Part shown: positions 1 through 64,000 of the stretch, piece by piece
How positions within the stretch are numbered: the first letter of the stretch is position 1
Layout of the letters: the number at the start of each line of letters is the position of its first letter
NCBI GenBank assembly: GCA_030062745.1
Contig: CP099843.1
Coordinates: 24,246,999 to 24,310,998, forward strand
Source: Capitulum mitella
Lineage: Eukaryota; Arthropoda; Thecostraca; Pollicipedomorpha; Pollicipedidae
Direction: 5' to 3'
DNA length: 64,000 nt
The notes under the pieces: generated by a model
Database searches by the model: none
What the model was told of the DNA's origin: nothing
What the model saw: the letters and a program-made list of their open reading frames with translations, nothing else
Program-made: the position numbers and the translations under genes

Positions 1-1159
1 GACCAAGGCACAAGTGGCCAATATTTTCCCTGCTGTTATTCCCTGTCATGAAGGCTACGCTACGTCAGGCTCGCAACCAGTTTACGCCGGGCATGATTAC
101 CATCCAGTTAAGGTGTAGCTGTATTATGTAGCTGTATGTAGCAAAATTAGCGTCGCCATACAGGGTTACTTTTTCAGCTGAATCAGACCAGAAGCCTTTT
201 AGGCCGTTTTCAGCGCGCCTTTCTTGCAATGTGATATGAAGGCGTAATTTGAGCTGATGCAAAATAAACGTTAGCGTGGTCGCAGAAAAGTAAGACTTAC
301 TGAAGGATGCGATACTCTTATATTCAGTTGAGTATCCATAGTGACTTTTCCAGTACGCTGTTACATTTGTTTGGTTCTATTCAGATACCCACCAGAAGGC
401 ACAGTACACACAGGATTAAGAGAAAATAGCACAACGGTGCTCACTGCAGAGCCTGACCTACACAAACTTGAAATATAATACGGAGACAAAGACATTGATT
501 GGGGTGATATGATTCTAGTCATCCGAAGTTGTAAGAAGTACCAAAACGGATGCATTGCGCATTACACGTTAGGTCGCTCACCGATTACATGTTGCCAGTA
601 TGAGAGCACTCCCAGCTCCTGGTTACATTTCAGCTGAGTGATTAGGGTAGACAGTCCCATGTAGATGCCAGCGCTGCAGTGCTGTGTCCTGAAAGCATAC
701 ACAGACGTTTCGTCCCAAACTTTTCGTAACAGCTAGAAATAAAAACAGAGGCAATTTTTCCTCCACAGATTGAAGCTTTTCAAAGGTCAGGTACGGGACG
801 TTTAAAATATCGCTAATCTGCCAAAGCCTCCGAAATTAAAATGACGTTCGTGCCGTTTCAATGTTCTATTTTAATATGCCGCGTAACTGAGTTACGCTGG
901 CAAGGAATAGCACCCATGTTTGTCTATGAAAGGGAACAAAATGAAGACCAGAATAACGGAACAAAACAAAAATGGGAGGACAAAAATGAGAACAAAAATA
1001 GCATGGGTCCAATCTTCCCAAGCGAAGTACACATTACTCTCCCCGGTAAGCTCATAACGAGACATTGGCAGCTGGCTGGCTGGTTGGTTCACTGGCTCAA
1101 CCATTCATTTTTCTGTACGATCCAGTTGTACCCTCTTGCTAGTAGTCCCAACCGCTGGT
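1..1159. other. Intron (after exon 16), left part
   Basis: No exon with the G-x-G-R-[TS]-G active-site loop was found on the minus strand here, so that exon is probably outside the window. The stretch is ordinary intron-like sequence with no recognised element. Confidence 0.5.
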
Positions 1160-1570
1160 TACTCTCCCACTGCTCGTTCCAACCCGATGGTTACCCTCCC
1201 GCTGGCCACCGCTGACCCCAGCCTGTTGCTTACCCTCCCGCTGCTGGCCCCGTGCTCTGGTTACCCTCCCACTGTTGGCCCGCATGCTCTGGTTACCCTC
1301 TCGCTGCTGGTCCCCGTGTTCTGGGTACCCTCCCACTGCTGGCCCCCGCGCTCTGGTTACCCTCCCACTGTTGGCCCGCATGCTCTGGTTACCCTCCCGC
1401 TGCTGGCCCCGTGCTCTGGTTACCCTCCCGCTGCTGGCCCCGTGCTCTGGTTATCCTCCCGCTGCTGGCCCCCGTGCTCTGGTTACCCTCCCCCTGCCGG
1501 CCCCCGTGCTCTGGTTACCCTCCCACTGCTGGCCTCATGCTCTGGTTACCCTCCCGCTGCCGGCCCGAGT
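1160..1570. repeat. Minisatellite, about 31-32 bp unit, roughly 12 copies
   Basis: Plus-strand unit of the form CTCTGGTTACCCTCCCGCTG followed by CTGGCCCCGTG, repeated head to tail with substitutions and 1-bp length changes. It begins degenerately near 1160 and stops at the donor of exon 16, 11 bp past the exon edge. Several long overlapping ORFs across it are by-products of the repeat. It lies in the intron that follows exon 16. Confidence 0.88.
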
Positions 1571-1580
1571 CCGTGTTTAC

Positions 1581-1744
1581 CCGCAGACGACCAGAGTCGG
1601 AGTCCTGGCGGCGCCCTCCGCCCGCAGAGTCCGCCGCACGAACATCAGCAGCGACAGAGGACTCTCGGGGAGTCCGGACGCCGGCCAGTCGGTGTAATGG
1701 AACATTTGCACGCGCCGTTCCCGCGGCCTCTTCGAGGTCCGGCC
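1581..1744 (-). CDS. Exon 16: WPD-loop exon with Asp replaced by Ala; continues off the left edge
   Basis: Codes residues 808-861. RRVQMFHYTDWPASGLPESP matches the family segment x-x-x-[QF]-[FY]-H-Y-T-x-W-P-D-x-G-x-P, but the catalytic aspartate is alanine (codon GCG at 1681-1679). PLSLLMFVRRTL is the following helix. The end, TPTLVVCG, aligns without gaps to G-P-[IV]-V-V-H-C-S: the cysteine (1585-1583) would be retained, the preceding histidine is valine and the next residue begins GG. The alternative alignment on the two valines would lose the cysteine. Acceptor GTTTCTCTCAG, donor GTAAAC in phase 2. The rest of the active-site loop is beyond the window or was not found. Confidence 0.9.
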
Positions 1745-2117
1745 CTGAGAGAAACGCGCGTGATTCTGTGTCTGCGACAGCAACTTGGCCATGTTTTTTA
1801 CGATGGTAAAGGAAAGCCACTATGCATTTCGAAAGAAACGTCGAAAAATTGAGAAATACGCGATCTTCAGAGATCTGACGACACCTGTACAGTTGGTTTT
1901 GGACACAGTTTTTTGTCGACATAAGCCGTAGTAGCATTTTAAAACTTCTCTTTTTATAAATAAAAAGACATAATTCCTCTTTTCTCAAAGCAACTCTTCA
2001 CACGACAAAATACCTCTTCTAAAAGCATGTCTCCAGCTTACTGAATTTAGGCAACAAAACAAAGTCTGCCACGGAGTCATCTCACGCCGCAGTCACAGCT
2101 GCACTGGTGGCACGCAC
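1745..2117 (-). other. Intron 15
   Basis: A 373-bp intron with GTGCGT donor and TTTCTCTCAG acceptor. Nothing else recognised in it. Confidence 0.85.
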
Positions 2118-2246
2118 CTTCAGCTTGGACACGGTGAAATCCCTGACCACGCAGCCAGCCAGCGGGTGCTCGGCTAACCCCCTGACCTGGAGGTCACCGA
2201 AAGGTCGGACCCGACCCAGCTCGGGCAGCAGCCATTCAGCCATGCC
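2118..2246 (-). CDS. Exon 15: phosphatase domain beta strands
   Basis: A 129-nt, phase 0-0 exon coding residues 765-807. GMAEWLLPELGRVRPFGDLQ aligns to the family K-C-x-x-Y-W-P ... Y-G-x-[IL]-x-V segment, but the K-C pair is missing and the tryptophan and proline are shifted. CVVRDFTVSKLK aligns to the T-V-R-x-[FL]-x-V-K-x-x-K strand and is well kept. Acceptor GGCGTTCCAG, donor GTGCGT. Confidence 0.87.
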
Positions 2247-2890
2247 CTGGAACGCCACGGAATGAGATCAAGCGAGTGTCGGGGCCGGATGACGTCTTGA
2301 ATTACTCATATTCTATTGAAAGGCTGGGAATATCACATTTTCCTGCGCAGCTCTGCAGTTTAGAAGGTACGTTCACAGCCGACTTAATTTCAGTAGCGGA
2401 GCGCTGCTCCTGTTCACTGCATATGCGATATGCTTTTCGTTTTATTTAGTTTTATTTAGTGAAGCTTGGACTCGGCTGTAGAGTTACTGCAAACTTCCCG
2501 AGTGTTTATCCGATGGCCGAAAGATGCAAATATTTGTCACATACAAGTGGAGGCGCATTTGATCTGATCCCATGATCTGTTACAAAGCATCTGCGTGGTT
2601 TGAATCCAAGAGTGCGACGAATATCTGATAAATCCGTCTCCTTTGTCCGCTTCGTCGTAAAACTAAAGGAAAACTGCGTCGGTGAGAAACGCGATTATGA
2701 AACACAGTACCAAGGTGGATCTCTAACATTCCAGAACAGAAACCTGCGGAAAACATCAGCTCTTGTTCGGGGTTTTGCGACGCCAGTTAGTACGACGGTG
2801 CACCTGTCTCCTGAGAAAAACAGCACCTAACGGCTGACGACCACCGTGGTGGTGGTTTTGTGACGTCACCTGGCCGTATAGTGCACCAAC
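2247..2890 (-). other. Intron 14
   Basis: A 644-bp intron with GTTGGT donor and GGCGTTCCAG acceptor. It contains a direct repeat TTTTATTTAG near 2440-2460 and nothing else recognised. Confidence 0.85.
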
Positions 2891-3087
2891 CTCCAGCTCG
2901 CCGACAATCACCACGGCGGTGACGTTCTGCTCCCAGGCCAGCCTCCAGAGGGCGTCGTACGAGGTTAGGCTGGGCCGGTCAGCCACGATGAACGCACGCG
3001 CCCTCTGATAGCCGTCCACGTAGTGAGCGGCCGGCACCGACTTGTTGCGATACAGCCGGGAGCTGATGGTGACTCGGGTCTGGCGGT
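2891..3087 (-). CDS. Exon 14: phosphatase domain core with degenerate substrate motifs
   Basis: Codes residues 700-764. RQTRVTISS corresponds to the D-H-S-R-V-x-L strand. VPAAHYVDGYQRARAFIV corresponds to the D-Y-I-N-A-x-[FY]-[IV]-D-G-Y segment. YDALWRLAWEQNVTAVVIV corresponds to the D-F-W-R-M-[IV]-W-E-Q block, so fold-building residues are kept. The T-Q-G-P stretch is replaced by ADRP. Acceptor TTTCTTCCTCCAG completes a TAC codon with exon 13. Donor GTTGGT in phase 0. Confidence 0.92.
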
Positions 3088-4100
3088 CTGGAGGAAGAAA
3101 TCGGTGCCGCTGGGGATGATTCACGAAGAGGACGACAAGTGTTTGAAATCTGCCGATTTCAGTGGGTTGGTAGCAGGTTTCACTGCATTAATCGCTGTCT
3201 GCTGTGACACAGAAGAAATCGGGTGTACTTTCAAGGTTTTCCCTATCACGTTTTTGCCACAGGCCCCAGTTCTTTTTTAATTCATGTCCCGCCTCTGAAA
3301 ACTAGCTTCCCATATTTTATAAATAAGTTTCCGCAGTGAAATCTGCACTGACCAGATTTTAAAATAGGGTAATGACCAGATTTAAATAAAAGCAATATAT
3401 TGTTTCCCTGCTAGATTTTTCTCAACTTGGAATTCAGCCCCCCAAAAACACCGCCTCAGGACAAATTCAAAAGTGACGTGCAATGTAGGTGGAGGGTGGG
3501 TGGAGCCCCACCGATGAAGCGCTTGCTGCGCTTCCAGGAAAATTTGTTGAGAAATGGCGATTGACTGTAGCTCGGAACACAGAGAAATGGATGCAAAAAA
3601 AACTGGTTTGCCCTGCTTTGACTGCTCGACAGATATCAACAAAATGAAATAACTATGTAAAAATAATACATTAACTAGAATAACTTATAACCATTACATG
3701 AAGCAGTCATGAGCAAGCTGTCAGTGGTTCCATGATGCATCACCAGTCTCTCAGCTCGAATCAGCAAACTTCTCATAACTTATGTATGTTTTAACCCTCG
3801 CCCTGGTGTGGAGGGGTCTAGAAATGCTCCTACATTTTTCTCAAGCTTTAGTTAGACTGCTTGGGTAGTGCGTACCAAACTTGCGGTGCCTCTCCCTCCA
3901 TCAGTTTGACATCGTTTGGTGTTAAAAGTCCTCGAGGCGCTGAGAACTGACATAATTATGCTCAAAATGTCCTCGCTTGGCGCATTCGAGCGGCTGCGCC
4001 TGCCAGCGGTAAAGATTTAAGAATACGGGTTCTGTAATACCAAAGCCAAGACGTTCTTATCATTGTCGGTAAAATATAGCAGTTCTTCACATCAATGTCC

Positions 4101-5313
4101 TTAACCCTATTCCTGGAGGGCCAGACGATTTGGCCGATTTCCGGCAGGGGGCGGATTCAGCCCCCCCGCGATCTCGAGAACTACACATCCGATTTCATTG
4201 CAACAAACGGCAATCACTTTGCCATGACGTGAACTACACTTTAAGAAGAAGAAGTTCTCAAAATCTTGAAAGGGATAGATACAGGGTCAAAGTGGAATAT
4301 GTTTTTGGACTTCTTATAACTCCGTTGTTAATGGACCAATTTTGACGAAGTTGGCATGAATCGAAAGACATTGGATCGAAACTTTACCATTGTTACATAC
4401 ATGTGAAATTTTGGGAAAATTCATAGGCGTTCAAAAAGTTTCAAAAACAGGAGGATAATTTTTTCAACAACTGAACGAACAAAAAGCTAAAAGCCCTTTT
4501 TTGCTCCTGCTAGTCATGTTATGCTGGGGAAGTAAAAGTCGTATTACAATGTTCGTATAATGTTAGCATAGACGGTGCCAGGGACATGAAAAAGGGGAAC
4601 TGTCATGGTCACATGTTCTTCAGATCAACTTAACTGACGTCAACTTACGACCTTTTACCTTAAACCACCTCTATGGACCTTGGAGTCACTTGGAATGATC
4701 TCGTGTGCATTAAATATGATCTGAAACCTTTTCAGTCATTTGAATTTACTCTTTTTAAAAAAAAATCCGTTTTACAGCCGTTGCGATTTAGGGTAGGCTC
4801 ACTGACATTTTAGATCATAACTCCGTGACCTAACTTGATATCAAACTGAAACTCGGTACACAAGTAGAGGGCACCCTTTTGCGTCACACGTATTCTGGGT
4901 TTAGCATTTGAAAAACTGGCACTGAAATAATTACGGTAAAACCAAGTTTTAGCTTTTGACCTTGCCACAACCTTGTAAACTGACCTCAGATAAACAAAAT
5001 TGTATTGTATGTTGCCCAATGATTTAGCCATACATCCATATAAAATTTTTAGTTCTATCTTAAAAACGCTATTTTTGACAGTCATTTTTCTATTACCCTT
5101 AACAAGGCCAAAAATGGCCTGAGATGCCTCCCAAAAATGTTGCCTGGCTCTGCCCCTGTGCAAAATCGAATTCCAAAATTTTCGCACAGCACGTAGAAAA
5201 AATAGCTAGGAAAAGTCGCCAAGTTTCGTGACGCCACGTCCAAAACCCTGGAATTGGCACGTAAAAAACTCGAAGGGGGCGGATTCAGCTCTCCCTGCCG
5301 GGAACAGGGTTAA
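4101..5313 (+). mobile_element. TTAA-ended nonautonomous element, family A, copy 1
   Basis: Begins TTAACCCTATTCCTGGAGGG and ends GGGAACAGGGTTAA, giving short terminal inverted repeats that include TTAA, about 1.21 kb in all. Inner sub-terminal blocks (GGGGGCGGATTCAGC near both ends) are also repeated. No transposase frame is visible. TTAA ends suggest piggyBac-type mobilisation (inference). A diverged full-length copy lies at 6377-7624. Confidence 0.8.
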
Positions 5314-6376
5314 ACTGAAGAGGGAATCGCTGCCATCTTTTGCATGAGCCATCACTGTTTCACTGCGCGTCTAACGGCATAAAAATCAGAGCCATTGAAA
5401 TAATTATTTGCATATTGTGTGCAATGATGTGTCCTTTAACTCGGCACCGCCTTGGTGAGTGTCAAATAGGGCACTACCTCGGTTTTCGAGGATAATTTCT
5501 GAACCGTTGGAGCCAGCCCAAGAAACTTTCACCACCTATCTATCAATCAGTTTTACATATTCTGATATGAAAACCAAAATTTCTATGCCAGGTCAGGTCA
5601 TGGAGATATGACGTCGTAAGTAAACCCTTGCATGCATGTTTTTGCTTCTTCAGGCGGTGGCGCAAACATGCTTCGTTTTTTTATAATAATCGCGAATATA
5701 ACACATGGCTCGTTTGGATTTACATAGCGGCACGGTCCCCAAAAGACATGCAGAAACCGTGCACGTCAACATTACAGGTCATGCTACGTCACATGAATGA
5801 TGACGATTGCATTGTGCACGATGGAAAAGATAGATGGTTGCTTCTGACCTTCCCCACCGTTCAAGCTAGGCAAACAAAGCTATATACGTCTCTTAGCAAG
5901 GTTCACCACATGCGTCGCGGGGTCCTGTCGGGTCGCGTCACAGGAAGATGTCAAAACGGAATGAAATGCAACACTATCTGGGAAAATCGTTCAGTAGTAG
6001 CAGAGAACAGTTATCCTGAACTGCAAGGCTTGTGGCAATCGACTGATGGTAGACCGGCTCAGATCAGACGGTCATATCCCTATGACAGAGGATCTAACCG
6101 TCGGTTTGATAACAGGGGGCGCCTTTTTTACATCCCCAGGCTGTCGTGGGTAGGAAAACACGCCTGAGGCGGTGCCGCGTCACAGCGTTCCGACGACGCT
6201 GGCGAGGGCCGCGGCGTCTGGCGGCGCGGCCGCTGCCTGGCCGCATTTCGCACGCTGGTGCCGAATGATGGAAAGGTCAATCTCAGTAACTCAAACTGTA
6301 AAGTAAAGTCTTTCAATTCTAGGTACATCAGTTGAGACAAATATGGTTGAGCTCACACGATTCCATGCAGATCTAA

Positions 6377-7624
6377 TTAACCCTATTCCCCGGAGGGCTA
6401 GACGGTATGGTCGATTCCAGGCAGGGGGGGGGCGGATTCGGCCCCCCCTGAGATCTCGAGACCTACGCATCCCATTTCATCGCAACAAACGGCAATCGAT
6501 TTGCCATGATGTGAACTACATTTCAGAAAAAAGAAACTTTCAAAATTTTGGAAGGGGTGGATACAGGGGCAAAAATATTGAAATCGGGGGTGTTCTTTGG
6601 ACTTCTTATAACTCTGTTGCTTATGAACCGATTTCAATGAAAGTGACATGAATCGAGAGATTATGGATAGGACTTTTACCATTGATACACACATTTGAAA
6701 TTTTGAGAAAATTCATAGGCGTTCAAGGGGTTTTTAGAATAGGAGGATTGGTTTTCCGAAAACAAAATGAAGAAAAAAGGTAAAAACACTTTTTTGGCTT
6801 CTGCTAGCCATGTCCTGCTAAACAAGTACAAATCGTATTACAATGTTTGTACAATGTTAGCATAGGCGGTGCCAGGAACATGAAAAAGGGGCAACAGTCA
6901 TGATCACATGCTCTTCAGGTCAACTTGTGACCTTTGGCCTTAAATGACCTCCAGTGACCTTGGAGTCTCTTCGAATGATCTCGTGTGCATTTAGCATTGT
7001 CTGTAAATGTTTTCAATCATTTGAATTCACTCTATTTCAAAAAAATCCATTTCTTGGCTATTGTGATATAGGGCACGCGCACTGACATTTTAGGTCATAG
7101 CTCCGTGACCCAACCTGATATCAAGGTGAAACTTGATACACAAGTATAGGGAACCAATCTATGTCATATATATTTCGGGTTTGGCATTCCAAAAAATACC
7201 GTCAAAATTATTACTATAAAACCAAATTTTTATTTTTTTGTTTCAAGTTTTTAAATTTTGACCTTGACCTGACCTTGTAAAGTGACCTCATATGAGGCAA
7301 AATTGTACTTGCACGTTGCCCAGCTATTTAGCTATTCATACATATCAGGTTTTAAGTTCTGTCTTAAAAATGTTATTTTTGGCAGTCATTTTCCTTTTAC
7401 CCTCAACCTGTGAAGGCCAAAATTGGCCTGAGGTGTCTCCCAAAAACGTTGCCTGGTTCCGCCCCTGAGAAAAACAGAATTTCGAAATTTTGTCACAGTA
7501 CGTAGAAAGAATAGCTAGGAAAAGTCACCAAGTTCCGTGAAGCTGCGTTAAAAAAAACCTGGAATTGGCAAGCAAAAAACCCGAAGGGGGCGGATTCAGC
7601 CCCCCATTCAGGGAATAGGGTTAA
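6377..7624 (+). mobile_element. TTAA-ended nonautonomous element, family A, copy 2
   Basis: Same ends and internal order as the copy at 4101-5313 (TTAACCCTATTCC ... GGGAATAGGGTTAA), same orientation, in the same intron. The two copies differ at many positions and by small indels, so they are old. Both are rich in TGACCT / AGGTCA words. Confidence 0.82.
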
Positions 7625-8883
7625 GTGACCATACTTTGCAGCAGGTTTCATAAAAACCTCACCATTGTGGAGGTGACAGGCCTTCATCAATGCGAGAGCT
7701 AAAATAAAAATGACTGAACAAAGTCCAAAATAGTCTTACTCAGCTACCGGAGTTTTGGCATGCTTATGGAAATAAACAGTCTTCCTTATGACAGGATAAG
7801 CTGGATTTTACACGAGAAAAATGTCTATTATTGCTGGCCTCAGTGTTTCGCCATTAGGTCATTTTTGTTTTAATGCCAAAACGTCTGAGTCCAACTTTAA
7901 TAGAAATAAATGACAAAGTAAGAATCAGTGCATCAATAACTTTTGGTATTGTCATTTTGAAGCAGATATCGTTTTCATGTCAATAGTCCACTGCTGAAGG
8001 TATTCATTTTTGTACTTAATTATTTCAGGAAACTGAGCAAAGTTGTACATTGCATCAATATGCATTCCACATACGAGGTGCCCTACTGAAATTTCGCGAC
8101 ATTAAATACATAGCCTCTTCCGAAGCCTAGATTCGGCTCGTCCCCAAAGCCGTAACAACGTTAAACCGCGGTCTCGCTGAGGTGGAACCGACATCAGTGT
8201 GACACAAAAGGCCATGTCTCTGAGATATGATTTCCCGAATCCATCTCGTGACCACTCCTACGCCGAGCGGCGGCCACGTCACCGCCGCCCTCGCACGGCC
8301 TGCCTCGTCAATCGGGTCTTCGCGGCGAATTCCGCTGGGGTTACGGACCCGAACACGGTCGGACAGCACGCGGCTCGCGCCCACCCAACGGAGCGGCCGG
8401 GCCCGCCACTGAAGCTTTGGCCGCCGACATCGAGAGTCCGTGTTTTGGAGAGGTGCACAAAACGTCAGACTGTCACCTGCAAAGACTAAAACCTCTGGAT
8501 CTCTCACATCCCCAATTCGGACAAATTTCATCTTACCAGTTGAAATAATACAGTGGCCGACTACTTCCAGAGCCAATGCTAGAAGTCACCAGCATATTTA
8601 CAGCGACTTCTTGTATTGCGTGCTTGTCGTTTGTATTTGCATAAAAAAAGTGATTATCTGCCACTCATCTGATGTAATTTCAAACCAATATCTGTCACTC
8701 AGGCTGGCAGGCAGGTTGGCAGATTTGTATTCCTGAGGTGATTCCCGCCGACGAGGTGACAGCGGGAGGTTCAGCCAGCGGGAAATGCATTCGACGACGA
8801 CGCCGCCTGCGCCGCGGCGGCAGCTTATCGCCGGGCTGCTCCCACCGCTGGCAGCCCGCGGGCATCCGCTGCCGGCGACTCAC

Positions 8884-9152
8884 AAGTCGGAGTCTCCGGG
8901 TCGGCCGACTCGGCCGGAGTCGGGACGCTGGTTCGCCGGCCGTCCGCCAGGGGCGCTGCCCGCTGCAGCATCGCCCACTCGCGCCTGAAGCCGTCGCCGC
9001 CGTCGGCGTGCTGCTGGCGCACGTGCTGCGCGAACAGGTGCGACGGCACGGCCTCGTGCGAGGGCGCCGGCCAGCCGGCCGGCCGCGCCGCCGCGGCAGA
9101 CGACGGCTTGACGCCGGGCTTGGCCGGCTGGGGGCACTGCTTCTGTCGTCGC
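8884..9152 (-). CDS. Exon 13: juxtamembrane segment and start of the phosphatase domain, phosphotyrosine loop lost
   Basis: Codes residues 610-698. RRQKQCPQPAKPG is the stop-transfer and juxtamembrane part, followed by an Ala/Pro-rich stretch. AVPSHLFAQHVRQQHADGGD then GFRREWAMLQ matches the helix-turn-helix wedge and first helices of receptor phosphatases (family pattern: F-x-x-H ... D-x-x-F-x-x-E-[FYW]-x-x-[IL]-Q). The family then has a conserved NKxKNRY block about 20 residues later. Here the same spacing holds TPAESADPETPT instead. Acceptor TGCCCCCAG, donor GTGAGT in phase 1. The join to exon 14 keeps the distance from the wedge helix to the R-V strand within about three residues of normal, so a missing exon is unlikely. 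Confidence 0.88.
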
Positions 9153-9559
9153 CTGGGGGCACAAAGGTCACGCGGTGAGTGGTCATACACTTGGGGATCA
9201 AGCTGTTAGACGGGAGGCTCATATGGACGTGGTCACCGGAGAATCTTGAAGTGTGAAGCGCTTTATCATTCGTCCCTGGCGTAAGGATGCAATGCGATAT
9301 CGTCGTCCAAGAGTAAACGGGAACGGAACTCGGATCTCCTCGCAAATTATTCATGGTTAAAACGTCACAGTTCATGAGCGTCGGAGTTGCTCGATTTTGG
9401 TATTTATGATGCTCATGGCTGATGCAGAACATAAATTGGGGTACTGGGAAGAGAACGGCACATCTGGTGCTTTAGAATTTTCGGTCGTATTGAGAGATGC
9501 ATTCAAAGGGAAAAGGCTAAAGGGACACTGATGAGAAAAAGAGAATAAAGCGGAAAGAT

Positions 9560-9655
9560 CGTGTGAGATATGGCGAAGGAGAGAGAGGGAGGAAGAGAGA
9601 GGGAGCAGGACAGACAGACAGACAGAGAAGGAGAGGGTGAGAGAGAGAGATAAAA
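9560..9655. repeat. Purine-rich simple repeat (GA/GACA)
   Basis: Imperfect GAGA and GACAGACA runs over about 95 bp, in intron 12 on the plus strand. Confidence 0.8.
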
Positions 9656-12600
9656 TTAAAAAAAAATGTCAATGGACTTCCTGTGAATTAAAGCATGACA
9701 TGAATTTGTTTTTCCACCCGGCGACTGCATTTGCGCCTCCGGCCCTAAATCTTTTCCTGTGACCACTACTAAAGTCGCCGAAGAGCTAAAAAGACCCTGA
9801 CAAAAAAGGGGGACCTGTTGACAGTGAAGAAATGTATTAAGCGTCTTTAGTATTTTCGGAGTTCTCAAATACTTAGAGCTCATACTTAGCATGCCTCTCA
9901 GCCAATGACGATAATGGCAGTAAGATAAGGCTCAAGCTTGTGGATGTATTTATGTCTTGGCGCTGATTCCGGTTTGTGTGTAATAGGATATCTTACCTTT
10001 CACACACTGCACAAGTGAATATCACGATTAAAAACAAAACGGCACAATGTCGTAACATGCTAAATTTCACTTCCCTGTGAGCGTAAGAGCTTCCGAGGAC
10101 GCATGAGTTTAGAGTTAGGGTCAAATATTTATGTAGGATCGTATTTAAGGGGAACACACTAGACGCTACAATGACTCTTTTCAAAGCCACACTTCGTAAG
10201 TCTCGGACACCAATGACTTGTTCATAATATGTTCTTTGTTTAGCATTACTAGGCAAGGGTTTTGATGTCAGTGGCTTCAAGAAGCCAGCCGATGCACAAA
10301 CCTGATGCATCAGTCCCTCCTCACGTTTCATATGTTCACTGCTCCAGCCATTTATCCTTTACCTCGCTGACCCCCACCGCTCATTGGCCCCCAGAGAGCT
10401 GTGTGAACGCCGCCCACCGCCGGCCCCAGCCCCCGTGTCCCAGCTGGGCGCAATCTCATCAGCTGTCGGCCGGCCAGCAGCGGACCGTAAACCCACGAAC
10501 GGTCCGGCCAGTCACGCTCGGCCGCCTCCGTCGCCCCAGGCGAAGTACACAGCGAGGGGGAGTCTCACAGGTAAAGTTGGCGGCCGCTGCCGGTTCTTTG
10601 GTGACAGAGGGATGTCGCTTTTAAAATGGATTAAGGACACCCACACTTATGTTATGGGGAATCGAAATCTCAGAGGGTGCTCATCACGTGAGTTCTGTTC
10701 CGTGTTAAATTCACGAGTCGTTAGCGATGGTCAACTAATTAACATGCTGAAACGCCCACAGAAAAGGAGGAAATATGTCCCTCTCTCGCTCTCCATGCCA
10801 TCTGCCAACTACCGTCAGTGTACTCCTCTTTACTGAGGTAGGAAGAAATCAGTATACCTCGCTTCTTAAGCAGAGTTCTTTATGTCTTTATAGAGCTTGC
10901 AAGAGCCAAAGAAAATTCTCCCTCCAAACGCCCTTAATAAAAACTTACATAACCGCCCATTCGTCAGTCGGCGCGGTGGAATAATTCTTCTAAATACGCT
11001 AGCAGTAAACACCGCACCCAGCTGTCATAAGAGCTAGGGCCCACTTCCGCCCCTCAGACAGTGATTGCTTCGAAGAACCGGAGCACACCATGCCGTTCCA
11101 TTGCGACTGGGATTCCAGTCACAGCGACATCTTGAAAACGTCCCGTCGATAAGCCGGCCACAGCGCGCCGCGGTACATCGATCGGCCGTGATTGACACCG
11201 GCTCTGGCGCCCGGTGACGCCAGCAGCCAGCTCCGACGCTTCCGCCCTTTGTCGCTAGCTCGGACAAGCTGATTCGGCGAAACTGTCGCCGCACGACGTG
11301 ACGCCCACCGACAGCACGATCCTAGCATGGCCGATGGCAAAGGTCAGTTTATTTCGTCTTGGGCCGCCGACATGACGTTTCGTGACGCTGGCTGTGGACA
11401 GTTCGCTTGGTGCCCTTTCCTTTACCGACAGGCCAACAATACCTTTCCAACAGATCACGGCTGGGCCAAGGAACGGTTATGAGGCTACCGAGTCCACAAT
11501 TCCCGCAGGCTCAGAGCCGGTCCGCAAGTTGACGGGCCATGGAGATAACACGTAGCTCTCCAGCAGCCCAATGGCAGATCACCAAGCCCTTGGACAAGTC
11601 ACATCCAGTGGACGAAATCCCCCTTAACGTCGCCAGCCGCTACATCACAGGAAGCCACGGAAATCGCCGACGAACCGAAGACCACAGACAAGCCAGGCGT
11701 ACGTCGTGCACTCTCGGCCAGTGCAGCAGGACTACTGCGCACGCTGACGTCCTGTCCGGTCCGGCAGGGGCCGCAGTCGTGCGACGTCGGGGTCGGCGCG
11801 GCCGGTGGCCGGCCGGCGCCGTCACAGCGACGCCGGGTCACGCGGCGACAGCCGAGCCCGGCCGAGGCCGCGGCGACGGCGACAGGCGGCCGGGCCGGCA
11901 GCCCGGCCGGCGCCCCGCCCGGCTCTAATCGAATCCGCCGGCGCCGCTCGTGACCGCCGCCTCCAGGCACGGTCGCCCTGGCGTCAGGCCCGGACTCGTG
12001 GCCGCTCACCATGTCTGAACAGTGACCGCCGGCAGGAGACGGTCCGGAGACCACGGGATCTCCGGTCTAAGCGACGATGGTACAAACTTTAGCTCCGGCG
12101 ATTATAACTTTTTTCATGTCTGAGGGGCTGCTTTTGCGTCCTTCTTTATTGATAAGGAGTGGGTGAATTTTTATCCGGGAGATTGGACATGTCAAAAATA
12201 CGGCGCTGCACATGGAAGCAAAACAGAAACTACTACTCAGGCCTTTTGGATTTAGCTTGTGACATGTTTTGAACAAGTATAAAAAAACAGCTAATGTCTG
12301 AGTACTGGAAAGCGATTTCAAAATGTCTGAGGACCAGTTGAATTGTTAGCCAACTTCACACCGGCAATGTTACAAATGTGATCCAATATCAACCCTTGCA
12401 TTTGAAAAGGTTTGATGACAGAACTTCGTATTGCATTTCTTCGTATCGTATTTCTTCGTACGCAAAACTTCGTAAGCAAATCTTCGTATCGCATATCTTC
12501 GTATGCAGATCTTCATATCGCTAAACTTCGTAAGCGCAAAACTTCGTATAAGCAGTTCTTCGTATCGCAAAACTTCGTACACGCAAATCTTCGTATACAC

Positions 12601-13611
12601 ATTTCCTCGAGTCCGCAAAACTTCGAACACCCATTTCCGCGTATCGCATTTCTTCGTATACGCAAATCTTCTTATCGTATTTCCTCGTGTACGCAAATCT
12701 TCGTATCGCATTTTGCTGTACTTGTACACTTCGCAACTGCTGCATTTCGACTTTTGCGCACGACGCGTGCATGTCTTCCTCCCTTCTAGCAAGGTAAATT
12801 ATATTCACCGGCTTGGTTACGCGTATATTGCGACTGAGGAAGCGCATTCCATCGGTGGGCACAGGTAAGGTACAGGGGCCCAGGAATGTCCCAGAATGTT
12901 GAGGGATGAGCAAAATCCTTTTTAGGCTTTTCTGTCTGAGCATTACCATAGTGTCATGCTTTGGCAGATTAAAGAGGTGTAAAATAGAGGAAATCTTAAT
13001 ATTTGCTTGCCTGCACGGACAACTCGTTTAAAATCAGCAAGCGCTCACTTTGCAGGTCAGCAGGGTACCTTTTTGTGTACGTAGATTGGATTCCGTGACA
13101 GTGACCATGGGCACCAGATCATGGGCGTAGGAACAGGGAGGGGAAGGCCATGTCCCACTTCTTTGGGAAATCTAACATAAGTCCTATGGGGAAAACGTCT
13201 CTGCCCTCCTCCCCTCCCCTCCTATGCAATATGAATACAGCCGTATACAAATTTTTTGAATGCAAAAATATTTTTTTGTTTTCTGCGTCGTTTTTCAGAA
13301 AAATTAAAATGAGCTCTTTCTTTCTCTTTTTTGGAAATTTGACCCGAACGGTTTGCATGGACGGATTTTGGCTCAGAACATCAACATTTTAAGCCGAAAT
13401 TCTTGCCTGTACTCTGAACCCACCAGTAATGCAATTCCAGTTCAACGAATAATTTTGCGTCCGGCCATTATAGCCAGAAAGGACCGCGGAGGGATCTTTT
13501 CTGTGCCGCATTATGTTGCGTCACAGCTTCCCTGTGCCGAGTTTACCCTCTCTGGTCAGTAACCATTGGCTGCACTATGAATGGTCGGGCCAAACAAATC
13601 GAGTCCCGTTT

Positions 13612-13684
13612 CGTTGTTTCCAGGACTCGAACCCGACGCCATCGGGACCAGTCAACGTCCCTTACCCTCTTGGCCAGGAGGACG
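13612..13684 (-). repeat. tRNA-derived SINE head
   Basis: On the minus strand the A-box-like TGGCCAAGAGGGTAAGGG is followed about 30 bp later by the B-box-like GGGTTCGAGTCC, the spacing of an internal RNA polymerase III promoter. No intact cloverleaf was found, so I call it a SINE rather than a tRNA gene. It sits in the centre of the foldback-like element. Confidence 0.5.
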
Positions 13685-13899
13685 GCGGATAAATTCTTGG
13701 CATCTAAGGTATCTTGCCATGAAAAAATGTCATAATTATTCCGACTAAAATGAAGCAAACCAACAATGTTCAGATAACTTTTCGGTTGCTGAGTCCTCTG
13801 GCGGCCATCAGGTGCCATTGCATCGTCAGAACAGTCATCTCATGTTTGAAACCGCGATGCGAAAAAATTCAGTGTGAAGCCTTTGGTATCATCATTAAC

Positions 13900-13928
13900 A
13901 CGACGGCAAATTTTGAATTTGCCGTCGT
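13900..13928. repeat. Perfect inverted repeat, 13-bp arms, 3-bp loop
   Basis: ACGACGGCAAATT, loop TTG, AATTTGCCGTCGT. It lies about 30 bp inside the right array of the foldback-like element. Confidence 0.9.
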
Positions 13929-15565
13929 ATTATTTGCCCTTCCCCCGAAAAAAATACGGGGCACGAAGTTCTGCGTATAGTAAGAAATGCGATACGAAGA
14001 TTTGCGTATACGGGGATATGCGATACAAAGAAATGCGTATACGAAGTTTTGCGGATACGAAGAAACGCGCATACGAAGCTTTGTCGTACGAATATTTGCG
14101 TAAGAAAATTTTCGTACGAAGATTTGCGTAAGAATGGTTTGCGTACAAAGAAGTGCGATACGAAGATTTGCGTACGAAGTTTTGCGTACGAAGAAATGCG
14201 ATACGAAGTTCTCTCCGGACGTGATTTGAAAACTTAAACAAAACTGTTACCTTAACCCCTTCCGAATTAAGCCCTTGCACATGACGCCATAAGCCCGTGG
14301 CCTGACATAACTGGATGCTAATATTTTTTTAAGGGCAAGGAAAAGACTCAGGAAAGGCTATAAGGTCATCTATTCGAAATTTCGGAGTCTTGCCGCAGTT
14401 CGTTCACCCGGAGTCCAAGAAAAACATCATGAGGATGGCAGCCATACCCCTCCTGCAAGGATTAAAAACACCGAAAGCCTTCTGGGACCGACTCCAATGC
14501 GCCGTTTGTCTAGCGCAGTTTGTCAGGAAAATCGCGCTGATTTGCTGACCAGACAAAAATGGGGATCATATTGGCCCACTTACGGGACAGCATGTGTGAG
14601 CTCACCGTCGTGAAAACAGCTGCTGTGTTCTTAGCTTAAGAGATTACCACGACATTGGGAAACCTTCCTGCTTTCCACATATGTCATTCCAATTTCGTAT
14701 CGCTTTATTCGTTGTGATCCGATCCATTGTTTCAAAATATGTAATTAATTCTGGCCGTTAAATGCCAAGACGCTTTCCTGCCCACTTTAAATCATGTTAA
14801 ACTGTAATATTGCATGGTGACCGGAGACTAAACTTGCTGACGTCATCACCAAATAAAACGAGAATTTATTGAATGGCATAGCTGTGCTGCTGACTAAACG
14901 ATACCAAATATATCAAACTGGGCCAAATTAGGCTGGCGTCCGCTCGCTGATTGCTTTCTGGCAAAGACATCTCAGTCCACGGGTGGATCAAGCCGACGAT
15001 TTATTGTTCAGAAGGCAAGCCTGCAATTTATGTCGGAATGGTTTCACTCTAGCCCGATATCCTTCCCTCCGCAGACTGAGGGGCTTAGGGAGTCCAACCG
15101 GTATCGAATACTAACCAGACGCCGTCGCGCACCAATCCTGGCCCCAGTAAACCGGCTCTCGAAGCCGAAGGAATCGTTCGAAGTGGTTTACGCTAGTCTA
15201 ATCCTGGGAAGGCGAATGCAGCTTGAAAGCATTTGTCCAGGCATAAATACTGTGAGTGTTGTACGTTCGGAGGCCCTTAAACATTCATCAGAAGTATGCG
15301 GAACGATCGTGCATTTTCCGTAAGGCTGGGGAGCACTTTTTGAAGATTTACGAATTTGTTCAACTCAGCTAAAACGTGAAATTGTGGGTTCGTTCCACTG
15401 GCTTTCGAAAAGTTACCCCATATGTTCTAGGTTTCCTGACGTTCGTATTGACTTATGTATAGGGCACAACGTCGTGGATACCGATTGTGCTGTAACAAAC
15501 GATTTAAAGTCATGTGGAGGACTAAACATGCGCAGCTTATTCCAGCCCGCCGTCACCAGTCTCAC

Positions 15566-15714
15566 CTCCAGATGACGGCGATGATGACGATGGTGAGGAC
15601 CAGAAAGCAGCCGAGGAAGATGCCGGTGACCTCGGCGCCGGCCAACGTTGTCCGAGGCCGGTGCTTCCACGTGCTGTACAGCTGGATCTCTTCACAACCA
15701 CGCTCGATCCTCAC
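15566..15714 (-). CDS. Exon 12: extracellular stalk and transmembrane helix
   Basis: Codes residues 560-608. A polar stalk (VRIERGCEEIQLYSTWKH) is followed by RPRTTLAGAEVT and a single hydrophobic helix, GIFLGCFLVLTIVIIAVIW (590-608). The completed next codon is arginine, starting a run of basic residues that marks the cytoplasmic side. Acceptor TTTGCCAG, donor GTGAGA in phase 2. This helix fixes the protein as a type I membrane receptor. Confidence 0.92.
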
Positions 15715-16006
15715 CTGGCAAACGGCCAGCAGGACGTGAAGACTGTCTCGAGTGGCCAAAAAGCTGAGCTCTCCACAGCAGCTATGAGTGCAGTGAGAGT
15801 GAGATGCAAAGCAATGCGGACGCGCATGTCCGGTGGTGATGTCACGCTTGCAGGATTTGTACAGGCTCACCTTTTTATGCCTCAGACTGTTGAAACTTAA
15901 TGGAGGTCATTGGTTCAGTTAGTTCGGCTTATAGTGGAAATGTTAAAGTGGCTCGAACAATAGGATTTCATGACGTTCCTTCCTCTGGAAGAGCGTCCCC
16001 GCGTAC

Positions 16007-16123
16007 CTTCCTAGAGGCAGACTGCTGCCCCTTGTAGACCTTGTTCCGGTCTAGTCTGGAAATAGTTGCGCCCTGGACTCGGATGTCGTAGATTTTGTTG
16101 GACGTCAGGTTGGGCAAGTTGAT
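16007..16123 (-). CDS. Exon 11: last strands of fibronectin III domain 4
   Basis: A 117-nt, phase 0-0 exon coding residues 521-559. INLPNLTSNKIYDIRVQGAT has the FN3 L-x-x-L and Y-x-I-x-V pattern with a glycosylation site (NLT). The lysine/arginine-rich stalk (SRLDRNKVYKGQQSASRK) precedes the membrane. Acceptor CTCTCCGCAG, donor GTACGC. Being frame-neutral, the exon could be skipped without a frameshift. Confidence 0.88.
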
Positions 16124-17168
16124 CTGCGGAGAGGGATTCAGCGATAGAGCGGCTTTTCAGCTGTGGCAGCGAGTCGATGGTAGACTAGGTGTTTCTTGTG
16201 TAACACCTTGAGTATAGTTTGAACAATTATAGTTGTTACCATTGTGCCGCATAATATTTATTTGTTTTGCAACTGAATTCGTTTATTTCGCCCGCATGCT
16301 CGTATCATGAAATCAAAACTACGTGCTTCTCTGGCATCATTTGCAGCCGTCAGATTACAGCCAAACTCTGCGCTATCTGTTTTAAGTCCTGTGCCAAAAG
16401 GGACGAAAAAATCTAGATGCAGCGATGCCATTCGTTCCCAATTTTTTTTTCCATACACGCATGACCAGACCACGCAAGTGCCACTAATGTTTCTCCAATG
16501 TCCTGGGTTCCATCCTATCCTGAAACGCGAGACAGCCAGACATAAAACTGTTGGAGCTTAGCATACTTTACCGACCGTTGTCCATCCAATCACCTTTAAG
16601 AGGTCACCTCTGGGAAATTGGCCGACGCTAAAGGAGGTCGGTCAAGGCGGACCTATCCAGGTCTCGGCACGACGGCCAACCACTTACAAGACTCACAACT
16701 CTGTACAAGGCAGGAGAATACTTTTTCGCCCATGGTAGCTCGCAAAAAAGGAACTCGAGTTAAGGCCGAGCTCGCAATAGAACACCTGAACTATGGCAGC
16801 TCGTAACAAAAAACCTAAGCTGCGGCAGCTCGTAACGGAAGGCCCGGGACTAGGGCGACTTACCACTGGCGGCAAAATTACGTCACAGAAAGGAATGCAT
16901 TTTGGATAGTTCGGTTTTCAATGGCTTTCGTGTAGGACGGCAAACTTAAAGTGAAGACATTTCACTGAGGTCCGTATACTAAATCAATCCAGCTATAGTT
17001 TATATATTGTCATCCCGTTGTTATGGTAACTAACTTGTTTGCAATCGCTGCTCCTACGCCGCGCAATGCCAGAGATGATGGTACTTAACAACAACCGGTC
17101 AAAGCACACTGTATTTTCTTTCCCGAGCCCCTTACCGAGAACTGGGGTCGTTCGGAGCGTACAGGTAC

Positions 17169-17232
17169 CATGCGTTCCACGAAGTCCCACGCCTCATCGT
17201 ACCGGTACAACAGGTAGTACATGTCCACTGAG
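17169..17232 (-). CDS. Exon 10: middle strands of fibronectin III domain 4
   Basis: A 64-nt exon coding residues 500-520 (SVDMYYLLYRYDEAWDFVERM). It provides the C and C' strands, with the alternating tyrosines typical of FN3. Acceptor TTATTTCAG completes CGC with exon 9. Donor GTACCT in phase 0. Another AG four bases further in (TTCAGCTCAG) would break the frame, so the outer one is chosen. The short length makes this exon easy for gene finders to miss. Confidence 0.82.
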
Positions 17233-17972
17233 CTGAAATAATTCAGTCGTTGGTCACAGCGTCGGGCAACAAGTCGGCAGAACAGGTACACACACGAGAT
17301 CAACAGAGAACACGACGATCGAGCTGGAAGCAGTCCCTCCCTCATCCACTGCAGAAGGAAGCAGTGAGAAACGTTGATCACCCGAAAGATTTACGTCTGT
17401 TCTTTATCTGGAGGTAAAAATGATTAATAATAAGCGTAATAAATTGCAAGACATAGTCTGTCGCAATTTTTTACTTGGAAAACGTCTGCGACTCGCAAGC
17501 TATGACTTGCTTCATGTGTTCGTACGTGGACAGAGATAGACGCGATGAGTTGCATATAATTCATAAACCGCCAACGAAATTATACCGAGTTCGTAAAAAA
17601 ACTGTGAGTATGCAATATGATCAGAAATACTAATGTCTTTGTGTTTTAGTAAAGTATTCAGCTTGAGCCCTGCTCATCCTATAAAAGCTGACACGTTTAA
17701 GCGAAGAGTTCTGAGTAGCTTAGGGCTGTTCAGCTCCAAGTGAGGAGAACTTTCCGCGCTTCCCGATGACAACTCTGCCCACCTTTTGTCGGGATTCGTT
17801 CACACCCAGCACCCTGCCGACCTTAACAAAGAGTATAACAAGAAGCCCAAAATCCGCAGCTGCTCCCGTTGATGAGTTTCAGACTGGTCACAGTCAATGT
17901 CCCAGCGGCACACACGACACGCTGCAGTGCCTGTCGAAATTCCCAGTTCTACCGAGTCCCACCGTCTGTTAC

Positions 17973-18156
17973 CGGTAGAAGACGTCTGGCCGGCGCCACT
18001 GGAGGCCCAGTGACGTATCGGTCGGGCAGGTGATGTTGGTGATGACCGGCGGCCCTGGCCCGCTGACGTCAGTCCGAGCCCGGATCGGGAACGAACGGTC
18101 CCCTTCGCCAGCGCCGGTCCGCGCCTTCAGCCAAACGCTGTACTCCTGGTCCGGCT
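17973..18156 (-). CDS. Exon 9: end of FN3 domain 3 and start of FN3 domain 4
   Basis: Codes residues 439-498. PDQEYSVWLKARTGAGEGD finishes FN3-3. GPPVITNITCPTDTSLGLQW opens FN3-4 with its tryptophan. Donor GTAACA follows TACCG. The acceptor (TTCGACAG) has no real pyrimidine tract and lies inside a 52-bp tandem array that repeats the acceptor and the first 18 exon bases. An AG two bases further in (edge 18154) is also present but would shift the frame. Confidence 0.9.
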
Positions 18157-18443
18157 CTGTCGAACACAGTGACGTCACTGTCTCACATGCGATGTGCCCC
18201 AGTTCCCGATAAAGTGACGCCACTATTTCACCCGTTGAAACCCCGGCCCGGTTCTGTCTGAAATAGTGACGTCACTGTCTCACATACTGTACTCCCGGTC
18301 CGGCTCTGTGTGATATAGTGATGTCACTGTTTCAAACGCTGAACTTCCAGTTCGACTCTGTCTGGTATAGTGGCGCCACTATTTCACACGCTGTGTTTTA
18401 GACTCGGTTCTGTTTGGTAAAGTGATGTGAGTACTTCGCACAC
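18139..18443. repeat. 52-bp tandem array carrying copies of exon 9's 3' splice site and CRE-like palindromes
   Basis: Six units (starts 18139, 18191, 18236, 18288, 18340, 18392), each 52 bp except the second, which is shortened. The first unit overlaps exon 9. Read on the minus strand, each unit has a TGACGTCA-type palindrome, then ACAG|A, then a copy of the first 18 exon bases (AGCCGGACCNGGAGTACA, decaying with distance). Five of six units keep the CAG acceptor. Perfect TGACGTCA occurs in units 1 and 3; unit 4 has TGATGTCA. Confidence 0.9.
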
Positions 18444-19701
18444 ATTTCCTGCGGTGTATGTTCACCAGACATGATGGATGTCATTCTCCAATTCTGCAAT
18501 CCTCGTCCATCTGAGCATCATGCCCAGCATAGCAAGCGGATGACTGACAGATGACGCTGGTTGTCTTAGCTAATTCCGAATATAAACCAACAACTATTTT
18601 CAGTTTGACTGTGCACATGGCCTGCCAGCAAAACGAGAATCGATGCCAGTCGCGGCTGCGTTGTTCGGCAAAGCATTTATTCGAGAGTTATGATGAGACC
18701 TTCCGCGGGGAAGAGCTCTCATCTAAGACGGACGGCTGGTGGGCGACAGAGATGAGCGCATCGCGGGCCGCCGAACCACCGATCACAGCGCCGAAGTGGT
18801 CCGCCATCCAACAGCCGGGTCGCGTCTGTCCGATTTCACGGCAGTTTAAGACCGAGTCGCCGTTGCGAGATTGAGCGACGCCCACTCGTCGGCGCTCGCC
18901 GCCTCGTCCCCGCTTGGCGCCCGGGCTCCGCCATCGCCGACATTCAGCCTGACGGCTGATGGACGCGATACGCATGCATGCGACCTCAGGTGGCGCCCGC
19001 CGCCAGATAAGGCCGTATTTTCGGCTGCGCGGCCGCCGGCCACCTGGATCGATTACCGAACGAAACTTTCCTATCAGCAATTTGCGCAGGCGAAGTTCAG
19101 ATGGACTCGGCACGGGCGGCCGAGAAAAAGGAACAGACTTAGCGCTAACTCCGTTGAGCTGGTTCCTTAAAATACGAAGTAGCGGTGTCGGCAGCGACCT
19201 AACGTAAGCGTGTGGACTTAAGTAGTGGTCGATAGCGAACCAGCGTGCTGGTTCGCCCTCAACATGCCCGCTGCAGCATAGCTCCACTAAATCTTAATCT
19301 GCACTTGTATGGTTAACACCGGGCATTAACGTCAGCCCGATTATAATCATTTTTGTTACTTTTGGTGCCCATTTTCATCGACTGAAACAAACACTAAATG
19401 CAGGCGCGTAAGGCTTATTTTTCGCACCTCTAGATTCTGGATGAGCATTTAAAACGATCCTACATACCCAGCATCCTTTACTTCCTTACATTTAGCCCGG
19501 TGTAGCTGGTGTTGCAAAACGTATGCGAACGCCACGGGCAAAGGCGCATGCCGTCATGTCACACAGACGTGAATAACGTCTGCAATTTCCTGTGCACGCT
19601 GGCCGACACACCAGTCACGCGAGGGCCTCCACTTACATCTCACCAACCCCACACAATCCGGGTGAATTCCCCCCCCCCCCGACGGTGGAGTGGGCTCCTA
19701 C
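18444..19701 (-). other. Intron 8, remainder
   Basis: Contains a CpG-rich island at about 18730-19060 with no phosphatase or FN3 coding signature, and a C-run at about 19668-19680 next to the donor of exon 8. Confidence 0.7.
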
Positions 19702-19893
19702 CGAGCCTGTTCAGAGTGTACGTCCGGCTCCTGTTGGCGGAGATGGCGCTCTTGCGCACGGGCCCATCGTTCGAGGTCCAGTAGACGGTGTAGCCCCGCA
19801 GGATGCCGTTCCTGCGCCGCGGCGGCTTCCAGGCGATGCTCAGGCTGCGGTCGCCAACGCCGGAAAAGGAGACGGCCTCCGGTCTGGACGGCG
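19702..19893 (-). CDS. Exon 8: first half of fibronectin III domain 3
   Basis: Codes residues 375-437. Shows PSRPEAVSFS, then SLSIAWKPPRRRNG with the FN3 tryptophan and PP turn, then LRGYTVYWTS, ending in TYTLNRL, which begins the E-F loop. Acceptor CCCGCCAG completes a GCG codon with exon 7. Donor GTAGGA in phase 1. Third-position GC is high. Confidence 0.92.
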
Positions 19894-20363
19894 CTGGCGG
19901 GGCGGTGGTAGACGCCAGTTAAGGTGGGGCATCAGTCTCGCACTCAGACGGGCGACAGTGTCGTCAGTGTGGTCAGTGTGTGCAATATGACGGGAAGAGA
20001 CTCGGCAAGAGCTGGTGCTTTTTTTCGGAAGACTAAAATAGTAAAACCAGGATATGAATGTCAGTGACGACTAAGCAAAGCTGTTCTCCATTTTTCCAGG
20101 CAGACGTCATTGTTTTCGGTATCGTAAAGTGCGTTTTGCAGCCTAGGTCGATGTGTAACAATTGTTCTTAAGGTCTATGTTTGCATCGAAATGTACTTCG
20201 GAATTGCATCAACGAACATCTGGGACGGCGTGCTCATTTTAAGAGGAAGGCATGTGACGTTTGCCAAGCCAGTCCCCGAAAGGGGAACTGAATTACAAGC
20301 CAAATCGACAACAGACCACACAACTCATTGAAATGCTGTTCAGAATACCAACACAGTTCTGAC
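19894..20363 (-). other. Intron 7
   Basis: A 470-bp intron with GTCAGA donor and CCCGCCAG acceptor. Nothing else recognised. Confidence 0.85.
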
Positions 20364-20478
20364 CTCCCTCTCCGGTGACGCCAGTGATGGAGTCCGGAGG
20401 CCCCATATCCTCCGGGTTCTTCACTTGCAGCGTAATCTCGTACCTGGTGAACGGCTTCAGGCCCTCTATCAGGTAACT
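20364..20478 (-). CDS. Exon 7: second half of fibronectin III domain 2
   Basis: Codes residues 336-373. SYLIEGLKPFTRYEITLQVK is the canonical FN3 E-F segment (L-x-P-x-T-x-Y). It is followed by NPEDMGPPDSITGVTGEG, the usual G strand and linker to the next domain. Acceptor CCGCCCTCAG, donor GTCAGA in phase 1. Intron 6, upstream of it, is 5.5 kb long. Confidence 0.92.
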
Positions 20479-22217
20479 CTGAGGGCGGGACAGACACAGA
20501 CATATGCTGAGCGATGCACCACAGTCGATCTCATAGATAGACGAGAATAGCTTCACTCAGTTCTGAAAGGTTCGAAATGTTCATGTGGATATGAACAAGA
20601 AAGTACGAAAACGACTGAATAGAAGTGAAAGTTCGTGGATGGTTTTTGGTTTGCGAGCCAATGCATCATCCTAATAATTTCCCGACGACGAACTATTCCA
20701 GTATGTCTCTTTCACACATATCGTTTTCGCTTCTCGACTAAAATCTCCTGTCAATTCCAGTTTAGTTCTCTTACCAACAAAACCCCCTCCCGTCTCCCTG
20801 CTGACGGGATCGTACGGCGGGCCACGCGCTGCCCACACTTCTCCCACTCCCACCCCAGATACCCCGGCCGGGGGGGCGGTCAGGCGCACCGTCCCTGCCT
20901 CGTCTCTGCGACCAAGTTGCGCGATAAACGCCTCCCGGCGGACCGCGCTCGGTCCAACTTGCCGACTCCGACCGCCCTGGGCGGCGAGTTGGTCCGAAAT
21001 GTCGGCCCCAGTCCGTCCCGCGTCCCATCTAATGCCCTGCACGGCCCGGTGGAACGATTTGGTCGGCGCGCTCGTGTCGGAGCAATAACTGATTGCGCGC
21101 GACACGCGCCGGCCGCGCTGTCAGCTGTCGGGTCCGCCGACCGGCTCCGAGCGGCGTGTAACGGCGCGGTCAGGCCGGGTTAAGTCAGCCGCGCGGAAAC
21201 GTGTCCCGGGGCGGCACGCCACTGTGAAACTGCCCGGTCAGGTCGGATCAACTGGTTTGGGCTTGAGCGTGTGCCGCGTGACTTGCGAGCTGCTGCAGAA
21301 GTTACCGAAAACCGAAGTATGGCGCGTGAACGACTTCTGGCAGGTTGAGGTCAGGCAGTCAGACCAGCGATGACAACACCCGGAAAGGACTGGGATTTAA
21401 GCGACCTTGAAAACGGTACAAGAAATGTTAGTAATAGCCTGGTTGTGATGACCTCATGCGAACGAAGAAGAACACAACGTTTTTATCAGTATTGTTCATA
21501 ATATAACACTAATAACTACACCGACTCCTCTTAAGACGTGTTTTACGCTGGCGCACTGGTTATTTTCCTTAAACGGAAATGATGCATTGCATTTGTTGGT
21601 GGTCCTAGGTGTTGATATGCATATTACGGCAGAAGTCTAGCTTAATGTGAAACTTTCTTCCCTTTGATTGGAGAACGCGCAAAATCTTGATATTGACCTG
21701 ATGCCTGCGTAGTGAACGTGAAATGATGTATCGTTCTGTCCAAAGTTCTGGATCCCGTGGCGGTTGTATTCGAAAAGCCAGATTACCTCTGCTGGAGGCA
21801 GTGCAAAGTACCTGCTACTGCATATCTTACAAGTGGACGCACTTGTAATAACCACATATTTCTGACCAGCTTTACCATGCAGCCACTATAATGCCTGTTC
21901 TTCGCCATAATTTTGATCGACATGGCAATGCCAATCACAGGGTAGAGATGTTGACAAAGTTTGTGTACCGCCATCGTCTCTCATTACCCGAAGTTTACAC
22001 AGGAAGATTAATAGCACAAGCACGGCGTACGAGTGCTGGGCAGTGCATACAATCACCCCGGCCAGGCTGGTTATATGTTTGCCGCATGCCTTTCGTCGAA
22101 TTTCTGTCGAACGGGACAACCCGAGAAAAACTGTGACAGACCCTGTTACGGCAACCTTATCCACTCGGACGTCGCATGCGCTGAAATGAAAAGACCTGGA
22201 GTCAAAGACACCTCCCG

Positions 22218-23428
22218 TTAACCATCGCACGACCATCGGTCGGCGACGATCACGCCCGACTGCGGGGGGGACGATTGACCGCCCCCCTCTAACTCACGAA
22301 CGGCTGGTCGCACGATAAAAATAAGCACGCCGTTGTGACGGTGACGAGTAGTATTCGAAACTGGTCTCATTTTTTAGTTTTAAGATAATATGTAACCAAT
22401 TTACGTCTTATATATGTTTTCTCATGGCCGACTGCATGAGACCGAGAAACGGCCTGAATCTCAAGGGCTGTGACTAATAACGCATAGGTAGAGGTACCAA
22501 CGCGCAAGTAAAGGTCCGCAGATGCCGATACACGTCTAATTTCTCAGCTTTGATCAATACATACGCCGCAACGTTGAGTCAAAGACATGGATATTTTCAC
22601 GCCGGCTGTTGGCGTGCGCCGCAGTCGTACGCAGTAAGAAATGAACGGGAACTAATTTTAGCGTTCCTTTATTTTCGCGGCATAAGCCTATACATGTAAA
22701 TTTGATAGATCTTAGTGGTTTTTTTGATGGTTTCTCATGCTTAAATTTTGGAAAAAATTCATTAGTTACCAATCTACACAACTGGCGGAGCTTTATTCGC
22801 GAGAGCCTGCTTATTTCCAAAATATGCAATTTTATAACTTTTTGAGGTTCCTGGTATTACTTACGTCTGTGCAAGCCAGTTCTTCCATTTTCTACCCATT
22901 CTGAGTAATTCATCGCTGATTTTGACGGTGGTACATTTTGGCTCACAACAGTTATTCGTGACCTGACCTCAGGTCAATGGCTGGAAGTCATTGATACTTT
23001 GCCCAATGACGGTCACTAGATGTTTGCTTCATTCCACACTAATAATGTTATGAAACATTCCGCCAATTTCCGAAAAAAACGACATGTCTTAAAAATGGGC
23101 TTGACCTTAGGTCAATGACCCAGAAAATTGCAAAAAGTCTGAGATGGCAGATTTTTTTGCGTCTGTCAAGATGAGTAATCCCCGAGAGCATTATTGTGAT
23201 ATCTTGTTTTGTGAAAAAGTTAGAGGGCGCTAAACTTTTTTGGACATAGGTCCATTTGACCCGACCTAGGCCAAACACCTGACTTGACCTGAGATGAAAA
23301 CTTTGACACATAGTGTAGAAATGATGAGGCAAAAGGCACACGAAGTTTCATGTGCTTGTTCGTTCTCGCAATCCTAGAAAAACCTCAGGGAGGCGGCCAA
23401 CCTTCCCCACCCAGTTGGGGCGGGTTAA
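22218..23428 (+). mobile_element. TTAA-ended nonautonomous element, family B, full-length copy
   Basis: About 1.21 kb from TTAACCATCGC to GGGGCGGGTTAA. The first 300 bp and last 300 bp are matched in the copies at 60950-63300. The interior is packed with TGACCT/AGGTCA words (for example GACCTGACCTCAGGTCAATG near 22960). No coding frame. Confidence 0.8.
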
Positions 23429-24291
23429 ACAGGTCCTGTGCACAGAAATGGACAGGCCTTTTTCCGGCGATGGCAGGGCTCAGTATGTGTGTCTGCATTG
23501 AGTTAAAATCCCTCCATGAATGGTAATCGGAGACTTGCGCCATTCAGGCAGAAGATGGTCTCCGTCTCGCAATAAAAATCGTACGATCAGACGTACAAGC
23601 AGAAAAACCGGTAGGTGGACATGATAATAGTCCCCATAGGATCCTATCATCCTATCATTCAAATCCCCCTAGGAAACTATCATTTTCAACAAAGTGTATG
23701 CCGCGTCGCAGCCACAGTATATATTTTGGGATCGTTTCAAATCCTCTCTATCAGTATCCCTACCAATCACTTGACATCCATGAAGATAAAAAACGCACAA
23801 ATTGAATTCTTTGCTATGTCACTGATGTAAGTTTTAACCCGCGCCCTAATAGGTCTTTGAAGCTTACACAAACTGGAGCTTTTTACTGCACCCGTATTCC
23901 GTTGTTTATAGACACACTCGCATGAAATTTCTCATGCAGAATGCTTGCAACACGATCATAGCGATAACGTATGGAAATATGTGCATACAACATGTGTGTG
24001 GGAAAATAGGATAAGTCCTAACGTCAGCATAATGGCATTGGCCATGTCCGTGTCTCAGCTGTTTTCAGTATATTCTGTAGTTTTGCATGCAGAATCCTTG
24101 CGATATTGACGCAACAATAACGTGTCAAAATTATGTGTGCACCCTGCAGAGGTTAATGCTAGCGTCGTCATAGGCCACTGATATTGACCACGCTCTATCT
24201 GGACTGTTTATCAACACACGCTCATGAATATTGACATACAGAATCATCACTCCTTATCTCAGAATCGTCAGCACCGCTTATCTCGCCCAAT

Positions 24292-24436
24292 CAGGAGCGG
24301 ATCCAGGATTCCGAGAATGGGGGCCGTGGTGCATAGCCATTGCAGTGGCTAGTCATCCTCAGATGACCAGATTAACACGCACAAAGGCATCGAAGAGGGG
24401 AGGGTGCATGTGTCCCCCCCCCTGGATCCGCCACTG
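24292..24436. mobile_element. Short hAT-like MITE (145 bp)
   Basis: Ends are CAGGAGCGGATCCAGG and, inverted, CCTGGATCCGCCACTG. The CAGNGGCGGATCCAG terminus is a common hAT-type MITE end in invertebrates (from memory). An 8-bp target duplication is not evident. Confidence 0.6.
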
Positions 24437-25649
24437 CTGACGCGTGACGGGATCAGGGGACCGGTGTGCGGATGCGGTATCTTCCGGGCGGCTGGTGCAG
24501 CGCGGCTCGCCGGCTGGCCGGCCATGCCCATCACATAACTGCGTTTTTGTCGTGGTGTCCAGAGCCATCGTCCAGGTGCGACAATGATTGGCAGGTCTAT
24601 GCACATTTGCTTGGGGAAAAGACACGAGAAAGGGTTGCCACTTGCTTGATGCCTTTCCCGCACATGTAAGAAAAACCACAGGTTTGTTAAATAAAGAAAC
24701 GCCCCACATCAGTGCAAAGTTTAATATGCATCGCCATGTCGCCATCGTCTCAGGGCGTAGGGCCTCAGATATATACAATCCGAACATAAACGCCGATTTA
24801 GATTCTTCCTCATGCAGGACAAATTATCATAAAGCGAACTTCCACCCTTTGTTCCTGACACCGTCATCGAGAGGTAAAGCATATTTACTCGTGTTTTTAG
24901 CTATGTCGTTTACAAGATTCGTTTGAAATCCTTTCAGACGCTAACGATTCGTAACAATACGAACAGGATGGATTATACATTGCCTTCCCTTTTTTACGGT
25001 TGCTGGATGCTCACTGATGAGTATTTGGGTATATTTTGCATGTCAGTAGATATTTTAAATCACTGGGCCTTATTTTAGTTTACCTTTGAAGGCCCCCCGA
25101 CGGCAAAATGCAATCCACGAGGGACCGATAAATCTGACATATCACCATTTTTGTGATTCCTGACACTATCATTCATCCATTTTGTATCTTGAGAAATTCA
25201 TAATCGCAGGTATGTCTCGAGGATTCGTTTGATTTCTCTTGCAACAACACTGGACGGTTAGTAAGTTGTGAAGTAATGGAGGGTGGCCGAATAAATCACC
25301 AGCGAAAACTTAGCTCTAAAAAAGTTCCCGGAATAGGGAAACTGTCTGACTTAAAAAAGCCTACGTTTTGCCAGCTCAAGCCTGCCTCTCGGCAATAGCA
25401 AGGGGCACGTTTCATCGCGGAGGAGGAGGCCATACATATGACTTTTATCGGGCGTGCCTTCAACGTAACGCGCAGGATTTACATTAATCAGGCCGCAGTT
25501 CCACGCTGGGCCCTCTGCGGAGGATCATGATCAGAGTACCAGACCGCTTTGCTGTTGCCACCGTGTCCCTTTTACTTTATAACCTTGTCAATGTTTTTTT
25601 TTGCATTTTTTCGTCAATCCACCGGACAGCCTGTCCGCTGTGGACTGCA

Positions 25650-25835
25650 AGCTCTGCGCTGGTGATCTCGAGACTGCGGTGTACAGATCCTGTTCTGATG
25701 GTCCCAGGACCGCACTGACCCTGTTCTGGTGGTACGAGGACCGCAGTACACATGTTTTGGCGACCCTAGGACTGACGTGGACCGACCCTGTCCTGGCGAC
25801 CAAGACTGTGGCGTACTTGCTCTGCAGATGTCATA
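25650..25835. repeat. Degenerate tandem repeat beside exon 6
   Basis: Four to five diverged units of about 31-36 bp with the core GACCGCAGTACACATGTTTTGG / CCCTGTTCTGGTGGTACGAG on the plus strand. About 100 bp below the donor of exon 6. Confidence 0.65.
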
Positions 25836-25934
25836 ACTGGTGGAGAAACCACGCCCGGTGATCAGGGCGGCGGCGTGCCTGTTACTGGGGGACGCCATGT
25901 GCCTGAGGTGTGCAGGTCCTTCCGTCGGCCTCAC

Positions 25935-26128
25935 CCGGTCGGAGACGTCGTGCAGCTGGACGGTGGTGGACGGTCCCGGCCTCTGGGCCGGCTCGGCGCG
26001 CCGGTACGTCAGACGGTAGCCGGTGAACTCGCCGTTCAGCGTGCGGTTCGCCGGCGGCACCCAGCCCACCTCCAGCGACGTGGAGGACCGGCTCCTGACG
26101 TACGTCAGGTTCGGAGCTGCTCCCGGAC
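25935..26128 (-). CDS. Exon 6: first half of fibronectin III domain 2
   Basis: Codes residues 272-335. Shows PGAAPNLTYV, then TSLEVGWVPPANRTLNG with the FN3 tryptophan and proline-rich turn, then FTGYRLTYRR and a Pro/Arg-rich stretch ending VQLHDVSDR. Acceptor CCCCCAG completes a CGT codon with exon 5. Donor GTGAGG lies in phase 0. A degenerate tandem repeat lies about 100 bp beyond the donor. Confidence 0.9.
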
Positions 26129-27280
26129 CTGGGGGAAGGTGGTGGTCACGCAGCCGGACGCACCCCGCCGTTTGTCGTCAGGTGGCGCGCGTTTCGTGTG
26201 GACGTCCCAACAGGCAGGAGTCGCGGTAAAGGGGCAGGCTTCACGAAATGCCATGACACGCCGAGTAACGGCCGATTCTCAGCGCTGAAACCGAGCCGTC
26301 TGCACGAACGAAAAGCAAAGTCCAAGGTCAGCAGGCGCCTGCGCGCGCGCCTACAGAAAAACGTGGACGGACGCGACCGCGCCTATACGAGGATCGAGGA
26401 AGCTAGAATGTTTCATTTCAATTCAATGATTTCCCGCTGCTGACGAGAGCGGACAGTCCTCAACAGGATATCGCTCTCTCAGTTCAGTCGCCGTGCCATG
26501 TCTGGCATAAAATATCGTAATTAGGCTAGTGGAATTGTCACTGAGTGCTTTCAGTATTTATGCAGGAATGTTGCAACGTGATGATCGATGATGAATCACT
26601 GTGGCAGATATTGTCGCAAAACTATGTACGATGTGAGCGTTATCTCTATGTCTCAAAACAAAACTACGTGAGCGTTATCAGATCAGTTCTTTCCAAACAG
26701 CAGCATTGGGCTTATCCAATAAAATGAACAGAAGAGAGTTCGGGCGGCTGGCGATGCTTAATCCGTTGTAAAGGATTATATCGAGAACATTCTGCTGCAG
26801 TCATGTGGTACTGTTATCAGCTGTGGACGAGTGAGGGCGGAAGCAGAATGGTGCAAACAGACGGGCACGCAGACGTGCAGTATAACGGACGACCGGTTTG
26901 TAGTGTGAATCGGCCCTGAGGTTTTGCGAAAACGGCCGAAGTGAATTGATATAAGAAAACACATTCACCTGTATTTGCGATTAGTAAACACAAATGTTTT
27001 GCTGCGGTCGCGGATGCATTTGCTAATGTTTTCTTATGCTTATGACAGTGGCCAAAGGTCCTTCTTAAGTGTAGCAAAACGAGCCCATTGAACATGACAT
27101 CGGGTGGACAATCATTGCAGAGATAACTGAATTTCTTAGGGCGTTTCCCCAAAGTGACACGTTCGCCTCAATGAAACGTACGAATCTCTTCTTTCGGGGA
27201 ACACCTGCGTGCCACACTGGTCGACGCGCGTCTCCGGTACAAAGATACGAGTCAAATCGTCGAGTCAAGTAGCCACTTAC
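26129..27280 (-). other. Intron 5
   Basis: A 1.15-kb intron with GTAAGT donor and CCCCCAG acceptor. Nothing else recognised. Confidence 0.85.
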
Positions 27281-27492
27281 GTTCTCTGAGCGTGATGACC
27301 GGATACGAGGCGTCACTTGGTTGGCTGTAGCCCTGGGCGTTGACGGCCACCACGCGGAACGTGTAGACGGTGAAGGGGCTGAGGCCGGAGACGGTGACGT
27401 TGGTGTGGTTGTTGACCGTCCTCTGGCCGGCCTCCACCGGCGGCCAGGCCCCGCTTTCTCCGTACCTGCCGGCCCGCCGCCAGACGGCGCTG
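27281..27492 (-). CDS. Exon 5: second half of fibronectin III domain 1
   Basis: Codes residues 201-270. It carries the FN3 F-G strands: NVTVSGLSPFTVYTFRVVAV with the conserved L-x-P and Y-x-F-x-V, then NAQGYSQPS. Several N-glycosylation sites are visible (NHT, NVT). Donor GTAAGT in phase 1. The acceptor is a tandem CAGCAG: use of the second AG (exon edge 27489) would remove one serine codon and keep the frame. Confidence 0.9.
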
Positions 27493-28052
27493 CTGAGATA
27501 AACACTGACCGGACAGGGATGACCGGGGACGGAATCGGAGCCATCTCACATCCGAACAGGGACGCACCTCGAGAGTCCACTAGACAGTTATCTGGCCTTT
27601 AAATGCTCATCTGTTGTGCTGAGCCGGAACGTGAGTTAACTTGGGAATTTGCGAGTGTGACGTCCCCAGTCTTGACGCTCGACTAGGTGCAGATAACTTA
27701 GCGCGTGACTTGCAGTAATTCTGTCGAGATGAGAAGCTTAAACAGTGATCCTGAGTATGTTCTTAGTCTTGACATTTTGTAAACAAGGTGGGAGTTTTAA
27801 AGCGTATCCTCCATCACCGAAATGCAGTCTCGAGTCCTATGTTCCGCATAGCACATAAGCAATGCGGCACAGTCTAATAAATGGAGTCTTGCGGTGATGT
27901 CTTCAGGCCTAAGCCGGCCAGTGCGGGTTTACCGTCACTGAATCTTCAGAAGTAGCTACAGAAGTAGAAGTAGTGTAATCGTAACAAAGCTCAAACGACC
28001 TGACCCGGACAACCAGAAATCAAGGAAGTCAATTGGCATTCCTAAGACCACA

Positions 28053-28200
28053 GTGGTACCAACGAGAGAATAACAACTAGAGTTGCTCTCGTTGTTGTAT
28101 ATTGTTGTCTGTTGTATGCTGTTGCGAACAACAGCAATTACTTATACTACATTGATACCAACGAGAGCAAAAACAACAGAGCAACAACTATGACGCCGTT
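28053..28200. repeat. Cluster of CAACGAGAG inverted and direct repeats
   Basis: CAACGAGAG and its inverse CTCTCGTTG flank a 17-bp loop at about 28063-28097. A second direct copy of TACCAACGAGAG follows about 100 bp later, with GTTGTT/AACAAC-rich sequence between. Confidence 0.7.
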
Positions 28201-28249
28201 GACGCAGAATGCGCGGAAAATCTCGCCGCTTTTCTGTCGTCGATTTCAA

Positions 28250-28765
28250 ACGCGGGCTTCACATGACGCTAGACAGGACGCGCCGTCACCACTGCGGCCG
28301 CTCTCTCAGCCCGTCAGATCACAGCGCGCCGTTTCCCCGGACGGCCCCGTCGCGTCTGTCAATCACAAACGCGTCGGCCGCGTCGGCGGCGGGCGCCGTC
28401 ACACAGCGGCCGGGGCGGGGCCGGCTGGCCGACCATCGCTCGCCAGTTGTGCCCGCGCGTTAACGCGGATGGGATGGCCGGCGGCACGTGCGGCCCCTGC
28501 AGATGGCCGGCCGCGATCGCGCCGAATGCCCGGCACGTGGCGACTTATGCCGGGTGGGTGATCGGAATCGGCCGCCGGCTGGTAACGGCTGGCGGCGGCG
28601 GACCGGGGCCGCAGCCCGCCAGATACGAGCCCTCGCCGCCGCCGCCGCCGCCGGCGGGCCGGCACGTACCGGCGGCGGCGGCGGCGGCGGCGGCACGATT
28701 CGCTCTGGGTCGGCTGAGAGGCGGGCTTTGCGAAGGGGCAGCCCGAGAGGAGGAACGGGCGTCGA
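28250..28765. other. CpG-rich island with facing CCG and CGG triplet runs
   Basis: Very GC- and CpG-rich block in intron 4. At 28634-28694 an interrupted CCG run is followed by a CGG run, so one strand can fold on itself. It has open frames on both strands but no recognised protein motif and no splice-phase role in the receptor. Could be a regulatory island. Confidence 0.55.
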
Positions 28766-30139
28766 GGGTGGTGATATGTGATTTGCGGTGCAGATTCTTC
28801 GCTAGCTGCTGGAATGTTGGGTAGTGTTTGTTTCACACTATTCATGAGGGTGGATTACCCCGGACCCGCCTGGGGTCTTTCAACATTCGCGATAGCCTGG
28901 AAAATTAACAATTATTAGATTAACCAAGAATTATTAAAAATATATATATTTTTTTAAAAATCGTGTCCTGTGAACTCATCCCAGGACGTGACACTTGATC
29001 CCTCGTGTCGATCTGTGATGTCAGAAGTGGCGAAAATGCTAGAACGTACGGCCGAAAGCGCATCAGTTGAGTGGCAATTCGGAAATTCGTGTCAAACGAA
29101 AGTCCACAATTTGACGTCTCTAATACGGCGCCACAAGTACCTAGATGTGTGGCAGTGAGGGTTGAACACTAGCTTGTCGTACTCCCGGTCGCTTTCCCCT
29201 ATTCAGATCCGGCTCTCTCCCTCCCTCCTTATGCTGCTTGAATTGAAGTTCACTTGCGCATCACGCAATTTGATCGTTACGCCTCGCATTGTTAAAAGTT
29301 TCGCAAACAGCGGCAGCGCTCGGCCGACTCGGTCCGCAACTGCTCGGCGGCAGCCGACCTGGCCGACGACACCCGGGGGGCCGGTCCGTCTAATCACAAA
29401 CACAACAGTTTTTGTTGGATTGGCATGATTTTCGTACCTTTAGATAACGCATTAAATAGTTATGTTTTGGGCGGAAAATAATCATATGAGTCCGCTGGAT
29501 CTCGTTAGTAAGAAAACATCCAGCATTTTCAACATATTTAGACCGTCAGCTTATTAGCTACTTATGCCTAGAACTGGCCACGAAAATATAAAAATACGCA
29601 TGTCCTACGCTTGCCTGTTGAATTCCTTTTTAAGATTTCGGCATTATTCTATGTTTTTCTGGGAGGCATGACAGAATTGTCGAATAAAAGTTTACCCTCA
29701 GAGGGCAAAAACGCGCGGTTGCAAATCGACCAAGATCATGACAATATTTTGCTTCTAATTTCGATAATATTGAAGGCATGGAAATATTTCCACGTTACAG
29801 TATGTCATGATGCTCAATGACAGAGGAACAAAAGTGTGGTGACCCTATCAAGTGTGATTCGAACAAAATCCACAAAAAAGCGGAGGCGGTTACTTTTATC
29901 CCCGCCCCCCCCCCCCAGTTACCGTGTGTTAAATTTTACTTTAGCCTTCTGTGAGAAGCCTAATTTCGTATCACCTATAAGTCCATACATATCGCACAAG
30001 CTTGTCTTGTCTGACTGCTAATGGTAGCCTTTGTTCCTTGAAACGTCCAATACTCAGCCAACAAACAGCCACCAGCGCAAATCCTGTTATGGCGTCTGGC
30101 CGTTTGAGAGAGTAATTCAGACCTGGACCCAGGCTGCAG

Positions 30140-31020
30140 GGTTCCATCCCGGCGCGTGGCTTTTTGCCGCGGCGCGTCACAGTTCGCGGCGCGCCGCCGG
30201 GCCCGGTGATTCACACCTAATCCGGCGCCGCGACAGGCCGGCCGGCCAGCTGATTGCCGCTCATTAGTCTCGCCCGCTAAGTGGCGGATTCATCATTTGC
30301 CACAGAGCTCGTTACCGCCGATTGGCGCCATTCCGGGCGGCGGCTGGCGACACGGGCGGCCCGGGCCGGGGCCGACTGGCCGCCCGTGGCGGTGCTGCTC
30401 AGTGTCTGCCCTCGCCGCTGCAGCCGCCGCCCGCGGCGTCCGATCGGGCGGCTCCGGGCCGATCGCCGGGCGGGAGCCGCCGGGTCGGGAGCGGCCGCCG
30501 AGGGAGCCAGGGAGGCGCTGGAGGGATCACGCTGGAGGCAAGGCCGGCATCTCATCAGCAGGCATCGGGACACGGCCGGGACTTCGTGTTGCTCTGGGCT
30601 CGGCGGTTCCTTACACATAGCATAAATGACCACCACATGAATTCAGGAAGGCGCGCCACAAATTCACATGGTATAAAAACACAACAACTGCACATTTCCG
30701 TGAAAGTCGTACGGCGGCAGCCATCCCTCGCATTGATTAAAGTCACCTCGCGTTTCCTCAGGCGACGGCGCGACGCCGGCGACCGGCCAAACAGGAAACA
30801 CCTCGATACAAATGGCACGACCCAAACACTGGACACGGCTCTATTGAGTTTGCAGTGCCGGAGGCCAGCGCGCACATGATCCGGCCATATTCATCACGGC
30901 GCCGCGTGCAGCGATATTGACCGGACACTGGGGCGGCCGCCGCCGAGCCGGAGACATTCCGGCTCGATTCGGACATCGCCCTGACGGCTGCCGGCTCCCG
31001 GGGGCGGGTACGAGGATTCG
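30140..31020. other. CpG-rich islands in intron 4
   Basis: Two neighbouring GC-rich blocks (about 30140-30560 and 30750-31020), with ATTAGTC/GATTGCC-type AT-containing words set in GC-rich sequence. No exon signature. Regulatory role is only a guess. Confidence 0.45.
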
Positions 31021-31482
31021 AACGTCACTGATAGAGGTAGCTGCGGGTAGTCTTGTAGGTTATGACACCGTGCGCTCGGTGTCATTGGAATGCCGGCATC
31101 GGAGTTGTTAAGGTGGGCGATCTGCCGCTAGCATACACGCTGCGAGTTACACTCGTATTTCAGACATGACCGTATCACAAGAAAGCTTGCCATTCCAGCG
31201 AATATTTATTTCATTATAAATCCGTTTTAAAATGGCTTGCGTCATGACATAGGTGATACGTGGAAGTAGAATGTGAGGCTAAGGCGATCGCTTACCCAAA
31301 GAGGAATGTAAATAATCTGACTGACACTGACTGGCGACCATCATGCCTAGATGTATAACAAAGTGGTTCGCCTTCACTTATCGCACACAAGGCTGAGCGT
31401 ACGTACACGGCAAGGGCATGGCGAACCGCCAGCGGGACCATCATTAATAAGGCGCACAGCGGAGAGGTCGTGTGAAGCTCAC

Positions 31483-31606
31483 CTGGTCTGGATGACGTAG
31501 TGCTGTATGGGGCTATTGTTAGTCCTGAAGCTGGGCGCCCAGCTGAGGTTCACCTGGCGGGACTGGTGTTTGATCACCATCGGGCGTCCCGGCCGGCTGG
31601 GCACAT
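31483..31606 (-). CDS. Exon 4: first half of fibronectin III domain 1
   Basis: Codes residues 160-199. Shows the FN3 opening: VPSRPGRPMV, then QVNLSWAPSF with the conserved tryptophan, then SPIQHYVIQT with the C-strand tyrosine. Acceptor GCGTTTCAG; donor GTGAGC in phase 2. A dinucleotide repeat (CT on the plus strand) sits about 70 bp upstream of the acceptor in the intron. Confidence 0.88.
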
Positions 31607-31672
31607 CTGAAACGCGGCAGTAGGAGCACTGAACTCTCTCAGCATCATACGGCAAAAACAGCCTCTGTCTTT

Positions 31673-31698
31673 CACTCTCTCTCTCTCTCTCTCTCTCT
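31673..31698. repeat. CT dinucleotide microsatellite
   Basis: About 12 CT pairs on the plus strand (AG on the gene strand), roughly 70 bp upstream of the exon 4 acceptor. Confidence 0.95.
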
Positions 31699-32294
31699 TC
31701 CTCACCTTTATCTATTCTTCTCTCCCTTTTCCCTCTTTTGCTTTGCTTCTGTTTTGTAAGTTCTGATTTATCAACTGGTGTGCTAACATTCGTCACATTT
31801 AACATGACGGACGGGGGGAGACAGAAGCTGTGCTGTAATTTTGATAACCGTACATCACATTTAGATGCATTTCATCTCTAGTGTTTTTCAAGTCGCATCC
31901 TAAACGCATTGCATGCAAATATTTCGCAGCACAGGCAACAGAACAGAAGGCAAAGAGATTAACTCGAGAAAAGACAAGGAATTTTGGCATTGGAGGAATA
32001 TAAGTGAATTAAAAGCTCAGACCAGTTGTACCTAAATGAAGGCTTCATCTACAGCGAATACAGCTGTCATATCTCTTACAAAATCTCAGTTCAACAAGCA
32101 AGGTCATATTGATTGTGATGAAAACTAACAACGGACGGAATGCATAAACAGCCTCGTACGTCCAAGTAGATCTTTCGTGACACTTTGCGTCGTGAGTGCC
32201 CCAGTTTTCCCTAAGCCCAACGCGCACTGCATTATCTCCTGTTATTCCTTCGCGTCATTAGAGTCAGCCCGCCGACCTTCGCCCAGCCATGTGC

Positions 32295-32590
32295 GACACA
32301 GGCCGGCAGCAGTCCAGCAGAATAGTGCCGACAGCAGTGCCGCGGCACAGTGCCGGCAGCAGCGCCGGCAACAGCAGAACCGTGCCGGCAACAGTGCGAC
32401 AGGATAAGCCGGCAAATGTGCCGCGGAACAGTGTAGGAGAACAGTACGACAGTGGAGCGCCGGCTATAGTGCGGGGGAACAGCGCAAACAACAGTGCGAC
32501 GGAACGGTGCCGGCAACGGGGCGACAGCACATTGCCAGCAACAGCGCAACGGAACAGCGCCGGCAACAGCGCGGCGGAAGTCGTCGGCAG
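32295..32590. repeat. GC-rich degenerate minisatellite, unit about 15-17 bp
   Basis: Around 18 imperfect copies of a GTGCCGGCAACAGTGC-like unit in intron 3. Long ORFs on both strands here come from the repeat. Confidence 0.75.
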
Positions 32591-33098
32591 CGGTCGGCGC
32601 CGTCGGACGCTCATGGGAGTCAACACGGCCGATTATTGCGCGGAACGACCCTGGCCCAGACTGCGGCCCGGAAAACCTCTGCTGGCCGACGGCAAGACGC
32701 ACTGAAACTTCGTCCGGAACGACCAAAACATTAGAAACGACCAAAACATTGGCCGTCCGGAGCGCTGACGACCGACGAAATTGAGGAATCCGAGTGGAGT
32801 CGAGCATCCCTGTTTGCTTCATGCAGCTCTTGCTTAGATTTAGAGCAGCGTTTCTGCAATGCCGTCGCATATAAACGATGACTAGGGGTTTTAATGACGG
32901 CGTTGATGAAGATGAACCATGCATATCAATGACAAATCGAGGGTCGTATAAAACTAAAAACCATCTGCCATGGACGAGTTTACGGTCTGTTTGACTTGTG
33001 GCCTGGTAGCAAAAACAAGCGATATACTCAAAAAGAACAAAGCAAGAAACCGGGAACAGGACACCACACGAATGCTTCTCTCGTCCATTTTATCTTAC

Positions 33099-33282
33099 CG
33101 AGCACCACCAGTTTGACGACCCTTTGGCCGCCGGTCTGGCCGTTGAAGGAGCAGCTGTAGGTGCCGGAGTCGCCGGCCTCGGCGGGACTGATCAGCAAAG
33201 ACCAGGTGCGCCGGTCCAGGTCCAGACGGTCCCCGTCCCCCTGGATCACCACCTGCCGTCCCCTGTAGTCGGCGAGCTCACC
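33099..33282 (-). CDS. Exon 3: second half of the Ig domain
   Basis: Codes residues 98-158. It shows the classic Ig ending: strands leading to AEAGDSGTYSCSF with the second Ig cysteine (about residue 141), then RVVKLVVL as the G strand. The acceptor CCGCAG gives phase 0, matching exon 2. A CAG further upstream (exon edge 33314) would be out of phase. Donor GTAAGA follows one nucleotide of the next codon. Exons 2 and 3 together make one V/I-type Ig domain rather than two. Confidence 0.87.
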
Positions 33283-36200
33283 CTGCGGCAGACGCCGCCA
33301 GGGCGCGGCATCAGCTGAAGCTCGAAAAGATGGCTTCTTTGAAAGGCAGTGATGGATGTTTTTCCGTTTTATGGGGACTTCTGTTTTGCGGGATGGCGAC
33401 ATAGCATACCCAACGTTAGTGTATCGCCAGCGAAGTTTGCCGCATGTCCTGCAAATGTTTACATTCGATACGGCACATTCTAAAAAGGCCGAAAATTCAG
33501 TCATGACGCAGATGTAGCTTGAAACGGGGATCTGACAATCAGACAGCCTCAGCACACCTGAGATCAAAGTGGGACGCCTGCAGCAGACGGTGCAACATAT
33601 GCAGCGGACATTGGCCCCTGGAAACGTCGTGCGGCCGTACATTTCCCGGGAATGCAACGTGCTGTCAATAACGCCAGCAGCTCGACGGCCTTACAGTAGC
33701 TTTCCAGACGGGCTAATATCTGCCAGATCTGGGAGAAATCCACTGCAGACGACAGGCGGCAGCCCGCCGTGCGTCGCCGACAGCGTCTGCCTTAAAGTCA
33801 TGCCGCTCATCCAGCCACGGCCCGTTTAAGGTCGTGAAGCGTCGAGGACGACCGTGGCTCGTGGCGTATTGAAGTGGCGCACCTCGTACGTCAAGATTAT
33901 TGAGCCAATTCTGAAAGCCGTTAGATAAATCTGGCAAAATTGAAACCTGGCCGTGATGGAAGCGAGCCGTGCTGCCTTTGTCAGGGGCTTAACTCAGCGC
34001 CTGATTCTGAACGTTATGCAAAGCGCACCCGGTCTGGCGCCCATTGGCGACGCCCGAATCACCTACCCCCGAGCACGCGGCACTTTCGTTTCAATTCAAG
34101 ACGGCTAAAAGATGCTCCCTGGGACTCTGGCACAGATCACGGCGACATCGCCGAACACTGATGCAATGCTGGTGGAAGGGAGTTGGATGTGGATGATACG
34201 TAAGTATATGCAACAGTAATAATTCTGTTAATTTAGGTTTTTAGACAGAAGTCATGGAAACAGTGCAAAATGTTTCCATTAGTTATATGAATATGTATAT
34301 ACATATATACGCATATTGCTTTCTGTTTTATCTTTCAGCTCGTTGGGCATTTCTTTTCAAATCATAGTTTAATTCTAAAATAAGGTTTACAAAATAATTC
34401 ATATGTTCACATTTCAAAAACACCATTTTCCATCTTCAGAATAATCTGCTTTACAGTGGAAAACAGGGCTAGTCAAACAATGATCTGGCACACTGCAATG
34501 TGCTTCTTACGTCATTTGTCTGGTCCGAAAGGTTGTTCTTCCTCGAAAGGTTCGCCGCTGTTTTATTTTTGTAATGAACGATTAGTTGTATTTCGGTTTC
34601 AGAATCTTTAGGGCGAATACATTTTTTAATGATATCTGGTAAAACCTTATCGCCGACTTTGTAAAAGGACGTCATCTGCTTTTTCGTAAGATAATCAAAG
34701 GATACTTCCATTTAGTTTTGAAACTTCCTTGTTTATAAAATTCGTCATAGGTAGATGAATTTTCTAGTCAATGTTCGTGTATGGGTGATCGTTGTTTACT
34801 ACAGTCTTGTCGTATGCTGTTAAGTTCTACATCAAGACTTGTCCAATCCGAACAGTTATGAAGAACGAGCTTTATGAATGCTTCAGTAACGTTGATTTTT
34901 AATATTATAGAGTGCTAATTGAATGAGCAGCATGATTACAGTTGAAAATAGAAATGAAAATAGCCCAATGTTCATAACAAAAGAAACCGTCGAGAAAAAT
35001 ATGACCGTGGGCGTTGGGCCAACACTAATTTTGTATATGTTGGGACATTCACTGTCGTAAGTCATGCATCGTCACTTTGTCTGCCTGTTTTCTGCGGATC
35101 GACGTTCAGAAGGTACCATCTTCAGCATTAATGAAAATGGCCAGAAAGAGAATTTTACGGTCAATACTTAATTCAAAAGTAAATTTTCACTCGGATTTTT
35201 GTCCAAAAAGAACGTCGTAGCTCCTCAAGATGACCGTCATTCCGGACATCAGCAAAAACATCATCAACATATCGACAATAAATGAGTGGGTCGTCACTGT
35301 TGTCGTCATTTAATAACACCACGTCGTCATCATGCAGTAACATTTCTGATTTAACTTAGCCCATGTAAAAGTTGGCAAAAAGCGAACCTAGAGGCTACCC
35401 CATTGCTAACAACATCAGAAGCTTAAAAAACCGCCTTAAAACAGCCTTAAATTGTTTTACAAAAAATACATAACGGCCAAAAAGACTTGTTCGCACTAAA
35501 CATTCTGAAACTGAAATACAGCTAATCCTTGATTGCAAAAATAAAGCAGTGGTCAACGTTCTGATGACAAACAACATTTCGGACCACACTAATGACATAA
35601 AATCACTTAAGTATAATAGCAGTTTCCTCGTCCAAGCAAAGACTGCATACTTCGACTTTATTTAGGCCGTTAACGATGCATTTACAAGATGGGGTACCCG
35701 CCCACCACATGTTAAACCATGACGAGCGACTTAGCTCGACAAGCTTTGACGGCTAACAGGACTAAACTTAAAAAATGTGATGACCACAGGCGCCCCCTAA
35801 TTATCAAGGTGCTGTTCATGCATTCTCTAGGGCTCGATTTAAATAAACGAATAAAATCTTGCATAATACTGGCGTTTGGGGGCTGGCTAAAATTGAATCA
35901 TTAGGTACATTAGTAACCGAGTAATCCACTGTGACCAATAGCGAACTCTGTATTCAAAAGTGCATTACATTGGTAACGATTATTCCGTGCATGTGTATAC
36001 AAAAAGCAGCGCTGTACTCCTCTGTAGAGCAGATTATTCTGAAGTCGGAAAATGGCATTTCTGAAGCATCATTGTATCCGTGACTGTGTACACCCTAATT
36101 CAAAATTAAACTATGATTCAAAGACAAATGTCCGACTACCCGAAAGATACACCAAAGAAGTCGTAAAAACAAAGCATGCCGTTCTTTTCAACAGAACCCG

Positions 36201-36582
36201 TCTTAATCATCCATTTCATAAACTGCTCTAAAAACATTCCGCTTTTAACACTGGTTGCCTCATGAAGGTTAGCAGCCTTGCGTTAAATGATTTAACACAA
36301 AGACCATGCAATCCTTCAACAGAAGTGATTCATGGTCATACAGCAAAGCCGCGCCATAAACATTTCGTGACCCCAACCTTCGCAGACACCCGCCACCACG
36401 GCACCAGCCTGGTCGCTGATTCCCCGCCCTTCTCCGTGGAACCCACGCCAGGCGTCCAGCGTCCCACGCCCGGCACTCAGCGCTGGGCGCCGAATGACCC
36501 TGCAGTCGGTGCGCCCCTAAGCCCCAATAACCAACCAACCAACCGGCACTCAGCGCGTCCGGGCCGGACCGGCGCGACGTAC
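33283..36582 (-). other. Intron 2 (3.3 kb)
   Basis: Mostly filled by the Penelope-like relic; 33300-34460 shows no recognised element. Confidence 0.75.
34469..35945 (-). pseudogene. Penelope-like retroelement relic (reverse transcriptase fragments)
   Basis: Minus-strand fragments occur in the correct order for one element. LLVTVDYSVTNVPNDSI (about 35885-35935) matches the F-D-x-x-x-x-x-T-N-V-P block. LLMLLAMG then PLGSLFANFYMG (about 35345-35410) matches the M-G-S-P-L-x-P-x-x-A-N block. YCRYVDDVFADVRN (about 35250-35295) is the RT catalytic Y-x-D-D-type motif. VGDKVLPDIIKKC ... IVHYKNKTAANLSRKN (about 34545-34665) resembles the linker before the endonuclease. Frames are broken by stops and shifts. 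Lies in intron 2. Confidence 0.65.
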
Positions 36583-36788
36583 CGTGGACGCGGCGGCCGC
36601 GCACGCCCTCCGCGCGGAGCACGTCCAGGCGAGCCGGTTGACGATGTAGTCGCCGAGCGCGTCGCCGTCCGAGAGGCCCGGGCACGGCACGGTGGCGTTC
36701 TCGCCGGCGCTCACCAGCACCGTCTCCATCAGCCTGTCGCCGGTGCCTGCCGGCGTCGCTGCGTCGGGAACGGGCTGGGGTTCCGCGA
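36583..36788 (-). CDS. Exon 2: first half of the Ig domain
   Basis: Frame codes residues 30-97. The first 20 residues are a Pro/Ala-rich linker (AEPQPVPDAATPAG). Then comes an Ig B strand, VSAGENATVPCPGL, with the first Ig cysteine (about residue 64), and the Ig core tryptophan in RLAWTC (about 83). Two extra cysteines follow near the exon end, which is unusual for a simple Ig fold. Donor GTACGT after codon ACG (phase 0). The acceptor chosen is the CAG before TCGCGG, which gives the phase required by exon 1; other AGs nearby would break the frame. The exon lies in a GC-rich block. Confidence 0.78.
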
Positions 36789-37300
36789 CTGCGACGGGGT
36801 TCAACGCAGATAGGCACGCATGTGAATTGTGTTTGCACAAAACACCAAAGCCCAAAGCTCTAAATAGATGCCCTGAACGTGTCTGGATATGCATACTAGA
36901 ACCACAATGAAAAGTGCATATGCAGTGCAGATGGGCCTGAGTGCATGAGGCACCCCTGCCAGGCATGCTCTGGGGAGCGAGGCTTAAGCGAATTTCTAGA
37001 ACAGCTTAAAATAATGGACTTTTGCACGGACGTCGGATAAAACCAGTGGATTTCGACGGGCAGATGTAATCTTGTCGAAATAGTTCAGCCAGTTGATGAG
37101 TTTGTATAGACACTGAGCAGAGCGATCCATGACTTACGGAAACACCATTATGTGGTGTAAAGCAGGCGGAATACACCTGTATGAAAATTCTGAAAGAGAC
37201 TTTGTCAGAGAATGGAGTGGTTCTCAACGGATAAGATGGCGCAGACCTCGGCCATTTTCGTTACTGCTTCCTGTCCGACTCGGTAGTCCAAAACACCGTC

Positions 37301-37822
37301 ATGATGAGTGCATCCCGTCGAAAGCTCATCCCTTATATCAGGAGTAAATCACCCAATGTCTCGAGCGTAATAAGTGTATATGATGGTTGTGCGAAACAGT
37401 ACAAAAATAGGTTCAACTGTACCACTCTATGTTGCCATAAACATGGCTTTGGTGTAGATGGAGAGCGGAGTTTCCTCGTCACTTCTCGAAACAAACACGC
37501 GTATGAGGGAATGGGTGATAATGTTCATTGTCATGCGGCAAGAGAGGATCTCCTACAAAAGTCGTCACAAAATCATGTTCTTTCCGTTGCCGACCTATAC
37601 GAGTTTTACGGTATAAAATTCAAGTGGTTTCTCGTGTTCGATGAGGACATTGGTTGGCCGGAGGACAGCCTCACACGACGTTTTGAGCAAACAAAAGTTG
37701 TAAAGGGAACACAGAGGTTTCACATTTTTGGCACCTGTCGACAAAGGCAATGCACTTTGTTACAAACTGTAGTGCGGAGAGCCCGTAAAAAAGCGCGCGA
37801 TGAGAAGTATGTGCACGTGTGA
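37301..37822 (+). pseudogene. ORF of 173 codons resembling an uncharacterised, transposon-associated animal protein family
   Basis: The frame reads YDGCAKQYKNRFNCTTLCCH, then HGFGVDGERSFLVTSRNK, then YEGMGDNVHCHAA. I recall a widespread invertebrate family with S-D-G-C-x-x-Q-Y-K-N-[RK] followed by D-F-G ... F-F-A-T-S-H-G-K-G ... D-G-x-G-G-x-x-K-R. Here the H-G-K-G and G-G-x-x-K-R parts are altered (RNKHAYEGMGDN), which suggests decay. The ATG may be chance, because upstream codons are not clearly related. Lies inside intron 1 on the opposite strand to the receptor. Confidence 0.45.
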
Positions 37823-40419
37823 CAAATTTCCCCTCGCTGGATAAAGACACACAACCGGCGCGCAGCGCATGCTCCTTTTCGCCCATGATCGTGACATGGA
37901 AAAGCGTTGAAGAAATGGCTCATATCTGTGGCAATGTTATGTTTCATTCTGAATATATGTGTTTTAGATTATGCTTGGCACACTTGTTTCCATGTTCAAT
38001 CCAACAGAAAATATTGCAAAATGTCTTGGTATGGGGTTGGCGAGGTAGGTATTTAACGTTCCCGGAATTCGCAATTTCACCGAAATTTGTGAACAGTCAG
38101 TTAGACGTTAGGTGGACACAAGTTATACTGCACTGGAAGGCCAGTTATGTCTATATTTCAAGTTTACATGTTTGAAAGTAATTACATAAACACTACGAAA
38201 CTGCAAAATATTCACCTAAATACTGGCAGTGGCACCAGAAGCTGCATGCCATCCGTCAGCGCTGGCTTTACTGCGCAAATTGACGGCGTGTTTGAAAACT
38301 CACAATTGTGTAATTCTAATTTGTGGCCGCTTTGCATGAGATCATGGGTCTCAAAAAGATAAAAAGATTGACTTCGGTGTAGTGCAGGGTGTAGAAAGAC
38401 CTCCGCGATCTTAATCATGATCTTCTGTCTTTCTGCAGCCTGCACTGCACCGGGGTCAGTCTTCCCCTCCTTTTCTTATCGCCCATTGTCGATCAACAGC
38501 TACACCTTACTTCACCTGGAAATGATTTCTGACCGCGAAGGATTGACGTGTTCTGACTGTGACTATTCCCAGATGACTGCCTGAAGGAGACTGATCTCGA
38601 CTGACCTCAGGCCGCGTGGATGGCATCATTAATCCAAGATTAAATGATATGTTAAGTAACGTTTTGTCTAATGTATGAAGGTATAATGGACCGGGTCTAT
38701 TTAATAATGGAAAACAGGAAAAGTAAACTGTTAGCCTCATGCAGCTCCGACCCAGACCTTATCAACCTGAGTTACCCAACGTTGTGCGTTGCGGCACATG
38801 AGCAGAAGCAAGCATTTCGCAACGGGAAAACATTCTTCATGAGAAATGACCTGCGCACATGCCAGTACGAAAAAGACCTCTTCACCAGGCTCAGTGTCCG
38901 GAAACAACTTCGGCTTAGTCAATTTTCTTACGCCAGACCTACCCATTTCAACGCAATCTAGAACACAATTCATGAAAAAGCTCCACATTATGTTAACCGC
39001 AGATGCCCTTGACCCAAGTACGGATCCCAAACGACGACCACGGAGTAGATATTTCACGCCTGCTATGAAATCCCACGCCGACAGTCAATACATAACAACT
39101 TTCCATGACATACTCTCAAGAAGGAAGTAATACATCCGTAGCATGTCAGGTTAATTGCCGGGGAATTCCAGGAGTTGCGCGAAGAAGGTTGGAAACTTAG
39201 ATTTTGAGAATTTCAGCAGCAACAATACAGTTTTCTAGAAAACATGCAAAACAATTGAAGGAGGTCGTGCATATGCCCTTGCGTTTATGGGGCTTAATAT
39301 TGACAGTCTTCAACATAATACACATTTTTTAACACATAAACAATTATATACCTAGAGGATCGTTAATAGTCTCCAAACTAGCCGCAAAGTGAAGACTAAT
39401 GACATCATTTAGTTCACTATAAACGCCTGTGTATAATACCGATCACCATCGCAAACACATTACAAATTGCCCTGTACTGGAAATAAATTGGCACTGCAAC
39501 AGAACTCCAGAGCCGGGCTCTGGACATCCATTTAAACGATTTATGACGGCACAGTCCATATAACAATGTGGTATTTCATTTCGGTGTGAGAGAAACATCT
39601 CATATTGCGGGACGCCAGTGTTACCGAATAAAGTGTTGTAAACTTGCCATGCGATAGACTATTTTATGCATCACATAGTGCGAGGATGTGCTTTGATGTC
39701 TCCTTACGGCGAAACGCGAAACAAAACGGACTTTCGGCTCTACGCCGGATTAAGACGAAAGCCACATCTACTTTCAGCCCAGCCCTGTCCGTTCAAGGAT
39801 GCTGGCCGGCCGGGCTGCGGGAGCGCGGTCTGCTGTTTCCTGAAAGCCCGGGCGGATTAATCGGGCTCGGCCCCCGATTGAAGCCATGCAATCACCCCTG
39901 AGCGTGGCATCGGGCCGGCGACTGACGGAGGAGGCTTGACCGGGCGTCATCGGCGCCCCGAGAGGCCGGTTAACGGCAGTGTACCAGACTGCACCGTCAG
40001 CTGGACTTACTTCAGCCGGATGCGCCCTGTCCGACGACGGCCGGTCTGGAAGCACGAGTCCCTGATCGCACCTTAACTGTCTCCGGATGGCGAGTGGTTG
40101 CTGTCCCCCCCTCCCCCATGAGAGTTTCTTAACTGCCCGTGAACGGCTTGCGTAAGAGCTTGAAATCTACTGTAGATAACGTTATAACATTCTCGCATCT
40201 TCTCCAGAAACGTGATAACGAGACCACGCCAGGTGGCCCGGTTATTACGTCATTCTTAGCTGTTTGCAAGCGGCTTTGTTAGATCTGGACAACATTTTGT
40301 TTTTTTTCTAGAGGTAAGTATTCCACAGTTAGGCACCTTCGACAGAAAATGGGGTTGGGATACGACTCCCATTTAGTGAGACGGGAACAACCCAAAGCAA
40401 ACCAGTCGTGGTCGGAAAT

Positions 40420-41164
40420 ACTCAGTTCGCACTAAAAGACTACGGACATCATTCGCAAGATAATGGCAAGAAATCCTCGGCGCAGTGCAAAGGAAATGAC
40501 AGAGAACCTCAAAAAATTTTATACGACAATGAGGATAATCAAAGATGATCTAATCGTAAAAAATCCAGAGTTGGTAACTAATTTCAGCTGCTTTCAAAGA
40601 GAAGCGGTTTGACAAAGGAAAGAGCATGTGGAAGAAGGTTCAGAGCGCCGGTGGCAAGGTCTTCATCTGGTATGACGGCAAAATTTTCACGGGGGAAGCA
40701 CAAAACAGCTTAAATGATAGAATCTTGTCGGATGGCTGTAGTAGCAAAATTTCATGGTTTGGGCCGCAGGGATATCAAACCGCATTTCTGCCGTAGTTTT
40801 CACTGAGGAAGGTGTCAAGGTTAGCAGCCAGGTTTATGTGAAAGAGTTGAGAGATAATGTATTGCCTTGGGTCACTGAAATTTTCGGCGGGCAGTACGTC
40901 TTCGCGCTAGACGGGCTCCCTCTCACGTCTCGAATTTCACCCAGTAGTGGTGCAAGAGCCACTTCATGGGATTTTGTGACAAGCGCATGTGCCCACCCTT
41001 CATTCCCAGTATCAGTCCCATGGACTTTGTCATATGGTACACTTTGGAGAGTGATGTTTGTAAGCGGTCTGAAGGACTTGGTGACCGCTTGGCGAAATCT
41101 TAGCGAAGAAACTGTGCGGCGCTCGTGCGACTCAGTCCTCTGTCGTCTCGAGGACATGCTCTAG
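40420..41164 (+). pseudogene. Broken Tc1/mariner transposase
   Basis: Pieces in several frames follow mariner order: RNPRRSAKEMTENLKKF (helix-turn-helix region, about 40468-40520), IIKDDL, then GGKVFIWYDGKIFTGE and LNDRILSDG (first catalytic Asp block, S-D-E-K altered to Y-D-G-K), then MVWAAGISN ... VYVKELRDNVLPWV ... YVFALDGLPLTS (second Asp block, 40754-40935), then the C-terminal ETVRRSCDSV. The third acidic block is not readable. Stops and frameshifts make it inactive. Terminal repeats were not located. Confidence 0.8.
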
Positions 41165-41449
41165 GCCAAAGATGGACACATCGAACAGTGATTGTGGGTA
41201 TGCGTTCTGGAGACGTATGTTAATAAAGGAGCAAAATAAATCGTGGCTGTTTGTTTTTGTTCTTGAGTTACATAAACATTAGAACAGGTAAATCTGTCCG
41301 CCTTTTTAGAAGTATTAAGGAGTCCACAACGTTTTAAGCTTATTGGGAGTCCGCAATGGCGTCTGATGACGCATAAAGACTGCAGCATGTAGTACTATGC
41401 AAATCAGCACTTCGGATAATTTATGACCCCTCCGAGTTAAAAATAAAAG

Positions 41450-41595
41450 CAAAAAAGGGCGCTGACCTCAACTGATGATTTTGAGGCAAGATGGTCTTGA
41501 ATAACGGAAGGCACGAATATGGAGGTCAGTGATATGTGGCACCCATCATGAAAGTGAGTAGGACTGGGTACCGCAAAACACAAAACGTTTGGTAT
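41450..41595 (+). repeat. Dispersed repeat, copy 1 (others near 50975 and 53490)
   Basis: Shared order in the three places: CTGACCTCA-type start, GATTTTGA, then a CATGA ... CATAAGACTGGGTA-like end. All copies are diverged. Boundaries are approximate. Confidence 0.45.
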
Positions 41596-42639
41596 AAACT
41601 ACTATGACAGTAAGCTTATCATACAGCTTAGCTCCCTACAACGTTTTGTAGCTGGCTGCTCGGTGGCAGTTGTTCCATGTGCACAACACAGTGCGCTTGA
41701 TACAGCCGTCCGCTGCCGACAATGGATCGGCCGCGCGACTGGCCTCCCGTCTTCACCGCACTGGAGCCGAACAAGTTACGGACCTGTTTTAACACATGAA
41801 AAGGTGAAAGGTGTACTGAGAGTTAATACTGCAGGAGATAGACGAAATTACAGAGCTCTTAGCATCATTGACGCGAGATTTAACTGCAAAAAATGGGCAG
41901 AAGACAATTTTTTGCCATTCTCCTTCCTATCGGTATGCATGTTGAAACCAAGAATATTTTTCAGCTATTGGTCACAACAATGGATACGGACATTTAAGTA
42001 AATCCAAAAAACCAAACCTTAAACACGTGAGAAAAATCCTTTTCTCGTACAGGGAACAGAAACTGTACATTGCACATGAACATAACAAACCACCAAGTAT
42101 TTGCTTTACGGCAGACCTAATACAAAGGTTCTGATCGTACCATTAGCAAATGATTTGAATTGCATGACAAGCCATGCCATTTGGGGTCATCAATCACCTG
42201 CTAACGGCGTCTCATACATGTTACGCATGATCTGGCTAATAACAAAAACCGCGCATCATTTGCTCTCTGGGCCTTTTTATGACTTTCCGAACCTTAGCTG
42301 ACGATCATGTGATGTTGGAACGGCCGATCAGCATTTGCGGTAACCCCTAACCGCTTCCTTGTTAAGCGAGGAATGAGGCCCTTGATTGCAAATGAAAAAG
42401 TTTGCGACGAAAGTGAATCCATTCAAATTTTAATTCCCGTATTACGCGAAAGAAGTTCACTGATTCAAGTCTAGTAACCGGCCAGATTAAGAGGTCATCG
42501 ACAGTCGGCTTGCAAAGTATGTTTTTGCGCGAACACTAAATGGTTACTTGAATTTCGGAGCACGTAGGGATGCAACTGATCTGATCTGTAAAATCTGGGG
42601 CATGCTTTGATCCTATAAATTTGTCAAAAGCAAAATGAT

Positions 42640-42735
42640 ATTCATTTCGCATCGTCCCATGTGATATTGGATACTTTAGCGGCGGATGCTGTAACACACA
42701 ACAGTATGTCGGCCTGACGTTCTAGCCTCAGACGT
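42640..42735 (+). pseudogene. Possible GIY-YIG endonuclease remnant of a Penelope-like element
   Basis: The plus frame reads YSFRIVPCDIGY then GGCCNTQQYVGLT. Cysteine pairs followed by Q-Y-V-G-x-T is the start pattern of GIY-YIG endonuclease domains in Penelope-like elements. The match is short, so this is tentative. Confidence 0.3.
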
Positions 42736-43520
42736 GTCCAATTTCATTTTTTGCGAAATACCCCATACTGTAGCTTTTGACATAGCAACTAGTATTTGGC
42801 GCATTTCTGAGCATTGGAAAATACAGAAAAGTCGCAAATACTTTGTGATTCCTGTAACGATCCAAAATCTTCAAAATGATGCGAATTTGCAAAAAAAGCA
42901 AGATCATTCAATATGTCAAACTGTTAATTAACTTTACTTTGTGTTGTGGTTCCTTGATACATTGCTGTTGTATAAGCAAATGCATCTTATAAGCCCTTAT
43001 GCATGGATTACATATACTTTGGGAATCATTCACACTCACCACCAACATGCATTTTCGTGGATTAGCTCCGATCAAATACTAGCAATTAATATGCCGGAAA
43101 AAACGCTTTGTGTTTTGCATCACAATTAACGTTTTCTGATATGGGCATTCTGAATGACAGATTAAGTTCCAGGGATTAGTTTCAGCCATTTCGCGAAAAT
43201 TTGAGGGCTAGTCCTGGTAAGGGTCAAGTCCTCACAATGGTCTGCGAATTGACAAGAGACCCGGAATTCACATAGCGTCGTGCAAACATTTTTACTTGTT
43301 GTCTGACTCTCCAAGTCTACGACATATCTCATCCCATTTCATTTAGAGTGTTTTAATCTGCTCATACTAGAATGAAATATCATAGGAAATAGATGTTTAA
43401 CTATGATAACCGAATTAAATTGAACTCATTTTCATTAGCTTTCCTCGTTTCGAGCGTAACTTCCATCAACTTGCTCATATCAGCTGGGATCTAGCCAGCC
43501 CATCTGTTGCATGTACTCAC

Positions 43521-43605
43521 CGATGCTGACGACGCTGGCCTGCAGAGCAGCGCTGGCGCAAAACATTACCACAAGCACACATTTCTGTCCCGCCCTACTA
43601 CTCAT
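43521..43605 (-). CDS. Exon 1: start codon and signal peptide of the receptor
   Basis: The ATG at 43605-43603 has a G at -3 and an in-frame TAG upstream. It opens 28 codons: a short basic start (MSSRAGQK), a hydrophobic core (CVLVVMFCASAAL) and a likely cleavage site near LQA-S. This is a textbook signal peptide. The exon ends at a GTGAGT donor after one nucleotide of the next codon, which fits the phase needed by exon 2, 6.7 kb away. A CpG-rich block lies just upstream at 43790-44000. The link to exon 2 is inferred from phase and function. RNA evidence is absent, so an alternative first exon is possible. Confidence 0.62.
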
Positions 43606-43789
43606 TTCTCCGACTAGGGGTTTACGCTTCAGGTTTGAGCTAACCTACTCATATTAAAATGGCCAGGCGCTGCTGAGAAAGCTCGCACGATTCTCTCAGT
43701 CTTCATCGCTACAATGTTTGACATGATTTATCATGACCAAGCAGAGTATCGTCCGATTGAAGCAGCCTTCTCCAGCACCACAGCGCCGC

Positions 43790-44005
43790 GCTGGTGGCCA
43801 GCGGCAGACCGTGAGTAGTCGGTCCCCAGCCAGACCCTGGCCGAACGCGACCCGCTCACCGCCGACGTCCGGCGGCACTGACAACCGAGCCGCGCCGCCG
43901 CCGGCGTCGACGACGCGACCCGTCGGCGCCGACGCGGCCGACGCCGCTGTCCGCGGACAGTGCCGGTGGCTGCGGACGCGCCGTAAAGGTCGGTCTCAGT
44001 TCCGG
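43790..44005 (-). promoter_or_regulatory. CpG-rich island upstream of exon 1, candidate promoter
   Basis: Dense CpG block (for example GGCGTCGACGACGCGACC around 43900) beginning about 185 bp upstream of the receptor start codon on the gene strand. No TATA box is evident, which would fit a CpG-type promoter. Placement depends on exon 1 being correct. Confidence 0.4.
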
Positions 44006-44132
44006 ACAAGATTGTTTCGCCAGGGAGTCGATGAGTGGTTGACCCGTCTAACGGCCACCTGAAACAGATGAACTGGCGCTAACGGTACGCGCTGTATGAG
44101 TCAATTCTTCACATCAGCTGTGGGAGCATGCC

Positions 44133-44900
44133 TTAATTTTCCGTGGAAAATGACCCTTGTTTCGATCCGACATGTGCCGGGATCCCGATGGAATGCAGGT
44201 TAACCTCGTTTTCGTCGGAGTCTAAGCTGACCAGGTTAAGCGTTACGTCACCTGGGCACCGCTTTACTCCGGAGGGCCGCGACCTTTCGAAGATGACGCA
44301 ATGACCCGCCCAGGTCAATGAGGGGTTCCATACAGCTTGAGGACATTTTGCATACCATCGGGATCCAGGCACACGTCTGGTTTCGACCGTGCGCAGATGC
44401 GGTGTCCAACTGGCGTAGGCAATGTCCCTCGCAGGAAGCAGCCACGAAATAACGCATCCAGATGACTGAGGAAAACACGCCAGGCTCCTGAATGGCTCAA
44501 AACAACCAGCTGCGTTTCCTCCACCGGCTCCGTCGAAGACCGCGACCAATAAGCTTATGACTGATGACTGATATTCCGCTGACCGTGGTCGTTTTCCGTG
44601 ATCCCGAAGGACAGGGCCGATGGCGGATGTCTCGGTCTATTTCAGACCAGCGATGCCGGTGCCTGCGACAGATCCGGTTGGCAATTGAGCACCAGCCTGA
44701 GATAGGCAGATTTTGCCAGTCTGTGCTGGGTGGCTGGCGTGGATCAGGAGCTTGGAATTGAGTCGTGCAAGTATGTGTCGAAGCAGGTATTCCTCGTTCG
44801 AGATGGTCATCTGGCAGCCCTCTAGCCTCCCTACTTTCCACTTATGTGTATTTCGCACTGGAACTTGCGTTTTCACGAACAGGCTCTGGCCTTGGCGCAA
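44133..44900 (-). other. Unassigned region with long open frame
   Basis: One minus-strand frame is open for about 255 codons apart from a single TAG near 44638. It contains EEYLLRHILARLNSKLLIHA and a later tryptophan/cysteine-rich part. I do not recognise the protein. It may be an old mobile-element frame or chance; the plus strand is also partly open. Confidence 0.25.
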
Positions 44901-45142
44901 GTTGCGTTACATTTGATTTTAGCTGACCAGGAGCATCGATTTGCGACGGCATTGCGTTGTGCCTTCAAGGCAAATTGCTGGAGTTCGCCGTCCCGGGAGA
45001 TTTCAAATGAAAATGAAACAAGACAGTTCTTACATAAGACATCTCATGCACTCTCGCGAAGCTTTGTCCAACCGAGTCATATCTTCACTGGTTTCGGACA
45101 TTTTAATTTTAGGCTTGGTGTCGGAGAATATAAGATCTACTA

Positions 45143-45424
45143 CAGTCAAATCTCGTTACTATGTCACCCATGGGGACCGAGCGAAAGTGGCATAGTAGCG
45201 AGAGTGGCATAGTAACGATGGTTTGTAAAACGGTCTTATTCTCTCAAGTTACCCATCAGCTCAACCCAAAGCTCTCAAGTTTCGTCGGCTGGCGCATCTT
45301 CTTTCGGCGGATCTCGTGCACCTCGTTGTCTGGCCGATCGCACGCTTGCATCACACCGGGCTTCCCGCTTCTCTGCTGCATGAGTGGCATAGTAGCGAGG
45401 TGGCATAGTAACGAGATTTGACTG
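45143..45424. mobile_element. pogo/Tigger-type MITE flanked by TA
   Basis: Terminal inverted repeats CAGTCAAATCTCGTTACTAT and ATAGTAACGAGATTTGACTG at the exact ends, flanked by TA on both sides (45141-45142 and 45425-45426), which is the target duplication of Tc1/mariner-superfamily elements. The inner part carries extra GTGGCATAGTAGCGAG copies near both ends. Non-coding, 282 bp. Confidence 0.85.
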
Positions 45425-48400
45425 TACATCCTATTATGTCCATTCGATACGACATGAGATATCCATGAGAAATTCGGAGTGTCTGCGTTTTTTTTTTTAC
45501 AAAAACTATCCGCTTTTCGGGCATGTAAAATGCAGGCGGGTTAAGTTACTTATACAAAGAGTGTGCCCAAAGAAAGTACTATCATCACTGGGACCGTGCT
45601 TCAAAGCTTCTTTTCTGACGCCTCAAGAGTATTATTGGCCTGCATCGTCACAAGCGGCAGAAAACAGCAATACATTTTGTTTCCACCACGAGAAGCAAAT
45701 CGTTCATTTTCGGTCTTCCATGGTTCAACCCCTCAGGCTGCCAAAACCAAAATAATTAAAACGTTGAAGAGCCATCGAGGTTGTTGATTGTCTACGGAGG
45801 AGCATAATGAGCGGACCGCGAAACTTGAGAGCGTCGTCGACTTCGGTACTAGGCAGCATGATTAAGAGGAAAACAAAGGCCCCGGAGACTGGTAATCGCA
45901 GCTTGCAGCGCAGTTCCCAACCTTCCGAGCGTCGTCAGCTGAGGCGATTGTTGCGCACAGCGTGATGCAGGCTCGGCAAACTGAGAGCATTTTTTCGTTT
46001 ATTATTTGTTGTGAGCTCGTGGAATGATTTTGCCACAAGCGCATGATGGCCTTTTGTGGCGTCATCCAAAAACACTCCGGCCCCTTCTGATGATCAAATC
46101 ATAGTGCCTGTCACATGCCTGGCATGTGTCAAGGGCAAAACGTCTTACTCCAGACTCCATGTGCCATGGAGTCTGGAGTAAGACGTTTTGCCATTGGCTC
46201 TTCTTAGTAGTCATGCCTTGGCGCATTTATTCCTCATTTATGGTTTTCAGCATGAGCAACTGCTTGCTGATCTGTTCTGGTATTTCTCACCCGAAGCAGG
46301 CTTAACGTCATGCGTAATCATGACATTATTCACCGTCATAATGAGTGGTTTGAAACAATCCGTGTAAAAAATACACGAGAGGAAATACCAATCCTTTCAT
46401 AATTATATAAACAAAAGGGCTTGGAAGCAAATCATCGCGAATTTCAATGCAAAATTAAAGATTTGAGCCATCGTCTGGCGGAAGTGTCATGATGGTCCAC
46501 TGGCTGCAAAGCTATCATTGAGCAGCAAGTGTTACGGCCGGACCAGGCTGGCCGCTCAGTTTTTTTTTTTTTAATAATTCTACGATGTCTTATTTCTATG
46601 CTTCTATAAGTCAGCTGAATTATTCTTTAATTCAACTGACAGAATTGATCTAAAAGATGCCCATTGCAGACGCGTACATTCATTGCCGCGTCCTGAGTGA
46701 CTTTAGTGATTATTAGAGTAACTATATCATATTAGAGTGAATATACCTTAACGTGCATTATTGTTATTGCTTTATACGTATCGTCACCACAACCCCTAAA
46801 ACGTGTATTTTACTTCAACGTGAATTTCCATTATCGACGCACTCCCCCAACCGTGTTCGCAAATCGCACACCTTTTCACTTTCCACATCGCATACAACAG
46901 TTTCTATTGCTTTTAGGCTAAATGTCTGGCAATCTGTTTGCGTCTGTTTTTCTTTATCCCCGAGTCTGATGGAGTCATATAATGTGACGCGAAAAACGAG
47001 GCCACCGTGCGTGACCCGACAGCTATATGAGCCCGGTCGGATCATTTCAGAGACACACCAGTGCCGGCGGAGCTCGTAAAGCCATACGGCGAGGACGAAA
47101 TTGAAACGACAGAACCCTGCTCGGGGGCGGACAGCGCACGTCGATCATGCTCATGTGGGCTTACGATCACAAACCATCACGACCAGCCACTGTTGCGGCT
47201 CAATGGGGACCCATGGTTTAACAGAGAGCTGATCAGAGACAAACAGCAGTACCCACGTTTCGGTCTCCTTGCAAGGCGAATCAGCCCATTTGCTAGAACA
47301 TGCTGCATTCATAGCCGACTTACCTTTTACCAGATGAACTGAACTGCATTCGAAAGTACTCACGCTCTGAGAAGGAAATGAATGTTTGGGGCTGTGCCGT
47401 ACTTTATTGGTCGTTATTACTGAAATGCGTGAGCCTCATTCCTATGCTACATTTTCTAGTTAGCTAGGAAAGGCAGCTAACTTTTTTTTCTAGCTGAGCT
47501 AGCTTTTCCGGCACATTACGACCGTCCCGGACGCACGGGCTTCTTTCAAGTGAAATTTTTCAGCGCTACATCGGAGAGATACAACGTGAATGCCCCAAGA
47601 CGTCCTGTCTCTTCCGCCACTCGATGTGACTGCGTCATGCACCTGTGCGACACCGCTGGATCGTAAGCCTTTACGTTCCTCAGTCAAGGCCAGACTTCCC
47701 CAGCCCTGTCTCCGACCTCCCGCGAGATCAGCCGCCGGCGCACGGGCTAATCCAGCCGGAGGCGCCGCCCGCCGGACTGCCGGCCGCGCTGCCCCGTCCG
47801 ACCGGATTGCCCCCTAAGCCCTCGGCCCGTTCCGTATGCATTGTCTATCGCGGCTGATATCCATAACTGTTGTGAGGACGAGCGGCGCGCATCCCGAATG
47901 ATTGGCCATCCGGGCTCGTCTCGTTTCCGACTGCCGCTGAGTCGCCCGCGTGCATTTCCTCCCCGGCAGGCACGGCGCCCGTTGCGCAAGGATGGACGAG
48001 CTTTGAGGCAGGGACGGAAGGATCTCCGCGCGGTGAGGGGCATCGGGCGGGTCGTGCTCGTGGCGATGGGGCTCCGTTCGTTACAAAAAGAAAAAAAAGA
48101 AGAAAAAACAGGGTGTCACGCGATGTGTGAAGAACGGCGGCCGAGGCATAACAAACTGCGTCCGGATACTTCCCAGTGAGATCAAGAGTTGGCACTCTCC
48201 CATTCGTCGTCAGTTGGCGGAGAAAGAAGACAGGCGCATTTCTAGGCTTGTCAAAGCAGGGCATGTGCAATCATCAGCAACAGTTTCGCATTGCCGCGAT
48301 ATTTTTCATACCCGTCCTTGGGTACAAGGCATCATACCCTGAAATACGTGCATTCGCTTATCACCTCCAGGTTGTGGACAATGCGCCCCCCATTATCATT

Positions 48401-50840
48401 CCTGGCTCTTTCTTGAATAAACGCTCTGCACACTGATCACACTTGCCTTTGCGCACGTCCCCAGTGACAGCCACAACCGAGGCGGACGGAACCCACCCCC
48501 TTCCATTTGCGACTTACCAAAGGCTTGGCAGTCTCCGGTTCGCAACGTTCAGGTGACGTTTTGGACCTTGATCTTTCTTTGAGCCCCCTAAAGACAATCC
48601 CGGGCCCCCTGCTCTCTGCTCCGGCGACATCACCACGACCTCACCGTGCCCATCCCGTCATCACCATCATCACCGGACGGTCGGGCACAGTCTCTGGTCC
48701 GGCGATCCCACCACGACATCGCCGTCCCCGGCCCGCCATCATCATCATCGGACGGTCGGACGCACTCTCTGCTCGGGCGGCGGCGCGGTGCCGGCCGCCG
48801 GTGAATTAATGAGCCGCGTCCAGAGAGGCGCTATTACGGCGCACTTGGTGGCCGTTATCCAGCGCCGGCGGCGCCGGGGGCGCATTATCTGGCCGCCGGC
48901 CGCCGCCGCCGCCGCCGCCGTCCGCCCGAGCAACAGTGTCCGGCCCCGAGCTGCAGCCGACGGCTCGGCTGGGCGTCTCCGGCACCGGGATCGCCCGTCA
49001 CGACCGCGGCAGGCTGCTGTAGTGCGATGACGCCGTGTCCGGGGAGGCTCGCTTGTCTGCGGTACACGGGAGTCGTGTGTAACTCGAGTGGGCGTAGTGC
49101 TTCATTTAGCCGAAAACAGCAATGCAGTTGTTACTATAATACAATTTTCAGTAATGCAATTAACTGTTGTTAACGGTAATGATGCAGTTTGCGCCTTTCA
49201 CAGCATATGTAGTCTCAGTTATTTGAACTACGCAGACCAATCGAGTAAATTCCAAGGGATTGCTATATTCCTATTGCAATGAAAAATTATCTTTAATATC
49301 GACAAATATAAATATCGTTTGTTTGCCAACACAAAGTGCGGTGCACTAAGACTAACAAGTGCCCCCCCCCCCGCAAAAAATAACTTAAACTATCTTGCTT
49401 ATCTTAAGCTTAAGCTTAAGCTATCTTAAGTAAGACTTAAGCTAAATTAAACCTGTTGCTGATCCCACAAGGTCCGCGGGTTATTGGCAGTTCCCCCCGC
49501 CCGCTTTTGTTAGTATCCATTAAAATTTCCGAGGAACAAAACCCAGCAACGCCTAATGTTATTTACCCGTACCTAAAAAGCACAGCTACCTTTTGGCAAG
49601 AAAACTTTGACAAGGACACCAGAGATCAGGTCAGCAGGCTTCGTAAGCTGAATCATACGCGTCATTTTCAGGTAATTTTAAGTCACTGGTAATCGTCGTT
49701 CCCTTTCAGAATGGCTTGTAAATAACGGATGACGCATAGACCAAGGAACAAGTCATGCAAGTCAAAAGAAACCTTAGCTGAGGTAAACGATGGTGATTTA
49801 CTAGCTTTGCACAGTTCCGGTTTCGAATCTTTTATACTGACTAACTGTAGCGACCGAAATTATTGATAATACCTACAGGAAAACAAACGCCACGTTTGAG
49901 CTTCTCGTGAAATCACACACCATTAACACAAAAGATAATAGGGCCGGTCATTACCATATTTCACCTCGCGACCTAGGGTCGCGTTTTGAAAAAATATGGC
50001 TGGTCGTGAAAAGGAGATAATTTGGTACTACTATCCGTATATATCATCAGTTTTAACCATTATCTTTATTGCCTTGTTCATTTTTTTTCAAGCGGTCCAC
50101 AACTAATCGTCAAATTTGGGACACTGACAGGACCTGCAACGCCATCATTAACCCTCATACGTTTTCCTTAATGTTCCTGGATTTGTGTTGCCGTTTGAAC
50201 CATTGAAATCGGACCATTGGTTCTGGATAAAGGCATGAGGTAAAAACATGCCCGTCCTCCAATAACTGGAAGGGCGTGAAACGCTCCAATCAATGCTGAA
50301 TCCACATTCGCCAGTACTAGCTATCTGGCGACATTCGGCAGTACGAAGAGCAAGTAGTAAGATGTCTGAGACATTCCCAAACTTGACGCCATCGAACGAT
50401 GAAACAGACACGACTGTGTAGTTTTTTTTTTCGTTACAGAACGAAAACCCGTTTGACCCTGTTAAGTCTGGCAAAAGCCTTAAAGGCGACGTCAGAGGTC
50501 ATGTCGGTGACTTATAATTTCGGTCGGATCCTTTGGGACGTTATCCTACATATGAAACTTCACATGGGCTCAGAACAACCTCTGAAGATGAAACGTGGTT
50601 TAAACTACTGTGAAAGTCAGTGTTTTTTTTTAAATTTCATTTGAACCTTTCTGAAGTGGATGGCAGTGGCATCAATCTTTCCTAAACAAAAGTTCTTGTG
50701 CAAATCCTGACTACACTGCTCAAGTGGACCCAAATATGGAGTAATATTGTCCCAGGCAACGGACCGGATAATGTTGAGGGATCTTTCACGTACCGTCCAA
50801 GCCACGACACGACCGTGGTGGTCTGGGTGCCCTTACTGTT
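45425..50840. other. Intergenic stretch
   Basis: Contains the perfect palindrome, a T-run at 46560-46572, CpG-rich blocks at about 47680-48070 and 48580-49030 (the latter with an interrupted CCG run near 48895-48925), and a short TTAAGC-rich stretch at 49400-49445. No exon recognised. Confidence 0.6.
46134..46192. repeat. Perfect palindrome, 28-bp arms with 3-bp loop
   Basis: Left arm GGCAAAACGTCTTACTCCAG plus ACTCCATG, loop TGC, right arm its exact reverse complement. A second small palindrome (CACATGCC, T, GGCATGTG) lies just left at about 46112-46128. Confidence 0.95.
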
Positions 50841-50934
50841 TCGGGTCAAATGGCGTTCCTTGTGAGCATCGAACCCACGGCGCCTGCCACACACCGCGTA
50901 TGAGCCGAGCATGTTACCACAGAGCCACGGGAAC
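50840..50934 (-). repeat. tRNA-derived SINE head
   Basis: On the minus strand TGGCTCTGTGGTAACATGC (A-box-like) is followed by GTGGGTTCGATGCTC (B box) at normal tRNA spacing. The 3' part departs from a tRNA, so it is read as a SINE. Confidence 0.55.
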
Positions 50935-50974
50935 GTGCTTCATATACTTCATGCACCCCATCTGAGGTCAATGA

Positions 50975-51115
50975 GAGCTTAAAAGACGGCACTGACCTCA
51001 GTTCACGATTTTGACTTGAGATGAAGTAGACATCAGCATGACACAAATACAGAGGTCTCTAACACCATGGTGGCATGCATAAGACTAAGACTGAGTACCG
51101 TAAGGCGCCAGTCGC
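50975..51115 (+). repeat. Dispersed repeat, copy 2
   Basis: Related to 41450-41595; ends in GCATAAGACTAAGACTGAGT. Confidence 0.4.
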
Positions 51116-51230
51116 CAGCAAGGAAATTTTTGCGCTACGATAGCGACCGTTACCGTACCATGATTTCTCCATGAAATACCCTCGAGAAACATGTTACAGG
51201 TAGGTGACTTGTCACCAACAATTTGGTGAG

Positions 51231-51298
51231 TTTATTCTATATATGTATATGTATACATATATAAACTCATGTATGCATATACATACGTACATATATTC
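51231..51298. repeat. AT-rich, near-palindromic TATATG/CATATA repeat
   Basis: Alternating purine-pyrimidine sequence such as ATATGTATATGTATACATAT, partly self-complementary. Confidence 0.85.
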
Positions 51299-52499
51299 CA
51301 CTATGGTCCCAAACACAGCTATGCAAGACTTCAGAAAGATCGTAGCAGTAGTAGAGCAACACGAGTAAACCCCATGGGGTCGCATCAACTGCATCAACTG
51401 CAACAGCCAGATATAAGCGAATCAGAATACCCAAGTTAATAGGCGACCCTAAACAGGGTGAGCAAAACTTCATTAAAATATGGACGATCTGTTGCGTGAC
51501 TGTATTGGCGTATCCTGCAATGTGTTTTAATTCATCTTCACGTTCCTCACTTTTATATAGCTACCTGTTGATTGCGCGGCAGACATATCAAATGTGCCAA
51601 AGCCTTTCGTGTAGCAGCCATGACAGCTACCTTTTAAACGATAAAAAATGTTCAGCATTTCGTGGGCTCACATAGCTTACATGACTTCTGGCATTACAAA
51701 ATCAACAACCAGAATAGTTTACCTAACCTTTCCGAGCCAAATGAATGCCTTTTCGTCGCTTCTGCCTGTCGTCGCTCCACAGGGGCCATTTTCTTTTCGA
51801 GGCATACGTCTATTGTGTCCCACGTCGTCAGATGTTAGGAACTGGAAAACGGAGCGGTGGTGTCGATGGCAAGACGATCGATGGGCAATGTTAGCAGAGT
51901 TATTTATTACGCGACAGCTTCAAAGTGTCGCCTTCGGGTACTTCGTCATGTGGATCGTTATCCCAGTTTCAGCTAACAAACATGCGCCTGCCATTTGCGA
52001 TACGTGACGTTCATGCTGTCTGGATTAGGCAGGCAGGACTCGACTGATCATCAGTATGGCCGATACTGTGAGCCTAAAATGGGCTTTAGACACGCGATTG
52101 CAGCATTCTGTCATTCTTGAAACCAAGTGCCAAAATATTACTTCAGACTTAGGGAAATCCAGAGAACCGGCCGGAATGAACTCTGTCCCTCGCTTGACAC
52201 GCCGGAATCTGTGTGTTCTGTATGTTCTCAGGCTATTCTGAACATTCTTTTTTGGTCGCAAATATTCTGATGGTGTTTAAACGACTATTTTACATGTTAA
52301 AAGACTACCACTGCCCTAACTGTACTTATCATCACAAAGCCCAAATAAATATTTATGATGACATTGTCTGTCCTTTAGTGGTTTAAACGACTGCTGTACA
52401 TGTTAATAAGTGTACCATTGCACTGATTGTACTTTCCATGACAAGGGCCGAATATAATGCGATGTTTGCTTTCAATCCCCATTTCCTGAAAATGACTCT

Positions 52500-53285
52500 T
52501 TATTCGTGATGTTCACCCCATACCCAAATGGGTAGAGGTAAGGGGGCCTTAGAAGTCCGCTTCCCTTTTTTCTCGTCATTTCCAGTGTTTTTGGAACAGC
52601 TTTACAAAATATGATCGACTTTCCTGCCCATTCTATCTAGGTAGCGTGTCAAATTTTCACAGTTTTTTTTCTCAAGGACGTAGTTAGGCAACGTTTTTGG
52701 AAAACACCTTATGCCTTTTTTGGTACTTCTAAACGTTGAAGAAAAATGGTTGCCAAAACAGAGCTGTAAACTTGCCGCCCACTGGGGGGAGGTTGGCCGC
52801 TCCCCTGAGGTTTCTCCAAGATTGCTTGAGAACGAACGAACGCAGAGCCACGACACTTTGCTTGGTCATTTTTGCATCTTGTTTCAAAGTTTTATCTGAG
52901 GTCAAGTCAGGTTTCTGGCCCAGGCCAGGTCAAGTGGACCTACGTGTAAAAAGGTTTAGCACCCTGTAACTTTCTCGGAAAGCATGATATCACAATGAAA
53001 CCATCAGGGACTAGAGATCTTGATACATGCAACAGATCTGCTGTCTGACATTTGCCGTAATCTTCCGGTTCATTGACCTGAGGTCCGCCTCATTTTTAAG
53101 GCATGTCACCGTTTCTTTTTCGGAATTTGGCGGAATTTTTCATAGCATTTTTAGTGTGGGGTGATGCAGACCTGACTGAAATTGTCAGATTTCCACACAG
53201 GACATCACTGGGCAACGAAACAAAAGCAAACACACAGTTTGATGTTTTGCTACCTTACACCCAATCTGACCCTTTTAAGTCATAA
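52500..53285 (-). mobile_element. Fragments of TTAA-type elements (family A end joined to family B end)
   Basis: 52500-52780 resembles the start of the reversed element at 54896. 52781-53285 matches the end of family B in reverse orientation (GGTTGGCCGCTCCCCTGAGG, then AGGTCAAGTCAGG, then TTGACCTGAGGTC). No TTAA borders remain. Confidence 0.55.
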
Positions 53286-53489
53286 AGCGACCTGATTGGC
53301 AACCTCAGAGGAGATAAAAGATGCAGCCAGTGGATACTGGTTTTGACGGGGTCCTATTTATCGTAACCGATACGGGATTTCTCAGGGTCCCAGAACGATT
53401 ACTGACGATGATTAATGACTGAAATTACTGCTTCTGTTCGCATCCGCAATTTTGATTGTCTCTTGACCCGTTCGAGGTCTACACAGGGT

Positions 53490-53640
53490 ATAAAAAGGTC
53501 AGAGATCGCCATTCACGATTTGAACCTTAAACAACCTTCACCCGATTAAGAGCCAAGTGCTAAGATCCATCGTATCATGGGTGACACTCATGCATAAGAC
53601 TGGGTAAAACCGAGTAATATAAATCACTGGGAGCGTTTTC
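53490..53640 (+). repeat. Dispersed repeat, copy 3
   Basis: Related to the copies at 41450 and 50975; contains CATGCATAAGACTGGGTA. Confidence 0.4.
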
Positions 53641-53703
53641 AATACGATGACAACCGTAACCCATTACGATTCCTTTCATGATGTCCTTGAAAAAGGCCAT
53701 CAG

Positions 53704-54147
53704 TCAGTGACCAGGCAAAACATCGACCTCAGATTTTCGGAAAATACGCAGAAGGTTCCAGATGCAGATAGCAAAAATTTCAGAGTGAACCGAACATCCG
53801 GTATGACGTAATTGCCGAAAAACCTCAGGGTATTGTGCCCCCTGTACTGGTGGCGGTCCAGGTGCCAACATAACCTTTGACATGTCCGGCATTACTCTGC
53901 AGACGATCTGTGCAGCTCTCTTCTTGGTGGATAAATGCGCGCTGTTATGTATCAGACAGTCTATTATAGCTTCAACGTCTCCCATTAAGTTTATGCTTCC
54001 CCTGATAGTTTTAATTGACTGGAGCGTGGCGAAGGCCATTAGCTTGGTTATGAGCGCAGTACACGACCACAGAGTTTTCTTCCAGCACAGGAGTAAAGCC
54101 TTGCGTGATACACCCAGCTCTTTTACGATCCCTGCATCGGCGGCCAT
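53704..54147 (-). other. Unassigned 147-codon open frame
   Basis: Starts MAADAGIVKELGVSRKALLL. It has no stop for 147 codons, and the opposite strand is open over part of it. No family recognised and no clear splice context. Could be chance or a decayed mobile-element gene. Confidence 0.2.
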
Positions 54148-54895
54148 GCCAATGACATTCTCATTTCTAAAACCCTCGCAATAGCTAATGAGTGAGGTAT
54201 ATAGAAGTTATAAACGCTACTAGTATAAAGAATATGCACTAGTATAGTGACAATGGAATAAGCTTATAGATGTGCGCCTGTGTCTATATTACTGTCAAGC
54301 GTCTGTCAAGCATCTGAACTACAGCAACGTCGTCGCATGGTTTCTTCCAGACATATCTTTATTTCTAGAAGGATCCTAAAAGGTTCAAGGTGCCGAGTCC
54401 CTCAGGAAAAAAAAACATTGTCGAACGAGCCGAAGGAAAGCGAACGGATATGACAAGAAAAATTCCCGCCCCCATGTTTACGAATGTCTACCTTAGTTGT
54501 TATATATCATTACTATCACAGTGGCGACGCGTTTCGCTCAGCTATTTTCATTTCAGTGGGAAAGTTTCAAGCGATTGCCACGAAGTTTTGGTGGACTGAA
54601 ACGTGCGGTATTCTGGACCAATTATCCGGGCCAATGAGAATATTCAGCGCGATTATATCTTTTCGATTGCATAGGGTTATTGCAACCGTGTTATGTCACC
54701 TTGTTATGTACCTTGTTATGAACACTTTGTTATGAAACAAGGTGTTCAAGCCCAAAAGAAGACAAAGAATCAGCTTACGCTAAGACTCCATGAACGATTA
54801 ATTACCGGGTCTTTCTGATTTGTCCTTGGCATTACCAACCTTTTTAAACATGCACCAGCACAGTACCCTGGAACACTTCCATAAAGATTGACTGT

Positions 54896-55990
54896 TTAAC
54901 CCTGTTCACGTGTAGGAGGGGAGGGGAGCTTCAGAAACTCTCCTCATTTTTTCTCGCCATTTCAAGAGTTTGGAAGCATCCCTAAGAAACATGGTCACTT
55001 TTCTCATCCATTCTTTTGACGTAATGTCAACATTTCACATTTTTTCTCAACGGACGGAATCAGGTCAACTTTACGGGACGCACCATAGGTCATTTTGGTC
55101 ACTACTGAAGATAAATAAAGAATGGCTACCAAATATACATAATTTTTAGGATAGGAATTAAAACATTATACGAGTGCACAAGTATATAAAAGAACAACAA
55201 TACAAAAATATGTTTGTTGAACTGAGGTCACTGCACAAGGTCAGGTCAGGATAATAACTTAAAATTTTGTTCTATGTAAATGGCTTTGGCACTTTATAAA
55301 TGCAAATCTGGGATATATATGCCTCTGTACAACGTCCTCTTCTTGTGTTTTAAATTTCAGGTCAACATCAGATCGAATCAAGTAACTATGGCCTAAAATG
55401 TATGCAAGCGTACCGTATACCACAGCGGTCTTAGAAATATAGCCAATTCAAATGTTTGGAATCGTTTTCAAACACTATAAAATGAACCCTCAGCCACTCC
55501 ATGTGACTGAGGTCATTCGAGATCAAGTGAGGTAAAATGTCGTAAGCTGATCTGATGAACATGCGACAAGACGGCCTCCCCTTGTCATGCCCCGGCACCA
55601 CCTATGCAAACATTATGCAACCATTGTAATGTGAGCTGTACTTCGTGTGTATAAAATGAGGACTACAAGTTAAAGAAAAATTTAAACTTGTATGTTGATC
55701 TAGTCTCCAAAAAATATGTTCTTCTCGTATTCCAAACCCTCTGAATGTCCAAGAATATTGCCAAACTTCTAAGCGTATGGACCAAAGAAAAACGTACCAT
55801 CGATAAGCCTGCCATGCCAGTGGCATGAAAATCGGTCCATAAACATTGCAGTGATAACCAGTCAAAAATACCCAGTTTCCGACTTTTCGGCCCCCTGCAT
55901 CCACCCCTTAAAAGATTTTCGGAAGTTATTCAAAATCGAAAAAAGTAAAAGCGTGCTTTGCACACTTTTAGATAGTTTAGATTTCATGCA
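54896..55990 (-). mobile_element. TTAA element, family A, reversed and truncated copy 3
   Basis: Begins at TTAACCCTGTTCACG. Read on the minus strand, it follows the order of the copy at 4101-5313: a segment with GGCACCGTCTATGC-like sequence appears near 55590, and the CATCCACCCCTTAAAAGATTTT segment near 55897 matches its beginning. The outer end is lost. Confidence 0.6.
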
Positions 55991-57772
55991 TGAAGGTCGC
56001 TTGGAAAAGTTCAGATCGAAATATTTGTCGCTGTGAGTTTGAGTGTCTCCAAGCTTCGGAGCCTCTAGCGCCCGAATGCACCGGCCGGTCGCGTAAGGAC
56101 ACAAGTGACACCATCTGATGCGCTGACTCGCGGACAGATTGTGGCGTCGGTTTGGAAGCGATTCGTGGCGTGTGGCACGTGCCAGGTGGCGCGAGCCGAG
56201 CCTCTGCAGAATTCATTTATCGAGGGTACAAGTCAAACGGCGGGTACGGGAATAAGGCTAACCTGGGTGTTAACGGTCTTATGGGTCACTAGGATAACAA
56301 TGTGAATCGCCAAAACAGAACCAACAGAGGTCATTATTTCTAGGCTGAAGAGGTATTTTGTAGTACACCTTAAAAATTTTGAAGTAAACTGCAATTTTTA
56401 TGTTATAAACTGACGTTTGTGCACTTCCAGTCCCTCATAAATAAATGAATGGTGCGATAAAATTACTTATATTTAGTTAGCGCGGTGAGCAGTTTACTAA
56501 TAGCTTTGAGAACTAAATATTTCTAATGGGCTCACCGATCCTGCGTCCTGCATCCCTGAAAGAATCAGTACAAACAAGGACCAACATTGATTCAGGTACA
56601 GGTCTGAAGTGCAACGCGTCATATACCAAATTTTATATCGATCACATTTAGGAAGATCGTCACTGAACAGTTTTCCGTTACTTGGAGAATACAGAGCATC
56701 ACCCCTAGCCCATCCCTTCTATTGGATTTTAAAACAGAAGCTGTGTCATCGTCACTAGCGTAACGACGTAAAGCTGGTTTGAAAGGCTGCAGATTCAATT
56801 AGATGAAACCCACGTCTCTGTGATGTTCTCATTGTGTAGAAGGCGTGCAAACCTGAGCCAATGAGAGTGGAGCCAAATAGCTTGCGACCATCTGGGCAAT
56901 TGCTCTTTTCAGCTGCAAGCGGACTGCGTGCCTGTAGCGTCTCATAATCATCTCGATGGCCTTGCACTCTGGGTGGAGCTGGATGGTCCGTTAACCCTTG
57001 CACAGCCGGGCCGGCAGACACTTAAACTGCAGGTGGGCTGGCTCTTGGGTTCCCCGTCACGTCCTCGAGATCTGTGAGAGCTAGCACAAGAAGCTAGCAT
57101 GAGAAGCACCGGTCGAGGTGCCCGTCGACCCTAGTTCAGCAAATACATTGCTCGTACTGTTTCTCCCAAAATTTAATTTTCAAGGTGAGTACCCAACGAC
57201 GAGTTTTCAAAAATATGGAAGTCGTCCAGTTGTTATATTGTTAAGTCCAATATAGCAATCAAATGTCATACGAACGATTTTATGGAAGCGTGTTGAAAGC
57301 TTTTATGAGATGGAATTCTGAAGAGATTTAGCAGAGACTTGTTTAAGCGAGTTAAAGTTAAAGTTCAAATTAAAGTATAGCAGTGTTTAAGATTCAGAGT
57401 CTGTTGCGTTCCCTGAGATTCTTCGTTAACTAGATTATTTCCGTGATTACTCGTATCATGTGTATCTATTTGTCACTTGTATGGTTAAGGGGGATAACAA
57501 TAGTACCTTCCAGGTGGCTGTCTGGTGGGCTGGTTACCCGGACTGTCTCTTCAGGTGTGACCTCGTGCTTAGTTTTTAGAAATGCATAATTCCTCTGTGA
57601 CGTATATGTTTGAACCCTTTGTCTGTAATATGTTGCTACGTCGAAAAAGATTATACAGATATCTTCCCGAGTTTACACCCCATAAAACGTGTGGTCGCTG
57701 GGACGGTCAGCTCGCTGTTTCAGCCTTCACCACCAACCATCCTCCCACCAGCCCACCAGCGAAGGCTTAACT
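55991..57772. other. Intergenic stretch
   Basis: No gene or recognised element. Confidence 0.5.
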
Positions 57773-58780
57773 GCTGCACCCACCTCCCTCCCACGAGTGG
57801 CGTCTCATCCTGCAGCACCCACCTCCCTCCCACGAACGGTGTCTCATCCGCCAGCACCCACCTCCCTCCCACGAACGGTGTCTCATCCGCCAGCACCCAC
57901 CTGCCTCCCACGAACGGTGTCTCATCCGCCAGCACCCACCTGCCTCCCACGAACGGTGTCTCATCCGCCAGCACCCACCTCCCTCCCACGAACGGTGTCT
58001 CATCCGCCAGCACCCACCTCCCTCCCATGAGCGGCGTCTCATTCGCCAGCACCCACCTCCCTCCCATGAGCGGCGTCTCATTCGCCAGCACCCACCTCCC
58101 TCCCATGAGCGGCGTCTCATTCGCCAGCACCCACCTCCCTCCCATGAGCGGCGTCTCATTCTCCAGCACCCACCTCCCTCCCACGAACGGTGTCTCATCT
58201 TGCAGCACCCACCTGCCTCCCACGAACGGTGTCTCATCCTGCAGCACCCACCTCCCTCCCACGAACGGTGTCTCATCCTGCAGCACCCACCTCCCTCCCA
58301 CGAACGGTGTCTCATCCTCCAGCACCCACCTCCCTCCCACGAACGGTGTCTCATCTTGCAGCACCCACCTCCCTCCCACGAACGTTGTCTCATTCGCCAG
58401 CACCCACCTCCCTCCCATGAGCGGCGTCTCATTCGCCAGCACCCACCTCCCTCCCATGAGCGGCGTCTCATTCGCCAGCACCCACCTCCCTCCCATGAGC
58501 GGCGTCTCATTCGCCAGCACCCACCTCCCTCCCACGAACGGTGTCTCATCTTGCAGCACCCACCTGCCTCCCACGAACGGTGTCTCATCCTGCAGCACCC
58601 ACCTCCCTCCCACGAACGGTGTCTCATCCTGCAGCACCCACCTCCCTCCCACGAACGGTGTCTCATCCTCCAGCACCCACCTCCCTCCCACGAACGGTGT
58701 CTCATCTTGCAGCACCCACCTCCCTCCCACGAACGTTGTCTCATTCGCCAGCACCCACCTCCCTCCCATGAGCGGCGTTC
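57773..58780. repeat. 39-bp minisatellite, 26 units, with a 351-bp higher-order repeat
   Basis: Unit CACCCACCTCCCTCCCACGA then ACGGTGTCTCATCCGCCAG. Variant units (ACGAACGGTG, ATGAGCGGCG, ACGAACGTTG; endings CCGC, CTGC, CCTC, TTGC) occur in an order that repeats every nine units: the block at 58190-58420 is translated identically to the one at 58541-58771, an offset of 351 bp. Because 39 is a multiple of 3, frames on both strands stay open. These are not taken as genes. Confidence 0.93.
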
Positions 58781-59125
58781 TTCGGCGCCGGATCCGAGCA
58801 ATTGACGTCTAATCGCCGTCAATTCGTGTTGATATTGGCGGCCGTCGAACCCGACGCGCGCGGCCCGGCCGACGCCTTTGTCCCGGAGTGGCCGGCGCGT
58901 CGTTAACCCCTCCCCGGCGACGCTCGGACCGGCCGTCGACATCGATCCGGCCTTCTCAGATGTCGGCCGCGCGCGGCCGCAAATATTTGTCGTTTCAATG
59001 TGCGGCCGGCGCTGGAAATCCGTGATTGACCGAGGGCGTGGGCGCGTTCCGAGCGCTGTCGGAAACCTGTCGGCGCCGGGAAGCCTCGTCCGTGGCGAGA
59101 GGCGGCGTGGTCCGCCGGCTCCAAG
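58781..59125. other. CpG-rich block flanking the minisatellite
   Basis: GC-rich, CpG-dense sequence directly after the array. No coding motif recognised. Confidence 0.5.
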
Positions 59126-60060
59126 CTGGGGCACCGGCGGCCAGTGGTTGGTGGTACCTTTGACCTTGCTATGGAAACATGCTGCGATGTACTGGTCAGT
59201 GTTGTTGCTTTGATCTGGAACTATATTGGAATGCAGTGTTCCGGTTTCATTATAACATGCTAATGGTTTCTTGTATTTAGAAAGCCAGGACCTAGTATTC
59301 CATTTCTAAATAAGGAGAAGTCACGCAGAATGGACACCAGTTGTGCTATATCATCGGAGTATTTCTAAAGCATGGCTCCGGCAAAAACGTATTCAGCTTT
59401 CATCGTTTAAAGATTCCCCTGTCTTTCCCGCGGTGTTTTGGGCAAATGACATTTGTCGTCATTGACCATGGCTAGACAAAGTCTTGGCCTTTTATGTGCT
59501 CCCTCTTTCCTGTCTGATGGATGTATGTGCGTCTGAGCCTCAGACTCCATCAGCCTGTTTTCTTCTGCCAGGGCGCTGATTTGATGGTATTAGAAAGTTC
59601 TTTGTCTAAGCCTGTTGCTAATTAGGTTTTTTGTCCTCACCGACTAGGATAGAGCCGCCGCTGGCGCTTGTTGACACCGTTGGAAGCGCACGAGGTGTTT
59701 TCTTTGTGTAACATGTAGAACATGTCCATTGTTTCTGAAGACACCTGTCAACATGTCGCAGAAATTTTGTCGTTTGCATGAATCGTTACCATGGAAACAG
59801 AGGAGGACCCTGAGAGTTTCTTAAGACGGTTTTCGAGTACGGCGTTGGGCAGTGTTGTTAAGTTATCACACTTCCCTCAGCAGCACGAAAGGCAACGTAT
59901 AGGGCAACACCGACGAAAATCAAGCCAACTGCAAAGTCGATTTAACAAGGGGAATTTAGCACTGCATTCTGAGACGCATTAGTAGTCCAGCTTCTGTCTT
60001 TACAGGGAGTAAATTTTGGACATCATCTAGCTTTTCTTCGGCGAAAATCAGAGTCGTCGC
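59126..60060. other. Intergenic stretch
   Basis: Nothing recognised. Confidence 0.5.
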
Positions 60061-60061
60061 T

Positions 60062-60910
60062 TAATCCTCGGCCAGCCGAGAAGGGGACGAAAATCCCTCC
60101 AGGTTTTCCGGGCGCAGCAAAAAAAAAGGAAACGGCGGCGCGCGACACCGCTAAATTTTCACCACCCTTTTTCTTATCCATTTGCATCCTAAGTGAAAAG
60201 TAAAAGTTCCAAGCAAATTAGATCACTGACTAAGGTCAGATAAAGGAGGCCAATTTCCAGAAAAATTGCAACGCTAATAACTTTCTTAGACTAGGACAGA
60301 TTTGTATGAAACTTGCAGAAATAATGGGGTGTTAGAAACGTAACAACTTGATCATTTCGAATTTTTCGGAAAACTGAAAGTGAATGACTTGAGATCAAAT
60401 CACCTTTGGCATGGTTTCAGATTTGGCTTAAATTTCAACACTTTTTTCGCTGGGTATTCATACCCAAATATTGTCCAGAACATAACTGATGATGTATGCT
60501 ACCATCACATACCAGAACACGCATGACCTTCACTCATGTGATAATCTCCAATATGGAAATCTGTTGCCACAACATAGGATTTCCATAAAACGAAAACTCT
60601 CTGCCTAGAAACCGCAATTTATGAACTTATCGTCTTCTGGTGTAGAAATAGACGATGAAATCAGATTTAGGCCTAAAATAGCCTATATAAGGTCACCGGA
60701 GGTCATCAAAGTCAAATGACTTCTGATGACCACACCGGACCCAGGTTGACCTCCAGGGCAGTGACAAATGATTATCAAGTGATTTACTATGCTACGGGCA
60801 TCATCTGCAATCCAATTTGCTACGAAAACCACCGTGTAGGAGTAGAAGCGCATACATCATAATAGCGCCGCAAACCTGGATGAGATTAGGTCGTGGCTTG
60901 ACGTAACTTC
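60062..60910. mobile_element. Possible third TTAA-type element rich in AGGTCA
   Basis: Begins TTAATCCTCGGCC and includes GGTCACCGGAGGTCATCAAA and CCAGGTTGACCTCCAGGG. Borders on the right are uncertain. Confidence 0.35.
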
Positions 60911-60949
60911 ATTAATTAACTGGGTTATTCGCACAATAAATGCTTTTGG

Positions 60950-63300
60950 GCGGTTGACCGTTACCCTCCAACTCAAGAACAGCTGGTCGCAAAATAAAAA
61001 TAAACGCATTGCTGGAAAGCTAGTGATCAGTACGGCTCGAAGCTGGTCTCATTTTTAGTTTTGCATAGTATGTAAGCCCTATATACGTTTCCTCACAGCC
61101 TTCTGCATGAAACCGAGAAATGGCCTGAATCTCCAAGGCTATGATTAATAAAGTCTAGATAAAGATACCAATGAACAGGTAAAAGTCCATAGATGCCCAT
61201 AAACGCCTAATTTCTCTGATTTGTTTAATTTGTCCCGAGGGGAGCGGTTGACCGCTCCTTGAGGTTTTTCCGAGATTGCGAGAGAACGAACAGACGCAGC
61301 GCCACGAAACCTTGTGTACCTTTTGCTTGGCCATTTTTACACCTCATTCCAAATTTTTAACCCCAGGTCGAGTAAGGTGTTTGACCTAGGTCAGGTCAAG
61401 TGAACCTATGTCCAAATTTTTTTAACACTCTCTAACGTTTCGGAAAAACAAAGTATCTCAATTAAACCTTCCAGGGGTAGGGATTTCGATAAATGTAACA
61501 AATCTGCGATCTCGGATTTTTTGGAAACGTCTGGGTTTCTTACCTTAAGTCAAGCCCGTTTTCAACACATGTTTTTTCGAAAACTGATATGATTTCTGTA
61601 GCAATTTGGGTGCTGGAAAATCCAGACGTCCAGTTTCCGTCGATGGGCAATGTTTCAATGACCTCCGACCACCGACCTGAGGTCAGGTCACGAATAACTG
61701 TTATGAGTCAAAATGCAATGCCATCAAAATCGGCGATGAATGGCTCAGATCGGGTAGAAAATGGCAAAGCTGGCTCATAGTTGTAAATAATACCAAGAAG
61801 CCCAGAGGGTAAAAAAAGCGCAAAATTTGAAAATAAACAGGCTCTCTCGAATAAACCTCTGCCAATTGTGCAGACTGATAACTGCTGATTTTTCAACATT
61901 TAAGCACGAGAAACCATCACAAGAACCATAAGAATCAAGAAACAGTACTTAAAAAGGCATATTTTGCAAAGATGAAAGGACGCTAAAACTAGTTCCCGTT
62001 GATTTCATACAGCGTTCGTCCATGGAGTCCTCATGCAACGGTGCAAAAATAGTCGTATCTTTAGCTCAACGTTTCCGTGTACGTATTAAACCAACCATAG
62101 AAATTAGACGTGTATCAGCATCTGCAGACTTTTACCTGTCCACTGATGCCCTTATCTAGACTTCAGTAGTCACAACCATTGAGATCCAGGCCGTTTCTTG
62201 GTTTCATGCAAGCGGCTATGAGAAAATATATATAGGACGTAAATGGCTTACATGTTACCCAAAACTAAAAATGAGGTCAGTTTCGAGCTCTGCTCATCAC
62301 GAGCTTTCCGACGGTGTGCTCATTTTTATCGTCCAACCCACTGTTCGTGAGTTACAGGGAGCGGTCAACCCCTTCCCCTAGTCGGGCGAGCATGGCGCCG
62401 ACCGACAGCCGGGCGTGGGTTAATATACACGCCGAAACGTTGAATTAAAGACATGGCGATTTTCGCACCGACTGGCGGCGGACGCCGTAGTCGAGCGCGG
62501 TATGAAATTAACGGGGTTAACTTTAGCCTTTCTTTGTTTTCGTGACACAAGTCTTCCCATGTAATATTTTTTTATCCTGGTGGTTCTTGTGATGGTTTCC
62601 CATGCTTCAGTAAAAAATCAGTTGTTATCAATCTACACAACGGGCGGAGCTTTATTCGCGAGGGTCTGTTTACTTCCAAAACATGCAATTTTTTTAACTT
62701 TTTGAACTTCTTGATATTATTCGTAACTGTGCGAGCCAATTCTGCCCTTTTCCAACCGTTCTGAGTAAATCATGGCCGATTTTGACGGCGGTGCATTTCA
62801 GCTCATAACAGTTATTTGTGGCCTCACTCCAGGTTAATGGCTGGAAGTCATTAGCGCTTTGTCTATTAACGGCAAATGGATGTCTGCATCACCCCACACG
62901 AAAACTGACACGAAAAATTCCGCCAAATTCCAAAAAATGGACATGTATTAAAAATGGGTTGGCCTTAGGTCAATGACCCGGAAAGTTCCAAAAATTATCT
63001 GAGATAGCAGATTTGTTGCATCTATCAAGATTTCTAATCCCTGAAGGTTTTATTGCGACATCATATTTTCCGCAAAAATACAGGGCGGTAAACTTTTTTG
63101 AACATAAGTCCACTTGGCCTAACGTACGCCAGACACGTGACTTGAACTGAGGACAAAAATTTTGCGCAAGGTGTAAATGACCAAACAAAACGTACACAAA
63201 GTTTCATGGCGCTGCTTTTGATTGCTTTCTCTCAATCTTGGAAAAACCTCAGGGGGCGGTCAACCGTCCCCTCCCTCGAGTAGGGGACTTGTAAGTAATC
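60950..63300 (+). mobile_element. Family B TTAA element, interrupted by a second copy
   Basis: 60950-61224 matches the first 280 bp of the 22218 copy (AACAGCTGGTCGCAAAATAA onward), and 62424-63300 matches the remaining part (CACGCCGAAACGTTGA onward). The break is filled by the reversed copy 61225-62423. The outer 5' end is truncated; another TTAA-type terminus, GGGCGCGGGTTAA, occurs at 63541-63553. Confidence 0.7.
61225..62423 (-). mobile_element. Family B TTAA element, reversed copy nested in the previous one
   Basis: 1.2 kb bounded by TTAA at both ends (61225-61228 and 62420-62423). On the minus strand it begins TTAACCCACGCCCGGCTGTC and ends GACCGCTCCCCTCGGGACAA just before its TTAA. The TTAA on both sides is consistent with a TTAA target duplication. 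Confidence 0.8.
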
Positions 63301-64000
63301 ATCTTATTATTCCACCAAAATGAAAATCACGCCCTCCGTTTCTACGTTTTTATCTCAATTCTACTCCAACCCAGTATGACCTATCATGACCCTGTTGACT
63401 TCAGTACTGACCCAAGCATAAAAAATGTGCTCCTTTGACTTGCCTTGATGAGTTTTCTTTGCAGGTATTTCATTTCTTCTGCGCGACGCACAGAACCTTC
63501 GATCCTCGGGGAGGGGCGGTTATCCGTCCCCCTGCCGGCCGGGCGCGGGTTAATTTATTTCGGGGGTAAATTGATATAGTCTGGCAGTTAGGTGAGTAAG
63601 CGGAAAATGGAATATTATCATTAGTTTGCAATGTCTGCATCACACCAACGCTGCGTTTTTTGTCATTAACATCGCGGACGTAAAACTTGTACGTTGGCCT
63701 TGAAGGTCATCCACTGTCATCGGAGGGAACGAGAAAGGGAAAGGGATAGTGCCATGCCTATAGCTCAGAAATCCTCCGCAAAGTAATAATATCGCCGTAC
63801 CGGCTGCATCATCTGCTATCGGTTTCTTGGAAAACATACGGCATGTTCAAGGCATGCCTGTATCGGTTTATAAACGACTTCTCAGCCCAGTCTTCCGGAA
63901 CTTTCTGGTCCATAACTGTATGATGTTTGAATTTGTTTGGATATGGCGTTAGAATTAATGACAACAATTTGAAAACGGAACTGCATCAAGTGCTGGTAAA
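63301..64000. other. Right end of the window
   Basis: Contains a TTAA-type terminus near 63553. The rest is not recognised. Confidence 0.4.

Follow-up and report, generated by a model that had tools for sequence, protein, structure and literature searches.

The window, that is, the whole stretch of 64,000 nucleotides of Capitulum mitella DNA analysed here, carries on its minus strand a receptor gene that runs past the left edge of the window into locus L011 (C5:24245855-24237668), where the end of the membrane-proximal phosphatase domain (D1) and the full second one (D2) were found when the next exons were sought, as the first-pass annotation had proposed. In all, 22 exons chain in phase into 1179 residues without a stop, with AG/GT borders at every one of them (22/22), so that the intact splice signals and unbroken frame claimed earlier hold for the longer model as well. 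Outside the membrane the encoded receptor carries one Ig domain followed by four FN3 repeats; a transmembrane helix leads to two PTP domains within the cell (Table 1). Both outer positions of the region first annotated, 9152 and 1581, are true exon borders. What had been numbered exon 13 is in the final model the 12th exon seen (9152-8884), and the translation up to position 1581 comes to 845 residues instead of the 861 given earlier. The same annotation had assigned the receptor a full ectodomain of axon-guidance type; in the gene model of this nerve-type receptor it consists of the Ig and FN3 domains named above, and the N-terminal/signal exon was not found.

Table 1. Features of the receptor gene within the window. 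P2, P3 and P4 are the sister genes described in the text.
Feature	Window coordinates	Strand	Evidence
Ectodomain exon, first half of Ig domain	36583..36774	-	matches at P2, P3, P4
Ectodomain exon, second half of Ig domain	33099..33282	-	V-set 4.4e-5, below Pfam cut-off; matches at P2-P4
FN3-1, first half	31483..31606	-	domain scan and joined frame
FN3-1, second half	27281..27489	-	fn3 1.4e-15
FN3-2, first half	25935..26128	-	fn3 1.1e-12
FN3-2, second half	20364..20478	-	domain scan and joined frame
FN3-3, first half	19702..19893	-	fn3 3.1e-19
FN3-3, second half, and FN3-4, first part	17973..18156	-	domain scan and joined frame
FN3-4, middle	17136..17232	-	fn3 1.4e-6
FN3-4, end	16007..16123	-	spliced alignment and domain scan
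Membrane-proximal stretch and transmembrane helix	15566..15714	-	81% identical in paralogue P2
Juxtamembrane exon and D1 wedge; KNRY of pTyr loop replaced	8884..9152	-	spliced alignment, motif table
D1 exon; YVDGY and LWRLAWEQ kept, TQGP to ADRP	2870..3087	-	spliced alignment, motif table
D1 exon with VVRDFTV	2118..2246	-	spliced alignment
D1 exon; WPA for WPD, ends in VVCG (first half of P-loop)	1581..1744	-	spliced alignment, motif table
D1 exon; second half of P-loop GTQHCSAGIYMGL, Ser at Arg position	582..688	-	spliced alignment, motif table

A gene finder based on codons only gave many false exons, and only exons with homology were kept. The two Ig exons at first clashed in phase by one base, which use of a phase-0 acceptor at 33282 put right. 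Very short exons (5 and 10 bases) placed between the transmembrane and juxtamembrane exons were taken as artefacts, since P3 and P4 splice the flanking exons straight to each other, and doing so preserves the phase in the window gene as well. The spliced-alignment D1 exons from 9152 down to 1581 form one open frame.

D1 matches PF00102 at 104.6 bits (cut-off 20.9), and this score, together with the matching losses in three paralogues, argues that the domain is more than a chance resemblance. The earlier description of D1 as apparently inactive is borne out: the KNRY block, TQGP, the WPD Asp and both Q-loop Gln are absent, and the P-loop Arg is gone too. TQGP reads ADRP within IVADRP, WPD reads WPA and VHC(S) reads VVC(G). 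The last change had been annotated as HCS to VCG; VVCG is indeed read, but it covers no more than the P-loop's first half, and exon 688-582, which follows through a phase-2 intron as in the paralogues, had been missed. This exon has GTQHCSAGIYMGL where the canonical sequence is SAGVGRTGTYIVL. Joined through that shared intron, it leaves the P-loop Cys in register and puts Ser in place of Arg, and the P-loop aligns in the same register, without gaps, to PTPRS and PTPRZ (HMMER). HCSAG comes after the in-register Cys, its own Cys lying five residues further on; the corresponding place reads YCSAG in P2 and HCSLG in P4. An early spliced alignment that joined HCSAG as the P-loop itself had a poor donor and was dropped, as with P2 for a query the splice sites fitted the consensus and the phase-2 intron of the paralogues was recovered. 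The active-receptor signature (HCX5R, WPD Asp, KNRY, Q-loop) is not present in this D1, and from these replacements we infer that the receptor would be unable to dephosphorylate.

D2 matches PF00102 at 143.5 bits. Its catalytic Cys is replaced by Asp in the window gene (VVIDKYGGTEGATFC), and Asp was also read in P2, these being the two genes with that stretch covered. On this evidence the window receptor is predicted to have no catalytic centre left, in D1 or in D2.

Three further genes, at C5:21.3 Mb, C4:13.7 Mb and C4:11.7 Mb (called P2, P3 and P4), have the same D1 losses and also share an additional phase-1 intron that interrupts the P-loop exon. KNRY and the Q-loop Gln pair are lost in all four genes. 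The WPD Asp position holds Ala in the window gene and Glu in each of the sisters; in the order window gene, P2, P3, P4, the P-loop Cys position reads C, S, T, S and the Arg position S, S, G, S. Matches to ectodomain and D2 exons were found at all three sisters. Elsewhere in the genome there are seven loci of PTP99A/PTPRG type with canonical D1 motifs, which answers the earlier proposal to look for an intact paralogue. L013, whose model is partial, and L014, whose model has one frameshift mark, were left out of the codon work, so the canonical side comprises five genes in the codon, motif and score comparisons and six in the tree, where L014 was kept. The tree gathers the four pseudo-D1 genes into one clade (100/100) on a long stem (1.1 to 1.5, compared with end branches of 0.22 to 0.55), and the divergence among them is similar to Ks values in the literature for the whole-genome duplication of barnacles.

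Several features suggest kinship of the window gene with PTP99A and PTPRG/PTPRZ (R5), which share with it tandem PTP domains, FN3 repeats and an Asp for Cys in D2. PTPRZ D2 has this Asp in the PDB-chain alignment, and in fly PTP99A D2 it is reported as Asp958 (PMC3172300). The D1 domain score is higher with PTPRZ than with PTPRS (117.8 vs 95.6), and the same holds in 9/9 aligned genes of the pseudo and canonical group, whereas among whole chains in the PDB list PTPRS scores best (4bpc; 162.4 vs 159.3). The tree joins pseudo and canonical genes (99/98) and pairs PTPRZ with PTPRS across from them; arranged in this way, and with just two outside rows, it favours neither R5 nor R2A. The window gene differs from R5 members in having an Ig domain. 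A carbonic-anhydrase-like domain is typical of vertebrate R5 members; none was found in the exons scanned of the window gene, whose N-terminus is incomplete. The main difference lies in D1, which is active in PTP99A, PTPRG and PTPRZ (for PTP99A it is described as measured in PMC3172300) and is without catalytic residues here.

Calculation of dN/dS, another analysis proposed in the first-pass annotation, rejected omega=1 for D1 among the within-genome paralogues of the pseudo-D1 clade (2dlnL 372). The branch of the window gene itself is constrained (0.36, p=7e-8), with 52 nonsynonymous and 59 synonymous D1 changes in its lineage where 71% nonsynonymous would be expected. Omega for D1 across the clade was 0.33-0.43 by NG86 and 0.039 by codon ML, values that are rough because synonymous sites are almost saturated (dS 0.89 to 1.29). 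Mere maintenance of the fold may explain part of this constraint, as in 6/6 pairs among the four genes conservation is lower in D1 than over the first 96 codons of D2. Taken further, the same observation suits a receptor whose tail only anchors or shapes it (dimer, stability, endocytosis), with the ectodomain functioning and D1 a folded spacer; the D1 active-site region likewise differs among the four genes, and their ectodomain exons match with varying identity (45-90%). However, all four genes carry the same residue at 111 of the 322 D1 columns, and 42 of these are new with respect to the five aligned canonical paralogues, which exceeds what a spacer would need. We therefore regard this alternative as possible but rather improbable.

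Retention of some chemistry by D1, for instance on another phosphate substrate or through the HCSAG cysteine, could draw on the in-register Cys and on the HCSAG-like motifs of the window gene, P2 and P4, and PTPRQ, with Glu in its WPD motif, is described as selective for phosphoinositides (PMC7320164). Nevertheless, neither Cys of the window gene has an Arg six residues after it, the WPD Asp, KNRY and Q-loop Gln are all absent, and the three sisters have Ser or Thr at the position of the in-register Cys, making such activity very unlikely.

Even less probable is that the window gene is a decaying pseudogene, although its catalytic residues are gone and its D1 is just 29-33% identical to the canonical paralogues. 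No stop or frameshift was found in the examined coding sequence of the four pseudo-D1 genes, against a prediction of 26 to 33 stops in each gene without selection (assuming 0.45 substitutions per site), with the proviso that the alignment program used for the gene models penalises stops. The sister ectodomains were seen as search matches only, and 6/29 of these cross stops; they are probably intron overruns, since 4/10 matches of the window gene cross stops too, yet its exons have none. Open frames, in the window gene over all 1179 residues and with every splice border intact, the rejection of omega=1 and the constrained own branch argue for a selected pseudophosphatase family; with the losses shared by three further genes, they uphold the earlier proposal of a pseudophosphatase receptor under selection. 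Finally, alternative exons supplying canonical motifs are hardly credible, as tblastn with two canonical paralogues revealed no second set of D1 exons in the 94 kb searched and the genome search gave none at the locus among the matches listed.

The locus is thus probably best read, from its sequence, as a receptor of PTP99A/PTPRG type (R5) in which both domains lack phosphatase chemistry and which selection has kept among four pseudo-D1 receptors. Since both PTP domains are without chemistry and three selected sisters have the D1 losses, the receptor seems to have changed from an enzyme to a binding protein. Its ectodomain would bind a ligand outside the cell while D1 and D2 would hold partner proteins inside, with no phosphate removed, and the dead receptor could in this way oppose the PTP99A-type paralogues with a canonical D1 in the same genome. 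A decoy or scaffold role beside those paralogues is likely by analogy with what has been proposed for PTPRU, although we hold this less firmly. More tentatively, and with less confidence than doubt, D1 might have been rebuilt as a new conserved binding module independent of phosphotyrosine, in a burst on the stem after which the four receptors each fixed their own D1, held since about the barnacle whole-genome duplication; they would then form an old, co-retained, enzyme-dead PTP99A class beside the seven canonical-D1 loci and tuning them.

Human PTPRU is described as unique amongst receptor phosphatases in having two pseudophosphatase domains, with altered pTyr loop, WPD loop and P-loop, and is proposed to act as a decoy for binding partners without dephosphorylating them (PMC7320164). 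The window gene would be like it in this respect, as judged from sequence alone. PTPRU belongs to the R2B family, and its D1 chain scores 93.6 bits compared with 115-118 for the PTPRG/PTPRZ D1 chains. It retains the catalytic Cys, and its D1 shares 69% identity with its R2B sisters. The catalytic loss in the window family looks independent of that in PTPRU and deeper, given the low identity of its D1 to the canonical paralogues and the missing P-loop Arg. The PTPRU ectodomain bears MAM; none was found in the exons scanned of the window gene, whose model lacks a complete N-terminus, and the tree has no PTPRU row. PTPRU is a functional precedent and not the nearest relative, a likeness in how the receptor works only. 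Searches of the literature turned up no earlier report of such a pseudophosphatase receptor family. The window family would be a second whole-receptor catalytic loss, in another subfamily and another phylum, in four copies and with the phosphate-binding Arg gone as well, and this second case suggests that such loss has repeated origins and can be selected for. Moreover, dead and canonical sisters within one genome would make a non-enzymatic function of receptor phosphatases testable.

PTPRN and PTPRN2 (IA-2, phogrin) are also receptor-like PTPs described as inactive, with one PTP domain and a different ectodomain. The PDB match to PTPRN2 was weaker, at 48 bits.

The gene in the window lies on the minus strand and was followed from about 36.8 kb leftwards past the window edge into L011, the neighbouring locus, where it occupies C5:24245855-24237668. 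Its exons and splice sites, and those of its relatives in the 477-Mb genome (16 contigs), were located with a purpose-written spliced-alignment program. The encoded order is an Ig domain (two exons), four FN3 domains, a transmembrane exon, a juxtamembrane/wedge exon, the membrane-proximal PTP domain (D1) and then, in L011, the second PTP domain (D2). Sixteen window exons and six L011 exons, all 22 with AG/GT borders, were joined in phase into a chain of 1179 residues with no stops; this chain excludes the last D2 exon, as the start of that exon is copied by a minisatellite. Pfam recognised fn3 in four pieces (E 3e-19 to 1.4e-6), Y_phosphatase in both D1 (104.6 bits) and D2 (143.5 bits), and an Ig V-set match (4.4e-5) under the curated cut-off. 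The first-pass annotation had placed a pseudophosphatase receptor at 1581..9152, and both ends of that interval are exon borders in the spliced model; the next exons to the left, for which it had called, were recovered as D2 in L011 and an exon carrying the second half of the P-loop.

Positions of the window gene's exons, its relatives and the repeats
Feature	Location	Strand	Details
Transmembrane exon	window 15714-15566	minus	spliced alignment
Exon with second half of P-loop	window 688-582	minus	in window, beyond the interval first annotated
Interspersed repeat, two copies	window 4101-5313 and 6377-7624		about 1.2 kb; 75-84% alike in five blocks
Tandem arrays of CTTCGTATCGCA-type unit	window 12422-14208		inverted orientation
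39-bp minisatellite	window 57776-58775		25.6 copies, 94% matches
32-bp minisatellite	window 1230-1566		10.7 copies; ends 15 bases from donor end of exon 1744-1581
P2 (sister gene)	C5:21301437-21276776		spliced model
P3 (sister gene)	C4:13690498-13676309		spliced model
P4 (sister gene)	C4:11737514-11753871		spliced model
Canonical D1 loci, seven	C5:24.15, 24.46, 24.48 Mb; C4:4.14, 4.15, 15.11, 17.52 Mb

A search with one D1 exon recovered three close relatives (64, 59 and 50% identity), the sister genes P2, P3 and P4, together with the D1 exons of seven PTP99A/PTPRG-type (R5) loci at 34-43% identity. These seven, with canonical D1 motifs, supply the intact paralogues that the first-pass annotation had proposed to look for, the 24.46 Mb locus being a partial model in which the KNRY exon was not seen. 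The family searches scored the best candidates only, and further members may exist. In all four altered genes a phase-1 intron precedes GQCPY/GQSPY, a point at which the coding sequence of the seven canonical loci is continuous. Ectodomains of the sisters, known as search matches rather than as read sequence, comprise ten matches near P2, nine near P3 and ten near P4, 45-90% identical. Two, three and one of these, respectively, cross a stop, as do 4 of 10 of the window gene's own matches, and such stops are probably overruns into introns. D2 exon matches were found at all three sisters, including the exon after the Asp described below. Among the matches listed, Ig-exon matches occur only at the four altered genes, and canonical loci match from the first FN3 domain on; this domain may belong to the altered clade alone, or its counterparts elsewhere may be too diverged. 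FN3-type exons 47-48% like the window receptor also lie at C5:17254058-17256570 with no PTP-domain match nearby among the matches listed, and may encode a receptor or decoy that lacks such domains.

Comparison of the four altered genes with five canonical paralogues bore out the D1 losses first described (KNRY, TQGP, WPD and HCS). KNRY is missing from all four. In the window gene, P2, P3 and P4, respectively, the TQGP position reads ADRP, TCLP, SERP and TERP, the WPD position WPA, WPE, WPE and WPE, and the P-loop (HCSAGVGRTG) VCGTQHCSAG, ISGTSYCSAG, ITGRSGGGAC and ISGSSHCSLG. The P-loop Cys position thus holds C, S, T and S, and the Arg of HCX5R is replaced by S, S, G and S, in a register set by a conserved phase-2 intron and ungapped HMMER alignment to PTPRS and PTPRZ. 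Both Q-loop Gln are absent from all four, and all retain the fold residues VDGY, LWRL.WEQ, WP..GLP and HDCLLE. The canonical paralogues are invariant at 185 D1 columns, of which 44 are retained by every one of the four altered genes and 63 by three or more, with 90 missing from all four. D2 of the window gene keeps KNRS and QHP, with Asp in place of the catalytic Cys, as in fly PTP99A, where activity of D2 was reported as undetectable (PMC3172300); P2, the other gene in which this position was read, has the same Asp. Catalytic roles were assigned to these motifs from PMC7320164 and general knowledge.

The first-pass annotation had argued for selection on the protein, and several measures agree. 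No stops or frameshifts occur in the coding sequence examined of the four genes, in alignments by a program that penalises both; with an assumed 0.45 substitutions per site, each gene would have been expected to contain 26 to 33 stops in the absence of selection. Codon maximum likelihood (ML) on the altered clade (322 codons from 4 genes) gave a D1 omega of 0.039, against 0.046 for the canonical genes, with long, saturated branches in both, and omega=1 was rejected (2dlnL 372 and 709, respectively). NG86 dN/dS was 0.33-0.43 in six pairs of the altered clade versus 0.09-0.32 in ten canonical pairs, which suggests relaxed constraint on the dead D1, a difference that ML does not show. The window gene's own branch carries 52 nonsynonymous and 59 synonymous changes (ratio 0.36, p=6.6e-8) and those of its sisters give 0.33-0.49; the counts cover codons shared by two of the remaining three genes, a choice that favours conserved sites.

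In a tree of 12 rows the four altered genes form one clade (100/100), which groups with the canonical genes of the same genome apart from PTPRZ and PTPRS (99/98); its exact sister is placed tentatively (81/83). D1 scored higher against PTPRZ than PTPRS in all nine genes, the tree itself not separating R5 from R2A. The stem of the clade measures 1.1-1.5 versus 0.22-0.55 for its end branches, a burst of change followed by a slower pace. Pairwise dS in D1 is 0.89-1.29; for the whole-genome duplication in barnacles, paralogue Ks peaks at 0.8 (C. mitella) and 1 (Amphibalanus) have been reported, with a Ks of 0.6 between the two (PMC11331182). Two of the altered genes lie on C5 and two on C4, contigs that also share copies of another PTP gene (L050, L051). 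From these values and this placement, the dead form may be about as old as the duplication, a rough comparison since Ks estimators differ. Similar PTP gene pairs occur on contig pairs C4/C5, C6/C11 and C1/C10, the pattern expected from whole-genome duplication.

Receptor architecture, loss of catalytic residues and selection are established at the level of sequence, and the window receptor is predicted to lack phosphatase activity. PTPRU has been described as binding reported substrates of its active paralogue, and a decoy role was proposed (PMC7320164). By analogy, the window receptor would likely bind ligand and partners without dephosphorylating them and thereby oppose active PTP99A-type receptors. 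Antagonism between receptor phosphatases has precedent, since fly Ptp99A opposes Lar in one motor-axon choice (PMC2270841). As the P-loop Arg is gone, trapping of phosphotyrosine is unlikely, and partners would be bound through other D1 or D2 surfaces. Pseudophosphatase receptors are a known kind; new here are the subfamily and lineage, the multiplication and the deep alteration. No earlier report of such a barnacle receptor family was found in the literature searched, which covers few subscription papers.

Other PTP genes also carry altered motifs. One, in two copies (C1:35635301-35653250 and C10:6987701-7001200; L036-L045), has WPC for WPD (TEWPCHSC) and a P-loop exon reading SDGAGRSG after VHC, and is possibly impaired as well. 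Another (C1:21381751-21390950; L046-L049) reads VWKDFMAP in the WPD region, with an intact P-loop, SAGVGRTG.

Repeats occur in and beside the window gene. Minisatellites at L011 8801-9153 (C5:24245801-24246153) and 669-1058 (C5:24237669-24238058) copy a 3' splice site and coding-exon start, in one case from the D1 exon CPYLLRTVEEYAFLHDC and in the other from REFLYLYH, the last D2 exon (4.4 copies of 88 bp); in P2, the beginning of the CPYLLRTVEEYAFLHDC exon has an additional match at C5:21284145-21284216. The two-copy intronic repeat starts with TTAACCCTATTCC and ends with AGGGTTAA, and appears to be a relic of a TTAA-inserting DNA transposon. The inverted arrays, whose longest arms (121 and 94 nt, 80 and 84% complementarity) lie about 1.3-1.6 kb apart, are probably a mobile element with subterminal repeats. 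The 39-bp minisatellite is probably non-coding; two of its minus-strand frames stay open for hundreds of codons (GGRWVLQDETPFV repeats).
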